Shown here: positions 1-64,000 of the stretch, one piece after another
How the letters are laid out: each line of letters begins with the position of its first letter
Position numbering within the stretch: the first letter of the stretch is position 1
Source: Candidatus Saccharimonadota bacterium
GTDB taxonomy: Bacteria; Patescibacteriota; Saccharimonadia; Saccharimonadales; Saccharimonadaceae
DNA length: 64,000 nucleotides
Direction: 5' to 3'
NCBI GenBank assembly: GCA_017540545.1
Contig: JAFYAV010000001.1
Span: 1 to 64,000 of the forward strand
Translations under genes and position numbers: made by a program
Notes under the pieces: generated by a model
The model's input: the letters and a program-made list of their open reading frames with translations, nothing else
Told to the model about the DNA's origin: nothing
The model's database searches: none

Positions 1-28
1 CCTGAGCCAGGATCAAACTCTCCATAAA
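1..28 (-). rRNA. rrs: 16S rRNA, 5' end only
   Basis: The first bases are the reverse complement of the conserved 16S 5' segment (AGAGTTTGATCCTGGCTCAG on the minus strand). Only the first ~28 nt lie in the window; the gene runs leftwards off the edge. The mature 5' end is estimated by analogy with E. coli, so the boundary is uncertain by a few bases. Confidence 0.95.
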
Positions 29-111
29 ATGCTACCCAATTGGGCAGACTTTGAAAATTTGATTTTACTCAAATAAAAGACTGACGATGATAATTAATTG
101 CACAACTAAAT

Positions 112-217
112 TGTTAAAAAACGTATTTTTTAAAGCTCGCCTAAGAGAGTGCTTAAAATAATAGCTCCCTCGCAGATGAACTGTTCTTATCTTATATTAC
201 CCGTTTTCAGCTGTCAA
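112..217 (-). promoter_or_regulatory. rRNA operon promoter and leader
   Basis: On the minus strand a TTGACA -35 (212-217) and TAAGAT -10 (189-194) are 17 bp apart, a strong sigma70-type promoter pointing at the 16S gene. The ~150-nt leader contains CGTTTTTTAACA (112-123), resembling the boxA antitermination element usual in rRNA leaders. No ORF is seen between this region and the 16S start. Confidence 0.8.
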
Positions 218-250
218 GGGCTTTTTTAGACTTTTTTTTCAATAACTCCA

Positions 251-697
251 CTAAAACAGCGCACTACAGATGAAACCTAGCAAAATTCCGAGTATTGCAC
301 CCACGCAAACCTGCGGAATCGTATGCCCCTCCACCACTTTCATGCTGCGCGTTTTCTTATTATTGTCCGACTCGGCAATAATATTAAGCAACTTCCCCTG
401 CTCTCCCACCGCATAACGTACATTAACAGCGTCATAAACCACTATAATTGTCATTGCTAGAGCCAGAACGAACAAACCCGACGTAAAGCCTGTCTTTAGC
501 CCCAAGAAGGTCGTCAAGCCCAAAAAACTAGCCGTATGCCCGCTTGGCATCCCCCCGCTCCGCGTATAGCAGTCAAGCAACTCCTTAAAATCCAATGGAC
601 GCTTCTTTACGAAAAGATCCCCAATCAGTTTACCAGTTTGCGCGAAAAACCACCCCAACACAAACGCAATCAAACCTCCCACACAATTCAAATCCAT
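251..697 (-). CDS. Divergent PAP2 (DUF212/YuiD-like) membrane protein
   Basis: A 148-residue hydrophobic protein with the signature MPSGHT (about residue 50) inside a sequence typical of the divergent PAP2 family (DUF212, B. subtilis YuiD type); the family is related to membrane phosphatases, but its reaction is not established. Several membrane segments are visible. An earlier in-frame ATG at 703 lies between a TATAGT -10 box (704-709) and the ATG at 697; the 6-bp spacing to 697 matches the leaderless pattern elsewhere in the window, so 697 is chosen. It is monocistronic, between the rRNA promoter and gyrA. Confidence 0.85.
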   Translation of the reverse strand: MDLNCVGGLIAFVLGWFFAQTGKLIGDLFVKKRPLDFKELLDCYTRSGGMPSGHTASFLGLTTFLGLKTGFTSGLFVLALAMTIIVVYDAVNVRYAVGEQGKLLNIIAESDNNKKTRSMKVVEGHTIPQVCVGAILGILLGFICSALF

Positions 698-702
698 AAT
701 CA

Positions 703-825
703 TACTATAGCATAACCGTCACAGATTTCCGTAACAACTGGCTAGCATCGGAAGCTGGCAAACCGTTCTGGACTTTTGGCCACAAACTCGCCGTTCAATC
801 TCCTACTGCCAAAGAACTAAAATAA
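703..825 (+). other. Short open frame, possible gene remnant
   Basis: The plus strand here reads as a protein-like stretch containing WLASEAGKPFWTFGHKLAVQ, ending in TAA at 823-825, but without a start codon and cut upstream by a stop. It could be the leftover C-terminus of a decayed gene or chance. I do not recognise the family. Confidence 0.2.
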
Positions 826-831
826 TCACCA

Positions 832-862
832 AAAAGACGACCATAATGGGTCGTCTTTTTTG
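832..862 (-). terminator. gyrA terminator
   Basis: A perfect inverted repeat GACGACC / GGTCGTC flanked by A and T runs lies directly after the gyrA stop. It would work in both directions, but only gyrA transcription reaches it. Confidence 0.85.
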
Positions 863-869
863 ATAGTGC

Positions 870-3494
870 CTATTCTTTAGTAGCCGGCTTTGCGTCGTCT
901 TCTGCTTCTGCAGCTTCTTCTTCCTCGTGTGGGATAATTCCGATTGAAGCTACAGTATCATTATCATTTAGCCGCATCACGCGCACGCCCTGCGTAGCGC
1001 GACCAAGCGTTGGAATATCCTTTACGGCTACCCTAATCGCCTGCCCGCCAGTCGACATCATAATAATTTCCTTCGCCTCCGGATCGAGCGTATGTACAGC
1101 TGCAATTGGACCGGTCTTGGCCGTTACGGCTGCTACCTTAACGCCCACGCCACCTCTCTTATGCGGCGGGAAGTTCGTTGCTGCCGTCATCTTGCCGTAA
1201 CCCTTCGTCGAAATCACAATTAGCTTCTGACTCTTCGGATCAGATACGACATCCATACCGACTACTGTATCGTTCGGACGTAGACGCACACCACGTACAC
1301 CGCGCGCCGAGCGACCCATCGGACGCACATCTTTCTCGTTGAAACGTACCGCCTGGCCGGCTGAAGTCGAAATGATAATATCATTCTCGCCCGTCGTACC
1401 GCGCACCCAACGCAATTCATCGCCGTCATCTAACTTAATTGTGATCAAACCATTCGTGCGGATATTTGCATAGTCTTTCAAAGAGGTCTTCTTAATTGTG
1501 CCCTTTGAGGTGGTCATAAAGAGATAGCCATCTTCGCCCGCCTCATCGCCTTGCTTAATAACAGCCGTAATCTTCTCTTCTGGATGCAAATTCAACAGAT
1601 TAACCGAAGCCGTACCCTTCGCCACTAGTGATGATTGCGGAATTTCATAGGCCTTAATGCGGAAAATTCGCCCCTGATTCGTAAAGAACAACAGATAGTC
1701 ATGCGACGACGCCGTAATAATTGTATCAATCACGTCTTCTTCTTTTGTTGTCATGCCACGACGACCTTTGCCGCCCCTGTTCTGCTTCTTAAAGTCATTC
1801 TGCAAAACGCGCTTGACGTAACCTTGCGCGGTTAACAATACAACACTCTCTTCGTCCGGAATCAAATCCTCCTCGGCAAACTTACCCAGCTCATGATTAA
1901 AGATCTTACTACGACGCTTATCGCCGTATTTCTCTTTCATGGCGAGCAACTCTTCCTTAATTACATCAAGAATTGCTTGTTCCGAAGCCAAAATGCCTTC
2001 GAGCTTCTTAATCAAATCAAGTAGCTCTTTCAATTCGTTCTCGATTTTATCGCGCTCGAGTCCTTGGAGACGACGAAGCTGCATAGCCAAAATAGCCGCC
2101 GCCTGCACCTCAGATAGCCCAAAGCGTTCCATCAAACGCTTATCCGCATCATCATAGGATTCACGAATTGTCTTAATTACTTCATCAATATGATCAAGCG
2201 CAATCTTCAAACCTTCTAAGATATGTGCACGTTCTTTTGCCTTGTTGAGATCAAATTCCGTTCTGCGACGAATCACTTTCTGGCGATGCTTAATAAACTC
2301 CGCCAAGATTTCTTTGAGGCCCATCACTTTTGGCTGAATTCCATCAACCAGCGCCAATACGTTGTAATGGAATGAAGTTTGCAAACCAGTCAACTTATAG
2401 AGCTGATTTAAAATCTTCTTCGGGAAAGCATCTTTCTTGAGCTCTACCACCACGCGAATCTTGCCGCGTGCCGATTCGTCACGCGCATCTGCGATGTGAT
2501 CTAGTTTCTTCGCGAGCACCAACTCACGCACCTTGTCGACGAAGGCTTCCTTGCTCATGCCGTACGGCACTTCGGTAATCACGATATTGAAGCGGCCATT
2601 CTTGCGCTCCTCGATATTCGCAACTGCACGAATTGTCACCGAACCGCGACCAGTTTCGTAAGCCTGCACCATTGGGGCACCACCGTAAACTTCCGCACCA
2701 GTTGGGAAATCCGGCCCCTTTACATACTTCATTAGCTCTTTCAGAGTAATGTCTGGGTTATCTATCTGCGCGATCGTTGCATCGACCACTTCACCAAGGT
2801 TATGTGGTGGGATATTGGTTGCCATACCGACCGCAATACCCATCTGGCCATTCAAAAGGATGTTCGGGACTGCTGCTGGAAGCACCACTGGCTCCTGTTC
2901 GGTACCGTCAAAGTTGTCGCGAAAATCAACTGTATTTTTCTCAATATCAGCCAATAACTCTGCGCCCACCTTATCCATACGAGCCTCGGTATAACGCGAA
3001 GCGGCCGCTTCATCACCGTCCATTGAGCCGAAGTTACCCTGCCCCTCAACTAGCGTATAACGCATCTTCCAAGGCTGCGCCAAATTCACCATTGATTCGT
3101 AAATCGAGGAATCACCGTGTGGGTGGTACTTACCCATTACTTCACCGACGATACGAGCGGACTTTACAGTTGCGTGTGGCGCCTTCCAGCCGTTCTTATT
3201 CATCGCATAAAGAATACGGCGATTCACTGGCTTCAAGCCATCCCGCACATCCGGCAAAGCGCGATCAATCAAGACCGACATCGAATAGCGCAAGAAGCTA
3301 TCCTCCATCACGTTTTCGACTGTTAGCTCTTCTACGCCATCTTCGGCCACATGCGCCTTCAAATTGCCAACTTTTACGATTTCTTCTTCGGACTCAGTCT
3401 TATAATCACCCAAAGTCTCGTCGACCCCCTTGTCGTCACTTGCGTCCGGCACGCCCCCCACTTTACTTGTATCTTTTTCGTCTTTATCTGCCAT
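870..3494 (-). CDS. gyrA: DNA gyrase subunit A
   Basis: GyrA breaks and rejoins DNA during ATP-driven negative supercoiling, as A2B2 with GyrB. The 874-residue product has the winged-helix/tower core with catalytic Tyr168 in ASRYTEARM, and a C-terminal pinwheel domain marked by the gyrase box QNRGGKG, which separates it from topoisomerase IV ParC. The quinolone-contact helix reads [10 protein letters not shown]: Ser at the E. coli 83 position and Glu at the 87 position. The N-terminus carries an acidic extension of about 50 residues and the C-terminus an acidic tail. It starts 13 nt after the gyrB stop with a GGAGGAATG-type ribosome site, so the two are cotranscribed. Confidence 0.98.
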
Positions 3495-3507
3495 CTCTCA
3501 TTCCTCC

Positions 3508-5505
3508 TTAGAAGTCCAAATCATCCAAGTTTACTGTTGCGGCGCGGGATTGAATGAAATTCTTACGCAATTCTGCCTCTGAACCCATCAACTTCGTAAA
3601 GATTGCATCCGCTTTCTCGGCATCCTCAATATTTACCCGAATTAACGTACGGTTCTTTGGATTCATCGTGGTCTCCCAAAGTTGAGCAGCATCCATCTCG
3701 CCCAAACCTTTAAAACGTTGTTGCGCCGTATAACCGGCCTGTTTAAAGCGTTCGTCTTCCGGATTAATCTTCGTGCCAGCCGCTTTGCGCTCCTCAATCT
3801 TCTTCGTCAAAGTATGCTCAAGCGCCTCTTCGTTATAGATATATTCAATTTTGCGCTGCGAACCTGTACCTTTTATCAAGCCAAATAGCGGCGGTTTCGC
3901 CAGATAAACATGACCAGCCTTAATCACCTCTGGCATATAACGGAAGAAGAAAGTCAAAAGCAAAGTCGAAATATGCGCGCCATCCACATCAGCATCCGTC
4001 ATAAATACAATCTTGTAATAGCGCAAGCCGTTGATATCAAAGGAGTCGCCAATACCTACACCCATCGCCTTAATCAGGGATACAATCTCCGCATTTGCGA
4101 ACATCTTATCTAAGCGTGCGCGCTCAGTATTCAACACCTTACCGCGCAAAGGCAAAATAGCCTGGATCTTGCTGTCGCGCCCCTCCTTTGCCGAACCGGC
4201 TGCCGAATTACCCTCTACGATAAATAGCTCACACTCAGTCCGGTCACGCGATGAGCAATCCGCCAACTTCGAAGGCAAATTCAAACCCTCGAACGCACCC
4301 TTACGAATGACATTGTCGCGCGCCGCTCGTGCCGCTTTGCGTGCTCGTGCCGCCAAAGTGGCTTTCTGGACAATCTTCTTTGCAACTTCCGGATGTTCCT
4401 CAAGATAATATGCAAAATATTCGCTCGTCACCTTATCGACATAACCACGCACTTCTGGGTTGCCGAGCTTATTTTTGGTCTGACCTTCAAACTGCGGATC
4501 CGGCAATTTCACCAGCACTACTGCCGTCAAACCTTCTTTAATATCATCACCGGTTAGGTTGTCTTCTTTTTCTTTCAAAAGCCCATTCTTACGTGCATAA
4601 TCGTTAATCGTGCGATTTAGAGCAGTACGAAAACCGACCACGTGCGTACCGCCATCTGGCGTCAATACGTTATTGGCGAATGGGCGAATCGTCTCCGAAA
4701 AACTGTCGTTATATTGCACTGCGACTTCCACAACACTATCCGCAATCTCCTTCTCGGCGTAGAAAATATCATCCGACAGAACTTCCTTGCCCTCATTCAA
4801 ACGACGTACGTAGCTCTTAATTCCACCCTCAAAGTAAAAGGACTCGCTCTTCCCGGTACGTTCATCATGTACGCAGGTCAAAATGCCCTTCGTTAGATAT
4901 GCCTGATGTCGTAAATAATTCACTACCCAGTCGTAATCAAATACTATGGTTTCCTTAAAAATAGTCTCATCTGGGTAGAACGTAATGCTCGTACCGTGAC
5001 GCTCGGTGCTACCAGTCACCCCAAATGGCACCACTGTCTTGCCATAATCAAACTCAATATGGTGAACCTTCCCCTCTTTGTATACCTCGGCCACCATATG
5101 CTTAGATAATGCGTTTACTACCGATGAACCCACACCGTGCAAACCAGATGACACCTTATAGCCACCGCCGCCGAACTTACCACCGGCATGCAAGATGGTT
5201 AATACCGTTTCTAAAGCAGACATTTTTGTTTTAGGATGAATATCGACTGGAATACCACGACCATCATCATCAACTCGACAGCCGCCATCCGCTAGCAATG
5301 TGACCGTAACGCAAGTTGCATAACCCGCAATCGCCTCATCGATTGAGTTGTCGGCAATTTCCTTGATTAAATGATGTAAGCCATCATAGCCAGTCGAGCC
5401 AATATACATACCAGGGCGCTTACGCACTGGCTCAAGCCCTTCAAGAACCTGAATCTCCTCAGCATTATACTCATCCGCCCCACCGGACTTCTTCGTTGCA
5501 GTCAT
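3508..5505 (-). CDS. gyrB: DNA gyrase subunit B
   Basis: The ATPase subunit of gyrase, 665 residues. The GHKL ATP site is seen in EIADNSIDEA, DDDGRGIPVD and GLHGVGSSVVNAL; the TOPRIM domain follows with CELFIVEGNSAAGSA and the acidic metal motif DADVDGAHI; the C-terminus ends in the usual QRFKGLGEM and DLDF region. It is first in a gyrB-gyrA operon. The start ATG follows GAGGTAAG, a plausible ribosome site, in a ~40-nt leader. Confidence 0.98.
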   Translation of the reverse strand: MTATKKSGGADEYNAEEIQVLEGLEPVRKRPGMYIGSTGYDGLHHLIKEIADNSIDEAIAGYATCVTVTLLADGGCRVDDDGRGIPVDIHPKTKMSALETVLTILHAGGKFGGGGYKVSSGLHGVGSSVVNALSKHMVAEVYKEGKVHHIEFDYGKTVVPFGVTGSTERHGTSITFYPDETIFKETIVFDYDWVVNYLRHQAYLTKGILTCVHDERTGKSESFYFEGGIKSYVRRLNEGKEVLSDDIFYAEKEIADSVVEVAVQYNDSFSETIRPFANNVLTPDGGTHVVGFRTALNRTINDYARKNGLLKEKEDNLTGDDIKEGLTAVVLVKLPDPQFEGQTKNKLGNPEVRGYVDKVTSEYFAYYLEEHPEVAKKIVQKATLAARARKAARAARDNVIRKGAFEGLNLPSKLADCSSRDRTECELFIVEGNSAAGSAKEGRDSKIQAILPLRGKVLNTERARLDKMFANAEIVSLIKAMGVGIGDSFDINGLRYYKIVFMTDADVDGAHISTLLLTFFFRYMPEVIKAGHVYLAKPPLFGLIKGTGSQRKIEYIYNEEALEHTLTKKIEERKAAGTKINPEDERFKQAGYTAQQRFKGLGEMDAAQLWETTMNPKNRTLIRVNIEDAEKADAIFTKLMGSEAELRKNFIQSRAATVNLDDLDF

Positions 5506-5545
5506 AGAATTATACTTACCTCAACTTGTTTTTAATACCTATATA

Positions 5546-5574
5546 ATAATAGGCTATTTCCCCCATAAAATCAA
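5546..5574 (-). promoter_or_regulatory. gyrBA promoter
   Basis: The minus strand has TTGATT (5569-5574), a 17-bp spacer and TATTAT (5546-5551). Transcription would start near 5539, giving a short leader with GAGGTAAG before the gyrB ATG. Confidence 0.65.
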
Positions 5575-5609
5575 GTTTAAGCCCCCTATTTTCGCGTCTA
5601 ATGGCCGTT

Positions 5610-8600
5610 TCAGCGCCAACGCAGTACAGTACCGTCTTCAGTGTCCTGAACGCTCATAGAACCGCTCTGGTTGGCTTGTTTGGCCGGCTCCGCCGGCGCA
5701 ACCTGCGCTTTTTCCGTCTGCACTCTCTGCACACTCCCAGCCGTTACAGCCTCAGGGCTCACGTTCAACACCTTACGTGGTTCGCTTTGCGGTTTTTTAG
5801 ATTCAACCTTTGGTTCATGCTTAATCTTAAGTTTTGCTTCTGTCCTCAAGAAATCATTCGTTGCTTTCTTATTCTCAGCCTTAGTCGTAGTCGCCGCATT
5901 CTGCGCCGCCGTAGTTGTCCAGGTCGACCCCGTCGTCATTTCGTCCAACTCCTCTGCTGCACTTGTTGGCGCGGGCTCTATTGCGGCCTTCGGCTCCACC
6001 ATCGGCGCAGGCTGTTTTACTGAAGCTGCAGTCGCCTCTGCTACCGGCGCAGGCTGCGCCATTTTCGGCGCTGGCGCACTTCCGGCCGCTAACGATGTTG
6101 TCGGAGCAACCGGTTCGGCTTTCGGCGCCGGCACGTCTAGCACTGCAGGCACTGGCTCCGCCTCCATCTTTGGCTGAAGCTTTTCGGGCGAAGCCCCCGG
6201 CCTCCGCGCCGAAGCCAACGCCTCCTTCTCCTCCATCATCTTTGCAGCATCCTCACGCGTCTGCTTACTCAACTTAGCCTTCTTTTCTAACCAAGAATCC
6301 AAGAAATTCTTCTTTGGCTTAGCTGACGCCGCACCGGCAGCACCTGCTGCCACGCCAGCAGCCCCTCCTGCGGCCACCCCGCCCGCCGACTTCGCTCCAC
6401 TACTCTTGGTATCATTTGCTGCCAAGCGTGCATCAATCTCCGCTTCAACCTCTGCGCGCGGCCGACCATACTTCGTCAAAGCGTATGCCTTCATGCGCTT
6501 CATTAATTCTTCATTATCCTCGCCCATAGGTGGCAAAGATTTCATCGTAAACGGCGCTGTCGGCGTGTCAAACATCATCACTGTCGCAATCCAGTTATAG
6601 TTCGGCTGCTTATGCAAATCCTCTGCAGTAAATACCGGCGAGAAAGCTTTTTCCATCAATTCCGCATCCGTCACACCAATACGACCAGATAGTAAGGTAC
6701 CCACGTTGCCCAACAAAGCCTCGCGAATCTTATCCGTCAGCTGCGTCATAAACTGGTTAGCCAAAATCAGGTTCAAGCGATATTTGCGCGCCTCAGACAG
6801 AATTGACTCAAAGCTCTCTGTCGCAAAGTTCTGAAACTCGTCTACAAAAAGACAGAAATCGACACGTTCATCTTCTGGCGTATCTTGGCGGCTCATTGCT
6901 GCCGCTTGGAATTTCATCACGAAAATCATACCAAGCAACTTCGCATTCAACTCGCCCGTCTTACCCTTCGACAGATTCACGAGTAAAATCTTTTTACTAT
7001 CCATGATTTCACGAATATTAAATCCAGATTTCGGTTGGCCTAAAATATTGCGCATCATTTTATTCGAAAGGAATGGCCCCCATTTCGACACGAACCAGCT
7101 CGTCACTTCGCCTGCATCGTTCGATTTCTGCGATGCTGGGAACTCTTTCGTCCAATAATCATAAACCGTCTTATCTGTCACATATTTGAGTTTTCCCTTC
7201 ACAAACTCTGGGTCAATAAAGCAACGCGGAATATCTATAAAAGTACCACCGGCCGGATCGCTCATCAAAAGCAACGCCGCGTTGCGGAACATGTGCTGCG
7301 CACGCGGGCCAAAAATACCCTGATTCTGTGGATCGTACAAAGAAGTTAGCATATTAATACCTTCCTGTACGATAAAGTCTTTTTGGTCTTCAGACTGGAA
7401 TTCGAACATATTCATACCAACCGGATTGTCCATATTGCCCGGCTCGAATAAAATCACATCATCCATCCGTTCTTGCGGCACCCGACTGAGCAACCATTCA
7501 ACCGCATCGCCGTGCGGATCAATGAAGGCAAAGCCACGCCCGTCGCACATATCTTGATACGCCAAGTTCTCCAAAAGTACCGACTTACCAGAACCCGTAG
7601 CACCAATTGCGTAAGTATGGCGACGGCGGTCTTTCTCTCTCAGGCGAATCACTTTCTTCTCGCCGCGGAATTCATTGACACCCAAGATAATGCCATCCTC
7701 TGCCAACTTCGCTGGGCCATCTACCTGCTTTACCGCCTGCCGTTCAACCTGCGATGTCGGAATAGCATTCTGCGCTGGCAAATGAAATAGGCTCGCCATC
7801 TCTACGCTATTCAAAATCATGCTCTTTTGTGTCTGCGGAAATATTCTCAATATATAATCGCGCACCAATTCATCCGAACGATTCATAATATCGTAACGGA
7901 AACCATTATATTGAGGCAGGTCAAATTGCGAGAAAATCGACACTATCCCATTCAATAGCGATTCCGAGCGCACTTTATTACTCGAACTGGCAACTACTCT
8001 GATCAGCACCTCAAAGCCAGGATATTTAGTCTTCTCCTCTATCTTCTGAATCTCTTCTTGCTGCAAGTTGGTCAACTGTTTATCCATATCTTTGTATGGA
8101 TCATGCGCATCTGGCGGTTCCCACAGTGCCTTTGCAATATCACCAACTAAATTACCCACATTGTACAAAACGCGATTAAGAAAATTACCCGTACTATCTC
8201 GCCATTTCTTCCCATCTTTTATATTTTGTACTCGCTCCAATGATTTTGCTACCCATTTCCCGTCCGTCGGGCGGAACAATATTTGTAGGCCAATTCCATC
8301 ACCTTTTTTTGCTACGGACATTGCATTGATTAAACCCAATGCCACATCGCGTTTCGAATCCTCATAGGTTGCAATCGGATACCAGTAGCTCTCTTTCATC
8401 CTCAGCTCACCCCCAGATACCGCATCGAGCTTCCCCTCTGCGCTAAAGAAGTTTGGATCCTCCACCTCCTCTAGGCGCGCCGTCGGATATGCTGCCGTGA
8501 TAGCCTGCTTAATCGTCTCTGTTAATATTCCTGGTACTACGGCGTAATATTTAATAAAACCATCATGCGCCACTATTTCGAAGCTAATATGCTTCTGGCC

Positions 8601-8876
8601 GTACAACTTCGCCCTCAATCCTTTCTTTAGGGTCGAAGAAATAATACTATACATCACCTGAGCCTCGGATAGCTGCTCGTTAATTACATCACGCTCATCG
8701 CGCCCGCCCACCTCAATATCGTCAGTGCTCGGCGGTAGATGAATTAACATCGGCACCATCTTTAATGCCCGCGCAATATTCTTCTTGTCCCGTTTACTCT
8801 CCGCCCACATCTTCCAAACAAGCACCAAAAAGACAATCGCCACCACTGCCGCAATCGCTATCGTCCAAATATCCAC
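5610..8876 (-). CDS. TraG/VirD4-like type IV secretion ATPase, membrane anchored
   Basis: A 1088-residue protein: one N-terminal membrane helix (residues 4-22), a long region of mixed structure, then a HerA/VirD4-type ATPase with Walker A GATGSGKSVLLE near residue 425 and Walker B LFVDEFQNF near 675, followed by SEARKYRLNLILANQF, typical of coupling-protein/DUF87 ATPases. The last ~250 residues are a low-complexity Ala/Pro/Lys tail. Such proteins move DNA or protein through type IV secretion channels; the substrate here is unknown. Translation starts at GTG, sharing its G with the upstream TAG stop (TAGTG), so it is coupled to the 8876-9337 gene. Confidence 0.85.
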   Translation of the reverse strand: MDIWTIAIAAVVAIVFLVLVWKMWAESKRDKKNIARALKMVPMLIHLPPSTDDIEVGGRDERDVINEQLSEAQVMYSIISSTLKKGLRAKLYGQKHISFEIVAHDGFIKYYAVVPGILTETIKQAITAAYPTARLEEVEDPNFFSAEGKLDAVSGGELRMKESYWYPIATYEDSKRDVALGLINAMSVAKKGDGIGLQILFRPTDGKWVAKSLERVQNIKDGKKWRDSTGNFLNRVLYNVGNLVGDIAKALWEPPDAHDPYKDMDKQLTNLQQEEIQKIEEKTKYPGFEVLIRVVASSSNKVRSESLLNGIVSIFSQFDLPQYNGFRYDIMNRSDELVRDYILRIFPQTQKSMILNSVEMASLFHLPAQNAIPTSQVERQAVKQVDGPAKLAEDGIILGVNEFRGEKKVIRLREKDRRRHTYAIGATGSGKSVLLENLAYQDMCDGRGFAFIDPHGDAVEWLLSRVPQERMDDVILFEPGNMDNPVGMNMFEFQSEDQKDFIVQEGINMLTSLYDPQNQGIFGPRAQHMFRNAALLLMSDPAGGTFIDIPRCFIDPEFVKGKLKYVTDKTVYDYWTKEFPASQKSNDAGEVTSWFVSKWGPFLSNKMMRNILGQPKSGFNIREIMDSKKILLVNLSKGKTGELNAKLLGMIFVMKFQAAAMSRQDTPEDERVDFCLFVDEFQNFATESFESILSEARKYRLNLILANQFMTQLTDKIREALLGNVGTLLSGRIGVTDAELMEKAFSPVFTAEDLHKQPNYNWIATVMMFDTPTAPFTMKSLPPMGEDNEELMKRMKAYALTKYGRPRAEVEAEIDARLAANDTKSSGAKSAGGVAAGGAAGVAAGAAGAASAKPKKNFLDSWLEKKAKLSKQTREDAAKMMEEKEALASARRPGASPEKLQPKMEAEPVPAVLDVPAPKAEPVAPTTSLAAGSAPAPKMAQPAPVAEATAASVKQPAPMVEPKAAIEPAPTSAAEELDEMTTGSTWTTTAAQNAATTTKAENKKATNDFLRTEAKLKIKHEPKVESKKPQSEPRKVLNVSPEAVTAGSVQRVQTEKAQVAPAEPAKQANQSGSMSVQDTEDGTVLRWR

Positions 8877-9337
8877 TACTTAGCCCTCATGCCGTTCAGG
8901 CCATCACCAAGTTTTCTCGAAAACGCTTTTTCCATCAAATCCCACCGTGCAATATCCATTTCTCTCACTAACCGAAAAGGATCTTTTCTATTTCTGGCCA
9001 GAATATCCCTGACGGCCTTCTCGTATGCGCTCGGCAACATCCCCGCATTCCCAGAGACCTTTAGTTTCTCTAACTGCTCTCTTACCTCGGCATCCTTTTT
9101 CGCATCGTCATCCACCGAATCGTCATCCGTCGTCGCGGCCGGTTGGCCAACTGGCTGCGCCTCGCCGGCCGCCTCTGCGGAATTATCATTATCAATCAGT
9201 TCGGCCGGCATCTCGATTTGCGGTTTCAAATCTTCGCGCGAGCCCATAAAAGCATCAAAATTTTCGCCAGTCTCTACTGCCCCAAAAAATTGTTCAGTCT
9301 CGCCAGAATTACCCTGCGCGCCGCCCTTATTATCCAT
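8876..9337 (-). CDS. Acidic hypothetical protein coupled to the secretion ATPase
   Basis: A 153-residue protein that I do not recognise. The first ~90 residues are acidic and low in complexity (probably disordered); the last ~60 are helical and charged (EKAVRDILARNRKDPFRLVRE) and look like the conserved part. A TATAAT -10 box (9345-9350) leaves 7 bp to the ATG at 9337; an upstream ATG at 9343 would sit 1 bp after the -10, so 9337 is preferred. The stop overlaps the start of the ATPase gene by one base, which suggests a partner role in the same secretion system. Confidence 0.7.
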   Translation of the reverse strand: MDNKGGAQGNSGETEQFFGAVETGENFDAFMGSREDLKPQIEMPAELIDNDNSAEAAGEAQPVGQPAATTDDDSVDDDAKKDAEVREQLEKLKVSGNAGMLPSAYEKAVRDILARNRKDPFRLVREMDIARWDLMEKAFSRKLGDGLNGMRAK

Positions 9338-9350
9338 AAGCATTATTATA

Positions 9351-9716
9351 TCATAAGACGTTGCGAGATACTAAGAAACATAGCAACAATTCGAGTGCCG
9401 CAATTGCCACTACCTCATAGACCAACAAACCTCCAAACGTTTGCCCTACCAATAAAAATAACGGCGCCAAAGCAATAACTGGGCCGTAGTAATAGCTCTT
9501 TTTCTTAATATTCCCCGCCGTCGCACGATTCAACTTCGCTTTCAAAACGAAGAATACCCTGCAGCCAAAAACTGCAAGACCTAAACACAAAACGTACACG
9601 AGTGTAAAAAATACTAGAACCCCTAGAGCGCCCACCCCGCTCGGGCTAGTAAAAAACATCATCACCGTCAGAAAGAAGAAAGCAGTAATCGCAGCAATCA
9701 GCAACAACTTATCCAT
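9351..9716 (-). CDS. Small polytopic membrane protein
   Basis: A 121-residue, mostly hydrophobic protein with about four predicted membrane segments and a basic loop (KAKLNRATAGNIKKKSYYYG) in the middle. Family not recognised. The open frame extends upstream to 9839, but a TATAAT box (9723-9728) lies 6 bp before the ATG at 9716, so the upstream part is taken as non-coding. Its stop codon abuts the -10 box of the next gene. Confidence 0.65.
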   Translation of the reverse strand: MDKLLLIAAITAFFFLTVMMFFTSPSGVGALGVLVFFTLVYVLCLGLAVFGCRVFFVLKAKLNRATAGNIKKKSYYYGPVIALAPLFLLVGQTFGGLLVYEVVAIAALELLLCFLVSRNVL

Positions 9717-9839
9717 AAGCGAATTATAGCACAAAAGCACCCCTCCAATGCCCTTGCCCTTCATCGCTCGTCGCGCGAAAAACAAGTCATCGCCTTCAGA
9801 AATCCAGTAAGTATTTTCTTCCCCAAGACCGTGGGCCAA

Positions 9840-10154
9840 AGGTAGAGGAGTTTATCCGGCAAATATATACATTACTTATAGCCGCAAACTTATTCTCTAC
9901 CCTTAGCTTGATTGACCGCCTCTCGTATAGAGAGGCATCGTCCTTGCAAATCTCCGTACTTCTCTGTTTCGGGTATCTAATGTGCTAGTTGTATCGTCGA
10001 TTTACGCGCTCTACGCTCCTTACCTCTCGGTAAGTCTTTGGCGGAGCTTAGCTTACTCCTAGGTTGTAATTTATGGCTAGAAATAAGCTATTACTACGCC
10101 AAATTTCTTACACACCTTGTTTTGTTTTTGTACTTTTTGTTTTTCATTAAGTAC
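9840..10154 (-). ncRNA. Candidate structured non-coding RNA (unassigned)
   Basis: A ~315-nt stretch without a convincing ORF, downstream of a good promoter (10161-10189). On the minus strand it shows successive hairpins: a 26-nt interrupted stem at 10075-10100, GGAG/CTCC at 10043-10059, CTTACC-GAGA-GGTAAG with a GNRA loop at 10019-10034, GCCTCTC/GAGAGGC at 9918-9936, and a long terminal hairpin at 9841-9901 (GGTAGAG/CTCTACC plus inner pairs GTTT/AAAC and GGC/GCC). It lacks the signatures of tmRNA, RNase P RNA, SRP RNA or common riboswitches. No clear terminator follows, so it may read into the membrane-protein gene. Confidence 0.55.
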
Positions 10155-10160
10155 AGTCTA

Positions 10161-10189
10161 AATATAGCAAATATTTATTCAAAAGTCAA
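10161..10189 (-). promoter_or_regulatory. Promoter of the structured RNA candidate
   Basis: TTGACT (10184-10189), 17-bp spacer, TATATT (10161-10166) on the minus strand; predicted start near 10154. Confidence 0.7.
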
Positions 10190-10211
10190 TAACCTATTTG
10201 CTCAAAAATCA

Positions 10212-10606
10212 TTGTAGTTTTTACAACAGACTCCCCCGCTCCAGAGGCAAACCGAACAAAATGTTTATTGTATTTATTACAACGTTACGTATATATCGCT
10301 TCGATCCATTCCGCAGGGATATCTTGAATTATTTCGACGCTTTAACGCATGCAGCACCCGAAAAAAGCAAATCTACACCCACCCCAATTATTAAACTGTT
10401 TATGTATTTTTTACAGATACAGATACCACCTCTAGTAGCCGTATTTAGCCACACCACGCGCGCCGCCCGTCTTTATCGCGTCTTGCGCTTATTTATCATT
10501 TTTTGCCCACAAATAATACAAAATTACATTATTCAAACACTCCATAATGCAGCAATTCATTACCTAAGCCTCACTTATCTGTACATAAATGTTGCAAATA
10601 TTACAA
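10212..10606. promoter_or_regulatory. Cluster of four 15-bp palindromes between divergent promoters
   Basis: Four sites fit TTGTA-N5-TACAA or a close variant: 10212-10226 (TTGTAGTTTTTACAA), 10268-10282 (TTGTATTTATTACAA), 10402-10416 (ATGTATTTTTTACAG), 10592-10606 (TTGCAAATATTACAA). The first lies 22 bp upstream of the leftward -35 box, the last 11 bp upstream of the rightward one. The 7-1-7 arrangement recalls Fur-family operators. A 142-codon open frame across this region has no start signal and an implausible composition; I see no gene here. Confidence 0.45.
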
Positions 10607-10617
10607 CACTATTTTTA

Positions 10618-10646
10618 TTGACATGAGCATTTTAAGGCCTTATTAT
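10618..10646 (+). promoter_or_regulatory. Promoter of the rightward small RNA candidate
   Basis: A consensus TTGACA (10618-10623), 17-bp spacer and TATTAT (10641-10646); predicted start near 10653. Confidence 0.7.
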
Positions 10647-10652
10647 AGAGGT

Positions 10653-10775
10653 AGCTTTTGAATAAAATTATTATCCAGAGGCCAAAAACAAACATCGATT
10701 CCAAAATATATAACTCCACACTCCACACAGAAGATCCGGTTTTCCTCGCAGTTACCGGATCTTCTCTTTTGTCTT
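10653..10775 (+). ncRNA. Candidate small RNA with own promoter and terminator
   Basis: About 120 nt between the promoter at 10618-10646 and an intrinsic terminator made of a perfect 12-bp stem (10729-10740 with 10754-10765) followed by CTTTTGTCTT. No ORF of note is inside. It is convergent with tmRNA, whose terminator begins a few bases further on. Function unknown. Confidence 0.5.
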
Positions 10776-10788
10776 GATAACCTACAAA

Positions 10789-10810
10789 AAAACGCCCGTC
10801 TGGGCGATTT
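10789..10810 (-). terminator. tmRNA terminator
   Basis: On the minus strand CGCCC-AGAC-GGGCG is followed by seven T, about 20 nt after the tmRNA CCA end. Confidence 0.85.
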
Positions 10811-10827
10811 TTTCTACTTGAGCGATT

Positions 10828-11193
10828 TGGTGGAGCTGCCGGATACTGCCTCCGGGTCCGAACTACCTCTGGTATGCAATCTACGGACATAGTTCATTCT
10901 TTCATCTCGACAAACTCACTAGAGCTGGAATAAACAAAACTCAGCGAAGTCATGACTAAATTTTCGTGCTAACCACTGTCAGAAGGTCAACCTTATTACC
11001 ATGTGTATGATATTATCCGAAGTTATGGTATCTCACCGAGGATAACAGACCTAGGTATATCTTAGGCCAAAGCGTAAGCAGGCATATAAGCTACATGCTT
11101 ACTAGCAGTTTTGTCTGCATTTATGAAAACACTTACGGTGTTAATCGATCCGCATGCATATTGTTAATAATCCGTCTAAGCTTTGTCAGCCCC
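10828..11193 (-). ncRNA. ssrA: Transfer-messenger RNA (tmRNA)
   Basis: tmRNA rescues stalled ribosomes and tags the nascent protein for degradation. The 5' end GGGGCTG pairs with CAGCTCC before the 3' ACCA, giving the tRNA-like acceptor stem, and the T-arm reads GTTCGGACC. Length is 366 nt. The tag frame starts most plausibly at GCA 11118-11116 and ends at TAA 11064-11062, encoding ADKTASKHVAYMPAYALA. The resume codon is inferred; the C-terminal YALA and the stop are clear. It shares a divergent promoter region with comM (TAAAAT for tmRNA, TATACT for comM). Confidence 0.95.
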
Positions 11194-11258
11194 AACTAGT
11201 ACATATTTTATCATACTCACGCTTTATTTGAAAGAGTACACCCCTTATACTGCCCTGT

Positions 11259-12776
11259 ATGAAAATCTCAAAAGTATATTCCGCTATTCCCCATGGCTAC
11301 ACTGGCCGCTTTGTTACAGTCGAAGGCGACCACTCTCGCGGCCTGCCTTGTTTTAATATCGTTGGACTTGCTAGCAAAATCATCGACGAAAGTCGCGACC
11401 GTATCCGTTCCGCCCTTCGCAATTCTCTCTTCGACTTCCCAAGAGAGAAAGTAATTATTAATCTCGCCCCCGCCGAATTGCGCAAAGATGGCACCCACCT
11501 CGATCTCCCTATCGCCCTAGCCATTCTCGGGCTTTCTCAGCAACTTTTACCGGCCGACCTGCACCAACGCATGTTCGTCGGCGAACTATCATTAAATGGC
11601 GATATTAAGCCCGTAAAAGGCATTTTAAACATAGTCGAGATCGCAAAGTCGCATCACGTCAAACAGTTAATTATCCCATCTGGTAATCTTCCGCAAGCAT
11701 CCCTGCTCGCTCGCGATATCGACCTTATTCCAGCCAATAATTTGCGCGAATTATGACTTTTCTTGAAGGGCAAAATCGCCCTCAATACTTCATCTTTTTC
11801 TGTCAAAAATACACAAAAAGATAAGCATGAGCATATAGTGCTAGACGATATTCTCGGCCAAACCAGCGCCAAGCGCGCACTTACCATCGCCGTCGCCGGT
11901 CGCCACAATATTCTCTTTACCGGTCCGCCCGGTACTGGCAAAACACTCCTCGCCAAGGCTTCTGCCAGCCTTCTACCTCCACCATCACTCGATGAACAAA
12001 TAGCCATCACGAAACTCCACTCGCTCAATACTCTCTGCACACAAATAATCACCGAGCGCCCCTACCGCGCTCCGCACCATAGCGCCAGCCTTGCTGCGCT
12101 TCTTGGTGGTGGCCCTAATCTCATTCCAGGCGAAATATCTCTCGCCCACCTCGGCATCCTTCACCTTGATGAATTGCTCGAATTTCCGCGCGATCGCATC
12201 GAAGCGTTACGCCAACCTCTTGAAAGCCATTCCATTACGCTTAGCCGTCTCGGTCGCCACATTAGTTATCCTGCCGATTTCATGCTTATTGCCACCACTA
12301 ACCCCTGCCCTTGTGGCTATTATGGTTCTGACGCCAATACCTGCACCTGCACGCCATCTGCACTCTATAATTATCGCCGCAAGCTCTCGGGACCACTCCT
12401 AGATCGTATTGATATCGCCGCCGAACTCCGCTGCGAACAGAATACTCTCCCTCAAAGTCACCCAGACGGCATTCCTGAACAATCTATGGCTGAAAAGCTG
12501 ATTAAGGGCGCTCAGGCGCAACAATTCAAACGCTATCACGACCCAACCAAATTTAACGGCCGCCTCTCGTCTTCCGAGGTTATCGGATTCTGTCAGCTCA
12601 GTGCTCCAGCGCGCCATCTTCTCGATGAAGCTTCAAAACGCTACCAACTCTCCGCACGTTCTTTCTTCAAAATAATTAAGCTCGCTCAAACCATCGCCGA
12701 CCTCACAGCAACCCAAGAAATCGCACCCGAACACATCGCTGAAGCTATTCACTATCGCCCACACTTCACCCCATAA
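11259..12776 (+). pseudogene. comM: ComM/YifB Mg-chelatase-like AAA ATPase, interrupted by one in-frame TGA
   Basis: ComM is a hexameric branch-migration helicase that aids recombination of DNA taken up by transformation. The N-terminal ChlI-like domain (165 codons, to 11753) is followed in the same frame by TGA at 11754-11756 and then the AAA domain: Walker A GPPGTGKTLLAK, LHLDELLEF, ATTNPCPCGYYG with its cysteine cluster, and the C-terminal YQLSARSFFKIIKLAQTIADL motif. The junction NLREL-stop-LFLKGK aligns residue for residue with the NLKEVxxFLNG linker of intact homologues, so only one codon is changed. It may be a nonsense mutant, a readthrough site, or two polypeptides (the downstream frame could start at TTG 11763). 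TATACT (11246-11251) sits 7 bp before the ATG. Confidence 0.85.
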
Positions 12777-12796
12777 GCAACCAGAGGTGCCACCTC

Positions 12797-12825
12797 TTGC
12801 ATTCTCGGAAGCATTTTGCTATAAT
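12797..12825 (+). promoter_or_regulatory. infC-rpmI-rplT promoter
   Basis: TTGCAT (12797-12802), 17-bp spacer, TATAAT (12820-12825). Transcription would begin near 12832, downstream of the only upstream GTG start, which supports the AUC start of infC. Confidence 0.75.
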
Positions 12826-12864
12826 TTGCGCCATAACAAGTCTAATTTTTTGAGGAGCACTGCC

Positions 12865-13380
12865 ATCGGTACCAACAATTCGAAAACACGCATTAATGGA
12901 GATATTCGTTATCCGGAGGTGCGCGTTATCAGCGCCGAAGGCGCGCAGTTAGGTATCATGTCTAGTCGCGATGCTCAGCTCATGGCTCGTGATGCCGGTT
13001 TAGATTTAGTGGAAATCTCCCCTAATGCTAATCCGCCCGTCGTCAAAATCATCGACTGGGGCAAATATCAATACCAAAAGATGAAAGAGCAATCACGTGC
13101 CAAGAAAAAAGCTAAGAGTTCCGAACTCAAGCAAATCAGACTTGGTTTGAAAATTGGGGAAAACGACCTCAATATTAAATGCCGCAAAGTTCTCGAATTG
13201 CTCGACGATGGCGATCGTGTCAAAATTATGATTGTCTTTCGTGGCCGCGAAATGGCCCACAAAGAAATTGGCACCGAGCTCATGAATCGCATTATCGAGA
13301 AGCTTGGCGAAACCGTCGTCGTCGACGGCAAGTCTCAAATGAGCGGCCGCAACCTCACTTTTATGGTTCGCCATAAGTAG
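12865..13380 (+). CDS. infC: Translation initiation factor IF-3, AUC start
   Basis: IF3 binds the 30S subunit, prevents premature 50S joining and checks start codon choice. The 171-residue product has the N-domain (RINGDIRYPEVRVIS ... GLDLVEISPNANPPVVKIIDWGKYQYQK) and the C-domain ending SGRNLTFMVRHK. No ATG fits: GAGGAG at 12852-12857 is followed after 7 nt by ATC GGT ACC, and the promoter excludes earlier starts. A non-canonical AUU/AUC start is the known basis of infC autoregulation in other bacteria, so the same control is likely here. It heads infC-rpmI-rplT. Confidence 0.93.
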   Translation: MGTNNSKTRINGDIRYPEVRVISAEGAQLGIMSSRDAQLMARDAGLDLVEISPNANPPVVKIIDWGKYQYQKMKEQSRAKKKAKSSELKQIRLGLKIGENDLNIKCRKVLELLDDGDRVKIMIVFRGREMAHKEIGTELMNRIIEKLGETVVVDGKSQMSGRNLTFMVRHK

Positions 13381-13457
13381 ATTGCACACATAACGCCCAC
13401 CGGTTCCCTACACCCCAAAGCGTTCAATAATACTAACTAAAGTAGGAAAGGTATCAT

Positions 13458-13652
13458 ATGCCAAAAATGAAGACCCACAAGGGTACCGCTAAGCGCGTCC
13501 GCATTACCAAAACCGGTAAAGTCATGCGCGAACGTGCGTTTGGTAACCACATCTTGGCCAAAAAGTCCAAGGCGCGCAAACGCAACATGAAAACTGCTGC
13601 CACTATCCGCGGCAAAATCAAGAAAAACGTTAAAACTGCATTAGGAGCTTAA
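13458..13652 (+). CDS. rpmI: Ribosomal protein bL35
   Basis: A 64-residue, very basic 50S protein with the bL35 opening [22 protein letters not shown] and central [14 protein letters not shown] ribosome site (AGGAAAGG) precedes the ATG. It lies between infC and rplT in the standard order, with only 2 nt between its stop and the rplT start. Confidence 0.96.
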
Positions 13653-13654
13653 TC

Positions 13655-13996
13655 ATGAGAGTTAAACGTGGAGTTGCTGCTCGCGCAAAGCACAAAAAGA
13701 TTCTTAAAGCTGCCAAAGGTATGCAGCACTATCGCACCCGTAGTTTCCGCCTCGCGAAACAAGGTGTAATTAAATCATTGCGCTATTCCTATCGTGACCG
13801 CCGCAATCGCAAACGCGATCTGCGCGCACTCTGGATTACTCGCATCAATAATGCCGCCCGTGAAAACGGCGTCAGCTATAGCCGACTGATCAATGGTATG
13901 AAGACTAAGGGCATCGAGCTCGATCGCAAAGTTCTCGCCGAACTCGCCGTCAGCGACCCGAAAGCCTTCACTGCTATTTGCGAAAGCGTCAAATAG
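13655..13996 (+). CDS. rplT: Ribosomal protein bL20
   Basis: A 113-residue basic 50S assembly protein: [22 protein letters not shown] at the N-terminus, RSFRLAKQ and [27 protein letters not shown] in the middle. Length is normal for bL20. It is last in the operon and followed by a terminator. In other bacteria bL20 represses this operon; no matching leader structure was identified here. Confidence 0.97.
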
Positions 13997-14013
13997 AGCG
14001 AAAAGCCAATTTT

Positions 14014-14046
14014 AAAATATCTCCCATTTCCGGGAGATATTTTTTG
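14014..14046 (+). terminator. infC-rpmI-rplT terminator
   Basis: ATATCTCCC / GGGAGATAT stem-loop followed by a T run, 17 nt after the rplT stop. Confidence 0.9.
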
Positions 14047-14122
14047 TCACCATCTGTAAAATCGCCACAATAAGCATTAGCACTCCCGCATAGGCGTCTG
14101 CTAATCTTATCGCCCTAGACGA

Positions 14123-14154
14123 CAAAAAATACTCACTTTCAAATGAGTATTTTC
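14123..14154 (-). terminator. RNase P RNA terminator
   Basis: On the minus strand AATACTCA-TTTGAAAG-TGAGTATT is followed by T residues just after the rnpB 3' end. Confidence 0.8.
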
Positions 14155-14158
14155 CAGT

Positions 14159-14511
14159 AAGCTCGTCTCATAAGCCGGGTTCTGTAACTCAGCACCGAAG
14201 CGCCAAGCCTATAGTCATCTATCTAGCCACACAATTGCTTATGCAGTCTAGCGGTGAGCGACCATCCGCGGATCACGGTATCTAGGTCTCCTTGCAGCCG
14301 GTAGAGTTTACCCCACCCTGATGTCGCCACCAGGATCTGTGGGCTCTTGCCCCACTCTTTTCACCCTTACTCCAATCAAAGATCGAAGCGGTATCGTTTC
14401 TGTGGCACTTTTCCTACGCTTACGCGCGGTTGCCGTTAGCAACTACCGTATCCTATGCTGCCCGGACTTTCCTCTCGCCAAAATGGCCAGCGACTATATT
14501 AACGAGCTTGC
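14159..14511 (-). ncRNA. rnpB: RNase P RNA (class A)
   Basis: The catalytic RNA that trims tRNA 5' leaders. The minus strand carries GAGAGGAAAGTCCGGGC near the 5' end and ACAGAACCCGGCTTAT near the 3' end, the universal P4/J regions. The ends AAGCTCGT (14502-14509) and ACGAGCTT (14159-14166) are exact complements and form P1, which sets the boundaries to within a few bases. Upstream TTGCTA, 17 bp, TAGAAT is the likely promoter. Confidence 0.96.
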
Positions 14512-14555
14512 CCTTAATTCTATCAAAAATTGACAGAAATAGCAATTATTGCCTA

Positions 14556-15443
14556 CTAGTAAGTCCCCCGTCGCGTATTTGCGTCTATTACTTTATTTAC
14601 TTCCATATCCGCTTCAACATTCTGCGAACGCGGCACATGCGCAAAACTATACGCCTCCAACCCCTCCAATAATTTCAATACGTCGGCATGCACTTGAATC
14701 AAATCGTGGTTTTTTACCTTATATACACCATTCATTTGGTTGACCATCATCAAACTATCGCTCTTGAAATGTACTTTTTTGAGCCCAAGCTCAAGCGCCT
14801 GCTCTAGCCCTTCTTTCAGTCCATAATACTCTGCTACCCGCGACGTCGAAAAGCCCAGAAATTCCCCGCCCCTCTTTATCTCTTTTCCGTCTGGACCAAT
14901 AATATAATAGCCCAAACCGCTTGGCCCCGGATTTCCACGCGAACCACCATCGGTATATATCGTCGCAAAATCGCTTGCCGGCAGTACTTGTTCGCCCTCG
15001 CCCACTTGCATAATTCGCGTCGCCGGCGCACCCACTTTCGTCGCAATAATCTGCAATAGCATCCCCGTCGCTTCTTCTAATGGAACTAGGCCTACATCAG
15101 AAAGCTTTACCCATTTATACGCCGAGTAACGCTCATTTGTAATTTTTACACCTTCATCTGTAATTTTAATCTCATATATGATATATAGATTTCCCAACTC
15201 AGAAGCGCCTTCCAAATTAGTGAAAGTCACCACATCAGATAGCTGAATGCTCATCGTCTGTATGCCGATATTTTCGTATATCACCCGCGTCATAGCCTCT
15301 TCGGGCTGCTCCCCGAAGATAATCTTCCCCTGGGGCAATTCATAATTTGGCGAACCGCCTTCTAAGCGCCCCCCTGCCCGCTTCAAAAGTAAGACCTCAT
15401 CGCCTTTCCTGCATATCGCCGTCACCCGAATGCGTTGTTTCAT
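14556..15443 (-). CDS. Nudix-like domain fused to an RNase H-type domain
   Basis: A 295-residue two-domain protein. Residues 1-130 fold like a Nudix hydrolase, but the Nudix box is degenerate: GKIIFGEQ...RVIYENIG has Val and Asn where the consensus has catalytic Glu residues, so hydrolase activity is doubtful. Residues ~160-290 are an RNase HI-like domain with the acidic set intact: YTDGGSRGNPGP (Asp), RVAEYYGLKEGL (Glu), FKSDSLMMVNQMNG (Asp) and HVPRSQNVEADMEVNK (Asp). It probably cuts RNA in RNA-DNA hybrids, with the first domain as a binding module. TAAAAT lies 8 bp before the ATG, giving a leaderless mRNA. Confidence 0.85.
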   Translation of the reverse strand: MKQRIRVTAICRKGDEVLLLKRAGGRLEGGSPNYELPQGKIIFGEQPEEAMTRVIYENIGIQTMSIQLSDVVTFTNLEGASELGNLYIIYEIKITDEGVKITNERYSAYKWVKLSDVGLVPLEEATGMLLQIIATKVGAPATRIMQVGEGEQVLPASDFATIYTDGGSRGNPGPSGLGYYIIGPDGKEIKRGGEFLGFSTSRVAEYYGLKEGLEQALELGLKKVHFKSDSLMMVNQMNGVYKVKNHDLIQVHADVLKLLEGLEAYSFAHVPRSQNVEADMEVNKVIDANTRRGTY

Positions 15444-15493
15444 ATGTACCTATTTTACCATAAGCATATCTCATTAAGGGTACTCATACCATC

Positions 15494-15630
15494 AAAAAAG
15501 TCCCAAGTTGCATCGTTTTCCCGTGATAAGAACACGGTGGGTAAACTCTCTCGCGCTAGACCCACGGGTCTAGTGTGTCAAGTTCCCTAAAACATGATTA
15601 TTCAGGAAAATCATGCGCAACTTGAGACAC
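15494..15630 (-). ncRNA. Candidate small RNA with paired ends
   Basis: A ~135-nt minus-strand transcript predicted from TAAAAT (15635-15640) to a T run at 15494-15499. Its first 12 nt (15617-15628) pair with 12 nt just before the T run (15500-15511), two of the pairs being G-U. Inside are three hairpins: CATGATT/AATCATG, CTAGACC/GGTCTAG and CCGTG/CACGG. The 5' strand can also pair with AACTTG-A-CAC further along, so two exclusive folds are possible. It lies between the M50 gene and the Nudix-RNase H gene; it could be a free RNA or an attenuator for the latter. SRP and 6S signatures were not found. Confidence 0.5.
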
Positions 15631-15640
15631 TTTTATTTTA

Positions 15641-16321
15641 TCATGCACCAACTAGCGCCGTAAAGAGGCGGATAATTCCGCCTGTTGCGCCGGCCATATA
15701 AGCACTCAGTACGGTTCCAAAGAATAATAAACAGACATAAATTACTGCAATGCCGTATCGCTCAATGCTATCCATAAAATCCCTAATCCCGCCCTCTGGC
15801 GCAATCGCATATAGCACTCTTGAACCATCCAATGGCGGAATCGGTATGATATTAAACAACATAAAACCTAAATTAACGTGAACCCCCAAATATGCAAACG
15901 TGCTCCAAAAGCTACCTGGCATATATGCGGCTTCGCCGCCTATTATAGTTATCAATCCGGCCCAGTATCCCACCAAGAAAAAAGCCAACGCCAAAGCAAA
16001 ATTCGTCAACGGCCCCGCTATCGCCACCAGCGCAAAGCCCCATTCACCGTGTTTAAGTTTATATTTATTAACCGGCACTGGCTTTGCCCCACCAAAAATC
16101 GGCCCACCCGCTATCGCTAGTAGCACCGGCACCAAAATCGTCATCACCGGATCAATATGCTTCAGCGGATTCAAAGTTAAGCGCCCACTGTATTTCGCCG
16201 TATTGTCGCCAAGCTTTAGTGCCACGAAACCATGCATCAACTCGTGCAAAATCATCGAAAATAACGTGATTATAAAAATCGAGAAAATGTAGCCAATAAT
16301 TTGCCCCGCATCATCATTCAT
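15641..16321 (-). CDS. M50 family (site-2 protease-like) membrane metallopeptidase
   Basis: A 226-residue polytopic membrane protein with the zinc motif HELMHG in the first long helix (about residue 27) and the second metal motif NIIPIPPLDGSRVLYA. This is the compact, PDZ-less type of site-2 protease, which cuts substrates within the membrane; the substrate is unknown. TATAAT lies 6 bp before the ATG, so the mRNA is leaderless. The TGA stop overlaps the -10 box of the downstream small RNA candidate. Confidence 0.92.
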   Translation of the reverse strand: MNDDAGQIIGYIFSIFIITLFSMILHELMHGFVALKLGDNTAKYSGRLTLNPLKHIDPVMTILVPVLLAIAGGPIFGGAKPVPVNKYKLKHGEWGFALVAIAGPLTNFALALAFFLVGYWAGLITIIGGEAAYMPGSFWSTFAYLGVHVNLGFMLFNIIPIPPLDGSRVLYAIAPEGGIRDFMDSIERYGIAVIYVCLLFFGTVLSAYMAGATGGIIRLFTALVGA

Positions 16322-16349
16322 ATATCCATTATATCATGAGCAAAATACA

Positions 16350-16381
16350 CAAAAAGAGCCCCATTCCAGGGCTCTTTTTTG
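16350..16381. terminator. Bidirectional terminator after rpmB
   Basis: AGAGCCC / GGGCTCT stem flanked by A and T runs; it ends rpmB transcription on the minus strand. The only adjacent gene reading towards it is rpmB. Confidence 0.85.
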
Positions 16382-16393
16382 TTTAAAGGCTAA

Positions 16394-16612
16394 TTATTTC
16401 TCGTCCTTCTTGGATGCACCATTCTTAATTACGCCCTTCTTGCGAAGCGTGCGTAGCGTCGAGGCGGCAACATTCAACTTAACTTTGCGACCGTCGATAA
16501 TAAAAGTGCGCTTCTGAACATTCGGCTTAAAAACCTTGCGAGTCTTATGCTGAGAGAAGCTCACATTATGACCATACATCTTGCCTTTACCGGTAATTTC
16601 ACATACTGCCAT
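16394..16612 (-). CDS. rpmB: Ribosomal protein bL28
   Basis: A 72-residue 50S protein with MAVCEITGKGKMYGHNVSFSQHKTRKVFKPNVQ and the C-terminal VAASTLRTLRKKGVI typical of bL28. It is monocistronic: TTGCGA, 17 bp, TATAAT lies upstream on the minus strand with a ~28-nt leader, and a terminator follows. Confidence 0.96.
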   Translation of the reverse strand: MAVCEITGKGKMYGHNVSFSQHKTRKVFKPNVQKRTFIIDGRKVKLNVAASTLRTLRKKGVIKNGASKKDEK

Positions 16613-16679
16613 ATCTATATCTCTTATTATTGTTTAAAACTTGCTCTATTATATCTTATAATCGGCTTTTTCGCAAGTG

Positions 16680-17129
16680 TTAATCCAGCTTCCAGACTTC
16701 CATCACTACCGGCAGCGAACTTGCATTCTTTATCTTCAGCTTTTTCTCTACCTTAATTGTAGCTTTTATCTCGGCTATATCCATATTCCCCATCGGAATC
16801 ACAATCTTTGGCTCTACAATCGGAACAGTCTTCGGATTGCTCGTTCCCAGAATTGCTACTGGCCCAAGATTATCAAGGTCTTCCGTCTTCGCTGTATTGC
16901 CAACGATACCAATCTTTACGCCATCTACATCTACACGATACATAATGCCGCCTTCCTTCAGGCTCGAACCAACAATTGTAATATCGCCAATCTCAAACTC
17001 GCCCGCGCCACCAATCGTCCCCACCTTCAAATCAGAGCTCACCGTTGATTGTGCGACATTAATGTTTACGACTCTTTCCTTAGCTTTTATTACCATTTCG
17101 TCAGGATTTTTTAATTCAATTTCAAACAT
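16680..17129 (-). CDS. Hypothetical protein, possibly a reduced metallo-beta-lactamase-like fold
   Basis: A 149-residue protein rich in beta strands, with segments GAGEFEIGDITIVG, GIMYRVDVDGVKIGIVGN and VAILGTSNPKTVPIVEPKIVIPMGN that recall the metallo-beta-lactamase family of the UlaG/YtkL type. The metal-binding HxHxDH motif is absent, so it is unlikely to be a hydrolase. It starts 22 nt after the winged-helix gene with a strong GGAGAGGAGAG ribosome site, so the two are probably cotranscribed and may act together. Assignment is tentative. Confidence 0.55.
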   Translation of the reverse strand: MFEIELKNPDEMVIKAKERVVNINVAQSTVSSDLKVGTIGGAGEFEIGDITIVGSSLKEGGIMYRVDVDGVKIGIVGNTAKTEDLDNLGPVAILGTSNPKTVPIVEPKIVIPMGNMDIAEIKATIKVEKKLKIKNASSLPVVMEVWKLD

Positions 17130-17151
17130 TTCTCTCCTCCTCTCCTGCTAT

Positions 17152-17751
17152 TTATAGAATTCTATCTGGATCATACGTTTCGCTAATCTTTAGAGACCAC
17201 AAATCTGCTAAGAACCGATCACGTACACTCTTCCGATATAAATAATCCTCGCGACTCATAATAGCATAATTTAATGGCTTACCCTGCCGTTTCTCTACTA
17301 CCTCCGCCCATCGTGTTAATTTCCGTTGATAATCATCGCCAACAATCAGTAAATCTAAGCCGTCCTGCCCCGGAATCCGATTCGTCACCACTAAAGCACT
17401 AATCAAATTCGCCACTGGCCTGACGTAATCTTCCCACGTCGGACGATGTACTTCAACTTCCTGAGCATTTTCAATACGGCGCGAAAAAATTTCCGTCATC
17501 GGCCGTGCGAATGGATGTTTTGTATTTGCCGAGTAATAAACTTTATTCTCGTAGTTCTCAATTTTAACAAGTCCGAGTGAATTTAGGTTAGTCAGCTCTC
17601 GACGCACTGAATTAATCTGTTCTTCAATGACGCGTGTTATCTCGCGCACATAATAAGATTTATCTGGATTCTCGAAGAACAATGCCAATAGTTTTGCTCT
17701 GGTTTTTGAACCAAATAGTTTTTCTAGTGGCATCGCTTTTTCTTTACTCAT
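17152..17751 (-). CDS. Winged-helix regulator with C-terminal nucleotidyltransferase-like domain
   Basis: A 199-residue protein. Residues 8-80 form a winged helix (KLFGSKTRAKLLALFFENPDKSYYVREITRVIEEQINSVRRELTNL), of the kind found in ArsR/MarR-like regulators. The C-terminal part (LDLLIVGDDYQRKLTRWAEVVEKRQGKPLNYAIMSREDYLYR) resembles nucleotidyltransferase-like domains seen in some wHTH proteins, but a catalytic GS...DxD pattern is not evident. TATAAT stands 6 bp before the ATG. It leads a two-gene unit with the 16680-17129 gene. Target unknown. Confidence 0.7.
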   Translation of the reverse strand: MSKEKAMPLEKLFGSKTRAKLLALFFENPDKSYYVREITRVIEEQINSVRRELTNLNSLGLVKIENYENKVYYSANTKHPFARPMTEIFSRRIENAQEVEVHRPTWEDYVRPVANLISALVVTNRIPGQDGLDLLIVGDDYQRKLTRWAEVVEKRQGKPLNYAIMSREDYLYRKSVRDRFLADLWSLKISETYDPDRIL

Positions 17752-17784
17752 CTTATAATTATAGTAACATACTTTTACTGCAAA

Positions 17785-18603
17785 TTATTTGGATAAGTAA
17801 AAATTAATTATACGCTCTTTCGCCCCCTCAAGTGGCAACCATTTAATATCTTTGTTTCTCTTAAACCAAGTTAACTGCCGTTTTGCTAAATGCCAATCGT
17901 CTAGCACAAACAACCTAATGGCCTCGTCGCGAGTAATGCTCCCGCGCATCATTTCCCAGCAAATTGGATAAATATTCGACTTCATCGCCTGGCTTTCCCA
18001 ACCATATTGCTCCACCATTCGCGCCGTCTCATCCTCAATTGACTGTATAAATAATTTATACGCTCTATCCGTGATTCTTTCGCGTAATTTTTCGCGCGGC
18101 CAATCGATTCCAAAAACTACAAAATCCGAACTCATCTCTTGTCGGTCTGAATAATTATTTTTCACAACATCATTGAATTGGTAGCCATAAATCAACGCAT
18201 CAACATAAAGCCCCGTCCCGCCCGCTACAATAGGCAAACGGCCACGCGCTCGTATTTCCGCAATCTTCTCACGCGCATACTTACAAAAATCAACCACAGT
18301 GAACCTATCATTTGGCTCCACCAAATCGATTCCCCAATGCAGCACGCCCATCATCTCATCGATGGTCGGCTTTGCCGTACCAATATCCATTCCTTTATAA
18401 ATTGCCCTTGAATCTGCCGAAATAATTTCGCAATCGCAAACCCCACGCCGAGCCAATTCTAACGCTATGTCAATTGAAAGCCCCGTCTTTCCGCTTGCGG
18501 TCGGCCCTACTATTACCAGTACCGGCCAACTTGAAACATCAAAAACAGCAGAGCCATTCCCCGCTCTACTGTTTTCTTGCTTTGTCTTATTTTTGGCGCT
18601 CAC
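17785..18603 (-). CDS. miaA: tRNA dimethylallyltransferase
   Basis: MiaA transfers the dimethylallyl group to A37 of tRNAs reading UNN codons. The P-loop GPTASGKTGLS, SADSRAIYKGMDIGTAKPT and VAGGTGLYVDALIYG are present, and the C-terminus has LAKRQLTWFKRNKDIKWL. At 272 residues it is shorter than usual (about 300 or more), with a reduced insertion domain. It starts at GTG inside the end of efp (17-nt overlap) and is last in rpsF-ssb-rpsR-efp-miaA. Confidence 0.93.
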   Translation of the reverse strand: MSAKNKTKQENSRAGNGSAVFDVSSWPVLVIVGPTASGKTGLSIDIALELARRGVCDCEIISADSRAIYKGMDIGTAKPTIDEMMGVLHWGIDLVEPNDRFTVVDFCKYAREKIAEIRARGRLPIVAGGTGLYVDALIYGYQFNDVVKNNYSDRQEMSSDFVVFGIDWPREKLRERITDRAYKLFIQSIEDETARMVEQYGWESQAMKSNIYPICWEMMRGSITRDEAIRLFVLDDWHLAKRQLTWFKRNKDIKWLPLEGAKERIINFYLSK

Positions 18604-19147
18604 GATAAGCGTAAGTCTCCGTATCGACAGAAATTACATCGCCCGTCTTGATGAAAGCAGGCACCTTTACCTCTACGCCAGTCTCGAGCTTTGCGTCTTT
18701 CTGAACGGAAGAGGTAGTATCACCCTTCACGACACTCTCGGTATAAGTAACCTCTAGCCACACATTCTTTGGCAACACCAAATTAATTGGACTATCGTTA
18801 TAAAACTGGATGTCAAAATTTTCGCCCTCTTTCATAAAATCCTTCGAATCGCCAACCATATCAGCCGAAAGCTCATACTGGTTAAAAGTCTCCGGATTCA
18901 TGAAATAGAATTTTTCACCATCATTATAGAGGTACTGTACCGTTTGGTTTGATACCTCTGCTGGTTCAATCTTTTCCTGACCCTTAAAGGTTTTTGGAAG
19001 CAACGCGCCCGTAATCAAATTTTTCACTTTGACGTTTACGATGCTACCACCCCGCCCCATCACCTTTTGCGAGTATTCCACCACTTTGTATGGCTGACCA
19101 TCCAAAGTGATAAGCGTATTTTTCTTCAAATCTGTTGGTCCATACAT
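18587..19147 (-). CDS. efp: Elongation factor P
   Basis: EF-P helps ribosomes form bonds at polyproline stretches. The 186-residue protein has the KOW-like N-domain and two OB domains (LEVTYTESVVKGDTTSS, ALLETGVEVKVPAFIKTGDVISVDTETYAYRERQ-type C-terminus). The loop that enters the peptidyl transferase centre reads KVMGRGGS with Arg32 at the tip, as in arginine-type EF-P; the lysine-type loop has KPGKG. No modification enzyme is in the window. Part of the rpsF operon. Confidence 0.96.
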   Translation of the reverse strand: MYGPTDLKKNTLITLDGQPYKVVEYSQKVMGRGGSIVNVKVKNLITGALLPKTFKGQEKIEPAEVSNQTVQYLYNDGEKFYFMNPETFNQYELSADMVGDSKDFMKEGENFDIQFYNDSPINLVLPKNVWLEVTYTESVVKGDTTSSVQKDAKLETGVEVKVPAFIKTGDVISVDTETYAYRERQK

Positions 19148-19165
19148 GCCCAGGAACCTCCAAAA

Positions 19166-19363
19166 CTATACGCTTGCTACGAATGGCATTAAAGCTAGAT
19201 GACGCGCGCGCTTCACGGCTACTGCAAGTTGACGTTGCTGCTTAGCCGAAAGACCAGTCTTGCTGATTGGCTCAATGCGGCCATACGCATCGACATAACG
19301 CTGCAAAGTCTTCACATCGCGATAATCGAAATACGTATTTGGATCATTCTTATATCTCTTCAT
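19166..19363 (-). CDS. rpsR: Ribosomal protein bS18
   Basis: A 65-residue 30S protein with [51 protein letters not shown], the bS18 core; it pairs with bS6 on the platform of the 30S subunit. It lies in the conserved rpsF-ssb-rpsR order. Confidence 0.96.
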
Positions 19364-19382
19364 ATCTTCCTTTCTTAATTAT

Positions 19383-19838
19383 CTAAAATGGGATTTCGCT
19401 TAAATCGATTGGTTCATCCGAAATGTCGTCTGGCGCAACATCTTGCGCTTCATTAGAGCCAGTGCTGCTCTTGCTGCTACCAGAATAATTACCGCCGTCA
19501 CTATTACCACCGCCAATGAAGTTGAAATCTTCAACTACAATTTCGACACGGGAGCGCTTTTGGCCTTCTTTATCTTCCCAACTACGCTGCTCAATGCGGC
19601 CGGATACCAAAATCCCACTACCTTTCTTAGCATATTGCGCGATAATCTCCCCGGATCTCCCCCAAGCTGAACAATCTATAAAGGAAACTTGTTCTTTATT
19701 CCCGCCCGAACCATCTTTATAATTACGGTTTACCGCCACCGTGAAACCACAGACCTGGGTACCACTTGGCGTCGTGCGCAACTCTGGGTCGCGCGTCATG
19801 TTCCCTACGATAATTGCTTTGCTAAATCCCCGCGCCAT
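19383..19838 (-). CDS. ssb: Single-stranded DNA-binding protein
   Basis: A 151-residue SSB: an OB fold (residues 1-110, with IIVGNMTRDPELRTTPSGTQVCGFTVAVNR and RIEQRSWEDKEGQKR), a Ser/Gly-rich linker and the acidic protein-interaction tip ending DLSEIPF. It protects single-stranded DNA and recruits repair proteins through the tip. It starts a few bases after the rpsF stop. Confidence 0.97.
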   Translation of the reverse strand: MARGFSKAIIVGNMTRDPELRTTPSGTQVCGFTVAVNRNYKDGSGGNKEQVSFIDCSAWGRSGEIIAQYAKKGSGILVSGRIEQRSWEDKEGQKRSRVEIVVEDFNFIGGGNSDGGNYSGSSKSSTGSNEAQDVAPDDISDEPIDLSEIPF

Positions 19839-19841
19839 ATG

Positions 19842-20192
19842 TTATTCCTCCTCTTTTGATTCTTCTTGAACTTTGCGTTCTTGGCGTTTTGCCAACATCT
19901 TTTCACGACGTGGATCCTTCGCAACTAGCAAATAGCGAATTACTTCATCGGTAATATTAAGTACCGAAGAAATCTTCGCCGGTGCGGCTGCTGGGAGCTC
20001 CAACTCGTAATAGTAATAGATCGCAAAATCTTGGCCTTTAATCTGGTAAGCAAGCTTTTTCTTGCCTTCATTGGCTTCCTTGGTGATTTTGCCACCGTTC
20101 GCCTCGATCAAAGCCTTGATCTTGTCGGTCGCCGGCTCAAGATTCATCTCTAAATCAGGGTGAATGAGCGCGGTTAACTCGTATTCTCGCAT
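19842..20192 (-). CDS. rpsF: Ribosomal protein bS6
   Basis: A 116-residue 30S protein: MREYELTALIHPDLE, KKKLAYQIKGQDFAIYYYYELELP, and a charged C-terminal tail (EERKVQEESKEEE type). First gene of rpsF-ssb-rpsR-efp-miaA. The leader between promoter and start has an 8-bp inverted repeat AGCAAGAG/CTCTTGCT (20212-20219, 20241-20248), a possible site for bS6:bS18 autoregulation, though the known motif was not confirmed. GGAG precedes the ATG. Confidence 0.96.
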   Translation of the reverse strand: MREYELTALIHPDLEMNLEPATDKIKALIEANGGKITKEANEGKKKLAYQIKGQDFAIYYYYELELPAAAPAKISSVLNITDEVIRYLLVAKDPRREKMLAKRQERKVQEESKEEE

Positions 20193-20265
20193 AGAACACT
20201 CCTTTGGTTAAAGCAAGAGCGCAATGTTTTCTTTACTAGCCTCTTGCTGAGTTAATATTGAGCAC

Positions 20266-20294
20266 ATTATACCATATGCCACCCCTGTTAGCAA
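20266..20294 (-). promoter_or_regulatory. rpsF operon promoter
   Basis: TTGCTA (20289-20294), 17-bp spacer, TATAAT (20266-20271) on the minus strand; leader of about 70 nt. Confidence 0.75.
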
Positions 20295-20300
20295 GCCATT

Positions 20301-20330
20301 TAAAAAGCCCCCGGGTTTGCGCCCGGGGCC
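20301..20330 (-). terminator. pcrA/small-ORF terminator
   Basis: CCCCGGG-CGCAAA-CCCGGGG followed by CTTTTTA on the minus strand, after the small ORF downstream of pcrA. Confidence 0.75.
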
Positions 20331-20362
20331 GGTTGATTCTTTTTGTCTTTCAGCTTAATTGG

Positions 20363-20539
20363 TCAGGACGGGAAATCCTCCTCATCGTTCTCGTCATCCG
20401 CGAAGCAGTCCTCCATGTCAGGATACTTCTCCACGAAAGCGCCGATGTGATCATCGAACTCGTTTTTCAGATCATAGGCGTGATCCAGCAGCGCGTCCGC
20501 TTCCTCGCTGAGGCCATATTCAAATAAATAAGTCAACAC
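20363..20539 (-). CDS. Small acidic protein coupled to pcrA
   Basis: A 58-codon frame starting at GTG 20539, which shares its G with the pcrA stop (TAGTG), the same coupling seen at 8876. The product is acidic, with one helical stretch (LSEEADALLDHAYDLKNEF) and a run of Asp/Glu at the end (DDENDEEDFPS). Codons such as repeated CTG and GAG make it richer in GC than its neighbours. A terminator follows 33 nt later. No family recognised; it could be a helicase partner or an acquired piece. Confidence 0.5.
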   Translation of the reverse strand: MLTYLFEYGLSEEADALLDHAYDLKNEFDDHIGAFVEKYPDMEDCFADDENDEEDFPS

Positions 20540-22560
20540 TACTCGTATACTGGCAAATCTGGCGGGAACGGATCGTAGCCATCTTCGCCATAATCTTCCG
20601 GCGCGAAGCTACGTTTGCTTGGTTTTCGCGTCCATAAACCATCCGAACCACCATCAAAATCATCTTCACCATAGTCATCATCCGTAAAACCATCACCGTC
20701 CAAATCGTGACTACCATATGGATTAAAACCCAAATCTTGCAAAAATCGCGACGGGAAATTATAATTCCGCCCGCCATAAGTAAACCTCGACTGCGCATAG
20801 GTCAAGAATAGTTCTTGCATTGCTCGCGTCATGCCCACGTAAGCCAAACGGCGCTCTTCTTCAACATCTTCTGCCGATTCATCCATCGAACGTACGTGCG
20901 GCAATAAACCTTCTTCCATGCCGACCAAGAATACAATCGGAAATTCCAAACCTTTCGCCGCATGTAAAGTCATCAACGTCACCGCATCCTTCCCTGCTTC
21001 TTCGTCCGCCGACGACATCAGGGCCGCATCGGCCAAAAATTCATCTAAAGTCGCATACGCGCCAGCTTCGCCAATCAAAACCGTCAAGTTCTCATTTCGC
21101 TCTTCGGCCTTCAACTTGTCGCCATCGTTTAAATACCCTCTATAATCTATCCGCCGCAACAAATCCTCGATAATATCCGCCGGATTCATTCCATCGGCAT
21201 TCTTCTTTCGTAGCGCCTCTAATGTATCTGCAAATTTCAAATATGCCTTCGCCGCCTTCCCTGCCAAACCATCAATATCCCCTTCCAAAATCTTCTGCAC
21301 CGACTTCTCGCCAATCCCCCGCGCCGGCACATTCACTACTCTCGTAAAAGCAATAATGTCACGCGGATTCACAATCAAATGCAGATATGCCACAATGTCT
21401 CGAATTTCCTTACGATCATAAAAGCGTACCCCGCCGACTAACTTATATGGAATCCGATATTCCATAAACGCTTTTTCAAAAGCTTGTGATTGCGCGTTTG
21501 TTCTATATAGTATCGCAAAATCATTCAGAGGCCGCCCACTCTTTTTTATCATTCCTGCTACATAGCGCGCCTCATCCTGTTCGTCGCGCGCACCATGTAT
21601 CTCTACCGGCGCACCTTTTCCAATCTCCGTAAATAACTCTTTGTCACTCCTCTGCGTATTCTTCGTAATCACTTTCTGCGCCGCATCAAGAATATTCTGC
21701 GTCGACCGATAGTTTTGCTCTAGCTTAATTACTTTCGCCCCCGGAAAATCCCGTTCAAAATTCAGAATATTCGTAAAATCTGCGCCACGCCACGAATAAA
21801 TCGATTGCCAGTCATCGCCCACGCAGCAAATATTCATCTGATCATTCACGAGTAACTTTACAATCTCGTACTGAATATGGTTTGTATCCTGATACTCATC
21901 AATCAGAATATGCTGAAATTTTCGACACCACTTAGCTCGAATGTCTGTACGCTGACACAATAACTTCGCTACATATAGAAGCAAGTCGTCAAAATCCACC
22001 GCGTCCGCTTTCATGCGCATATCTTCGTAACGCTCATAGACTTCCGCAATCTGCTTCTGATTCGGGTAAAACGCCTTCGCCAACATTTCTTCTGGACCTT
22101 CCCCCTCATTCTTCGCCTTCGAAATCGCCGCCTCACATGCACGCGGTTTAAGATTCTTGTCATTAATATGCAGCTCTTTCATCGCTCGCTTTATCAAAGC
22201 CAATCGGTCATCCGTATCGTAAATCACAAAGCTCTTCGATAGCCCTACATTCTCGGCCTCAATCCGCAAAATCTTCACACAAATCGAGTGGAAAGTTCCC
22301 ATCCATGGCATAAAACTGAAACTATTATCCATGTCGAGCAACCGCGCCAAACGCTCCCGCATCTCACGCGCGGCTTTATTAGTAAAAGTCAGAGCCAAAA
22401 TCTCGTATGGAGCCACTCCATTCGCAATCAAATTCGCAATTCGATGCGTCAAAGTCTTCGTTTTTCCCGAGCCAGCCCCCGCCAAAATCAACACTGGCCC
22501 AGACAAAGTCTCGACAGCCTCTTTTTGCGCGGTATTTAGCCCCTCCATTATTTTCAGCAT
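20539..22560 (-). CDS. pcrA: UvrD/PcrA-type 3'-5' DNA helicase
   Basis: A 673-residue superfamily 1A helicase acting in repair and replication. Motifs in order: LNTAQKEAVE (Q motif), ILAGAGSGKTKTL (Walker A), LTFTNKAAREMRERL, DFDDLL, IDEYQDTNHIQYE (Walker B), VGDDWQSIYSWRGAD, LEQNYRST, VTLMTLHAAKGLEFPIVFLVG and RRLAYVGMTRA. The C-terminal tail is acidic and lacks a long Tudor-like extension. TAAAAT is 6 bp before the ATG. Confidence 0.96.
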   Translation of the reverse strand: MLKIMEGLNTAQKEAVETLSGPVLILAGAGSGKTKTLTHRIANLIANGVAPYEILALTFTNKAAREMRERLARLLDMDNSFSFMPWMGTFHSICVKILRIEAENVGLSKSFVIYDTDDRLALIKRAMKELHINDKNLKPRACEAAISKAKNEGEGPEEMLAKAFYPNQKQIAEVYERYEDMRMKADAVDFDDLLLYVAKLLCQRTDIRAKWCRKFQHILIDEYQDTNHIQYEIVKLLVNDQMNICCVGDDWQSIYSWRGADFTNILNFERDFPGAKVIKLEQNYRSTQNILDAAQKVITKNTQRSDKELFTEIGKGAPVEIHGARDEQDEARYVAGMIKKSGRPLNDFAILYRTNAQSQAFEKAFMEYRIPYKLVGGVRFYDRKEIRDIVAYLHLIVNPRDIIAFTRVVNVPARGIGEKSVQKILEGDIDGLAGKAAKAYLKFADTLEALRKKNADGMNPADIIEDLLRRIDYRGYLNDGDKLKAEERNENLTVLIGEAGAYATLDEFLADAALMSSADEEAGKDAVTLMTLHAAKGLEFPIVFLVGMEEGLLPHVRSMDESAEDVEEERRLAYVGMTRAMQELFLTYAQSRFTYGGRNYNFPSRFLQDLGFNPYGSHDLDGDGFTDDDYGEDDFDGGSDGLWTRKPSKRSFAPEDYGEDGYDPFPPDLPVYE

Positions 22561-22586
22561 GTATCCATTTTACCCCAAATCTCATC

Positions 22587-22613
22587 AAAAAGCGCCCCTC
22601 TCGGGGGCGCTTT
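22587..22613 (-). terminator. Terminator after the 22619-23431 gene
   Basis: AGCGCCCC-CGAGA-GGGGCGCT followed by TTTT on the minus strand. Confidence 0.8.
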
Positions 22614-22618
22614 CCGCG

Positions 22619-23431
22619 TCATTCCTCGGCTGAGTCTAAACCTTCAAGTTTAGTTAGCAGTTCGTAATCCATCCACTCCTGACCGCCGTCTTTCTTTATG
22701 ACTAAAACTCTCCTAGTCCCTCCAGCTGGGCTTGTCGACATTACGCCGGCTACATTCTCGTAGCCTTCAACGTTTTTCGTCAGCAACGCTGAAGCCTTCA
22801 TATTCGAATCGCCCGGCGTCAATATTAACCAGCCCATCGTACCGTCGCTCTTAACTAGAGCAAAATTATAGCCGTTAAATGCATGCCCGAACGAAACCCC
22901 ATACATTGCCACTACACCATCAATATCGATCTTATATCCATCAAAAGTTACCTTATAATCCTCCTGCACCATATCGGTCGGACCAGCACTGAAACCTTCA
23001 ATGTCATCCTCGGTAATCGTATACTTGCCACGAACTCCCGGCAATTTATTCTGATCATAATCAGACACGCGCATCAGAAATGGCCAATCATTATCTTTCT
23101 CTGTTTCGGTAGTCGGCGACAAATATACTTCCCCCTTCTTCGTCACGTATAACACGCCAAAATAGTCTCTGATAGCAAAACCCTTCATATCCGAATCGGA
23201 TACATTATTATTTTTCCCATCATCAATCTTGCTCTCATTGCACTTCAAGCTACTATCCGGCTTCTTAACCAACTCTTTATCAATTACTACGAAACTCAAA
23301 GCTCCAATCGCAACCAACGCGAACACCACAGTTGCTGCAATCCACCCAGTCGGCTTCCGCCTCTCCAAAGGAACTGGCACCGCCTCTTTAACTACCGGAC
23401 GCTCTTCAAATTCACCCACCTTTTTTGTCAT
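22619..23431 (-). CDS. Single-pass membrane-anchored protein, paralogue of the next gene
   Basis: A 270-residue protein: a basic/proline cytoplasmic N-terminus (~30 residues), one membrane helix (WIAATVVFALVAIGALSFVVI) and a beta-rich outer domain. Segments such as FGVLYVTKKGEVYLSP, KYTITEDDIEGFSAG and FDGYKIDIDGVVAM line up with the neighbouring 250-residue protein (KYIVTKDGSLYFEP, FTFEQDDIGYEVSG, TIDGYKLNVSNVQ), so the two are tandem paralogues. Function not recognised. Confidence 0.65.
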   Translation of the reverse strand: MTKKVGEFEERPVVKEAVPVPLERRKPTGWIAATVVFALVAIGALSFVVIDKELVKKPDSSLKCNESKIDDGKNNNVSDSDMKGFAIRDYFGVLYVTKKGEVYLSPTTETEKDNDWPFLMRVSDYDQNKLPGVRGKYTITEDDIEGFSAGPTDMVQEDYKVTFDGYKIDIDGVVAMYGVSFGHAFNGYNFALVKSDGTMGWLILTPGDSNMKASALLTKNVEGYENVAGVMSTSPAGGTRRVLVIKKDGGQEWMDYELLTKLEGLDSAEE

Positions 23432-23449
23432 ACAACCTTTCCCTCTCCT

Positions 23450-24190
23450 TTATTCAAGTACTTTATCATCAAGCTTTTTCGAGCCGCCATCGCGGAAATA
23501 AACTACGGCATACCTATAGCTCCAAGCATAAGCTGTTCCCACGCTCGCGACATTCTTCTCAACGTTCTTCTCAAGAACCAGTTCCACATTTTCGCCAAAT
23601 TCGTCCTTAGTCTTCAAAATACTCAAATTCCCGTCCTTATCAATAATCGCGAGAAGGATGCCAACTTTTTGCTGACCGTGACCTATTTCTATCACAGACT
23701 GCACATTACTCACATTCAGTTTATAGCCATCAATGGTAACAGGAGTATCAAGGGCACCGCTAACTTCATAACCGATATCGTCTTGTTCAAATGTAAACTT
23801 GCCCTTCGTACCAGTCTCATCATTTACTAGATATGACGTCTTTACGGTACTTTCTTCCGACCAGCTAATCTCGCTATTCGGCTCAAAATAAAGACTTCCA
23901 TCCTTGGTTACGATATATTTTCCATAATCAATATATGTGCCAATCGGACTAGTATCATATACGAACCCAATATTCTCGGTTGCAGTCTTTTCGTTGCCAG
24001 CAGTAACGCACTTATTCGTTCCATTATCAGAGTCGTGCGCCAGGACAGTCTTGTCTAGTATCAAATAAGTTCCTAAACCAAGCGTCATTATCGCTAACGC
24101 AACACAAGCTATCTTCAAACCACCGCAACCGCTCGAACTCTCTACCGACTTCTCAATAGCCGACGTCACGGTTTGCTGTTCTTTCCCCAT
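23450..24190 (-). CDS. Single-pass membrane-anchored protein, tandem paralogue
   Basis: A 246-residue protein with a short cytoplasmic part, a membrane helix (IACVALAIMTLGLGTYLIL) and an outer domain related to the 22619-23431 product. The ATG at 24190 is chosen because GGAGGG lies 5 nt upstream; an in-frame ATG at 24202 lies before that site. The intervening 18 nt suggest cotranscription with its paralogue. Function not recognised. Confidence 0.65.
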   Translation of the reverse strand: MGKEQQTVTSAIEKSVESSSGCGGLKIACVALAIMTLGLGTYLILDKTVLAHDSDNGTNKCVTAGNEKTATENIGFVYDTSPIGTYIDYGKYIVTKDGSLYFEPNSEISWSEESTVKTSYLVNDETGTKGKFTFEQDDIGYEVSGALDTPVTIDGYKLNVSNVQSVIEIGHGQQKVGILLAIIDKDGNLSILKTKDEFGENVELVLEKNVEKNVASVGTAYAWSYRYAVVYFRDGGSKKLDDKVLE

Positions 24191-24258
24191 TTTTCCCTCC
24201 ATAATTACTACTTATCAAAATAATACCACACCATTTCACAGCCGCCCATTAGCATAAT

Positions 24259-24296
24259 CAAAAAGGCAAAATCCCCCACACGAATGAGGGATTTTA
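24259..24296 (-). terminator. thrS terminator
   Basis: AAAATCCC / GGGATTTT imperfect stem-loop followed by CCTTTTTG on the minus strand, shortly after the thrS stop. Confidence 0.65.
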
Positions 24297-24322
24297 ACTA
24301 TTATCAAACGACTCTTTGCTAA

Positions 24323-26095
24323 TTAAAAGCTTTTTTCAATATTTTCGACTAAATATTTTTTCAAATCTTTCAAGTCAATCTTGGCTTCGTTGCCATCTTC
24401 CGTCCAACGTACCGAAACCTGTTCCGCCTCGGCATCTTTAGGGCCGACAATCAAGACGAACGGAATCTTCATCTTTGTAGCTTCTCGAATCTTTTTACCA
24501 AGGCTCTCATTGCGATCGTCTACGGTGTAACGTATTTTATAATCTCTATCGAAGAAGTGAGTTCGAACTAGCTTCAACTCTTCCTCTACTTTCTTTACGT
24601 AATCCGCAACATCGTCATTGAGCGTCAGGATGCGCATCTGCTCTGGCGCACACCAACACGGGAACCAGCCAGCCGTATGCTCAATATATACACTCAAGAA
24701 GCGCTCAATTGAGCCCAATAGTGCGCAATGAATCATGATCGGCGTCTTTTTCGAGCCATCTTCTGCAGTATATTCAAGACCAAAACGCGTTGGCATCGCA
24801 TAATCCAACTGGACCGTCGCCAACTGCCACTCGCGCCCTAAGGCATCCACGGCCATAAAGTCCATCTTCGGACCATACATTGCAGCCTCGCCCTCGCCAA
24901 TCGAATAATCCATCTCAAACTTTTCGGCCATTTCTTTGATGGAATTCTGCGCCTTCTCCCACATTTCCGGCGTACCAATATAACCATCGCCGTCGTCGCG
25001 GAACGATAGGCGCAATTTTAGTTGCATATCTATATGTTTGTACAAATCCTTCGCTGACTCAATCAATTCGCCGAAGATATCGCCAACCTGCTCCTCCGTA
25101 CAAAATACATGCGAATCATCCTGCGTAATTGCGCGTACGCGGCTCAAACCGCCCAATTCGCCTTTGCGCTCATCGCGATACACCATCGTCGTCTCAAGAA
25201 ATTTAACTGGCAATTCTTTATATGAACGCGGCACGCTTGCAAAAATCTGACTATGATGCGGACAATTTACTGGCTTCAAAGCTAGCTCATCGCCGCTCTC
25301 AGAACTCGTAAAACGTAACATTTCTGGGAACTTCTCAAAGTGGCCGGAGGTCTTGTATAAATCAATATTTGCAATATGTGGAATACATACCTTCTGGTAG
25401 CCACAACGCTCACGGTAGCTATTCGCCAAAGCTGCTACCATATCGCGAAGCACTGTGCCGCGCGGCGTAAATAGCGGCAAACCAGCACCGACTAATTCAG
25501 AGTAGCAGAATAACCCTAGCTCTTTGCCAAGCTTACGATGATCGCGTTTCTTCGCTTCCTCTTGTCGTTTAAGATAATCGTTCAACTCTGCCTCAGTGTC
25601 AAAAGCTAAACCATAGATGCGCGTCAACATCTCGCGTTTTTCATCGCCCCGCCAATACGCGCCCGCAACCTTATCGAGCTTAAAGACGCCCACTTCGCTC
25701 GTATTATCGACATGCGGACCACGACACAAATCTTCGAAATCGCCCAATTTATAGAAGGAAATTGTCTCTTCTTCCGGCAAATCGTTGATTAGCTCTTCTT
25801 TATATTTCTGCTTGTTATCCCTCGCCCACTTCAGTGCTTCCGCGCGAGTTTTTTCACTACGCTCAATCGGTAACTTCTGCGCAATAATCTTACGCATTTC
25901 CTTTTCAATCTTCTTAAAATCGTCTTCCGACACTTTTACGCCACCAAAATCAATGTCATAATAAAAACCATTATCAATTGCCGGGCCAATCCCAAATTGA
26001 ATTGTTGTTGTGCCAGCATACAAATTCTTTACCGCTGCAGCCATAATATGGCTAAGCGAATGACGCATTTTTTCTATCGATTGTATATCTGACAT
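24323..26095 (-). CDS. thrS: Threonyl-tRNA synthetase lacking the TGS domain
   Basis: Class II synthetase charging tRNA-Thr, 590 residues. It begins directly in the editing domain (MRHSLSHIMAAAVKNLY, then DLCRGPHVDNTSE); the N-terminal TGS domain of the usual ~640-residue enzyme is missing. Catalytic motifs: TTMVYRDERKGELGGLSRVRAITQDDSHVF, zinc ligands Cys in KPVNCPHH, His in DDSHVF and His in MIHCALLGS, followed by SIERFLSVYIEHTAGWFPCW and a C-terminal anticodon-binding domain. The family-typical IHRA is IHCA here. TATAAT lies ~40 nt upstream. Confidence 0.96.
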   Translation of the reverse strand: MSDIQSIEKMRHSLSHIMAAAVKNLYAGTTTIQFGIGPAIDNGFYYDIDFGGVKVSEDDFKKIEKEMRKIIAQKLPIERSEKTRAEALKWARDNKQKYKEELINDLPEEETISFYKLGDFEDLCRGPHVDNTSEVGVFKLDKVAGAYWRGDEKREMLTRIYGLAFDTEAELNDYLKRQEEAKKRDHRKLGKELGLFCYSELVGAGLPLFTPRGTVLRDMVAALANSYRERCGYQKVCIPHIANIDLYKTSGHFEKFPEMLRFTSSESGDELALKPVNCPHHSQIFASVPRSYKELPVKFLETTMVYRDERKGELGGLSRVRAITQDDSHVFCTEEQVGDIFGELIESAKDLYKHIDMQLKLRLSFRDDGDGYIGTPEMWEKAQNSIKEMAEKFEMDYSIGEGEAAMYGPKMDFMAVDALGREWQLATVQLDYAMPTRFGLEYTAEDGSKKTPIMIHCALLGSIERFLSVYIEHTAGWFPCWCAPEQMRILTLNDDVADYVKKVEEELKLVRTHFFDRDYKIRYTVDDRNESLGKKIREATKMKIPFVLIVGPKDAEAEQVSVRWTEDGNEAKIDLKDLKKYLVENIEKSF

Positions 26096-26286
26096 CGCTG
26101 CCCTTTCTTTTAGTTATTTATATCTGTTATTATACTATATTTTCCCCACATCGCCCAGATTACATACCGACCACCTTTACTACCCAAAGACATATAACGC
26201 AATATGATTGACAAATTCGCAATTACATGCAAAAATATTACAAATTCGGAACAAGTACATTTACATTTTTCCTAGGAGGTTCCCAC

Positions 26287-27549
26287 ATGGAATTGCAAAA
26301 CATTCTACACGAATTGGCGTCAATTAATTTGAGCGCGCTCAAGATAACAACGCCGTCAAACCAAAACGACCTAAAAAAGGCATTCATCGAAGCCTTTAGT
26401 AGAGGGCGCTTCACCAATCCACTCTTCACCTATAACCTAGACGCAAACGAAACAACAGCAAAAAGAAGGTTATTAACCCAGCTTAAAGACGAAACAAATC
26501 GCGCAATCGACAATATTGCAGATTCACCCGAGCGCCTTGCATACTGCCTGCTCAAATCAGCCATCGCAAAGAAGCTCACGCTATGCGACGTTTCCGATTC
26601 TATACTGAGAGGAGACGACACCTCGACTAAGGTCCTCATCGCGAAATTCTACGGAAAAATAACCGACGAGTTACTGAATGTCGCAAGAGACTTGGCGTCA
26701 GGAAAATCCATCGCAAACCCATACTTGGAACAAACGATGCGAATCGTATCTCCGGAACGCGCCGACCGCTGCGCCAAGAAGTATACGCCCGAAGAGATGA
26801 AAGAAGTGTTCGATTATGCACTCGACATTTATGGATTATCGAAAGAGTGGCAAGCCATCGTAACCAATGAACCCCGGTACACGAGCATTACGGTAAACGC
26901 AAACGACGAACGAGGACGCGTTATCGCAATTCCGGCAACAAGAAAACCGGAAAACATCCTCAAAGTCATCCAGTTAGCGGCGCACGAGATAGAAACACAC
27001 GTAAGGCATAATGCGAATTGCTATTATTTACTTTACGAAACATGCGGCAGTATTTCGCTACTCAACGCAACCACACTGGAATGCGTAGCCCTCGACTCGC
27101 CCTACATTGAAGGGCTTGCAAAAATCGCCGACGCCATCACGACTAAAAGATGTCTCGGCGACGAAAGCGGCGCTCCTCATCCATGGTATGTGCTCGCCGC
27201 CCAAAAAGCAGCCGAAGGTAATACCTTCGCTCAGGTGGCGGAGTATATCTATGAAAACTGCGGTAGGAATCCCGAAGAGTGTTGGAAAATTACAACGCGC
27301 ACTTTCCGCGGGTGTAGTGATCCCAGTACCCCTTCCGGATTTGCGAATCCAAACGGAATACAGTACCTGGATGGATACGTGCGGGCAATCGCTCACTACA
27401 ACGACCCCGCCGTATTCAACTATGGAAAATTTAATCAACAGAACATTCAATTGTTCAGAGAAACCACAGGTAAGGATCTTGGCACTTTTCCGCCCCACCT
27501 GGCATATCAGGATTTCGTTCCGTTGCTTCTCAATCAATTTTGTAACTAA
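26287..27549 (+). CDS. DUF1704 (MATCAP-like) putative zinc carboxypeptidase
   Basis: A 420-residue protein. HEIETHVRHNAN fits the HExxxH zinc motif of the DUF1704/MATCAP family, and YIEGLAKIADAI matches the region of its QEGLA motif, which supplies a further ligand. The family includes tyrosine carboxypeptidases; the bacterial substrates are not known. AGGAGG sits 7 nt before the ATG at 26287, so the longer frame from 26227 is not used. Unlike its leaderless neighbours it has a true leader, its own terminator and frequent AGA/AGG codons, which suggests separate acquisition. Transcribed against thrS. Confidence 0.72.
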   Translation: MELQNILHELASINLSALKITTPSNQNDLKKAFIEAFSRGRFTNPLFTYNLDANETTAKRRLLTQLKDETNRAIDNIADSPERLAYCLLKSAIAKKLTLCDVSDSILRGDDTSTKVLIAKFYGKITDELLNVARDLASGKSIANPYLEQTMRIVSPERADRCAKKYTPEEMKEVFDYALDIYGLSKEWQAIVTNEPRYTSITVNANDERGRVIAIPATRKPENILKVIQLAAHEIETHVRHNANCYYLLYETCGSISLLNATTLECVALDSPYIEGLAKIADAITTKRCLGDESGAPHPWYVLAAQKAAEGNTFAQVAEYIYENCGRNPEECWKITTRTFRGCSDPSTPSGFANPNGIQYLDGYVRAIAHYNDPAVFNYGKFNQQNIQLFRETTGKDLGTFPPHLAYQDFVPLLLNQFCN

Positions 27550-27566
27550 AACCGAAGTACATTTAT

Positions 27567-27605
27567 CGCCCGAACCAGCGAATTGGCTCGGGCGGTTTTT
27601 CTTTT
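27567..27605 (+). terminator. Terminator of the DUF1704 gene
   Basis: CGCCCGA / TCGGGCG stem-loop followed by GTTTTTCTTTT. Confidence 0.88.
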
Positions 27606-27641
27606 CCCCAAAATATGCTATTATTTACCTATCCGACAAGT

Positions 27642-27718
27642 GGGTCGCTAGCTCAGTTGGCTAGAGCGCCTCGTTTACACCGAGGAGGTCGGGGGTTCGA
27701 GCCCCTCGCGACCCACCA
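27642..27718 (+). tRNA. tRNA-Val (TAC)
   Basis: Complete cloverleaf with acceptor GGGTCGC/GCGACCC, anticodon loop TTTACAC (anticodon TAC), T-loop TTCGAGC and an encoded CCA. It is the first tRNA followed by the 3'-end repeat element. Confidence 0.96.
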
Positions 27719-27905
27719 AACCAAGAAAAATGCCCAGAGGGTATTTTTTGTTGGTTTGCTTAGTTTCAGAGCGTGGGGCGAGAACCCGCAGGGTTCGTGC
27801 GAACAAGGAGCCGAGGCAAGCAAAAAATGCTTGCATTTTTATTTGCGAGGCGACGCAGTGAATCAAGGCTCCATCAGGAGCCGCTGCCCCTCGCGACCCA
27901 CCAAA
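27701..27905 (+). mobile_element. tRNA 3'-end repeat element, copy A (tRNA-Val)
   Basis: After tRNA-Val comes a terminator-like hairpin (TGCCC/GGGTA + T run), then hairpin 1 GAACCC-gca-GGGTTC, the conserved block AGGAGCCGAG, hairpin 2 (GC-rich ends enclosing A- and T-rich arms), CGAGGCGACGC, hairpin 3 GGCTCC/GGAGCC and finally a direct repeat of the tRNA 3' end (27701-27720 repeated at 27886-27905; period 185 bp). A second terminator (CACTCAA/TTGAGTG) follows the copy, as expected if it is the original tRNA flank pushed away by an insertion. No ORF inside. Confidence 0.75.
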
Positions 27906-28027
27906 GAAAGCACTCAATCGAAAGGTTGAGTGTTTTCTATGCTCAATGGTAAAAAGTAGAAGCCAACAGGATTTGGACACCCAGAACTCCGTTTTAAACA
28001 TTTTTTAACTTGTAGTACAATCAAAGC

Positions 28028-28189
28028 ATGAGCCAACTCAAAAACAAACAGACCAAAGAATCAAACCTTTGGATGATTGGCATGATTAGCGTGGTTATCG
28101 CGGTCGTACTATTCGTAGCCATCGCAATTTTCATACAACATCAACAACTCGCCGCAGAAGCCGTTGCTGCTAGAACCATCCAAAAATAG
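28028..28189 (+). CDS. Small single-pass membrane protein (53 aa)
   Basis: A 54-codon frame: polar N-terminus (SQLKNKQTKESN), one strong membrane helix (ISVVIAVVLFVAIAIFI) and an Ala-rich tail. TACAAT (28016-28021) stands 6 bp before the ATG, the leaderless spacing seen across the window, which supports it being real despite its size. It lies between two tRNA-element units. Function unknown. Confidence 0.55.
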   Translation: MSQLKNKQTKESNLWMIGMISVVIAVVLFVAIAIFIQHQQLAAEAVAARTIQK

Positions 28190-28250
28190 CCCAAACCTTT
28201 CCCTAATATCATTTTTTCGACGATTAGTGCTATAATTAATCCATCCACTT

Positions 28251-28326
28251 GGGGTGTTAGCTCAGTTGGTAGAGCGATTGGTTCGCAATCAATAGGTCAG
28301 GAGTTCGAATCTCCTACACTCCACCA
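28251..28326 (+). tRNA. tRNA-Ala (CGC)
   Basis: Cloverleaf with acceptor GGGGTGT/ACACTCC including the G3-U70 pair that identifies alanine tRNAs, anticodon loop TTCGCAA (CGC), encoded CCA, and TATAAT upstream (28231-28236). It is the second tRNA followed by the repeat element. Confidence 0.95.
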
Positions 28327-28573
28327 AAAAACGAAAAGATGGCCGTCAGGTCATATTTTTGTTTTTTAATGCAGGAGATGAGAACTCGCAGAGTTCGGTA
28401 GCAAAAGGAGCCGAGCGAAGCAAAAAAGCTTGCTTTTTTATTTCCGAGGCGACGCCTTGCTATGTCTCGAGCTTAGCGAGAGATATATCTCCTACACTCC
28501 ACCAAAAAACGAAAAGATGGCCGTCAGGTCATATTTTTGTTTTTATATCCAGGAGATGAGAACTCGCAGAGTT
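28309..28573 (+). mobile_element. tRNA 3'-end repeat element, copy B plus truncated second copy (tRNA-Ala)
   Basis: Same order as copy A: terminator hairpin, hairpin 1 GAACTC-gca-GAGTTC, AGGAGCCGAG, hairpin 2 (AAAAAAGC/GCTTTTTT), CGAGGCGACGCC, hairpin 3 TCTCG/CGAGA, then the tRNA-Ala 3' end again (28309 repeated at 28487; period 178 bp). Here the repeat continues through the terminator for 58 nt and, after a short variable gap, through hairpin 1 (28373-28395 = 28551-28573), where it stops. So a second, truncated element stands in tandem. Confidence 0.75.
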
Positions 28574-28625
28574 AAACCAATTCCATTCTTTCGACCATCT
28601 TGCTATTATTAAAATAAGCATAATT

Positions 28626-29126
28626 ATGAAAACCGACATCGTTTTATATAATACCGAGGAGGAAAGCGTAAAAAAAGAAAAACGACGCTTCAAGATTCTC
28701 ATCGCCGTTGCTTTTTTCTTCGTTCTGGCTTCTTTTGTTACATTAATAATCAGGATAATCATACGCAACAACGCAATCAGCGCCGAACCACCAAAAATTA
28801 GCGTCGAAGACCCAGACAATTCTGACGTTATCCACGTCATAGAGAATGACGACTTTGAAATCCCTAAGTTCGAACAAATAAATACAACTTGGTCCTGCGG
28901 AAACGGCGCATCTATAATTCAAATTACTAATGAGCGTCTATATAGGAATCTAACCACCGGTGCGCAAAGCAGCTACTCCTACGATGCAGAAAATGGCATT
29001 CTGTCTATAAATTCCCCAATTAGCACCGAGTATTACTTAACAATTGACGGTTCCCTACTACGGATGACCAACTCGACAACCGACGCCGTAATCGAATGTG
29101 AACGGAGAGAAAACTATGAAAAATAA
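28626..29126 (+). CDS. Single-pass membrane protein of unknown function
   Basis: A 166-residue protein: charged cytoplasmic N-terminus (~25 residues), a long membrane helix (ILIAVAFFFVLASFVTLIIRIII), then an outer region with a small beta-rich domain (TTWSCGNGASIIQITNERLYR ... YDAENGILSINSP). The final codons overlap the start of the pilin-GH114 gene by 11 nt, so the two are an operon and may work together at the surface. Confidence 0.6.
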   Translation: MKTDIVLYNTEEESVKKEKRRFKILIAVAFFFVLASFVTLIIRIIIRNNAISAEPPKISVEDPDNSDVIHVIENDDFEIPKFEQINTTWSCGNGASIIQITNERLYRNLTTGAQSSYSYDAENGILSINSPISTEYYLTIDGSLLRMTNSTTDAVIECERRENYEK

Positions 29127-31626
29127 ATATTTCTTACTCAGCGCCCTCTTTATTGCCCTATTCTGTTCGTTTCTACTCACCAATAACTGCCACGCGCTAA
29201 ACAGTTATAGTGGACAAATCAAGTTAGTCAAACATTTCAAGACCGGCAATAAATGCGGCGTCGGAACTGATTGTTTATATGACGACGGCAGCGGAGAGAT
29301 GCAGAGCTTTGCCCTGACGCCGAGACATATCGTGCTATCATATCTAATTGACTCTGGCAGCGCCAAAGATTACAAGGAAACGACGCGTAGTCGTATCTAT
29401 TTCATCGACCGTAAAACTTTCAAAATTGCAAAAATCCTACCAGATAAAAAGAACTTCACATGCAACAAATACGGCAATCCGGGCTGCTACAATCACCCAG
29501 GTAGTCTTGCCTACAATAGCAAAACCGGAAAACTACTTCTGGCCACCCAAGCCGGCACTTTCGTTTTTGATGACGTAACTATGCAATATGAAAGCAGAAT
29601 GACTGGCCTGCACAATACCAAAATCGCCTACAATCAAGTACGCAACTGGTATTGGACCGGCTTTGAGGGCAATACGATTAAAGATGTCAAAATGAGCACT
29701 ATCCAAAAAACAAGCGTTTCCAAATATCCAAACGCAAAATACGAGGAGAATCCTTCAACCTGGAAAGATTACCTGGTAGTAAACAACTACATGGGCGGCA
29801 AAGACGCAATTCTGCGTTTCTATAATTATAAAAATTCCAAACTAGTAAAAGATATCGGCATCTCTCAAAAAGCCATCAAGACGGACGTCGTAAAAAGTGT
29901 TCAATTCGATAGCGATGGCACCGCTTTCCTCATGACGCCACTAAATAACGAAGGTAACGCACGCGGCCGAGGTGCCGCAATATATGCCATTAGCGGCAAA
30001 GACCTCGGCATTAGCGAATCTACAAATACAGACCCTAACAGCAAGCCGACCTCGGGCAATAATACCGGTTCTAGCGACAACTGCGGAAGCGGCGACGAAT
30101 CGTGCGATTGCGGCGTCGAGTCTACTAAAAGAGCCGCCGGAGCCAAGTCTAACGAGCCTGAAATAGAATTCGGCGTAACGCGAGACGTCAAATGTACATC
30201 CATCCTGCCAGACAGCCTCTGTAATCCAAATGGTGGCGGTCAACAAATAGCAGATATTCTCGATCTTGGCATCAATACTATGACTTTCGGCGTCGGCATA
30301 ATTGGCTCTTTCGCAATCATTATTTGTGGCTTTATGGTAATGTCGGCCGGTGGCAACTCATCACAAGTCGAAGCGGCGAAAAAACGTTTTTACGGCGTCG
30401 TCATAGGCTTAATAACATGGTGTGTTTTCTCAATGGCGCTAAATCTGTTTATCGTTACGGAATCGAGCAAGCCTTCGCAGGTCTCTACTAGCTCCGGAGG
30501 AAGCAGTAGCAACACTAGCTCTGGAGGCAAAGCTAGCAGTGGTAGCACAGGAAGCGGCGGCTCTAGCGGTTCAGCGTCGAAGCAAGGAAAAACGGCCGCT
30601 CAGACCGAAATTCTTCCAACCTGCATCAAGTTAACCGTCGACTCTATCGTCGTAGCAGTCGGTAAAACTAAAACAATCGGCTATACCATCTACCCCGCTA
30701 ATGCGACTAATAAAGATGTCATTTGGTCTTCAAAAAACTCCAAAATTGCCACCGTCAATAAAAAAGGCGTTGTGACCGGCGTATCGGCAGGAACAACCAC
30801 GGTAGAAGCAAAAACCAAAAACGGCAAAACTGCTACGGTTTCCGTAACCGTTGGCAGCCAAACCTCCACTCCAGAAAAAAGCTACGGCGTATTCTTAGGG
30901 CTCGACTACGAGGATGGCGAAAAAGTGCTAAGCAAAATGTACAAGTATAAACTTATCGTAATTGATTTCCAGGAGCATTACCCGAAATCATACATCGACA
31001 AGTTACATGCTAAAGGTATCAAGGTATACTCCTATCTAAATATTGGCTCTGTCGAAATGCACGGTCGATACTATTCGAACCGATTTAATGATTACTATCT
31101 GGATCACTATGAAAACTGGAAGGACGAAATGTGGGTCGACGTATCTAAAACCAAATTCCAAACTTTCATCACTGACGAATTAGAGCCATCCATCCGCAAA
31201 AAAGGCGTTGACGGCTACTTCATCGATAATACTGATGTTTATGCAAATTACAAAAAAGACAAAATCTACAAAGGCCTCCAGACCATGCTAAGAAAAATCC
31301 ACAGCTACGGCCTGCCAGTCCTAATCAATGGTGGCGACGAATTCGTCTCGCGCGCTATATCCGACGGCAGCTACACAAGCCTATTCGATGGTGTCAATCA
31401 GGAAGAAGTATTCACCCTAATCAACTTCGACAACAAAACTTACCACAAACAGAAGTCAGATGAAACTAAGTATTACAAAAATTATCTCCAGACCGTTAAA
31501 AAAGCCGGACTCATGGTTTATCTGCTAGAATACGGCTCCGATCCTAACCTAGAAAAACAAATGAAAAGCTACTGCAACCTTAATGGCTTTTCATATTATT
31601 ACGCCAAGACCCTGAAGCTAGAATAA
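29116..31626 (+). CDS. Pilin-helix protein fused to Big_2 and GH114-like domains
   Basis: An 836-residue multidomain surface protein. Residues 1-28 are a signal peptide (FLLSALFIALFCSFLL); 30-310 look like repeated beta blades; ~388-448 are two membrane helices flanking AAKKRF, the T4SS pilin (VirB2/TrbC-like) pattern; a Ser/Gly linker follows; ~498-582 are a bacterial Ig-like Big_2 domain (KLTVDSIVVAVGKTKTIGYTIYPANAT); ~588-836 form a TIM-barrel like GH114 endo-alpha-1,4-polygalactosaminidases (YSYLNIGSVE, GVDGYFIDNTD, LINGGDEF). The ATG at 29116 follows GGAGAG and gives a clean signal peptide. It would place a glycan-cutting domain on the cell surface or a secretion structure. The catalytic activity is inferred. 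Confidence 0.75.
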   Translation: MKNKYFLLSALFIALFCSFLLTNNCHALNSYSGQIKLVKHFKTGNKCGVGTDCLYDDGSGEMQSFALTPRHIVLSYLIDSGSAKDYKETTRSRIYFIDRKTFKIAKILPDKKNFTCNKYGNPGCYNHPGSLAYNSKTGKLLLATQAGTFVFDDVTMQYESRMTGLHNTKIAYNQVRNWYWTGFEGNTIKDVKMSTIQKTSVSKYPNAKYEENPSTWKDYLVVNNYMGGKDAILRFYNYKNSKLVKDIGISQKAIKTDVVKSVQFDSDGTAFLMTPLNNEGNARGRGAAIYAISGKDLGISESTNTDPNSKPTSGNNTGSSDNCGSGDESCDCGVESTKRAAGAKSNEPEIEFGVTRDVKCTSILPDSLCNPNGGGQQIADILDLGINTMTFGVGIIGSFAIIICGFMVMSAGGNSSQVEAAKKRFYGVVIGLITWCVFSMALNLFIVTESSKPSQVSTSSGGSSSNTSSGGKASSGSTGSGGSSGSASKQGKTAAQTEILPTCIKLTVDSIVVAVGKTKTIGYTIYPANATNKDVIWSSKNSKIATVNKKGVVTGVSAGTTTVEAKTKNGKTATVSVTVGSQTSTPEKSYGVFLGLDYEDGEKVLSKMYKYKLIVIDFQEHYPKSYIDKLHAKGIKVYSYLNIGSVEMHGRYYSNRFNDYYLDHYENWKDEMWVDVSKTKFQTFITDELEPSIRKKGVDGYFIDNTDVYANYKKDKIYKGLQTMLRKIHSYGLPVLINGGDEFVSRAISDGSYTSLFDGVNQEEVFTLINFDNKTYHKQKSDETKYYKNYLQTVKKAGLMVYLLEYGSDPNLEKQMKSYCNLNGFSYYYAKTLKLE

Positions 31627-31629
31627 AGA

Positions 31630-32583
31630 TTAACCTAGCGCAGCTATAACGAAGTTCGTAATTGCAAATGCGGCTAAAGTTACAATCAAACCAATAACAG
31701 CATAAAGAATCGTCTTCTGGGCAGACTGAATTTTTTGCGGATTACCAGCAGATACCATGTAGCGGACGCCGCCAATTACTATAACAATCACAGCGACAAT
31801 ACCAATCCATGTATACACGGTAGAAATCACATTCATCGTCACATTCTGAAGTTGCTTTTCGCCACCGCTGACCGGCGAATAAGCACAATAGTATTTCTCT
31901 AAATCGGTCAAATCAGCCCCTCCGCAATCAAGATTATCGCGCACAATCTTCTCCGGCTTATAAGACTCATACGGCTTCGACGTCTCAGCCTTTTTCGCTG
32001 ACGAATTCTGAGTCCTTTGTTGTGTAGTTTGAGTTTTCTTACGACTACTAACACTTTCATCACTACGCGAAGTCGAATTGCTCCCTGAGCTACTGCTCTT
32101 GCCATCTATCTTTGGATCATATCGCCACACAATCGACCAACTTCGACGTTTATACTTCTTAATTGATATTTCTTTGCCTGAACTATCACCTTGCTTTCCG
32201 TCGTAATTCTTTGTAGCTTCCGCGAGCTTACAGTCACCAATATACTGCGCCGTATGCGTATGGCCATGCATTAAAATATCGCCACGCTTAAGCGTATTAC
32301 AATCGTTGAGATTTACCTTCTTTGTGACATTCGTAAAATCTTTATCCTTTTTAAGATATCCGTCCAACTGCCCAGTACCAGCCATCCATTTTTTTTGCGT
32401 CGTAGGCTTATCTTTCAGAGTGCCCGCACCGGCATAATGCCAACCGAAAAATACAAGTGTCGAACATTTATAATCCGGCCCAGTTGGATGCTTGAGGTCA
32501 TAACCATGCTCTTTACTATTGGCAGTATCAATAATCCAATTAACTGCCTTATCGATGGTGGCTTGTTTTTCCGCTTCTGTCAT
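31630..32583 (-). CDS. NlpC/P60-like hydrolase fused to a T4SS pilin helix pair
   Basis: A 317-residue protein. Residues 1-150 resemble an NlpC/P60-type cysteine peptidase with Cys40 in DYKCSTLVFFGWHY and His110 in RGDILMHGHTHTAQYIG; 160-225 are a Ser/Lys/Thr linker; 245-315 contain two membrane helices with GGVRYMVSAGNPQKIQSAQKTI between, the T4SS pilin (PF18895-like) pattern. There is no N-terminal signal peptide, so how the enzyme domain crosses the membrane is unclear. Such enzymes cut peptidoglycan stem peptides. The start overlaps the upstream gene by 4 nt (ATGA). It is convergent with the pilin-GH114 gene, 3 nt away. Confidence 0.78.
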   Translation of the reverse strand: MTEAEKQATIDKAVNWIIDTANSKEHGYDLKHPTGPDYKCSTLVFFGWHYAGAGTLKDKPTTQKKWMAGTGQLDGYLKKDKDFTNVTKKVNLNDCNTLKRGDILMHGHTHTAQYIGDCKLAEATKNYDGKQGDSSGKEISIKKYKRRSWSIVWRYDPKIDGKSSSSGSNSTSRSDESVSSRKKTQTTQQRTQNSSAKKAETSKPYESYKPEKIVRDNLDCGGADLTDLEKYYCAYSPVSGGEKQLQNVTMNVISTVYTWIGIVAVIVIVIGGVRYMVSAGNPQKIQSAQKTILYAVIGLIVTLAAFAITNFVIAALG

Positions 32584-33443
32584 TTCAATTGCTCCATAAT
32601 GTCATAACTCATTGCCGCAACGCTTGTCGCACATAAACTTGGTGCATAGAGGAAATCGTCGTATGATTCGTTAATATATTCCTCGTCTACTTCTGAAAGG
32701 TCAATAGCATCTTCGCAATTATAGCTTTCACAACCATTAATAATCTTTTGAGAAGCCTCATAAATATCATATTGGATTGACGTCAAATAACTATGCGCAT
32801 ATTGGCTAGCATAATCCGATCCTATACCCTCAAGTTTGTCCATATACTCAACAATAATCGGAATATCATATCGACTCTCTTCTTCACCGACCCCATCGTC
32901 TTCGACCTCCTTATCGCCAAGTATATCGTAGTATCGTTGTCCGAACTCTTTATAGGTAAGCTCTAACGAATCAAAAACATCGTCTAGTGTCGGCGCAGGG
33001 TTATTAATATAAAAATCTAAAAACTCAATATCGGCCTTCTGCTTATTAATTAGTTCCTGCGCTCGTTCATTCAAGCCGTCGCCAATACTGTCGGTAAAAA
33101 TCTTGTTCAAAACGCGAGCACGGCCGATGTACTCTTTTGCCTCTTCCTTGTCGCCGCCCATAATAACATCATATATTTTATATTTTTGATTTTCCTCATA
33201 GGGCGGAAGCTTCTCGTTCGACTCTTCGCCGCTAATAAGATAATTAAAAAAATTGAGCGCAACTTGACTTTTTACCATCTTCTGACTAGCGATTTTTCCC
33301 GAAAACACAACAACTACAATCAGTACGAGAGCTACCAAAGGTAAAACGATAAACCACGCCTTTTGGTGCCCCTTCGTTTTTGTTGCTGCGAACTCAGGAT
33401 TGTGCATCTGGTTCATAAATGATTGTTGAAAATTATCTTGCAT
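32580..33443 (-). CDS. Membrane-anchored helical protein of unknown function
   Basis: A 287-residue protein: a Gln/Asn-rich cytoplasmic N-terminus, one membrane helix (WFIVLPLVALVLIVVVVF) and a long, acidic, mostly helical outer domain. Family not recognised. It overlaps the NlpC-pilin gene by 4 nt (ATGA), so it is cotranscribed and probably a partner of that enzyme. Confidence 0.65.
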   Translation of the reverse strand: MQDNFQQSFMNQMHNPEFAATKTKGHQKAWFIVLPLVALVLIVVVVFSGKIASQKMVKSQVALNFFNYLISGEESNEKLPPYEENQKYKIYDVIMGGDKEEAKEYIGRARVLNKIFTDSIGDGLNERAQELINKQKADIEFLDFYINNPAPTLDDVFDSLELTYKEFGQRYYDILGDKEVEDDGVGEEESRYDIPIIVEYMDKLEGIGSDYASQYAHSYLTSIQYDIYEASQKIINGCESYNCEDAIDLSEVDEEYINESYDDFLYAPSLCATSVAAMSYDIMEQLK

Positions 33444-33480
33444 ATCCTCTTATGATTATACTCGATAATTAAAACGCGCG

Positions 33481-34182
33481 CTATTTCCTAATCCCCACTA
33501 GCAGTACGTCGCGTTTATTCTTCTCGCTCCCATCACACGTCGAAAGCAATATATATCTTTCTGAAATTACATCTTCCCTAACTATTTCAGATCGTTCAAC
33601 TATATAGGCTACTACATTATCGTCCTTCCGGCTTCTTTCGACATTATATATCTCCCAATCATCCGCCTGCACCTCCGCATAAGCAATCACCGAAATAGTT
33701 AAATCGCCATTTTTTGTCTTCAACACGCCACTGTCATGCTCATCAAAGAAAACACTGTCCTTAAACTTACCGACATCCGAGAACATCTCCCCATTCCCCA
33801 TTCTATGACCATAAATAATCGAAAAACCGTCCATAAACTTCCCATTATTCCGATAGTCCAAGAATAGACTTCCCGCCGTCGCAAATTCGCCCTTATAATT
33901 CCTATTCAAAAACCAGCTATTATCTTTGCCCTGCGTTACTGGATAATTAATATTCGTATCACGAATCGTCAGTCACGCCACTACATATTCAGACTCCGCA
34001 TCAAGCTTTTCAAATAGACTACTGCTGCCGTCATTAATTGCGGCTACTTCAATCAACTTTTTGTCTATCTTCGCACTCGAAGACGCTATCATTGCATCTA
34101 TTAACGCGAATAGCCCAACGCACAACAATGGTATTGTTGCTATATATAGCGCCATATCGAGTAATTTATTCACTAACCTCAT
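33481..34182 (-). pseudogene. Class B-type sortase interrupted by one in-frame TGA
   Basis: Sortases join surface proteins or pilin subunits by transpeptidation. The N-terminal membrane helix (LLDMALYIATIPLLCVGLFALI) and the catalytic His (IIYGHRM), Cys (LLSTCDG) and Arg (KRDVLLVGIRK) are all present across 234 codons. At 33973-33975 the frame has TGA: ESEYVVA-stop-LTIRDTNINYPVTQGKDNSWF. In related sortases this position is usually Trp (VVGWIxIPGTNIxYPV), and the frame is otherwise intact. It is either a nonsense mutation or a recoded/readthrough codon. The ATG at 34182 overlaps the upstream gene by 17 nt. Confidence 0.85.
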
Positions 34183-34477
34183 ATTTAAAACCTCGTACAC
34201 TTAATTTGGCAATTACCTTGCCGACCACCACTCCGTCACCATCATCGCCATCACCTCCGTATTCTATCGCTTCCCCGTTCGCCATTAACATTACATCGCC
34301 CACATCAAAATTTCGACATACCCGACAAAACAGCAATAAACTTCCGTCTTCTGCGCCGGCGCCTCTAGACAAGCCAAACCAGACGCCGAATAACAAAAAA
34401 CACACACTCGCAACGAACCCCGCCTTCAAAAGTAGGCGCACCCCCCTGCGCCATTTTTGTTGTTTTATTTTAAGCAT
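34166..34477 (-). CDS. Reduced signal-peptidase-like protein of the pilus cassette
   Basis: A 103-residue protein with one membrane helix (AGFVASVCFLLFGVWFGL) and a short outer region EDGSLLLF...NFDVGDVMLM that recalls the start of type I signal peptidases (DGSMxP...GDxxLV). The catalytic lysine region is not seen. Pilus islands of Gram-positive bacteria often contain a SipA-like, non-catalytic signal peptidase relative, which fits its place between pilin and sortase. Assignment rests largely on context. Confidence 0.5.
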   Translation of the reverse strand: MLKIKQQKWRRGVRLLLKAGFVASVCFLLFGVWFGLSRGAGAEDGSLLLFCRVCRNFDVGDVMLMANGEAIEYGGDGDDGDGVVVGKVIAKLSVRGFKYEVSE

Positions 34478-35544
34478 TTTGTTTTACGTTGTTTCTTTTT
34501 GTTTGTATGAATAATCGCTAAAGCAATTCCCGTAAATGCTACCGCAAACACGTACGGCATTACGTTTATTACAATACCAGTTAATATACTCCCCTCTTTA
34601 TGGTTCAAAAACTCAACCACATTGCTTAACGATTCTTCGTCGACTACTACGGTTTTTGTCTCCGATAACGAACCCACCACGCCATCTACATATTGCACGT
34701 AACCATTATCATCGACTTCTTCCAAACTATACCTCAAGCCAATTGGCAGCTCATCCCTATTGCCATCGAAACCTATCCATACAGTCTGTCCATCCTTTAG
34801 ATAAATGTAGTCCTCGTCGGCATCTATTGTAATCGCACTGTTCGTTGTTATACTTTCGCCACCATAATCAACAACATCCGACTGGCCATACACCGAAAAC
34901 ACATCACCTTCATGCGCACCATCAATCACTACCCTAAACTTGAAGTATTCATTAGTATTAGCCAAATTACCGGATACAGTTTTCGTAACTTTTACACGAC
35001 TCCGCGTCGCGTCGGATTCAAATACTGGGTAAACTTTGTCACCAGTGTCATGGTCTTTAACCTGCGCCGCCATCGTTGCGATATACTCCCCAGTCGGCTG
35101 TCCATTCTCTAGCTTATTTCGCACGCTAACATAAAAATAGTATTCCTTCTCGTCATCAATCGGATAATTAATCGAATCCGCAGAAGCCGTTTCTCGCACA
35201 ATAAACTTATAATCGCCCAATGCCGTAAATTCATAATCCGTGAGAACCGGCCCACCATATGCTACAACCTCACTATTCGCATCGGGCATACCTACTACGC
35301 TCAATTCAAATTCGTCAGGCATACCATTTACTACTGCTGGATTCCCGGGATCCTGAACCAACGAATAAGTGAACTCGTTATCTACATAACTCTTCGTATT
35401 ATGTATTATGCGCGTAATCTCTATTCAACTCGGGCTATCCAGATTATCCCCCAAAGTCGTACTCGTTGCGTATGTTGCCGACGACGAAGCAAAGCTCGCC
35501 ACCAATAAGCCGAGAATCGCCCCAATTTTCAATATTTTTTTCAT
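34465..35544 (-). pseudogene. Sortase-type pilin (FctA/Spy0128-like) interrupted by one in-frame TGA
   Basis: A 359-codon gene for a secreted, wall-anchored pilin. It has a signal peptide (MKKILKIGAILGLLVASFA), an FctA-like domain (EFTYSLVQ ... YKFIVRETA ... YYFYVSVRN), a second Ig-like domain (VKVTKTVSGNLANTNEYFKFRV) and a C-terminal SILTGIVINVMPYVFAVAF + KKKQRK sorting region of the DUF7601 type. TGA at 35425-35427 (codon 40, LDSPS-stop-IEITRII) falls between signal peptide and first domain. GGAGG precedes the ATG at 35544. It heads pilin - signal-peptidase-like - sortase, and both the pilin and the sortase contain in-frame TGA. Confidence 0.82.
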
Positions 35545-35670
35545 GTTTCCTCCGCTTAGTTTTATACTTAAAACATCAAAAATCATGGCCCAGATTTCAT
35601 ACTTACCTCCACATTAATTACTGGTTATTACTTTAAGCCAAAAATAAACTCACAAAAAGCATGAGTATAA

Positions 35671-37293
35671 TTATTTCTTTACCGACTTCTCCGTGACGTC
35701 GAACTTCTCCATATAGAGCGCTAACATCAGTCTTGTCTGCGAATAAAAAGCACAAGCCGAAGAATAAACAATTGCGATAACGGGTGCAATCACCCATTGC
35801 ACGGCCATCCAAATCTTTTTGCTCTTCTTATAACGCGCCGGACGCTCTGGCAACAGCTTCAAGGACAAAATCAACGAAACAAACAAACCAATCGCCGCCA
35901 CCGTCTGAATTCGCCCCACCACCAACGGCAAATTATGCGATAGTAAATCGCGTGAACCGTAATGGAAGAATAGTGGTATCCAACCGCCAAATGCTACAAT
36001 CGGCGCCGTCGCCGCCAATGTCACATGGCCATCCAAAAGTCGCAAAAACTTCGGAATCAGCACCGTCAGTTTTACTGTTCTTTTCTTTGAAAACATATAC
36101 TCCCCCACATATGCCACATCACTAGCGCCATAATCCCACCGCCTCAACTGCACCCATTGCGCCTTTAATGTCTTCCAAAGAGTATCAGACAACACGGCAT
36201 CCTGCCCAATCGGCACCCTTATTGGTAGCACATCATAGTCGCCATTAAAATAAGTCAAACTCCGCCAGTATTGATGCCCATCCTCAACTATCGTATGAAC
36301 ACTCCAGAAATTCATCTCCACTAAGGCATCTAGAGGCTGCGAATGTGAAGCAAAGTTTCTTAGTGTGTGTGGACGCATTGTACAAATTAGATTCCAAAAC
36401 GAATTCGTCGATGCTACCACGCGCGTCACGGCTGGTGCGTCCCAAATATTATTCGTAAACAAAGAGACTGGCTGATAACTTAATCTCTTGCGATCCTCAT
36501 GTACGATATATTCATACGCCACCACATCGAAATAACTCTTATGCGGCCTGTTATCGCAGTCTAACGTCGTTACGATTACGTTACTGTATCGGATGCCTTT
36601 TTCTTTCACGTACGACTTCAACACATGGCCAGCATTCGTAATATTACTACCTTTACCAACCACTTCCCCTTCTATTCCATCCGGATGCTTGGCGAGTATA
36701 AAATGTCCAAAACGTTTCTTATAGTTCTTCTCTAACGTCTTAGCGACTTTTTCGGCATCCTCTCCGCCCCTTTCTTCATAAGCGACTATCACAATCATGC
36801 GCTCTTTCGGATAGGTAGTCTTCAGAAGCGACTCCATCGTCGGCACCAATACATCTAACGATTCGTTATACATCGTCACAATCACTGCATGGTATATTTC
36901 GCTCGGCTTCGGAAAGTATCCATCTTCTGCCGCCGCCACCATGCATAGGTTTTCCAAATGCTGGCGATACTCATACGAACTCCGTTTAGTGCCGGCTAAT
37001 CTCTCGTAGTTTTCCTGCGCATTCTCTAATGCACTCAACCTCTTAGCCCAGTTTACCCTCGAGCACTTCTTCATCATTCTATACCCCCTAACCGTAGTGA
37101 AAGCAATTCCCACCGCCTTCACTAAATTGATAATCACAATCAATAATATATAGCAGGATCCCAGTATCGGATTAATGGCCGATAACACAAACAACAGTAT
37201 GATCATGCCGTAACTCAAAAGCCCAGGCAGTACCTCAAAAAAACGATACAGTGGCGCCCTTTTTCCCACCGGTATCTCAACAACTTTCGGCAT
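35671..37293 (-). CDS. Membrane-bound family 2 glycosyltransferase
   Basis: A 540-residue protein with two N-terminal membrane helices, a GT-A catalytic domain and several C-terminal helices. Visible motifs are IVTMYNES near the nucleotide-sugar site, the metal motif TTLDCDNRP (DxD), IVEDGHQYWR and QLRRW, which matches the Q(Q/R)xRW motif of processive GT2 enzymes. It probably makes or exports a cell-surface glycan. It starts directly after the stop of the 37294-37659 gene (TAG-ATG). Confidence 0.85.
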   Translation of the reverse strand: MPKVVEIPVGKRAPLYRFFEVLPGLLSYGMIILLFVLSAINPILGSCYILLIVIINLVKAVGIAFTTVRGYRMMKKCSRVNWAKRLSALENAQENYERLAGTKRSSYEYRQHLENLCMVAAAEDGYFPKPSEIYHAVIVTMYNESLDVLVPTMESLLKTTYPKERMIVIVAYEERGGEDAEKVAKTLEKNYKKRFGHFILAKHPDGIEGEVVGKGSNITNAGHVLKSYVKEKGIRYSNVIVTTLDCDNRPHKSYFDVVAYEYIVHEDRKRLSYQPVSLFTNNIWDAPAVTRVVASTNSFWNLICTMRPHTLRNFASHSQPLDALVEMNFWSVHTIVEDGHQYWRSLTYFNGDYDVLPIRVPIGQDAVLSDTLWKTLKAQWVQLRRWDYGASDVAYVGEYMFSKKRTVKLTVLIPKFLRLLDGHVTLAATAPIVAFGGWIPLFFHYGSRDLLSHNLPLVVGRIQTVAAIGLFVSLILSLKLLPERPARYKKSKKIWMAVQWVIAPVIAIVYSSACAFYSQTRLMLALYMEKFDVTEKSVKK

Positions 37294-37659
37294 CTATCCC
37301 TCTCCAAGAATACTCATCAAAAAACGCAACGCAACAATAGTGATTGCGATGCTTACACCCAAAAACAATCTTGCTATATCTTTGCCACGCTTCATAAATA
37401 ATTTCGCACCTACTACTGTGTGTCCAATTCCTAACGCTAGCGCAACCAATGAGAAAGAAAACAAATACCACCAATTACTTTGCTCGTAACCGCTACTTAT
37501 ATCTGAATATCGCGCCCAAATCTTTGGACGCCCCGGATCAAAATTAACAATCGGTAACAAAAAGAGCCAGACATTCAGCAGTAAATTTACCGCCATCCAA
37601 CACAACAGGCCGCGATCTTTCTTCCAAATCGCCTTAAAATCTTCGGCTAGCTCTTTCAT
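37294..37659 (-). CDS. Small three-helix membrane protein next to the glycosyltransferase
   Basis: A 121-residue membrane protein with about three hydrophobic helices and a WARYSDISSGYEQSNWWY outer loop. Family not recognised. Its stop abuts the glycosyltransferase start with no gap, so they are translated from one mRNA, and a supporting role in glycan synthesis is likely. Confidence 0.65.
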   Translation of the reverse strand: MKELAEDFKAIWKKDRGLLCWMAVNLLLNVWLFLLPIVNFDPGRPKIWARYSDISSGYEQSNWWYLFSFSLVALALGIGHTVVGAKLFMKRGKDIARLFLGVSIAITIVALRFLMSILGEG

Positions 37660-37663
37660 AGCT

Positions 37664-39154
37664 TTACATTATTTTACCATAAACCACGAAAAGACACAGC
37701 GTCGCCGCAATTGCCATTCCTCCACCTACCCAATAGAAAACGTTGGAGTCAGCATCGTTGCCATCCTCATCGTCAATAGCCTTAGTAATTTCTTTTGCCA
37801 CCGGATGCAAGTTACTATGCGCCACCAAAGTACCTTTCGCCACACTTAGCCTCACTACATCCTTCGACTCTTCATCTTCACTCTTTTCGGCGTAGTAACT
37901 TTCACCGCGCACCGAATAGTCCGCCTCAGACTTAACAGTAGTAACAAAGGCCCGATAGCCTTTCGGCAACTCCATCTTATAAGCCTCGCTCTTATCCCCA
38001 AACTTCACGACCTCAAAATTTGTCTCCTCATTTGTATCTACGGTTTCCGACAACACAACTTGCAGCACACTTCCCTCTACGCTCGCCCCCTCTTCTAGAG
38101 GCATTTTCTCGCCATCGGTATACAAACGCGTAATTTGCGCATCTTTCCCTACTGTCACATCGCTAAGATCATCGTTGCCAGCACCACCACCAATGCCGGA
38201 AGCACCCCAACCGGCCACCGCATTTTTTATTACGCCATCATTAACCGCAACCATCGTTTTCGCATCAGTTTCGCAAACTTTCGCACCAGATCCAATCACT
38301 GCCCCACCTAGAGCTTCCTCGGCACTACTTTCGTATCCATAAATACCATCAAAAACGCCGCCATCAATCTCAACGGATACATCTCTACTACAGCTACCAC
38401 CGCCAATGCCGGCGGCAAAATCACCACCACGTACTTCCTTCAAAGTTCCACCTTTGATTTCTATCTTTGCTCCAACATAATTGCCACCACCAATTCCTGC
38501 GCTTCCGCCATTCCCAGTAGCCGACACACTTCCTTCATTTATCACAATCTCACCAGCCGTATAGTCTTTTTCAAGCAACTTTTCCTCACCAGTACCACCA
38601 CCAATACCAGCACTATTTGCGCGCGCCTCAGCTATAATCGTGCCCCCTTCAATCACTATCTTGCCATTAATAGCCTTCGCATCTTTTGTCCCATTTCCTC
38701 CAATGCCAGCGCCACCATCTGCGCCACCAGTCACAATCAACTCCCCATCGCCGCTAATCGTCAGAGCAGCCATATTATTATTATCAATATAGCCAACCGC
38801 AATACCCGCATTCTTTCCACCACTAGTGACTTTATTTTCGCCAACCAAAATAACTTCCACCTCGACGCCACTATCAATTGAGATTGCCGCATCATCGAGC
38901 GAATTGATATCAACATTATCTAATACAATCCTCGCATTACCCGTGACGTGCAATGGCATATTCGATTTTCCAGACACGAGCACTTCGCCACCACTAATTA
39001 TCACCTTACCGCCAGCTACCAAGTAACTTCCGCCATTTTCGCCGCTCTTAATATCGTATCCCGATACCTTCTCTGCACTTGCGAAAGGCGCAAACAATAC
39101 AGAAATCCCCAAAATAAAAAGTACACTAAAAACAGCGACCCTGCTTTTACGCAT
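37664..39154 (-). CDS. Beta-helix surface protein with AGIGGG repeats
   Basis: A 496-residue exported protein: signal peptide (VAVFSVLFILGISVLFAPFASA), a long parallel beta-helix-like region with repeats centred on AGIGGG (five to six copies spaced 30-50 residues, each after an EGGTI/KGGTL strand), a smaller beta domain and a C-terminal membrane helix (WVGGGMAIAATLCLFVVYG). Similar architectures are annotated as carbohydrate-binding in other bacteria. No LPxTG motif. The ATG at 39154 is preferred over an in-frame GTG at 39163. It heads a run with the glycosyltransferase pair. Confidence 0.75.
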   Translation of the reverse strand: MRKSRVAVFSVLFILGISVLFAPFASAEKVSGYDIKSGENGGSYLVAGGKVIISGGEVLVSGKSNMPLHVTGNARIVLDNVDINSLDDAAISIDSGVEVEVILVGENKVTSGGKNAGIAVGYIDNNNMAALTISGDGELIVTGGADGGAGIGGNGTKDAKAINGKIVIEGGTIIAEARANSAGIGGGTGEEKLLEKDYTAGEIVINEGSVSATGNGGSAGIGGGNYVGAKIEIKGGTLKEVRGGDFAAGIGGGSCSRDVSVEIDGGVFDGIYGYESSAEEALGGAVIGSGAKVCETDAKTMVAVNDGVIKNAVAGWGASGIGGGAGNDDLSDVTVGKDAQITRLYTDGEKMPLEEGASVEGSVLQVVLSETVDTNEETNFEVVKFGDKSEAYKMELPKGYRAFVTTVKSEADYSVRGESYYAEKSEDEESKDVVRLSVAKGTLVAHSNLHPVAKEITKAIDDEDGNDADSNVFYWVGGGMAIAATLCLFVVYGKIM

Positions 39155-39227
39155 AAACTCCACTTACTCCTTTTTCCTAATCACTATTTAACCACAAGCC
39201 ATTTTCAATCGCAAGCATGTTTTTGGC

Positions 39228-39280
39228 TTTACGGATTATACAAAAAACTCTATACTAAATTAGGAATCATTCCCAAATTC
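39228..39280 (+). promoter_or_regulatory. Promoter and palindromic operator of the Fur-family/znu operon
   Basis: TTTACG (39228-39233), 17-bp spacer, TATACT (39251-39256). Immediately downstream lies GGAAT-C-ATTCC (39263-39273), part of a wider 23-bp quasi-palindrome (39258-39280). A repressor bound here would cover the transcription start; the first gene of the operon encodes a Fur-family protein, so autoregulation by metal is likely. Confidence 0.6.
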
Positions 39281-39295
39281 ATTTTTCAATATAAC

Positions 39296-39700
39296 ATGCA
39301 GACAAAATACAATACCCAACATCGCAATCACTTTCTCGAAGCAGCCCAGCTCTTCAAGGAACCATTTACCGCCAAAGACATCGAAGATTCACTTCGCAAC
39401 AGTGGCAATCCCATGGGGCTCAGCACAATCTATCGCCTCCTTAACGATTACTCCGCCGATGGCTCGTTACGTAGGCTTGCCGATAAAGACGGTGTCGTCA
39501 AATATTTCTATTTCAAACCCTGCCATCATGACGACCATTTCTATTTAGAGTGCGAAAAATGCCATCAGCTCACACATGTCGACTGCCGCCACCTACGTGG
39601 CTTTGCTAAACATCTTGCTAAAAAACACTCTTTTGAAATATCGAACTACAATTTAATTGTTTCAGGCATCTGCACATCATGCATGGAAAAAACCAAATGA
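39296..39700 (+). CDS. Fur-family metalloregulator, probably Zur
   Basis: A 134-residue Fur-type repressor: N-terminal winged helix (HFLEAAQLF...SLRNSGNPMGLSTIYRLLNDYSADGSLRRL) and a dimerisation domain with HHDDHFYLECEKCHQLTHVDC and CTSC, giving the two CxxC pairs of the structural zinc site. The znuABC genes follow in the same operon, with ATGA overlap to znuA, so zinc is the likely effector. The long upstream extension of the frame lacks a start and lies before the promoter. Stop is TGA. Confidence 0.85.
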   Translation: MQTKYNTQHRNHFLEAAQLFKEPFTAKDIEDSLRNSGNPMGLSTIYRLLNDYSADGSLRRLADKDGVVKYFYFKPCHHDDHFYLECEKCHQLTHVDCRHLRGFAKHLAKKHSFEISNYNLIVSGICTSCMEKTK

Positions 39701-40644
39701 AAATTCGCCCAAAAACTTTTTTCGTAGCGATAATCGTCTGCCTCCTCATTGCTCTTCTACTTTGGCCTATCAATATCGAGCACACAAAGCCAAAACATAT
39801 TAAGATAGTCACCACGATTTTTCCGGCCTACGATTTTGCGCGCACAATCAGTGCAAATACCGATGTTAGCCTAAAGTTACTTATCAAACCCGGTGTCGAC
39901 TTACATAATTACGAACCAACACCTCAAGATATTATTAATATTAAGGAATCAGACATCTTTATCTATAATGGCGGCGAATCTGAAAAGTGGGTCGAAAAAA
40001 TCATCGCCGACATCAATCAGAGCACTGACGTGATTCGCATGATGGATTTAGTTCAACTCAAAATAGAATCGGACGAACATTCAGACGAGCATTCAGATGC
40101 GCCAGACTACGATGAACACATTTGGACATCGCCCAAAAACGTCATCAAAATATCCAGCGCAATTGCAAACACAATCGCCAACCGCACCCCCAACAATGCC
40201 ACTACGGTCAGGCGCAACTACGATCGATTCGAATCATCACTTAAAAAACTAGACACAAGCTTTCAGGAACTTGCCGCCGCCAAAACCGGCACCCTGGTTG
40301 TCGCCGATCGTTTCCCATTTCGCTATTTTGTCGACGATTACGGCTTCGATTATATTGCCGCATTTCCTGGTTGTGCGGAACAAACCGAGGCCTCACCAAA
40401 AACTATCGCCGAACTTATCGAAAAGGTTAATCAAAACCCAAACAAAATCATTTTTAAACTCGAACTATCCAACGGCAAAACAGCCCAAACTATCGCCGAA
40501 GCTACCAAGTCTAAAATCCTCGTTTGGCATTCGGCGCACAATATCTCTCAGTCCGACTTCGACTCCGGTAAAACCTATCTTGATTTCATGAAAGATAATC
40601 TAACAAATCTCAAAGAGGCACTATATGACTATTCTGCAAGCTAA
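39697..40644 (+). CDS. znuA: Zinc-binding protein of a ZnuABC transporter
   Basis: A 315-residue cluster A-I (ZnuA/TroA-type) substrate-binding protein anchored by an N-terminal helix (FFVAIIVCLLIALLLW); no lipobox is evident. Metal-site residues are in GVDLHNYEPTPQD, the His/Asp-rich loop EHSDEHSDAPDYDEHIWTSPKN, and DRFPFRYFVDDYG, typical of zinc binders. It captures zinc outside the membrane for ZnuB/ZnuC. Start ATG overlaps the regulator stop (ATGA) and the end overlaps znuC by 20 nt. Confidence 0.88.
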   Translation: MKIRPKTFFVAIIVCLLIALLLWPINIEHTKPKHIKIVTTIFPAYDFARTISANTDVSLKLLIKPGVDLHNYEPTPQDIINIKESDIFIYNGGESEKWVEKIIADINQSTDVIRMMDLVQLKIESDEHSDEHSDAPDYDEHIWTSPKNVIKISSAIANTIANRTPNNATTVRRNYDRFESSLKKLDTSFQELAAAKTGTLVVADRFPFRYFVDDYGFDYIAAFPGCAEQTEASPKTIAELIEKVNQNPNKIIFKLELSNGKTAQTIAEATKSKILVWHSAHNISQSDFDSGKTYLDFMKDNLTNLKEALYDYSAS

Positions 40645-41290
40645 AAACCTTAGTCTCAAATATGGCAACCATTACGTTTTCAAGAACCTCTCTTTCAAAA
40701 TAAGCCAAAATGATTTTTTGTGCATCGTCGGCCCCAATGGATCCGGAAAATCCACTCTACTCAAATGCATCCTCGGCGAAATTAAGCCATCTTCCGGCGA
40801 AATAACATTTTGCAAGCATCCGCACACGCAACATATTGGCTATCTACCACAAAACCCCTCCATTAACTTAAATTTTCCAGCCTCAGCTTACGAAGTAGTA
40901 TCCATGGGCGCCCTGAATCAAACTCGCCTATTCTCGCCGTACCCAAAAGCCAAAATCCACACAGCGCTAAAAACTTTGCATATCGACAACATTGCCAAAC
41001 AACAGTTTGGAACTCTCTCCGGCGGACAACGCCAACGCGTCTTATTGGCGCGCGCGCTAGTCGCTAGCACGGGCTTCCTTGTTCTCGATGAACCGTCAAA
41101 TAATCTCGATTACCAGGCGAAAAAAGACTTCTATAAAACACTACAAAATCTTAATTCACGCACTACTATCGTCATGGTCACGCATGATCTCGATCATCAC
41201 AATCTCATTGGTAATACCATCCTATCCCTTGATCCAGATTTTCCTTTCTTTGGCACCACGAATGAATATGTGAGGAAAATCCATGCTTAG
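40625..41290 (+). CDS. znuC: ABC transporter ATPase for zinc/manganese
   Basis: A 221-residue ABC ATPase: Walker A GPNGSGKSTLLKC, Q-loop GYLPQNPS, signature LSGGQRQRVLLARAL, Walker B GFLVLDEPSNNLD and H-loop VTHD. It powers the ZnuB permease. Overlaps at both ends with znuA (20 nt) and znuB (8 nt) show tight translational coupling. Confidence 0.92.
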   Translation: MTILQAKNLSLKYGNHYVFKNLSFKISQNDFLCIVGPNGSGKSTLLKCILGEIKPSSGEITFCKHPHTQHIGYLPQNPSINLNFPASAYEVVSMGALNQTRLFSPYPKAKIHTALKTLHIDNIAKQQFGTLSGGQRQRVLLARALVASTGFLVLDEPSNNLDYQAKKDFYKTLQNLNSRTTIVMVTHDLDHHNLIGNTILSLDPDFPFFGTTNEYVRKIHA

Positions 41291-42098
41291 TATTCTCACT
41301 GAAATGCTCCAATACGACTTCATCCTGCGCGCCTTTATAGTCGGCATCATCATTTCTTTGTGCTCTGCCCTCATCGGTTCTAGTCTTGTTCTGCGCAAAC
41401 AATCCATGATAGGCGATGGCCTTTCACATGTCGCTTTCGGTTCTGTCGCTATTGCCACCATCCTTGGCTTAGCACCCATCGAGTTTTCTATCCCTATCGT
41501 CATCGCAGCATCCATTTTTATCCTTCGCCTAAGCCAAAACTCTAAGATTAATGGCGACGCCGCTATCGCCGCCCTCTCTGCTTCCGCATTGGCAATTGGC
41601 ACTTTTCTCATCTCAACCAATCACGGTACTAATATTGATTTAAACTCTTACCTGTTTGGAAGCATTCTCGCCGTCAGCCAACACGACGCAATTATCTGCT
41701 TTTTCCTCGGCGCAATCGTAATCGCCATATTTCTTATTTTCCGCCGCCAAATATTCGCCATCACTTTTGATGAATTATTCGCTAAAGCCATTGGTATTAA
41801 AGTTAGCGTTCATAATACTATTCTCGCCATTCTCTGCTCGCTCACAATCGCAATCGGCATGCGCACGCTCGGCGCACTATTAATCTCGAGCCTAATCATC
41901 TTCCCATGCCTTTCTGCCCTTCAACTCAGCAAAAACTTTCGCCAAAATACTATCATCGCCACAACCATCTCAATTATTTGTTTCATCATCGGTTTTGCCG
42001 CCTCATATATGCTGAATGCTCCGACCGGCGCCACCGTCGTGCTCGTCAATCTCGTCGCATTTACCCTTTGTTGGATATACAGCAAGCTACCAGAATGA
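41283..42098 (+). CDS. znuB: ABC-3 family metal permease
   Basis: A 271-residue membrane protein with eight or so helices and the ABC-3 family features SSLVLRKQSMIGDGLSHVAF, FDELFAKAIGI and GALLISSLIIFPCLSALQL. It forms the channel of the zinc/manganese importer. Last gene of the operon; the TGA stop is followed at once by TAA and the -10 region of the next gene. Confidence 0.92.
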   Translation: MLSILTEMLQYDFILRAFIVGIIISLCSALIGSSLVLRKQSMIGDGLSHVAFGSVAIATILGLAPIEFSIPIVIAASIFILRLSQNSKINGDAAIAALSASALAIGTFLISTNHGTNIDLNSYLFGSILAVSQHDAIICFFLGAIVIAIFLIFRRQIFAITFDELFAKAIGIKVSVHNTILAILCSLTIAIGMRTLGALLISSLIIFPCLSALQLSKNFRQNTIIATTISIICFIIGFAASYMLNAPTGATVVLVNLVAFTLCWIYSKLPE

Positions 42099-42113
42099 TA
42101 AAATAACCTCATT

Positions 42114-42551
42114 ATGGGAACAATCACTGCTGGAGGAGTACTCAAAAAGGACGGCAAATATCTCCTGGTCCAAGAAGCGAAAGCCGAATATCGTGGCAAA
42201 TGGAATCTTCCGGCCGGACGCGTTCAGCCCGGCGAAACCATATACGAAGGCGCCAAGCGTGAAATTCGCGAAGAGTGTGGTTATGACGTCAATATAACTG
42301 GCATTGTCGACATTCGAAACGACAAGCTCGTCGTAAACGAGCCCTACGTTGGTTTTGTTTTTAGCACAGAAATTATTGGACAAAACTCAAGCTACGACAA
42401 CGTCGAAATCCTCGACACAAAGTGGTTTACTTATGACGAAATACTCCAGATGCGCGACCAGCTTCGCTACCCCGATGCAATCATCGACTCAATCACAGCG
42501 GTCGAAAAGAACACTATCCTAGACCTTAACAATATTAAAATCGTTTCATAG
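42114..42551 (+). CDS. Nudix hydrolase
   Basis: A 145-residue Nudix protein with a fully canonical box GRVQPGETIYEGAKREIREECGY. Family members cleave nucleoside diphosphates linked to another group, such as oxidised nucleotides or nucleotide sugars; the substrate is not evident. TAAAAT is 9 bp before the ATG. It starts a four-gene run (Nudix, HAD, CAT-like, Gfo/Idh) with gaps of 1 to 17 nt. Confidence 0.9.
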   Translation: MGTITAGGVLKKDGKYLLVQEAKAEYRGKWNLPAGRVQPGETIYEGAKREIREECGYDVNITGIVDIRNDKLVVNEPYVGFVFSTEIIGQNSSYDNVEILDTKWFTYDEILQMRDQLRYPDAIIDSITAVEKNTILDLNNIKIVS

Positions 42552-42553
42552 AA

Positions 42554-43294
42554 ATGCACCCGCTCAACCAATTAAACCTCGAATCCAAAAAATACATCAT
42601 TTTCGATATGGACGGGACATTGATCGACTCCGTCGGCGTATGGAATGCCACCGACAAGAAACTAGTCGAAGAATTTTCCAACAACACAATCAGCCTAGAA
42701 ACCGCTCAGCTAGAACGAGATACCTTCCTACACAACAACCAATCTAGCGATAGCTATCTAGCATATTGCGCATACCTCATTGACAAATACGCCCTCCGCA
42801 TACGCGAGCCCGAAAAATTATTACAAATACGTTGGGACAAATCCGGCGAAATTCTCGAGAATGACATGGACTTTAAACCTGATGCCCCGGAACTAATCGC
42901 CAGGCTCAAAGCGCGCAACTTCACGGTTGCCCTGGCCACTATGACAACACAAGTCCAGCTTGACATCTACTCAGAAAAGAATAAACGAATGTTAAGCCAA
43001 ATGAATATTAATGACGCTTTCGATCTCATCACTCGCAAGGAAGACGTCAAGAATAAGAAGCCACACCCAGAAATCTACAATCTAATTATGCGCCACTACG
43101 CCGCCACGCCGAACGAATGTCTTGTTTTTGAGGACTCCTACGCCGGCGTCCTTGCTGCCAAAAACGCCGGCATCGAAGTCATCAACATTTATGATAAACA
43201 TTCCGACGTCGACAGAGACAAAATTGACGCCATTGCAGATTATCGTATCGCAAATTATCGCCAATTTATTAATTTATTAAACAATGGAGGTTAA
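42554..43294 (+). CDS. HAD-superfamily phosphatase (beta-PGM-like)
   Basis: A 246-residue HAD hydrolase with motif I FDMDGTLIDSVGVW, motif II around VALATMT, motif III KKPHPEIY and motif IV VFEDSYAGVLAAKNAG, plus a helical cap, as in the beta-phosphoglucomutase/phosphatase group. Substrate unknown, probably a small phosphorylated sugar or nucleotide. Its stop lies inside the ribosome site of the next gene. Confidence 0.88.
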   Translation: MHPLNQLNLESKKYIIFDMDGTLIDSVGVWNATDKKLVEEFSNNTISLETAQLERDTFLHNNQSSDSYLAYCAYLIDKYALRIREPEKLLQIRWDKSGEILENDMDFKPDAPELIARLKARNFTVALATMTTQVQLDIYSEKNKRMLSQMNINDAFDLITRKEDVKNKKPHPEIYNLIMRHYAATPNECLVFEDSYAGVLAAKNAGIEVINIYDKHSDVDRDKIDAIADYRIANYRQFINLLNNGG

Positions 43295-43295
43295 T

Positions 43296-43949
43296 ATGCA
43301 CGAAATCGAACTAGAAAACTGGCCCAGGCTTAAAACCTATACTTGGTTCAAAAGCTTTTCCAATGGCACCTACGGCATGAACGTTAGATTAGATATAACG
43401 AAACTGCTCAAATATACTAAACAGCACGACCAATCCTTCTTCATCAATATGTTGTACACCGTAATCAACGGATTAAATTCAGTGAAAGAAATGCGCACGC
43501 GCCTAGTCAACGATAATCCAGTCGTCTTCGAAGATATTAACCCGGCCTATACCGTCATGACCGAAGCTGGCACATTTGAAAATGTCCGACATAAAAATTG
43601 CCACGACTACCATGATTTCTACAAAATCGCTTCAGAACATATCGAAAGCGCCAAAAAACAAAAACAAATCAAGAAAGAAAACTTCAATCCCGAAAATTGC
43701 TACAACGAGTACTACATCACTTGCGTACCATGGGTAGACTATACCGAAATTACACACCCAATTCCCGACGACATATCTTCGCAATGCATACCGAGAATCT
43801 GCTGGGGCAAATACGTAGAACAAAATGGCCACTACAAATTGACACTTAATATCACGGTTAGTCACATTTTTGTTGACGGCTTCCACCTTGCCCAAGTCTT
43901 CAATAACATTCAAGAATTGCTCAACAAGCCAGACGAGCTACTGAAATAA
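43296..43949 (+). CDS. Chloramphenicol acetyltransferase-like (CatA family) enzyme
   Basis: A 217-residue member of the CAT fold. The catalytic segment LNITVSHIFVDGFHLAQVFNNIQELL corresponds to the HHxxxDGxH...LQ motif of type A CATs, with His in SHIFVDG; WPRLKTYTWFKSF matches the family N-terminus. It could acetylate chloramphenicol or a different acceptor made by the neighbouring sugar-type enzymes; context favours a metabolic role. GGAGG stands 5 nt before the ATG at 43296; an ATG at 43284 lies inside the HAD gene. Confidence 0.82.
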   Translation: MHEIELENWPRLKTYTWFKSFSNGTYGMNVRLDITKLLKYTKQHDQSFFINMLYTVINGLNSVKEMRTRLVNDNPVVFEDINPAYTVMTEAGTFENVRHKNCHDYHDFYKIASEHIESAKKQKQIKKENFNPENCYNEYYITCVPWVDYTEITHPIPDDISSQCIPRICWGKYVEQNGHYKLTLNITVSHIFVDGFHLAQVFNNIQELLNKPDELLK

Positions 43950-43966
43950 AACGCGGAGACAACATC

Positions 43967-45097
43967 ATGCAAGAAGGCGAACAACAAAAATCACTCGAAA
44001 AAATCAAAATCGGTATTATTGGTACCGGTGTTGGCATCAGAACTCATCTCAAAGGTTTCCGTCTTTTCCAAAACGACGCCGAAGTCTACGCAATTTCTGG
44101 CAGCAGCTTGACCCGAGCAAAACATTTTTCCAAACTCTATAACATTCCAATCGCATGCTCAAACTACAAAGAGCTTTGCGATATGGACGAATTAGATTTA
44201 GTATGCATCGCTTCTCCAAATAAGTACCACAAAGAAATGCTCGAATACGCCATATCTAAACACAAGAACATCCTTTGCGAAAAGCCTATGGTCAATACGG
44301 CTCAAGAAGCGAAAGAGATATATGAAACAACCAAAGACTACGATAAGATACTCATTATCGATCATCAACTTCGATTCAATCCGTACATTGTCGAAATTAA
44401 AAAACTTATCGACAACAATACTCTTGGAAAGATTTACAATGTTCGCCTAAATCAACAAGGTACGAGCTTCGCCAACGAAAACGCCCCTTGGACTTGGAGC
44501 TTCGACGATAAAGAATTCGGCGGCGTTCGTCTTGCCATGGCTTCGCATTTTACCGACCTGATACAGTACTGGTTCGACTCTAAAAATATCGTCAGCGTTA
44601 CGGCTACAATGAACCCCGTCACAAAAGAGAGGCTAGACTCAAATGGCCAACCCCAAATCATCAACGCTAGTACAACTTGCAATGCGCTCATTCAGCTCGA
44701 GAACGAATTGACAATTCAATACTTCATCAATGCAGGCTCCTATATGGGTTCCCGCTTTGATATCGAAATGTTTGGCGATAAAGGCGAATTAACGTTTTCA
44801 TTGGACGAAAAACTAAAACTATATTTACGCTCTGCAGTCGGAGAATCCAACAACATCAACCCAGGCCGCGTATACCCCGACGAGGCCAAGAATGAGGTAT
44901 CCATTTTCTCGGGCTCATTCAGATACTTAGCACCACAAATAATCAGGTCAATCCAAACAAATGATTCAAAATACATTGTTCGAGCAGCTACGCCAAAAGA
45001 CCAAGTATACTGTCTAGAAATTCTTGATGCCATAAAAGAATCCGCCAATAATGGCACTTCTGTTTCTTTCAGCCGAGAAACCAATGAATACTTCTAG
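43967..45097 (+). CDS. Gfo/Idh/MocA-family oxidoreductase
   Basis: A 376-residue NAD(P)-dependent dehydrogenase: Rossmann motif GIIGTGVGIRTHLKGF, IASPNKYHKEM, ILCEKPM (catalytic Lys of the family) and a C-terminal alpha/beta domain with FGGVRLAMASHFTDLIQYW. Such enzymes oxidise or reduce sugars and inositols. It closes the four-gene run, which may make or modify one surface or cytoplasmic sugar; the substrate cannot be read from the sequence. Confidence 0.88.
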   Translation: MQEGEQQKSLEKIKIGIIGTGVGIRTHLKGFRLFQNDAEVYAISGSSLTRAKHFSKLYNIPIACSNYKELCDMDELDLVCIASPNKYHKEMLEYAISKHKNILCEKPMVNTAQEAKEIYETTKDYDKILIIDHQLRFNPYIVEIKKLIDNNTLGKIYNVRLNQQGTSFANENAPWTWSFDDKEFGGVRLAMASHFTDLIQYWFDSKNIVSVTATMNPVTKERLDSNGQPQIINASTTCNALIQLENELTIQYFINAGSYMGSRFDIEMFGDKGELTFSLDEKLKLYLRSAVGESNNINPGRVYPDEAKNEVSIFSGSFRYLAPQIIRSIQTNDSKYIVRAATPKDQVYCLEILDAIKESANNGTSVSFSRETNEYF

Positions 45098-45103
45098 ATC
45101 AGC

Positions 45104-45138
45104 ACAAAAAATATCAACCCAATCAAGAATTGATATTT
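45104..45138 (-). terminator. tRNA-Thr terminator
   Basis: AAATATCAA / TTGATATTT stem-loop followed by T residues on the minus strand, ~30 nt after tRNA-Thr. Confidence 0.75.
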
Positions 45139-45168
45139 CTCTGCATTAAAACCTCAAATAAATCTCGG

Positions 45169-45244
45169 TGGAGCCGTTGACTGGGATCGAACCAGCGACC
45201 TGCTCGTTACGAATGAGCTGCTCTGCCAGCTGAGCTACAACGGC
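45169..45244 (-). tRNA. tRNA-Thr (CGT)
   Basis: Minus-strand cloverleaf with acceptor GCCGTTG/CAACGGC, anticodon loop TTCGTAA (CGT), T-loop TTCGATC and encoded CCA. No repeat element follows it; its terminator is close. Confidence 0.94.
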
Positions 45245-45332
45245 GTCCGTAGCTCACATTATACCACAATAACCTTCTACGCCCCAAATCCCTTGCATAA
45301 TTCGCCTTTTTCGTATATACTAACGAGCACAA

Positions 45333-45409
45333 GGGCTCGTAGCTCAGCTGGTTAGAGCGCCTCCCTGTCACGGAGGAGGTCGCGCGTTCGAGTCGCGTCG
45401 GGCCCGCCA
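45333..45409 (+). tRNA. tRNA-Asp (GTC)
   Basis: Cloverleaf with acceptor GGGCTCG/CGGGCCC, anticodon loop CTGTCAC (GTC), discriminator G73 and encoded CCA, as expected for tRNA-Asp. No repeat element follows. Confidence 0.96.
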
Positions 45410-45411
45410 CG

Positions 45412-45441
45412 AAAAGTCTCCTATTACGGAGTACTTTTTTG
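45412..45441 (+). terminator. tRNA-Asp terminator
   Basis: AAAAGTCTCC-TATTAC-GGAGTACTTTTTT, an imperfect stem with a T run right after the tRNA. Confidence 0.8.
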
Positions 45442-45489
45442 TTTTATACAATCGCAATCACCCTAAACGATGTGCTATAATATACCTAC

Positions 45490-45564
45490 GCGGGTGTCGT
45501 ATAACGGCTATTATGTATCCTTCCCAAGGATAAGACGAGAGTTCGACTCTCTCCACCCGCACCA
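45490..45564 (+). tRNA. tRNA-Gly (CCC)
   Basis: Cloverleaf with acceptor GCGGGTG/CACCCGC, anticodon loop TTCCCAA (CCC), T-stem GAGAG/CTCTC and encoded CCA. It is the third tRNA followed by the 3'-end repeat element. Confidence 0.95.
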
Positions 45565-45749
45565 GCAAAACAAAGACAACCCCAAAGGGGTTATTTTTGT
45601 TTTGTCCCATGCTGAAGCGAAGAGAGGCGAACGTAGTTCGTCCGAAGTAGGAGCCGAGCGAAAACTAGGAACGTAGTTCGTCGTTTTCCGAGGCGACGCC
45701 CTGAGGTATAGCCTTGCGCCAGCAAGGCGCTCTCTCTCCACCCGCACCA
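45547..45749 (+). mobile_element. tRNA 3'-end repeat element, copy C (tRNA-Gly)
   Basis: After tRNA-Gly: terminator ACCCC-AAA-GGGGT with a T run, hairpin 1 CGAAC-gta-GTTCG, AGGAGCCGAGCGA, hairpin 2 GAAAAC...GTTTTC with an inner GAAC-gta-GTTC, CGAGGCGACGCC, hairpin 3 GCCTTGC/GCAAGGC, then the last 18 nt of tRNA-Gly again (45547-45564 = 45732-45749; period 185 bp), and another terminator (ATAACC/GGTTAT). Sequence in the hairpin arms differs from copies A and B, but pairing is kept. Confidence 0.75.
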
Positions 45750-45842
45750 AGATGAACGAAGAATAACCGATTGAGGTTATTTTTTGTTTACCTAAGCCAC
45801 AATTGCCCGCGCCAAACCGTTTATGCTAAAATATAACTAATT

Positions 45843-46844
45843 ATGCAACCAAATAACATGCAAACTCAGCCCGCAATGGCACAAATGCCGACGCCACAAC
45901 CAACTCCAGCTAATTACTCTGCCACGCCAACGTCAGCCCCCATTAAGCCTAAAAAAGCCGGGCGCCTCAGCACTATTTTAGCTATCATCTTCGGCATTAT
46001 AGCTCTCGGAGCAATTGCCTTCATCATTTTTGACAAACTCAAGCCACAAGAAAAGCCCGTCAACACCGATGCGTCAACCGCACCGCTCTCTACGCGCCTT
46101 TCCGAAATTAGTATCCCGGAAGGTTCAGGTGCAGATATTTTCAAGAAGACACTCGCCGGACGTACCTTCACCGTTAACACAGCCTTTGACGAATATATAG
46201 TGTTTACTGACGAATCCAGATACGTATTTTCATACTACGACAAACCGAGCGAAGGGCGTACCGTATTGCAAGCTAGCTCCAAGCCAGGTACCTACACCGT
46301 CAAAGACAAAGTTATCACTCTAGACAATGGCGAATCGTTCGAAATTGTTGGAGACTATCTCGTCAAAAACACGGAGACCATCAGCAAAAACCGCACTGCC
46401 GTATATTTTGACGCTCTCCAACTCGATTCGGTTATTCCAAACATCTCCCTCGCTCTAAATACTTATCTGAAAAACAACAAAAAGACCGAGCTCGGCGACT
46501 TCGAAAAAGCCCGCATCGATCGCTTCTCTTGTCACGCCGACCGCTCATTCAAGAAGATGACCAACGCCGACAGTTATCTCTGTGATACGGAATACAGTTA
46601 CCTTTTCGATCAAAGCAAAATCAAAGCCAAAATGGCGGCCGCCAAACAACACGATTTCATCACCTTCTGTAGAATGAAAGGAACTCCTTTCCTCGGCTTT
46701 CTTAACAACGGCGGTGCTTGCAACCCAGATTACACCGTCTCAAGCTGGTCCTATGTCATCATTCGTACCGACAACGTCAGCTATCGTGTTACCGGCGCCT
46801 TCAACACTATAGAAGGCTCAACCGGCCCTCTCCCTCGCTTCTAA
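45843..46844 (+). CDS. Proline-rich, membrane-anchored protein of unknown function
   Basis: A 333-residue protein: a Gln/Pro/Thr-rich cytoplasmic tail (~35 residues), a basic stretch, one membrane helix (LSTILAIIFGIIALGAIAFIIF) and an outer region with a beta-rich part (RTFTVNTAFDEYIVFTDESRYVFSYYD) and a second part with several cysteines (Cys near 225, 244, 274, 289). Layout resembles the 52743-53501 product, but the outer domains differ. Function not recognised. A TATAAC/TAAAAT -10 lies just before the ATG. Confidence 0.6.
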   Translation: MQPNNMQTQPAMAQMPTPQPTPANYSATPTSAPIKPKKAGRLSTILAIIFGIIALGAIAFIIFDKLKPQEKPVNTDASTAPLSTRLSEISIPEGSGADIFKKTLAGRTFTVNTAFDEYIVFTDESRYVFSYYDKPSEGRTVLQASSKPGTYTVKDKVITLDNGESFEIVGDYLVKNTETISKNRTAVYFDALQLDSVIPNISLALNTYLKNNKKTELGDFEKARIDRFSCHADRSFKKMTNADSYLCDTEYSYLFDQSKIKAKMAAAKQHDFITFCRMKGTPFLGFLNNGGACNPDYTVSSWSYVIIRTDNVSYRVTGAFNTIEGSTGPLPRF

Positions 46845-46883
46845 GCTTGCAAAAATAAGCAATTTGTGGTATAATTAAGTTAT

Positions 46884-47627
46884 ATGAAGTTTTCTCGCTA
46901 CAAGCGCGACATGCCTTTTTCTTACGCATTAGGCGCCACTCTCAGCTACGAATTACTCAAAACTAATCCTAATCTTATCCGTCGCGTTTTTTTGCGCCCA
47001 AACATCAAACACGGCGACGACCTCGCCAAAATTATCAACCAACTTAAAGCTCAAAACATCGACATTAGCGAATCAAACAAAGCTTTTAACGTCTTGGGTG
47101 CCAAAGAAAACTGCCTCCTCATCGCAGAATTCGATAAGCCTACCTCGACACTAAGCTACGATACGACCACTCCACAAATTGCTCTAGTCAACCCGTCCGA
47201 CACCGGCAACCTCGGTACTATCATGCGTTCTGCGGTCGCCTTCGGCTACCAAAACATTGCCATCATCACCCCGGCCGTTGATGCTTATGATCCCAAAACC
47301 ATTCGCGCATCCATGGGCGCCGTCTTTCATCTCAATATTCAAACCTTCCCATCGTTCGACGATTACCTAGAATCTTGCACCAAAAACAACCCCACATCTT
47401 CGCGCACTCTCTATTCGTTCATGCTTGCCAAGACGGCGCACACCCTCCCCCAAGTTACGCCGCAAAACAAAAATTACACCCTCATCTTCGGCAATGAAGC
47501 TTCCGGTCTCCCCGCCGACTTCGCCACAAAAACCCAGCCAGTCTTCATTCCGCAAAGCGAGAACGTCGACAGCCTCAACCTATCTGTTGCCGCAAGCATC
47601 GCAATGTATCACTTTTGCCAAAGATAA
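46884..47627 (+). CDS. SpoU/TrmH-type RNA 2'-O-methyltransferase
   Basis: A 247-residue SPOUT-class methyltransferase: N-terminal RNA-binding part, then the three TrmH motifs NPSDTGNLGTIMRSAVAFG, LIFGNEASGLP and IPQSENVDSLNLSVAASIAMY, which form the knotted S-adenosylmethionine site. It modifies a ribose in tRNA or rRNA; the target is not evident. TATAAT stands 8 bp before the ATG. Confidence 0.92.
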   Translation: MKFSRYKRDMPFSYALGATLSYELLKTNPNLIRRVFLRPNIKHGDDLAKIINQLKAQNIDISESNKAFNVLGAKENCLLIAEFDKPTSTLSYDTTTPQIALVNPSDTGNLGTIMRSAVAFGYQNIAIITPAVDAYDPKTIRASMGAVFHLNIQTFPSFDDYLESCTKNNPTSSRTLYSFMLAKTAHTLPQVTPQNKNYTLIFGNEASGLPADFATKTQPVFIPQSENVDSLNLSVAASIAMYHFCQR

Positions 47628-47646
47628 ATCACCAGAATTGCAGAGC

Positions 47647-48756
47647 TCACTTGCTCTCTTCTGATTCGGGACTCTCTTGCCCCTGGGTTGGCGCAATAAC
47701 CGCCCCGTCATCGCCGGACCCAATTTCTACTTCAATCTTCTCAAGAATTTTACCTTCATCGCGCAATCTCTGCACTTCTTTATCTACCTTTAAAAAGCGC
47801 ACCGAAATCGTCTCATAGCTTACCCGCTTATCGTCTTTTGTGACTAAGCGCACATAATAATATCCATCGCCATTCTTCGACACGAAGCGTTCTGAAACAT
47901 CCCCCTTTTTCTCAAGCTTCATTGCTACCGCCGCGCGACCGCTATCCAAATTCGACACCTCGACCGCATCGCCCGCAGACTCATAGCTCACGAGATCATT
48001 ATCCTTTAAAGCTTCCGACACCTTTACAAAATCATTCTTATTTACTCGCAATGCCTCTTCTACCGCCTCGGCAGCCTTTTTTGCATCCTCGTCAATCTCG
48101 ATCGATAGCTTACGTTTCGCCAACGAAAGCATCACCAAACGACGATACTCCTGCATGCTCAACCCAAAATTATCTCGCACTATCCCCTCAAAGGCTTCAT
48201 CACTCCGTTTCTCGCCATCTATACTCTTATGTTCGTCAATTACTTCATCTATCTCTGACGCCGAAACAGTCAAATCTCGCGCCTCCAACTCAGACAACAC
48301 GTAGCTATACATTTCAGCATTATTCAAAGCTTGCCTCTTGTAGAATAGTTTCAAGGCCTTAACCTCATCATTGCTATCATCTAACTTGCCCTGTTGACGC
48401 TCGATTGATGCAATGCTACTCCTATAAAGCATCAAATAATCGCTATATAGCACTTTATGGCCATCAATTTCCGCCACCGGCAAACCCAACACCTTCGTGA
48501 AGCGATACATCACCTCGCCTGTATTTTGCGCCTTATACAGCTGATACCAACCTACACCCACAAAAGACGCCACCGCTACAATTGCAATCGCGATTGCAGA
48601 AAGGACAATTTTGTGTTTCGCATACTGAAACGGATACTTAAACTTTTTACCTTTCGTCAAAATCTCTTCACGACTCTCCTCAAGATTCTGCTGCGTAATC
48701 GTGATGTCTTTTTTCTTTGCGCGACGCGCCTTAATTTTTTCAACAACTTTGCCCAT
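47647..48756 (-). CDS. Membrane-anchored SurA/PrsA-type chaperone
   Basis: A 369-residue protein: basic cytoplasmic N-terminus, one membrane helix (IVLSAIAIAIVAVASFVGVGWY), a SurA_N-like helical domain (EIDGHKVLYSDYLMLYRSSIASIERQQG ... LNNAEMYSYVLSELEARDLTVSASEIDEVI) and a C-terminal part resembling a parvulin domain without clear active-site residues, then a disordered acidic tail. It probably helps exported proteins fold. It lies 5 nt after the PH-domain gene. Confidence 0.75.
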   Translation of the reverse strand: MGKVVEKIKARRAKKKDITITQQNLEESREEILTKGKKFKYPFQYAKHKIVLSAIAIAIVAVASFVGVGWYQLYKAQNTGEVMYRFTKVLGLPVAEIDGHKVLYSDYLMLYRSSIASIERQQGKLDDSNDEVKALKLFYKRQALNNAEMYSYVLSELEARDLTVSASEIDEVIDEHKSIDGEKRSDEAFEGIVRDNFGLSMQEYRRLVMLSLAKRKLSIEIDEDAKKAAEAVEEALRVNKNDFVKVSEALKDNDLVSYESAGDAVEVSNLDSGRAAVAMKLEKKGDVSERFVSKNGDGYYYVRLVTKDDKRVSYETISVRFLKVDKEVQRLRDEGKILEKIEVEIGSGDDGAVIAPTQGQESPESEESK

Positions 48757-48761
48757 TATCT

Positions 48762-49253
48762 CTATTCTTCTCTCGGTTGCGCGTCGTGACGCGCATTCTC
48801 TATCTCATTATACACTGTTTCAGGATGGCTCACCATGCTCAGCACCAAGTCACCAGCACTCGTTTGTATCAATATTGTGCCGTAATTGAACATCGAGCCA
48901 AACACTCCAGGAACACCAAACGATGCGCTCTGGATATTCTCCAAATCTAAATCTACCACTGTTTTCTTAAATAGACCTTTTTGCCTCGTCTGACGCAACC
49001 GCTGATTCGTCACAATATAGAAGCTAAAATACCATAGCAAATAACTATACCCCATCCCTAGCAGCCCCACAATCACAGCCCCCATCCAGACAAAAACCAT
49101 ATTCTGCTCGCTTGGCCAAATCATCATTGGCACGGAACCGGCCACTATCATAAAAATCAGAAAGAAAAACCCCCTAATTGAAGTCAAAATATGTCGCCGA
49201 AACACATACACGACCTCTTCATTCGTCCGCTGCCCCTCAAAAGTGGTTGCCAT
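48762..49253 (-). CDS. Membrane protein with bacterial PH (bPH2/YdbT) domain
   Basis: A 163-residue protein with two membrane helices (residues ~22-75) followed by a bacterial PH-like domain (FYIVTNQRLRQTRQKGLFKKTVVDLDLENIQSASFG). Function of the family is unclear. TAGAAT lies 6 bp before the ATG and GGAGGT fills the gap. It precedes the SurA-like gene in an operon. Confidence 0.85.
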   Translation of the reverse strand: MATTFEGQRTNEEVVYVFRRHILTSIRGFFFLIFMIVAGSVPMMIWPSEQNMVFVWMGAVIVGLLGMGYSYLLWYFSFYIVTNQRLRQTRQKGLFKKTVVDLDLENIQSASFGVPGVFGSMFNYGTILIQTSAGDLVLSMVSHPETVYNEIENARHDAQPREE

Positions 49254-49431
49254 ACCTCCATTCTAGCATAAACGCAATGCTAATCTCTAAGCTACACAGC
49301 CCCAAAACCATAAACTATCATACTACTTGTGCTTTTTATGATATATTAATAGCATAGCGTCGGGGTTATTTTTGAAAAACTCATCGGCGAAAAAACAATT
49401 AACGTGGCGAATTCTCGCCGAAAGGCATAAA

Positions 49432-49725
49432 ATGCAAGACCCACTAGAAGAATATGTAGTGAACCTACTCAAAGCAAAAGGTGAACCCGACACGCCTGAA
49501 TCACGTTCAGCTTTGCTAGAAAAAGCAAACGAGGCAATTAATAAAGCATTAGTTGAAGCATTGCCGCTAGAGCAACTAACCAAACTCGAAAACTCAACAA
49601 AAGACAACCAGGTAGACGATACTACTATCGAAAAACTCCTCACCGAAGTTGGCGCCGATCCGAGCAAAATTATTAGCGACGCCATGAACGCCTTCAAGAA
49701 TGAATACATGAAAGGAACAAAATAA
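49432..49725 (+). CDS. Small helical protein, first of a two-gene operon
   Basis: A 97-residue, acidic helical protein (DPLEEYVVNLLKAKGEPDTPE ... LEKANEAINKALVEALPLEQLTKLE) that resembles short DUF5663-type proteins of CPR genomes; this is a weak match from memory. An in-frame TTG at 49372 would add 20 residues; the ATG at 49432 has AAAGG upstream. The stop overlaps the next start (TAATG). Confidence 0.55.
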   Translation: MQDPLEEYVVNLLKAKGEPDTPESRSALLEKANEAINKALVEALPLEQLTKLENSTKDNQVDDTTIEKLLTEVGADPSKIISDAMNAFKNEYMKGTK

Positions 49726-51023
49726 TGTCAGCAGAAACCTTTGACCATAGTTCATCATACCCAGAGACCACAGGCGACAATCTAGAAACGAATTCAAAAT
49801 CAACAGGAACCACCTTCGAAGATTTAGCGAATGCAGCCAAAGCATATGAGGCGGATCCTAACTCTCTGCCAGAAAGCGGAGAGCCCACCGAGACAGCAGC
49901 CGGAGAAGCTACAGCTGAAGCACCCATTGATGTCGCTCGACACATCGAAGCCGAAAAGACCAATGGCGAAGAGGCTGAAGAGGATATAGAAGCTGAAGGC
50001 ACCGAGGAAGGCGATGAGTCCGAAGAGACTGAGGAAGCTGAAGAGACTGAGGAAGCTGAAGATACCAAGGAAGCCGGAACAGAAACGCAAGAGCTAAGTC
50101 GCGCCGAACAGCAATTAGCCACCATCGAGGAGCGCCTCAAAAATATCGAAAAGGACATACACTACACTAAGGAAAAGAAGGACAAACTTGAAGAAGAAAT
50201 CTCAGCCTACGAAGAGACTCTTAGCGATAATCTAGAAAAACATAACGAGCTCTCCGACAAATTAAGCGAGCTCAAATTAGAGATCCAAAGAACCAAGCGT
50301 AGCATTATTTCCGGCTTCGCTAATGGATTAAAAATCGCAAAAAACCTCGTACTAGGTAAACACGAGGAGGCCCGTCAGCTAATAACCGATATCAGCGAAA
50401 ACCTGACTAAGAATGAGGAGGCCATAAAAGGTCGTGACGAAACAGAACAAGCGCTTGAGGCAAATGAAGCAGAAAAGACAAAACTCGATAATGATCTCGC
50501 AAATACCACAGACGAAAGAAACAGCTGCGCCAGTAAAATAGCCCGACTAGAACGGCAAAAAGCTGAAGCAATCAAGCAAATCGAAATGTTGAAGGAGCAG
50601 ATTGCTAACGAAGCCTGGACGGAGGCCTGGGCAGACGCCCAAGAAGGCATCAAAAACGAAATGGGCACGAACAATATGGCTGCCTTCAGAAACGAACTTG
50701 CTGCTCAGCAAAAAGAGCTCGACGACGATCTCGATGCCGATCTTGCTGAACTCGATACGTATAGAACGCCATCCCGCGTACAGCGACTCATGATGACCGA
50801 GGAGCAACTCGCACAAAGTGCAGCTCGCGCAGATGAAGTCGAAGCACAACTGACACGAGAGCACGAAGAAGCAAGCAGCGCCATTGATGCTAAGCGCGAA
50901 AAAGTTGATCAATACTTCCCAACATGGCAAAAGCGCGTAAGCGACATTGTAGAAAACAAACTCGTGAGTGGCGCACTCCATACCTTTGGGCGTAAGATAC
51001 TCATGAAAATGCGCGGCCTATAA
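49725..51023 (+). CDS. Long coiled-coil protein with acidic N-terminus
   Basis: A 432-residue cytoplasmic-looking protein. Residues 1-125 are acidic and repetitive (EETEEAEETEEAEDT), then a long coiled coil (~130-400) with heptads such as LATIEERLKNIEKDIHYTKEKKDKLEEEI, and a basic C-terminal helix (FGRKILMKMRGL). No enzyme motif. Possibly a scaffold or cytoskeletal element; coupled to the upstream small protein by TAATG overlap. Confidence 0.7.
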   Translation: MSAETFDHSSSYPETTGDNLETNSKSTGTTFEDLANAAKAYEADPNSLPESGEPTETAAGEATAEAPIDVARHIEAEKTNGEEAEEDIEAEGTEEGDESEETEEAEETEEAEDTKEAGTETQELSRAEQQLATIEERLKNIEKDIHYTKEKKDKLEEEISAYEETLSDNLEKHNELSDKLSELKLEIQRTKRSIISGFANGLKIAKNLVLGKHEEARQLITDISENLTKNEEAIKGRDETEQALEANEAEKTKLDNDLANTTDERNSCASKIARLERQKAEAIKQIEMLKEQIANEAWTEAWADAQEGIKNEMGTNNMAAFRNELAAQQKELDDDLDADLAELDTYRTPSRVQRLMMTEEQLAQSAARADEVEAQLTREHEEASSAIDAKREKVDQYFPTWQKRVSDIVENKLVSGALHTFGRKILMKMRGL

Positions 51024-51038
51024 TAATAGGCTATAGCC

Positions 51039-51074
51039 AAAAAGCATTCCACGATACGCGTGGAATGTTTTTTT
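51039..51074 (+). terminator. Terminator of the coiled-coil operon
   Basis: CATTCCACG / CGTGGAATG stem-loop with a following run of T. Confidence 0.88.
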
Positions 51075-51127
51075 ATGATAGATTATTCAATACCGACAAC
51101 ACTTTTAGGAATCCTCCTTCCCTCTCG

Positions 51128-51203
51128 TGGTGACCCAGGAGCGAGTCGAACGCACAACCTTCTCCTTAGGACGGAGCCGCTCTATCCATTGAGCTACTGG
51201 GCC
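51128..51203 (-). tRNA. tRNA-Arg (CCT)
   Basis: Minus-strand cloverleaf with acceptor GGCCCAG/CTGGGTC, anticodon loop GTCCTAA (CCT), T-loop TTCGACT and encoded CCA. No repeat element is found downstream. Confidence 0.93.
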
Positions 51204-51237
51204 AACGTCTATATTTTAGCACACTTACGCGCTGTCT

Positions 51238-51987
51238 TTATCTACCCGGCATCGGAGTCCTAAATGAATAGCTTTGGAATCTTTCCACTCTACCATCCAA
51301 CTTCCTACCAGCTACACTTCTAAACTTATAGAAATTGGAAACCGTGCGGTCGTAAAACATAAAATCTACATCACCATTCGCTGCCACCATACAACCCAGT
51401 GTTTGCGCTCTATCATCGCCCACAGAAGACCGAGCCTGCCCTATACTGTCATCATATTGAATGATATTATTAAAATCTTCTTTACTGTATGTGCCATAAT
51501 AAGCAGAACGATTCGGATGAGTATGGCCAAAGCATATAATTGCACGACTTCCATCGTTTCTTTTTTGCAATTCCTTTATTCTTTCCTTAAAGTTCGGCTC
51601 CAATTCTTCGTGCTCGCCTAATACCGTTTGTATATCGCACGACATCTCTCCCAATCGACTAGCGCTGCTCTCTCTTACAGTATAAAAATCGTCAAAAAGT
51701 ACTTCATTTGTGTCGTAAACCGTTTCACCAATCATCACGAATGGCACCTCAACTCTTCTTTGCCGTGTAACTTCTATCATTATCTTTAGGTACTCTGCAC
51801 AATTATCGCCCAGCAAGATGCGACCATTCGGCATCTCGTTGATTATTTCGTGCGGTATCGGTGTCATTCCGCCATACCCCATTTCCTCATAACGAGCTAC
51901 AAGATCATCTATGCCATTTCTCTCAAAAACCTTTTGCAGTTTAACCTCGTATGGATCTCTTTGTCTCGCGAATTCACCATTTCTCAT
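51238..51987 (-). CDS. Hypothetical protein with a JAMM-like motif
   Basis: A 249-residue protein. ICFGHTHPNRSAYYGTYSKED resembles the HxHP...SxxD zinc motif of JAB/MPN (JAMM) metalloproteases, with an acidic GETVYD segment upstream that could supply the Glu. The spacing is longer than usual, so the assignment is tentative. The open frame begins at GTG 52011, but TATATT lies 6 bp before the ATG at 51987, which fits the leaderless pattern. Confidence 0.55.
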   Translation of the reverse strand: MRNGEFARQRDPYEVKLQKVFERNGIDDLVARYEEMGYGGMTPIPHEIINEMPNGRILLGDNCAEYLKIMIEVTRQRRVEVPFVMIGETVYDTNEVLFDDFYTVRESSASRLGEMSCDIQTVLGEHEELEPNFKERIKELQKRNDGSRAIICFGHTHPNRSAYYGTYSKEDFNNIIQYDDSIGQARSSVGDDRAQTLGCMVAANGDVDFMFYDRTVSNFYKFRSVAGRKLDGRVERFQSYSFRTPMPGR

Positions 51988-52061
51988 ATTTATAATATAT
52001 ACCCTGTTCACTCTAGCAAAAAAGACATCCCGCCGAACGAGATGTCTTGTATGCCCGATAA

Positions 52062-52679
52062 TTATCGCATAAATTTTTCGTTCAAGGTATGATACATATG
52101 AATCTCTTCCGGCTTAAACCAATAGGAAACTTCCGCTTCCGCCTCATCTAGATTTCCAGAAGCGTGAATTAAGTTCGGCACCGCTTCATCATGCGCATCC
52201 GCATAACCAAAGGTAATATGCGCATAATCTCCACGAATCGTACCCATATCAGCCGCCATCGGCTCCGTCGAACCAACCATTTTACGCACCAACGGCACCG
52301 CCTCTACCCCCTCAAGCACCATTGCAATCACTGGACCCGAAGTCATAAACTTTAGGAGTACATCAAAAGCTTTCTGACCACGGCGCGTAATCATCTTCGA
52401 AATACCCTCGTAATGCTGATAGTAATGGTCTTTATCCGGATTTACCATCTTGGCGCCAACTATCTTCAGACCTACCCGCTCAAAGCGGCTCAAAATCTCC
52501 CCCACAATTCCACGCTGCACGGCATCCGGCTTAAATACAATCAAAGTACGCTGTATCATGCCATTTGGATTATTCTCCTTGGTGAAGCCAACTGAAAATG
52601 CCGTCACCTCTTTTGTTTCTGTTACAGCCTTCGCCGTTGCTGCGCCGATTTTCTTTTTCTCTTCTTTCTTGATTGCCAT
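52062..52679 (-). CDS. ndk: Nucleoside diphosphate kinase with N-terminal extension
   Basis: Ndk balances nucleoside triphosphates by a phospho-His intermediate. The 205-residue protein has RTLIVFKPDAVQRGIVGEILSRFERVGLKIVG, GSTEPMAADMGTIRGDYA and the active-site His in NLIHASGNLDEAE (usual NxxHGSD). It is longer than the ~140-150-residue norm, with ~40 Lys/Ala-rich residues at the N-terminus and an insertion. GGGAG before the ATG at 52679 supports this start. Useful in an organism that must salvage nucleotides. Confidence 0.94.
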   Translation of the reverse strand: MAIKKEEKKKIGAATAKAVTETKEVTAFSVGFTKENNPNGMIQRTLIVFKPDAVQRGIVGEILSRFERVGLKIVGAKMVNPDKDHYYQHYEGISKMITRRGQKAFDVLLKFMTSGPVIAMVLEGVEAVPLVRKMVGSTEPMAADMGTIRGDYAHITFGYADAHDEAVPNLIHASGNLDEAEAEVSYWFKPEEIHMYHTLNEKFMR

Positions 52680-52708
52680 AATATTCTCCCTTTTCCCCAT
52701 TATATAAC

Positions 52709-52730
52709 AAAAAAGCTCCTAGAGGAGCTT
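52709..52730 (-). terminator. Terminator after the 52743-53501 gene
   Basis: AAGCTCC-TCTA-GGAGCTT followed by T residues on the minus strand, directly before the ndk promoter. Confidence 0.8.
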
Positions 52731-52742
52731 ATCTGTTGACTT

Positions 52743-53501
52743 TTAGTGATTATCTTGGCAAATAATCTCGCCAGTAGTTAGCTTGCCCAATACCGCCAAG
52801 GCATTCTCTTTCTCGCTCTTCAGTAGTCTACCGTTACCTCCGCAATAAACATGCGAATACGCATAGAAGCCCTTTATATCTTTTACACTGCTCGACACAT
52901 CGACTAGGCCATCACTATCAAAGGTTAAACCATCGGCTGCCCCATTATAAACTATGAAGAAAGCGCCCCTATCAGAAAAATCCGAAAACTCTGGAGGGCA
53001 ATAGCTAAAACGCGCTTCTTTACCACTGTCGACTGTCGTTTCACATCCTCCTTCAATATAGACTTTTACGAAGTCCTCACCTATTTTCACACCATCACCA
53101 AATGGCAATTTGCCATCGTGATCCAATTGATAGCTCTCGGCCGCCGCGACTAAACGCATCAAGTTGCCATTTCGATCAATATCCGCCAACGAATAATCCT
53201 CGGAATCTCCTTCTATCACCGTCTCCGTCGGCTCAATCTTCGCCGTTTTTTGCGTTTCACTACCAGACTTCCCCCTCGCAAATAAGATCACGGCAACCAC
53301 AATTGCAATCATTATAACAACCGCGGCTACTATCGCAAAAATAAGTGGCACCCTATTCTTATGCAATGATCCACTCGGAGCAGGCGCAATCGGCGGATTC
53401 GCCACCCCAGACACTTGCGGCATCTGCGACCCCATTGATGGCAGTTGCGGTTGCGGTTGCGGTGAATAAGCTTGGCTACCTATATTATTTGAATTATCCA
53501 T
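52743..53501 (-). CDS. Membrane-anchored protein with pilin-like C-terminal domain
   Basis: A 252-residue protein: a Pro/Gln-rich cytoplasmic tail, one membrane helix (VPLIFAIVAAVVIMIAIVVAVILFA) and an outer domain starting with RNGNLMRLVAAAESYQLDHDGKLPFG, as in pseudopilins after their first helix, and ending ALAVLGKLTTGEIICQDNH. The major pilin at 55320 ends in VALLYVEEGGAVICNDNH, so the two share a C-terminal fold although this one lacks a prepilin peptidase site. GGAGGG precedes the ATG. Possibly an accessory surface pilin-like protein. Confidence 0.68.
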   Translation of the reverse strand: MDNSNNIGSQAYSPQPQPQLPSMGSQMPQVSGVANPPIAPAPSGSLHKNRVPLIFAIVAAVVIMIAIVVAVILFARGKSGSETQKTAKIEPTETVIEGDSEDYSLADIDRNGNLMRLVAAAESYQLDHDGKLPFGDGVKIGEDFVKVYIEGGCETTVDSGKEARFSYCPPEFSDFSDRGAFFIVYNGAADGLTFDSDGLVDVSSSVKDIKGFYAYSHVYCGGNGRLLKSEKENALAVLGKLTTGEIICQDNH

Positions 53502-53517
53502 TTGCCCTCCTTTTATA

Positions 53518-54453
53518 CTATTCTACTTCACTATGAAACTTTTCGTGTACTTCTCGCAAATGTGGGTCAGTCACATGCGTATATATCTGCGTCGTCGAGA
53601 TATTTGAATGTCCTAGCAAAGATTGCACTGAGCGCAAGTCTGCCCCATTCATTAATAAATCCGTCGCAAATGAATGCCTTAGCGTATGTGGTGTTACGTG
53701 TTTCGTGATGCCCGCCGCTCGCACATATTTATTAATAATTCTCTCAATGCTCCGCGGCGATAGTCTTCGGTAGTCTCCCGAAGTCCCCGCCGCTGGCTGA
53801 TTACGCGAATTATTCAAAAACAAAGCCGGTAAAGAATCTTTACGTTCATCTAAATAATCTTTTACCGCATCCGCCGCCGATTGTGATACGAAAACTGGAC
53901 GATCTTTTTGCCCCTTTCCGCGCACCATAAATTCCCGTCGCGCCAAGTTTACGTGATCACGATTCAAGTTTGTCAATTCCGACACGCGCAAGCCCGTCGA
54001 AAACAGCAACTCGAAAATCGCTTTATCCCTCAAACCATCTTCGGTATCCAACGGAATCTCCGCCAATATTCTATCAATTTCATCTACATGTAAGAATGTT
54101 ACTTGTGCCCGATGTGTTCGCGGCAGCTCAACCAACACGGGATCAAGTGACTTAATTCCCCGTTTCGCTAAATATTTCAGAAACCCCCTCATCGCCACCA
54201 AATGATAATTTTGCGTCATCACTGATAGCCCCTTCCCCTTCTCGGTCACATAACGATTTAGCCAAAGTCGATACTTCCTCAGCCACTCAGGTGTCAAATC
54301 CGCCGGTCTTAAATCATTCTCCGGATTTGACTCCTGACTAAATTCGATTATCCTCGATAAATACAGCTCATAGTTACGTGTTGTATATCTGCTTCTGCCA
54401 TTCTCTACCTCTAGTGACTCGAGAAACTCGTTGATTAAATCTGCGACGTACAT
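53518..54453 (-). CDS. xerD: Tyrosine recombinase XerC/XerD
   Basis: A 311-residue integrase with the SAM-like N-domain and the catalytic set: Arg in STGLRVSELTNL, His-x-x-Arg in TPHTLRHSFATDLL, His in LLGHSNISTTQIYTHV and the nucleophile Tyr in the same segment. Xer recombinases resolve chromosome dimers at dif. Length and sequence fit the single-Xer type. It starts within the pilD stop (TAATG), an unusual partner. It could also act on the tRNA-end elements, which is speculation. Confidence 0.9.
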   Translation of the reverse strand: MYVADLINEFLESLEVENGRSRYTTRNYELYLSRIIEFSQESNPENDLRPADLTPEWLRKYRLWLNRYVTEKGKGLSVMTQNYHLVAMRGFLKYLAKRGIKSLDPVLVELPRTHRAQVTFLHVDEIDRILAEIPLDTEDGLRDKAIFELLFSTGLRVSELTNLNRDHVNLARREFMVRGKGQKDRPVFVSQSAADAVKDYLDERKDSLPALFLNNSRNQPAAGTSGDYRRLSPRSIERIINKYVRAAGITKHVTPHTLRHSFATDLLMNGADLRSVQSLLGHSNISTTQIYTHVTDPHLREVHEKFHSEVE

Positions 54454-55256
54454 TAAATAATCACCAAACTAAGAATCTGCGCCTGCAAGAAAAAGACCAT
54501 CAAAAACCCCAATATCAAAAATGGCCCAAACGGAATTGCCGCCTTAATCCCTTTTTTCTTCACCAAAAGCGGCACCGATACTGCACTTCCGATAATATTT
54601 GCTGCAAATAGTGTAAAAATTGCCAACCAGAAATTCCCCAACATCAGTGTTAGCGGAACGCATAGTATCCAATCCCCGCCACCAACCCATGTCTCGTTGC
54701 TTACGCGATACATCAGATAATAAAAACCCGGCAAAATCACCAAAGCCCCTGCCAGGCTGATCCAATCAAACGGCCTCCCCAACCCATAGCTCATATATAC
54801 ATTTATCCCCAGAAACACCACCGCTATCGCCGCTGAAACTATCATTAAATTCACCGGTAGCTCTTTCCACTTTGCATCATATACAAACAAAATCAGCAAA
54901 ATCACCAAGTTAATCAAAAACAGACAGAACTTACATACTTCCGCAAAATTCTCAATCACCAAACCCCCTTTTATGGGCCAAAGCCAAAAGCTCAACGCAA
55001 ACATAATTCCCAGACCCACTTCGGACAATAATTCCGCCCAACCGATCGGTTTACGACATTTTCTGCACTTCCCACCTAACGTCAGCCAACTCACAATCGG
55101 AATATTATCGTACCACTTCAGTTTATACTTACACTTCTCGCAGTGTGACCATTTCGATTTATCTTTATCGTGAATCCGCCAGGCCTGACAACACGCAAAA
55201 GACCCAAGGGCCGCACCCAATACGAAAAATAGAATCATCATGCCTACGCTTTCCAT
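54453..55256 (-). CDS. pilD: Prepilin peptidase (A24)
   Basis: A 267-residue membrane peptidase that cuts and methylates type IV prepilins. The cytoplasmic zinc motif is present as CEKCKYK...CRKCRKPI, and the two catalytic Asp lie in YDAKWKELP and GGGDW. Eight hydrophobic segments. TAATAT stands 7 bp before the ATG. It is transcribed downstream of the pilin it presumably processes. Confidence 0.93.
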   Translation of the reverse strand: MESVGMMILFFVLGAALGSFACCQAWRIHDKDKSKWSHCEKCKYKLKWYDNIPIVSWLTLGGKCRKCRKPIGWAELLSEVGLGIMFALSFWLWPIKGGLVIENFAEVCKFCLFLINLVILLILFVYDAKWKELPVNLMIVSAAIAVVFLGINVYMSYGLGRPFDWISLAGALVILPGFYYLMYRVSNETWVGGGDWILCVPLTLMLGNFWLAIFTLFAANIIGSAVSVPLLVKKKGIKAAIPFGPFLILGFLMVFFLQAQILSLVII

Positions 55257-55272
55257 ATACTTTATATTACCA

Positions 55273-55304
55273 CAAAAAGGAGCCCCACTGGGGAGCTCCT
55301 CTTG
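55273..55304 (-). terminator. Major pilin terminator
   Basis: AGGAGCTCCCC / GGGGCTCCT stem-loop followed by TTTTT on the minus strand. Confidence 0.88.
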
Positions 55305-55319
55305 GATATCTAGCAGATA

Positions 55320-55859
55320 TTAGTGGTTATCGTTGCAGATAACTGCGCCACCTTCCTCGACGTAAAGCAAAGCAACGTTGCGCGCACCGGCATAGTACTC
55401 AACCGAACCTTCAGTAGAGCCACAGCCAGCTGCCTGATAGACATAGATCTTGTGGTCAACATCAGTACCAGTAACAGTAGCCGTACCGCCGCTAGCCAAA
55501 GCAGTATCATTAACGCTCCACTCATACTGAGTACCATCTGGGTCAGTAAACTGAGCATCACAAGAGCTGGCAGTTACCTTCCTCGCATCGCTGGCATCAA
55601 CAGTACACTTATCGTCAATATAGCGCTTAGTGAAGCCACCCTCATCCTTGTTCTGGAATGGCGTCTTACCTGAGTTATTAGTTTGGTAATCGGAAATCGC
55701 CGTCAAGAAACGGGAGATATCATCCTCACGCTGAGTGTTACGTTGCGAACGCTGCAAAGCAGGAAGCGCAATGAATACCATCAAGAAGATAAGACCCGCG
55801 ATAGCGAGAACCAAGACTACTTCGATAATCGTAAAGCCTTTTTTGTTTTTTGTTGTCAT
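55320..55859 (-). CDS. Type IV pilin
   Basis: A 179-residue prepilin: short leader MTTKNKKG, cleavage before FTIIEVVLVLAIAGLIF (with Glu at +5), a long hydrophobic helix and a globular domain with Cys residues and the C-terminal VICNDNH. AGGAG 7 nt before the ATG at 55859 sets the start; the longer frame to 55919 adds a sequence without a signal. Isolated from PilC by ~165 nt and followed by a terminator, as for a strongly expressed major pilin. Confidence 0.92.
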   Translation of the reverse strand: MTTKNKKGFTIIEVVLVLAIAGLIFLMVFIALPALQRSQRNTQREDDISRFLTAISDYQTNNSGKTPFQNKDEGGFTKRYIDDKCTVDASDARKVTASSCDAQFTDPDGTQYEWSVNDTALASGGTATVTGTDVDHKIYVYQAAGCGSTEGSVEYYAGARNVALLYVEEGGAVICNDNH

Positions 55860-56024
55860 TTTATGCTCCTTTTTTATTTTTGCAACCAGTAATTGCCCTT
55901 TGGCTACTGAGATACCCACTCAGTGATTACCAATTGCAAAACTGCATCTGAAATCACTATACATAATTCTTATGCTAAAATCAAGCTTTATTTTTATTAA
56001 AAACTATTTTTCGTTTTTTGCCCA

Positions 56025-57224
56025 CTAGCCGATCGAGTTCACCAAAGAGTAGATCGGAAATAGAACACCACCGACGAGAAGGCCAGCCACTATCGCCAAC
56101 AAGATCATCATTATCGGCTCAATCATTGCCGAAATCGTCGCAATCTTCTCATCAAGCTGGTCCTCAAACACCTGCGCAGCCTTGCCTAACATCTCGTCCA
56201 TCTTACCAGATTGTTCGCCAATTGCCGCCATCTGATAAATCAATGGCAGGATATACTCTTGCTCCTTCAATGCGTCCGACATCGTCCGCCCAGACTGCAC
56301 CTTCTCTGCCGCCTTATCTACATTTGCTTGCACTACTACATTTGCTGTCGACTCACCCGCAATATGCATCGTATCGAGCACTGCCACACCGGTTGACAAT
56401 AAAATCTGTGCAATCCTTGCAAAACGAGCCATATATAGAATCCTAAACAAACCATTGAACATTGGTACATTCAGCTTGAAAACCGCCATCGCCTTTATGC
56501 CCGACTCTGTCTTCATCCATTGAATCAAAAAAGCCACCAAAATCACAATCGCTATAATACAAAGCCACCAATAACCAAGTATGAAATCCTTAATCCCCAC
56601 CATAATTACAGTCAAAATCGGCAATTCTTCGCCCAAATCATCATATAAAGATTCCACGTGCGGCACGACCTCGAGCATCATATATATGAACACCACAATA
56701 ATTACGCCGAGCGTAATCAATGGCATCGCCAAAGCGCTCTTAATCTTGCTCATCATCTTCTGATCTTTCTCTTCCTGATCCGCAATCCTACGCAAACTCT
56801 GATCGAGCGTACCAGAAGCCTCACCAGCTTTGATCAAAGACAGATACACCTTGTCAAAAGTGTCCGGATGCTTCTCAAATGCCGTGCTCAATGAACGACC
56901 AGCTTCAATATCCGCGAGAATTTCCTCGATAATGCTTTTCATCGCTTTATTGCTAGTCTGTTCACTCACAGTCCTCATCGACTGCGCAATCGGCAAACCT
57001 GCACCAACTAGAGTGGCAAACTGACGCGTGAAGTTAATTCGGTCAGCCGAAGTAACTCTATTCATCTTGTCGGCAAAACCGCCACCTTCCTCTTTCAACG
57101 ATTCCGGCACATAGCCACGATCCACCAACAACTTACCAGCGACACGCTCGGTTTCGGCCTGAATCGTGCCCTTAATAACTTTACCAGTACTATGCTCTTT
57201 AGCTTTGTAGGTAAAGCGTTTCAT
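56025..57224 (-). CDS. pilC: Type IV pilus inner-membrane platform protein
   Basis: A 399-residue GspF/PilC protein with two repeats of the GspF domain (TRQFATLVGAGLPIAQSMRTVSEQ and ARFARIAQILLSTGVAVLDTMHIAGE) and three membrane helices. It links the pilus ATPases to pilin assembly. It overlaps pilT by 4 nt (ATGA). Confidence 0.95.
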   Translation of the reverse strand: MKRFTYKAKEHSTGKVIKGTIQAETERVAGKLLVDRGYVPESLKEEGGGFADKMNRVTSADRINFTRQFATLVGAGLPIAQSMRTVSEQTSNKAMKSIIEEILADIEAGRSLSTAFEKHPDTFDKVYLSLIKAGEASGTLDQSLRRIADQEEKDQKMMSKIKSALAMPLITLGVIIVVFIYMMLEVVPHVESLYDDLGEELPILTVIMVGIKDFILGYWWLCIIAIVILVAFLIQWMKTESGIKAMAVFKLNVPMFNGLFRILYMARFARIAQILLSTGVAVLDTMHIAGESTANVVVQANVDKAAEKVQSGRTMSDALKEQEYILPLIYQMAAIGEQSGKMDEMLGKAAQVFEDQLDEKIATISAMIEPIMMILLAIVAGLLVGGVLFPIYSLVNSIG

Positions 57225-58453
57225 CCACGTGCCAACCTTTCAAATTCTTGCAAATCTACTGCAAACTCACGTGCATTATCGTAAGTAATCACGCCTGTCT
57301 GGATTAATTTCACCAAAGTACGGTCCATCGTCTGCATACCTTGATCAGCACCTGTTTGGATAATTGTGTCTAGCTGATGTGTCTTTCCCTCACGAATCAC
57401 CGAACGCACGGCCGGATTTGCAATCAAAATCTCCGCCGCTACTACGCGCCCGCCGCCAATCGCCGGTACTAAGCGTTGTGCGCAAATTGCCTGCAAAATA
57501 TTAGATAACTGCGAACGCACCTGTGGCTGCTGATGTGGCGGGAAAACGTCAATCATACGGTCAATACTCTGCGAGGCTGAGTTTGTGTGCAATGTCGCAA
57601 ATACTAAGTGACCCGTTTCTGCAATCGTAATTGCTGCAGAAATCGTCTCTAGATCACGCATCTCACCAATCAATACCACGTCTGGATCCTCGCGCAATGC
57701 GCTACGCAAAGCCGCCGAGAACGAATAGGTATCATAATGCACCTCGCGTTGCACTACCACAGAGCGCAATGATTTGTGCGTGAACTCAATCGGATCTTCA
57801 ATCGTAATAATATGAACAGATTTTTCTCGGTTAATCTTATCTACCAGAGCCGCCAAGGTTGTAGATTTTCCCGAACCAGTCGGACCAGTCACCAACACTA
57901 AACCGCGCGGAAAATCCGCAAAGCTTGACACTACTGTCGGCATCCCCAATTCACTAATCGATTGCACTTCATTCGGAATCAAACGAAAAGCGCCCGCCAA
58001 GTTGCCTTTCTCATGGAAAGCGTTCACACGAAAACGACCCAAGTCGCCAAACGAGAACGAATAATCAAATTCCTTATCCTTAATCAGAATCTGCTTCTGA
58101 TCTTCTTCCAAAGTTGAAAACACTAAGCGTTCAACTGCTGCTTCATCCAGATTCCCATAACCCGAAACTGGCTGCAATGCACCATCAATACGCAAAATTG
58201 GCGGTAAACCAACCTGCAAATGTAAATCGCTTGCTTTCGTGCGTACACACTCCTCCAATAGGCTCTCTATTCTAACTTCAGAATTAGATATCGTCGTCAT
58301 TGCCACAGCATTACCCATTGGCGCCACTGGCTCTGCTGGCGCATTTGCCACTGGATTTGCCGAATTTGCCGTAGTATTTCCTGCCGGATTCGCACTCTGA
58401 TTCATTACCGAACCTGTCGAAAAAGCATCGTTCACCTGCCCACTTTGTTCCAT
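57221..58453 (-). CDS. pilT: Type IV pilus retraction ATPase
   Basis: A 410-residue PilT: an Asn/Ala/Pro-rich N-terminus (~55 residues), N-domain (KASDLHLQVGLPPILRIDGALQPV), Walker A VTGPTGSGKSTTLAAL, Asp box IITIEDPIEFTH, Walker B DPDVVLIGEMRDLETI, His box ATLHTNSASQSIDR, and the PilT-specific AIRS-like end. It drives pilus retraction, which underlies twitching and DNA uptake. TACAAT lies 6 bp before the ATG. An extension ATPase (PilB) is not in the window. Confidence 0.95.
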   Translation of the reverse strand: MEQSGQVNDAFSTGSVMNQSANPAGNTTANSANPVANAPAEPVAPMGNAVAMTTISNSEVRIESLLEECVRTKASDLHLQVGLPPILRIDGALQPVSGYGNLDEAAVERLVFSTLEEDQKQILIKDKEFDYSFSFGDLGRFRVNAFHEKGNLAGAFRLIPNEVQSISELGMPTVVSSFADFPRGLVLVTGPTGSGKSTTLAALVDKINREKSVHIITIEDPIEFTHKSLRSVVVQREVHYDTYSFSAALRSALREDPDVVLIGEMRDLETISAAITIAETGHLVFATLHTNSASQSIDRMIDVFPPHQQPQVRSQLSNILQAICAQRLVPAIGGGRVVAAEILIANPAVRSVIREGKTHQLDTIIQTGADQGMQTMDRTLVKLIQTGVITYDNAREFAVDLQEFERLARG

Positions 58454-58508
58454 AACACTATTGTACTTATGTTTAACGCAAAAATCAAACCAAAAACAAA
58501 CTTTTTTG

Positions 58509-59480
58509 CTATTTTAAGTACTCGTGCAGTTTCTTCGTATCTTTATTTTTGCGCAATTTCGCCAAAGCCTTCGCTTCGATCTGGCGAATTCGTTCGCGCG
58601 TCACCGAAAATTCCGCACCAACTTCTTCCAAAGTATGGCTCTTCCCACCGCCAATACCAAAGCGCATCTTGATAATTTTCTGTTCACGGTCGGTTAGGGT
58701 TTGCAAAATCGAAGCAATCTGCTCCTTCAAAAGTTGCGTTGCCGCCGAATCTTCCGGCGAAACCCTATCCTCATCTTCAATAAAATCGCCCAACGAAGAG
58801 TCATCGTCTTCGCCATCGCGACCAACCGAAGCATCAAGTGATGCGATATCCTGCTTAATCTTCATCACATACTCAATCTTTTCCGGCTCCATCCCCATCG
58901 CCTTCGCGATTTCTTCTGTCGACGGTTCACGATTCAGCTCTTGCGTCAAACGACGTTGCGTACGCAAAACTTTATTAATCGTTTCTACCATGTGTACTGG
59001 AATCCGGATCGTACGCGCCTGGTCAGCAATCGCACGGGTAATCGCCTGACGAATCCACCAAGTTGCATAAGTCGAGAACTTAAAACCTTTGTCCGGATCG
59101 AACTTCTCTACCGCCCGCAAAAGCCCCGTATTACCTTCCTGAATCAAATCCAAGAAATCCAAACCGCGACCAGAATAGCGTTTCGCAATCGATACTACCA
59201 AGCGCATATTTGACTCGGCCATTTTGTCCTTGGCTTTCTTCTTTTCTTTTTCGGTACCACTAATAATCTTTTGTGCCAATTCATATTCTTCCTCGGCCGT
59301 CAAAAGTGGAATCTTACCAATCTCGCGTAAGTATAATTTCACTGAATCGTCCGCAACCTCATCATAGGTCGCCGACTCCAGGTCAATATTAAAATCTTCC
59401 TCGCCCTCTTCGCCCATCTCGTCAAGCGTAGGCTCGTCTAGTTCGTCATCTAGGCGCAAATCTTTTTCGTCTTCGTCCAT
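58509..59480 (-). CDS. rpoD: Primary sigma factor (sigma70/SigA)
   Basis: A 323-residue sigma factor with an acidic N-terminus instead of region 1.1, region 1.2 ([19 protein letters not shown]), 2.1-2.4 ([54 protein letters not shown]), 3 and 4.2 ([29 protein letters not shown]). Length fits a compact housekeeping sigma. A promoter (TTTGGT, 17 bp, TATAAT) lies in the 160-nt gap to dnaG, which also holds an inverted repeat TATGCTA/TAGCATA near 59616-59637. AGAGGAAGGG precedes the ATG. The dnaG-rpoD order is the usual macromolecular synthesis arrangement. Confidence 0.97.
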
Positions 59481-59637
59481 TCCCTTCCTCTATTATTTAG
59501 CGCACAAAAGCACCGTGCGTTTGCAATTTTTGTGTCGAAAAGTTTTTGTATATTCTTGATCAATATTATACTTCTCCTGGATGGACTACCAAAATAAGCC
59601 CGCCGTCCAGTTAATATGCTAGAGTTATAGCATAGTT

Positions 59638-61260
59638 TTATTTACGGCGCAACATTTTACTTAGTTTTTGCATTAATTCACCCTCAAGCTGTTCGTTGCC
59701 ATCTTTTTCTGCTTGTCGTATCTGCTCTTCTAAAGTTTTGCGTTCCTCATTTAGCCGCTCCGACTCGACTTTTTCTATTAGCGCCGTCGCTTCCCGCGCC
59801 AATTCCTCGCTACCCCAACCGCCATATTTTTCATCAAAGATAAAACTCAATTCATCTTGATCGAACTTTTTTACCTCAAATCCACCCAAATCCACCTTAC
59901 CCGACTGCGCCAAGGCTGCCAGGCTCTTTTCCGCCCTGCTCTCTACTGTTGTATTTTTCACAACGGTAGTCTTCTTCAATCGTTTTTTCTCCGGTTGCGC
60001 CACTTTTTTTGCCCGAAAAGCTTCTAGGGATATCCCCAAACGCTCAGACACTATCCTCTCATACTTCTCTCGCAACACTGCATCTTCTGCATCAATCTGA
60101 TCTATCAATCGCTTCGCCTCAGTCGCGTATTCCTGAAAACCCTTTTCTGTTTTCAAATCGTATTTGGCCACATATTTCTCAAGTAACCATTCTAAAGCCG
60201 GTCGATATTTTTGCACCGCCTCCTGCCACAGAGCCGGATCCTTTTGAATCAATTCATCCGCGTCCTTGCACCCATGATAATCGTCAATCACCGACAAATA
60301 TATCCCAAACTTCGACGCCATCGAAATTGCCCGCTCTGCCGCTCGCACCCCCGCCTCGTCGCCGTCATATGCCAACCGAATATCATTCGTCAACCGCGCA
60401 AAACTTTTTAGGTGCATTTCCGTCATCGCCGTCCCTGCCGTCGCCACCGCCTGGCATACGCCCGCCTGATGCGACGAAATCACATCCATATTCCCCTCCA
60501 CCACCACCACAAAATCCGACCTCCGAATTGCATCTTTCGCCTGAGAAAGACCAAAAATATGCCTCCCCTTGTTATAGATAATCGTCTCCGGCGTATTCAA
60601 GTATTTTGGAGAGTTGTCGTCCGCCTCAATTATCCTTCCCGTAAAACCAATTACACCGCCTGATATATCCATTAATGGCACCGTCATCCGCCCCTTAAAT
60701 AAATCACCCCCAAAACGGTTCACCAAGCCAGCATCCTCAATCTCTTTCTCCGTAAAACCTCGCTTCTTCAAAAAATCCACCAAAGCTCGCCCCGATTTTG
60801 GCGCGTAACCAATTCGAAACTTCTCAACCGTCTTCTTATTTAGATTTCGCTTATAAAACACGTACTGCATAACGGCCTTATTCTTCGTCAGACACACCTG
60901 GAAGTACCGCGTCGCTAGCTCCAAACAATCCCGAATCCGCTGCTTATGCGCCGCCTGCTTTCTATCGTCCGCCGAGTATTTTTTTAGTTCCACTCCAGCC
61001 TGTTGCGCCAATTTCTCCAACGCCTCGCGGAAAGTGCACCCCTCCATCTCCATCACGAAAGTAAAAATGTCCCCACCTTTATTGCTCGAGAAATCATGCC
61101 AGATTCCCTTTTCTGGTGACACCATAAAACTCGGCGTTCTATCCGTCCCCCAAGGTGAATGCCCTTTGAAATTCCGCCCTGCTCGTTTCAGCTCGATGTA
61201 TTGCCCAACAACGTCCTCAACTGCTAGCCGCGCACGAATCTCTTCCTTAGCATCCTCCAT
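59638..61260 (-). CDS. dnaG: DNA primase without zinc ligands
   Basis: DnaG makes RNA primers for replication. The 540-residue protein has the N-terminal CHC2-fold region (FKGHSPWGTDRTPSFMVSPEKGIWHDFSSNKGGD), the TOPRIM catalytic core (VVVEGNMDVISSHQAG, AYDGDEAGVRAAERA) and a helical C-terminal part for helicase contact. All four zinc-binding residues of the family pattern (C, H, C, C) are replaced (Ser, Gly, Asp, Ser). TATAAT (61267-61272) is 6 bp before the ATG at 61260; the frame to 61326 is not used. Confidence 0.94.
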   Translation of the reverse strand: MEDAKEEIRARLAVEDVVGQYIELKRAGRNFKGHSPWGTDRTPSFMVSPEKGIWHDFSSNKGGDIFTFVMEMEGCTFREALEKLAQQAGVELKKYSADDRKQAAHKQRIRDCLELATRYFQVCLTKNKAVMQYVFYKRNLNKKTVEKFRIGYAPKSGRALVDFLKKRGFTEKEIEDAGLVNRFGGDLFKGRMTVPLMDISGGVIGFTGRIIEADDNSPKYLNTPETIIYNKGRHIFGLSQAKDAIRRSDFVVVVEGNMDVISSHQAGVCQAVATAGTAMTEMHLKSFARLTNDIRLAYDGDEAGVRAAERAISMASKFGIYLSVIDDYHGCKDADELIQKDPALWQEAVQKYRPALEWLLEKYVAKYDLKTEKGFQEYATEAKRLIDQIDAEDAVLREKYERIVSERLGISLEAFRAKKVAQPEKKRLKKTTVVKNTTVESRAEKSLAALAQSGKVDLGGFEVKKFDQDELSFIFDEKYGGWGSEELAREATALIEKVESERLNEERKTLEEQIRQAEKDGNEQLEGELMQKLSKMLRRK

Positions 61261-61359
61261 ACCAAAATTATAACACCCCACCAACAGATATGCGACACCT
61301 AGGCCCCACCCGCACAATCCAACCAACCTGCTTCATCTCGCTTGTGATATAATTAACTT

Positions 61360-61980
61360 ATGGATAACCAAACTTATCTCAACCAGATTGCCGTCAAAGG
61401 TAAAAGGACCGCTAACGGCGAACCTCTTCTTAGCCCCCTCATGATTAAGCTCCTCATTGCCGGAGCCATCATGCTTATCACTATCATTGTCGTTGGTATT
61501 ATGGTTAGTAGCGCAAACTCTAAGGTCACTCAATCCTACGAACGTCTTTATCTTCGCATTTCCCAAATGAGCGGTAGCAAAGGCCCCTACAATAAATACG
61601 CTAAATACATCAACTCTTCCAATCTCGCCGGCCATGCCGTTCGCCTCGAAACTTCTGTCGCTAAAACCAGCAAAAGTCTTGAGCCTCTCCTCGACAAGCT
61701 CGGCGTCAAAAAAGATGGCATCACTAAAGATATCAAAAACGCCGAAACATCTTCTTTTAGTACATATATGAATAAGCTCGAGCGTGCTTCTATGAGTGGT
61801 CAAATGGATCTCTATTATTCCAGCCAAACTGCCGAACGCATCATGCAAATCATCACGGTCGAAAAGCAAGTCTTAACCAAAACCAATAACGACAGTCTCA
61901 AGTCTATCATCAACGACTCTCTCAACGACCTCGAAACTCTCTACGAGAACTTCCGCGACTTCAGCAACTCACTCGACTAA
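61360..61980 (+). CDS. Single-pass membrane protein with helical outer domain
   Basis: A 206-residue protein: ~28 residues inside, a membrane helix (MIKLLIAGAIMLITIIVVGIMV) and a helical outer region (SQSYERLYLRISQ ... LETLYENFRDFS). No enzyme motif, family not recognised. TATAAT lies 6 bp before the ATG. Divergent from dnaG. Confidence 0.65.
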   Translation: MDNQTYLNQIAVKGKRTANGEPLLSPLMIKLLIAGAIMLITIIVVGIMVSSANSKVTQSYERLYLRISQMSGSKGPYNKYAKYINSSNLAGHAVRLETSVAKTSKSLEPLLDKLGVKKDGITKDIKNAETSSFSTYMNKLERASMSGQMDLYYSSQTAERIMQIITVEKQVLTKTNNDSLKSIINDSLNDLETLYENFRDFSNSLD

Positions 61981-61987
61981 AAGCAAC

Positions 61988-62020
61988 AAAAAAAATATCC
62001 CCAAATCGGGATATTTTTTT
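61988..62020 (+). terminator. Terminator of the 61360-61980 gene
   Basis: AATATCCC / GGGATATT stem-loop followed by a T run, close to the stop. It may also serve the convergent MmcQ/YjbR-like gene. Confidence 0.85.
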
Positions 62021-62339
62021 ATTCCACCTCCGGCTTCGACATCTCAAAACTATGTCGAACTAGATCCAATACTTCTCCATCAGCCAGCTGACCACTGCAG
62101 ATAATTTCAACACCATTACGCCCCAAAGAACGACTTTCCATCACGCTCTCGTAGCGCTCTTGCAGTACCTTGCTTAACTTTCGGTCGCAACGCGTCTCAA
62201 TTCTCAAAGGCGAGGTCCCCTCTTCTATAATCAGAAAAATTCTCTCGCCCCGCTCAAAAATACGCAAATTCTTCTCGCGCCGCTCCGTAACATCATCAAG
62301 CCCTAAAGCGTATTCTACGAGATCATCTTCCGATACCAC
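62019..62339 (-). CDS. MmcQ/YjbR-family protein
   Basis: A 106-residue protein of the MmcQ/YjbR (DUF419) type, seen in KLSKVLQERYESVMESRSLGRNGVEIICSGQLADGEVLDLVRHSFEM. The family has a double-stranded DNA-binding-like fold and unknown function. GAGGAG lies 5 nt before a GTG start, inside the end of orn (25-nt overlap), so it is translated from the orn mRNA. Confidence 0.75.
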   Translation of the reverse strand: MVSEDDLVEYALGLDDVTERREKNLRIFERGERIFLIIEEGTSPLRIETRCDRKLSKVLQERYESVMESRSLGRNGVEIICSGQLADGEVLDLVRHSFEMSKPEVE

Positions 62340-62851
62340 TTCAACTCCTCAATACTTCCCCGAATATCGTCTAATGCCCGATGATTCTCTGGCTTCGCAA
62401 AACTCCGATGCAAAGCATTCTCGAAATAAATTTTCCATGCACTCACATCCAACATTCGATAATGCAACTTCGCATCCAACTTTGGCCATTCCCGCTCAAT
62501 AAACTTTCGGTCCTGATGAATCGAATTTCCAGCTAGATACACCGTGTCGCCAAAGTTTTTCTTCACAAACTTCAGCAATTCTTTTTCGACCACCTCCGGC
62601 GCCTTACCGTCGCTATTCTGCGCCATTAAAGCCTCAAAAGACTCGCGGTTTTTTTCCCAAAATTCACCCACCATCCGCTCGCGCATCAGTTTCTCGTCGC
62701 ACTTTACGACCGCCGTAAAAGTATCAAACTCATTAAAATCCCAATCCGTCGCAATCGCCGCCACCTCAAGAATCCTGTCATCTACCGGCGACAGCCCAGT
62801 CATCTCCAAGTCGACCCACAACAGTGTCGCTTTGTTAGCGGAGTCTGCCAT
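62315..62851 (-). CDS. orn: Oligoribonuclease
   Basis: A 178-residue DEDDh 3'-5' exonuclease that degrades two- to five-nucleotide RNAs, including pGpG. Motifs: WVDLEMTGL (Asp, Glu), LAGNSIHQDRKFI (Asp) and ENHRALDDI (His, Asp). Length is normal. It lies between mscL and the MmcQ/YjbR gene on one mRNA. Confidence 0.95.
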   Translation of the reverse strand: MADSANKATLLWVDLEMTGLSPVDDRILEVAAIATDWDFNEFDTFTAVVKCDEKLMRERMVGEFWEKNRESFEALMAQNSDGKAPEVVEKELLKFVKKNFGDTVYLAGNSIHQDRKFIEREWPKLDAKLHYRMLDVSAWKIYFENALHRSFAKPENHRALDDIRGSIEELKWYRKMIS

Positions 62852-62854
62852 GGG

Positions 62855-63235
62855 CTATTTCTTAATATCCAACTTCAGGAGTTTGACCACAAAGTAAACC
62901 ACAAGCGCCAAAACCAAGAAGTTAATTAAATCGTTAATAAACTGACCGTAGCGCAGCACCGCCGTATCGCCAGCTGGCGTCTTGCCCATCACAAGCTCTA
63001 GTCCACGAATACCATCAGCACTGCCAAGTAGGAAACCAAGCGGCGGCATAATAATATTGTTAATCAACGAATTAACCAATCCACTCGCAGCCGTACCAAG
63101 TACCAAACCAATTGCCAAGCTTACAACATTCTGTTCCTTAATAAATGCGATGAAGCCACTGCCCGCCCCCTTCACTTTACTCAAGCCTTTGCTCGCTAGT
63201 TCCTTGCGTGAAATTTTTTCCTTTTCCTCAGCCAT
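62855..63235 (-). CDS. mscL: Large-conductance mechanosensitive channel
   Basis: A 126-residue MscL: two membrane helices, the first with VVSLAIGLVLGTAASGLVNSLINNIIMPPLGFL, the conserved pore helix, and a basic C-terminus. It opens at high membrane tension to release solutes. The N-terminus carries a Lys/Glu-rich extension. Stop is 3 nt before the orn start. Confidence 0.95.
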   Translation of the reverse strand: MAEEKEKISRKELASKGLSKVKGAGSGFIAFIKEQNVVSLAIGLVLGTAASGLVNSLINNIIMPPLGFLLGSADGIRGLELVMGKTPAGDTAVLRYGQFINDLINFLVLALVVYFVVKLLKLDIKK

Positions 63236-63284
63236 ATTTTTTCCTCTGTTAACTTATCTTTACTATATCACACCCCCCAAAAGA

Positions 63285-63314
63285 TTGACAAACCACCAGC
63301 AAGCATGATATAAT
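63285..63314 (+). promoter_or_regulatory. Promoter of the 63383-63997 gene
   Basis: TTGACA (63285-63290), 18-bp spacer, TATAAT (63309-63314); ~60-nt leader with GGAGGAGGTGA before the ATG. Confidence 0.75.
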
Positions 63315-63382
63315 TCGCCAGCACTTTTACACAATTAGCAATGTTAAAATCTTACCATTATGCACGGGAGGAGGTGACAGAT

Positions 63383-63997
63383 ATGTGTAAGATACTGCAA
63401 TTCCCAACCACGCCAACGACGCAATCAACCAACGCCCCTACATCTGTCGCCGCCAATGGCTATGCAACCGTCTCTTCGGAGTTACTCAAGGAATATTGGG
63501 TTGCCGAAGGATTTCCGGTAACAGATAACCTTTTCGCTGCTGGCCTTCTCGAGTTTAACGAAGATGGCAGCATGAAACCGGCCGCCACAATGTCTGGAGG
63601 TCTTTGCCATAATGACAGTAAGCGCGAATTCGCCGAAAAGTACCAACCCATAATGTTGGCCAAACTCGCTTCATTCGCGAAAGAATGTTGCCTGAGGAGC
63701 GATTCCACGATTATTATCGACGGTGACGACGAAAAAACTGCATTGATCGCTGCACCCAGCGATCGAGGAATATATGTTTCCGTATGGTTCACCGAGTCAG
63801 CCGACATCTACCTCGCAAGACAGATGCTAGCATTCATGCTGTACTGTTTTGCCGCAATGAACTGCAGCGAGGCATCAGGAGAAATAAGAGACAAGAAACT
63901 ATGGGAAACATATTTCAAAGTGCAGAACGACCTGCGCCTTGGTCTAGACAAGACTACTGCCAGACGCGTCCTGACTGAATACTACGACATTGCCTAA
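63383..63997 (+). CDS. Hypothetical cytoplasmic protein
   Basis: A 204-residue protein that I do not recognise. It has a Thr/Pro-rich N-terminus, an alpha/beta middle (TIIIDGDDEKTALIAAPSDRGIYVSVWF) and a helical C-terminus (LWETYFKVQNDLRLGLDKTTARRVL); six Cys residues are spread along it. The strong ribosome site GGAGGAGGTGA sets the start at 63383. Like the DUF1704 gene it has a full promoter and leader, unlike the leaderless genes around it. Confidence 0.6.
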   Translation: MCKILQFPTTPTTQSTNAPTSVAANGYATVSSELLKEYWVAEGFPVTDNLFAAGLLEFNEDGSMKPAATMSGGLCHNDSKREFAEKYQPIMLAKLASFAKECCLRSDSTIIIDGDDEKTALIAAPSDRGIYVSVWFTESADIYLARQMLAFMLYCFAAMNCSEASGEIRDKKLWETYFKVQNDLRLGLDKTTARRVLTEYYDIA

Positions 63998-64000
63998 ACC

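What the first reader, a model, noticed from the sequence alone, without database searches (positions are those of the whole stretch)
45547..45749. Compensatory changes keep three hairpins in the tRNA-end elements
Comparing copies A, B and C: hairpin 1 is GAACCC-gca-GGGTTC, GAACTC-gca-GAGTTC, CGAAC-gta-GTTCG; hairpin 2 has unrelated arms (A/T-rich in A and B, GAAAAC/GTTTTC in C) yet pairs in all; hairpin 3 is GGCTCC/GGAGCC, TCTCG/CGAGA, GCCTTGC/GCAAGGC. Differing arms with kept pairing mean the folded form (RNA, or single-stranded DNA as in some recombination systems) is under selection.
Basis: seen in the sequence. Interest (0 to 1): 0.8.

Follow-up and report, generated by a model that had tools for sequence, protein, structure and literature searches.

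The report
Cross-shaped mobile elements at tRNA ends
Short non-coding DNA pieces sit right behind many tRNA genes of Saccharibacteria, fold into a four-armed cross, and carry a stretch that matches the very tRNA they sit behind, which points to an undescribed family of miniature mobile elements without an identified enzyme.

Summary
The hairpins and their compensatory changes are real. The element at 45565-45749 is one of 153 distinct copies in Saccharibacteria (34 of 45 same-genus genomes; also a second genus and distant families). The copies form a four-way junction: P1, hp1, a conserved arm P3 (hairpin 2 at its tip) and hp3; 216 both-side changes against 71 in shuffles. P1's 3' strand copies tRNA nt 59-76; its 5' strand plus hp1 form a 'guide' complementary to the copy's own tRNA across insertion point 58|59, with a fixed mismatch opposite nt 57-58. 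Copies follow 28 isoacceptors. An unoccupied sister site, and nearly identical cores behind two different tRNAs of one genome, indicate mobility. Stems lack the G.U excess that RNA selection leaves (outer stem G.T 49, A.C 41; tRNA control 102 and 4), so the palindromes look DNA-level. No RT, Y1 transposase or dedicated integrase was found in this genome, only one XerC-like recombinase. Rfam has no match, and open-access papers gave no description. Best reading: a new family of non-autonomous, palindromic, tRNA-end mobile DNA elements, mobilising enzyme unknown.

The parts
45490..45564 (+). tRNA-Gly(ccc), the host gene of copy C; its nt 59-76 (45547-45564) are the left direct repeat DR1
   Evidence: ARAGORN; repeat
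45566..45604 (+). terminator-like hairpin between tRNA and guide (CAAAACAAAGACAACCCC/GGGGTTATTTTTGTTTTG)
   Evidence: inverted repeat I1; a terminator-like hairpin follows the tRNA in 118 of 125 copies
45613..45632 (+). guide: P1 5' strand (..GAAGAGAG) + unpaired GC + hp1 5' arm GAAC, complementary to about tRNA nt 53-66 across the insertion point 58|59
   Evidence: own-tRNA match against permuted tRNAs
45628..45640 (+). hairpin 1 (CGAAC-gta-GTTCG)
45641..45707 (+). arm P3: outer stem TCCGAAG/CTGAGG(T) with tandem G.A, conserved core TAGGAGCCGAGCGAA..TTTTCCGAGGCGACGC, hairpin 2 at the tip
   Evidence: alignment, pair counts
45711..45728 (+). hairpin 3 (GCCTTGC-gcca-GCAAGGC)
45732..45749 (+). 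right direct repeat DR2 = tRNA nt 59-76; its first nucleotides are the 3' strand of P1
27719..27903 (+). copy A behind tRNA-Val(tac) 27642-27718; DR2 27886-27903, hp1 27782-27796, P3 core about 27807-27857, hp3 27867-27882
28327..28504 (+). copy B behind tRNA-Ala(cgc) 28251-28326; DR2 28487-28504
28505..28573 (+). truncated second tandem unit behind copy B (terminator, guide, start of hp1 only)
   Evidence: family D1; nhmmer hit
53518..54453 (-). XerC-like tyrosine recombinase, the only Phage_integrase match in this genome; a candidate trans-acting enzyme, not linked to the elements by evidence

Best explanation
The finding is one copy of a family of miniature, non-coding, non-autonomous mobile DNA elements of Saccharibacteria that insert into tRNA genes at the T-loop/3' end. 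Each unit reads: tRNA - terminator-like hairpin - guide - hp1 - P3 - hp3 - copy of tRNA nt 59-76. SHOWN: the four-way-junction covariation; the fixed repeat nt 59-76; the complementarity of the guide to the copy's own tRNA on both sides of point 58|59 with a constant 2-nt mismatch; presence/absence between sister genomes; nearly identical P3-hp3 behind two different tRNAs with ends that fit each tRNA. INFERRED: the element acts as folded single-stranded DNA; the guide works as a splint that aligns nt 58 of the left copy with nt 59 of the right copy, so that a trans-acting recombinase (or replication-linked template switching) removes or inserts everything between and restores an intact tRNA; the guide is re-made or exchanged when the P3-hp3 core reaches another tRNA. 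P3 would be the part the machinery recognises, as it holds the conserved sequence. The enzyme is unknown.
For: Structure and covariation. 153 distinct copies. In 125 copies with an adjacent tRNA, DR2 fits its own tRNA best among 117 distinct 3' ends in 103 cases; DR2 reaches nt 76 in 84 of 125, and identity does not extend to nt 58. In 122 copies P1 5' pairs with own nt 59-65 in 75-96%, total 1188 against 871 +/- 16 permuted; hp1 5' arm to nt 50-53, 299 against 245 +/- 7.5 (maximum 267); only a 2-nt offset fits, and the element dinucleotide there is GA, GC, AA or AC in nearly all copies, not the complement TC. Unoccupied site: tRNA-Val of G035 (L273) runs straight into TTTGTATTAG..., while G034 (L276) has the element and DR2 before the same TTTGTATTAG; G011 (L275) keeps only terminator + DR2. 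In one genome L141 (Arg) and L158 (Gln) share GTTCG..hp3 with one change, while guide, hp1, terminator and DR2 differ; L144/L145 show the same. No wobble excess. Reverse transcriptase and Y1 transposase were not found in this genome.
Against: No enzyme, circle or transposition event was observed. The unoccupied site could be a loss through the 18-bp repeats. Own-tRNA is the single best guide match in only 54 of 125 copies (within the best four in 89), so many guides have decayed or are mismatched. L077 (Glu-type element behind tRNA-Lys, DR2 = Glu end) does not fit simple insertion at 58|59. Shared cores with different ends could in part be gene conversion between resident copies. The RNA minimum-energy fold also gives the four-way junction. 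The genome is 73.5% complete by the tool's estimate, so an enzyme gene could be missing.
Confidence: 0.6

Rival explanations
1. A structured RNA: readthrough from the tRNA makes a 4-arm, tRNA-like RNA (acceptor-like P1 ending in CCA) with a regulatory or other RNA function, kept by selection on the RNA.
For: Strong covariation and a highly conserved P3 core; the RNA fold gives the 4-way junction with z -4.2; P3-like arms in other genera sit at promoters and next to ORFs, so may be transcribed.
Against: No excess of G.U over A.C in most stems, unlike tRNAs of the same contigs; a terminator-like hairpin separates tRNA and element in 118 of 125 copies; CCA and the distal half of DR2 are missing in about a third of copies; patchy presence; no Rfam match.
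Confidence: 0.15
2. Target-specific attachment sites of a larger integrative element: a tyrosine integrase acting in trans on att sites in tRNA 3' ends, the hairpins being accessory.
For: Insertion point and 3'-end repeat are typical of integrase att sites in tRNA genes (established knowledge); larger integrated elements appear to abut the left side of some copies (L165, L193, L207).
Against: This genome and most carriers have only the one XerC-like recombinase; about 28 isoacceptors with unrelated 3' ends are used; no element-borne integrase; covarying hairpins are not part of usual att sites.
Confidence: 0.15
3. By-product of replication template switching: inverted and direct copies of the tRNA end (D-I-D) arise by foldback at the terminator and are kept near-palindromic by quasi-palindrome correction, without any mobile element.
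For: D-I-D also occurs without P3 (tRNA-Lys(ttt), two tandem 68-nt units); stems are nearly perfect with no wobble bias; guide and hp1 are target copies.
Against: Does not explain a conserved P3-hp3 block found behind different tRNAs nor the constant 2-nt mismatch next to 58|59, which correction would erase.
Confidence: 0.1

Closest known systems
Integron cassettes with attC sites
   Same: Sequence-variable, structure-conserved, strand-asymmetric hairpin site; folded ssDNA recombined by a trans-acting tyrosine recombinase (PMC2727003, PMC6393395).
   Different: Four arms instead of one hairpin, no cassette gene, no IntI, inserts in tRNA T-loops, carries a target-complementary guide.
tRNA-integrated elements with tyrosine integrase
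   Same: tRNA 3' end duplicated, tRNA left intact, fixed orientation.
   Different: About 185 bp, non-coding, many isoacceptors, internal inverted copy of the target, hairpin arms.
REP/GTAG palindromic repeats and IS200/IS605-type elements
   Same: Small palindromic extragenic repeats; a GTAG-like foot precedes the P3 hairpin (GTAGGAG); guide-to-target pairing in IS605 ends (own knowledge; REPs: PMC3733652).
   Different: No Y1 transposase in this genome and in only 4 of 45 of the genus; 18-bp target repeats; four-way junction; tRNA-specific.
IS110 bridge RNA / TIGR-Tas guides
   Same: Tandem guide halves on either side of a target point (PMC12045711).
   Different: Here the guide is part of the inserted DNA and matches its present site; a Nop-domain or IS110 protein was not searched for.
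Group I intron internal guide sequence
   Same: One guide pairs with both sides of the insertion point (own knowledge).
   Different: No group I core, and the tRNA is already complete in the left copy; no Rfam match.
Rickettsia palindromic elements
   Same: Small palindromic elements spread in a reduced genome (own knowledge).
   Different: Different sequence and targets; no guide or four-way junction known to me.

Membership tests
integron attC site | IntI-type integrase acting on the site | tested here: not met
   one XerC-like Phage_integrase per genome in most of the genus; no second recombinase in this genome
integron attC site | structure conserved over sequence | tested here: met
integron attC site | recombination of the folded single strand | not testable with these tools
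   needs an in vivo or in vitro assay
tRNA-integrated element with tyrosine integrase | direct repeat of the tRNA 3' end flanking the element | tested here: met
tRNA-integrated element with tyrosine integrase | element-borne integrase gene | tested here: not met
   an integrase gene cannot fit between repeats 168-194 nt apart
IS200/IS605 or REP-RAYT element | Y1 (HUH) transposase in the genome | tested here: not met
   none in this genome, 4 of 45 genus genomes
retroelement / retron / group II intron | reverse transcriptase in the genome | tested here: not met
   none in this genome; 7 of 45 genus genomes
known structured RNA (Rfam 15) | match to a family model | tested here: not met
   only tRNA and chance matches over the element
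selected RNA structure | G.U wobble pairs clearly exceed A.C mismatches in stems | tested here: not met
   only the short inner stem of P3 has an excess (62 and 12)
IS110 / TIGR guide RNA | Nop-domain or IS110 protein in the genome | not tested

The most novel reading that the evidence does not exclude
A self-guided single-stranded DNA element: a folded four-arm strand whose own guide segment pairs across a target T-arm, is rewritten to match each new tRNA, and directs precise insertion and excision at nt 58|59 by a host enzyme, a kind of guided mobile element not described before.
Probability: 0.3. Interest if true: 0.92.

Novelty: new variant of a known kind. Interest (0 to 1): 0.74.

Why it matters
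Saccharibacteria have very small genomes, yet many carry one to eight of these units behind tRNA genes. A mobile element that needs only a fold, a conserved arm and a target-matched guide would join the few known ssDNA or guided recombination systems (attC, IS200/605, IS110), and the fixed insertion point makes the mechanism directly testable. It also shows how covariation alone can be mistaken for an RNA: the wobble-pair test against tRNAs argues for DNA.

Tried and rejected
Known RNA family: Rfam gathering and permissive scans gave nothing over the element beyond tRNA and chance. Phage or plasmid origin: no match in annotated phages (one tRNA-only match) or plasmids; the one viral-contig pattern match (L080) is GC-rich coding sequence, taken as chance. 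Reverse transcriptase and Y1 transposase as movers: absent here. Spread shown by paralogue clustering: nearest neighbours are mostly the same tRNA type in other genomes (63 of 125), rarely the same genome (6 of 125; 1.6 expected), so recent jumps are few. Ungapped guide scoring of the recent pairs was not informative because P1 has one-base shifts at the junction. A first structure parser failed and was replaced. Kink-turn or TIGR-type RNA was considered for the tandem G.A motifs and dropped: no 3-nt bulge, units single and not in arrays (paper PMC12045711).

Full report
OBSERVATION. The window is part of contig 1 (463 kb) of a two-contig, 795-kb genome. Named contigs that carry the same elements are Saccharibacteria, many from rumen or gut. 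Each unit starts with a terminator-like hairpin behind the CCA end and finishes with a second copy of the last 18 nt of the tRNA. The genome has further copies behind Gly(tcc) and Tyr(gta) (full plus truncated tandem copy), a decayed one behind Val(cac), and short or partial ones behind Lys(ctt), Leu(caa) and Arg(tcg).

COLLECTING COPIES. A pattern from the conserved arm, GGAGMCGAGMGAA-N10-40-CCGAGKCGACGC, gave 38 stretches in the species-level genome collection, and in whole genomes 25 of 45 of the genus and none of 55 genomes of other genera; the reversed control pattern gave none. Forty-two copies were aligned and a covariance model R1 built. R1 matches 34 of 45 genus genomes, up to 8 per genome, and 117 of 392 genomes of the class, mostly a second genus of the same family. 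After removal of duplicates 153 distinct copies were read.

FOLD. The copies form a four-way junction with almost no unpaired bases at the centre: P1 closes the domain, then hp1, then the long arm P3 (outer stem, conserved internal loops, hairpin 2 at the tip), then hp3, then the 3' strand of P1. For this structure 87.7% of cells pair against 73.1% in shuffles; 216 cells changed on both sides against 71; covariation 0.402 against 0.150, 0 of 500; slid versions 0.07-0.11. The outer stem has more than 20 different sequences in 42 copies, either fully Watson-Crick (for example TGTCG/CGACA, TGCGG/CCGCA, AGCAG/CTGCT) or with a central tandem G.A (CGAAG/CTGAG, CGAGG/CCGAG). A G-test with APC puts 11 structure pairs in the top 40 of 10,296. 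R-scape was not available; shuffles do not model relatedness, which is why the slid control and the variety of outer stems matter.

TARGET COMPLEMENTARITY. P1 and hp1 are tied to the tRNA. The 3' strand of P1 is the repeat DR2, tRNA nt 59-76, beginning directly behind TTCGA of the T-loop. Among 117 distinct tRNA 3' ends DR2 fits its own tRNA best in 103 of 125 copies; it reaches nt 76 in 84 of 125 and is shorter in the others, which keep the P1 part. The 5' strand of P1 plus the 5' arm of hp1 form a guide complementary to the tRNA on both sides of point 58|59: P1 total 1188 against 871 +/- 16 with permuted tRNAs, hp1 299 against 245 +/- 7.5; only a 2-nt offset fits, and opposite R57-A58 the element has GA (55), GC (31), AA (15) or AC (7) of 122, not the complement TC. 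L202 (Phe) is complementary from about nt 49 to the CCA. L044 shows P1 changed on both strands away from the tRNA yet still paired (GTGTTGG/CCAACAC; tRNA CCTACAC), so P1 is kept for its own sake.

MOBILITY. In the related genomes G035 and G034 the same tRNA-Val neighbourhood lacks and has the unit: G035 reads CCA|TTTGTATTAGAATCGCCC, G034 reads CCA|unit|DR2|TTTGTATTAGAATCGCCC; G011 keeps only the terminator and DR2. Gain or precise loss through the repeats would both look like this. In G358, copies behind tRNA-Arg(ccg) and tRNA-Gln(ctg) are identical from the hp1 3' arm to the end of hp3 except one base, while terminator, guide, hp1 arms and DR2 differ and fit each tRNA; L144 (Val) and L145 (Glu) in two genomes show the same. 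The movable block is therefore P3-hp3, and the ends are replaced. Most nearest relatives, however, share the tRNA type across genomes, so long residence is common. Copies follow 28 isoacceptors. Non-tRNA cases are L066 (upstream of a 23S rRNA 5' end) and L299 (3' end of a 5S rRNA gene; both rRNA assignments by eye).

DNA OR RNA. Selection on RNA tolerates G.U and not A.C. Acceptor and T stems of 146 distinct tRNAs from the same contigs show G.T 102 and A.C 4. The outer P3 stem shows 49 and 41 (Fisher p about 1e-12); hp3 internal mismatches 6 and 6 with 1200 Watson-Crick pairs, hp2 13 and 7 with 1476. P1 has 134 and 90, and only the short conserved inner stem has a clear excess, 62 and 12. The tandem G.A mismatches mark the + strand, since the other strand would need T.C pairs (GA+AG 94 against TC/CT 21 in the outer stem). 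Together this fits a palindrome that matters as DNA, with the + strand as the folded one. The RNA minimum-energy fold of the Gly copy also gives the junction, while DNA parameters favour pairing of the guide with the left tRNA end; the guide can thus switch between DR1 and DR2.

MACHINERY. The genome has one Phage_integrase protein, XerC-like, in this window, and no RVT_1 or Y1_Tnp match. A gap in the assembly cannot be excluded. Rfam has nothing. Phage and plasmid collections have nothing. Text searches of open-access papers found no description; most subscription journals are not covered.

RELATED FORMS. Distant families of the class carry the same plan with another core (L307 Thr, L308 Pro in tandem, L309 Gln, L314 Arg, L315 Gln..ACGAGGAGCGCAG..CGAGCACCGCAGG..). 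In other genera of the same family the P3 arm alone occurs at promoter-like TATAAT/TATAACAC boxes or next to gene starts, with its outer stem made from the flanking sequence. By reading the flanking frames by eye these genes look like leucyl-, prolyl- and glycyl-tRNA synthetases (L302, L318, L311, L317) and a TypA-like GTPase (L316); this was not checked by a family search. D-I-D (direct, inverted, direct copy of the tRNA end) without P3 occurs behind tRNA-Lys(ttt) of this genome.

MECHANISM. The element is laid out as left tRNA copy - guide - right tRNA end, and the guide can hold nt 50-56 of the left copy next to nt 59 onward of the right one. A splint of this kind would give exact excision and, from a free folded strand, exact insertion at 58|59. 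This, and the enzyme, are inference. The alternatives are in the Rival explanations section. Overall: real and widespread, mobile with good but indirect evidence, mechanism open.

Noticed in passing
G000 C1:149230-149310, C1:155196-155412 (behind tRNA-Ser(cga) and tRNA-Arg(gcg)); also L050, L149, L159, L192, L201, L212: A second tRNA-following repeat type: a long terminator-like palindrome with an inner GCTCG..CGC hairpin and GAAGAAA..ACCAA motif, sometimes in tandem.
   Followed up: partly
L300, L301, L302, L304, L311, L312, L316-L318, L321, L323, L324, L326: P3-like hairpins in other genera sit at promoter-like boxes or next to gene starts; by eye several genes look like aminoacyl-tRNA synthetases (Leu twice, Pro, Gly) and a TypA-like GTPase.
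   Followed up: partly
L165/L340, L193/L339, L207/L338, L054/L343, L157/L342, L161/L341: Left of these copies there is no tRNA but a short coding end (WCTVVKEVRTII-like, on the minus strand) fused to the last 8-9 nt of a tRNA end; in L340 the neighbourhood holds a primase-like 740-aa ORF. It looks like the end of larger integrated elements whose gene is split at the tRNA site.
   Followed up: partly
G000 C2:244222-244360: Behind tRNA-Lys(ttt), two perfect tandem 68-nt units with an inverted and a direct copy of the tRNA end but no P3 arm.
   Followed up: partly
L077 (7778-7935): A Glu-type element with a Glu 3' end directly behind tRNA-Lys(ctt): recombinant, insertion behind CCA, or assembly error.
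   Followed up: no
L299 (about 1300-1680): Element-like insertion at the 3' end of a 5S rRNA gene with a direct repeat of about 40 nt of the 5S end.
   Followed up: no
L066 (1-300, minus strand): A copy just upstream of a 23S rRNA 5' end; no tRNA, P1 pairs with the 23S leader.
   Followed up: partly
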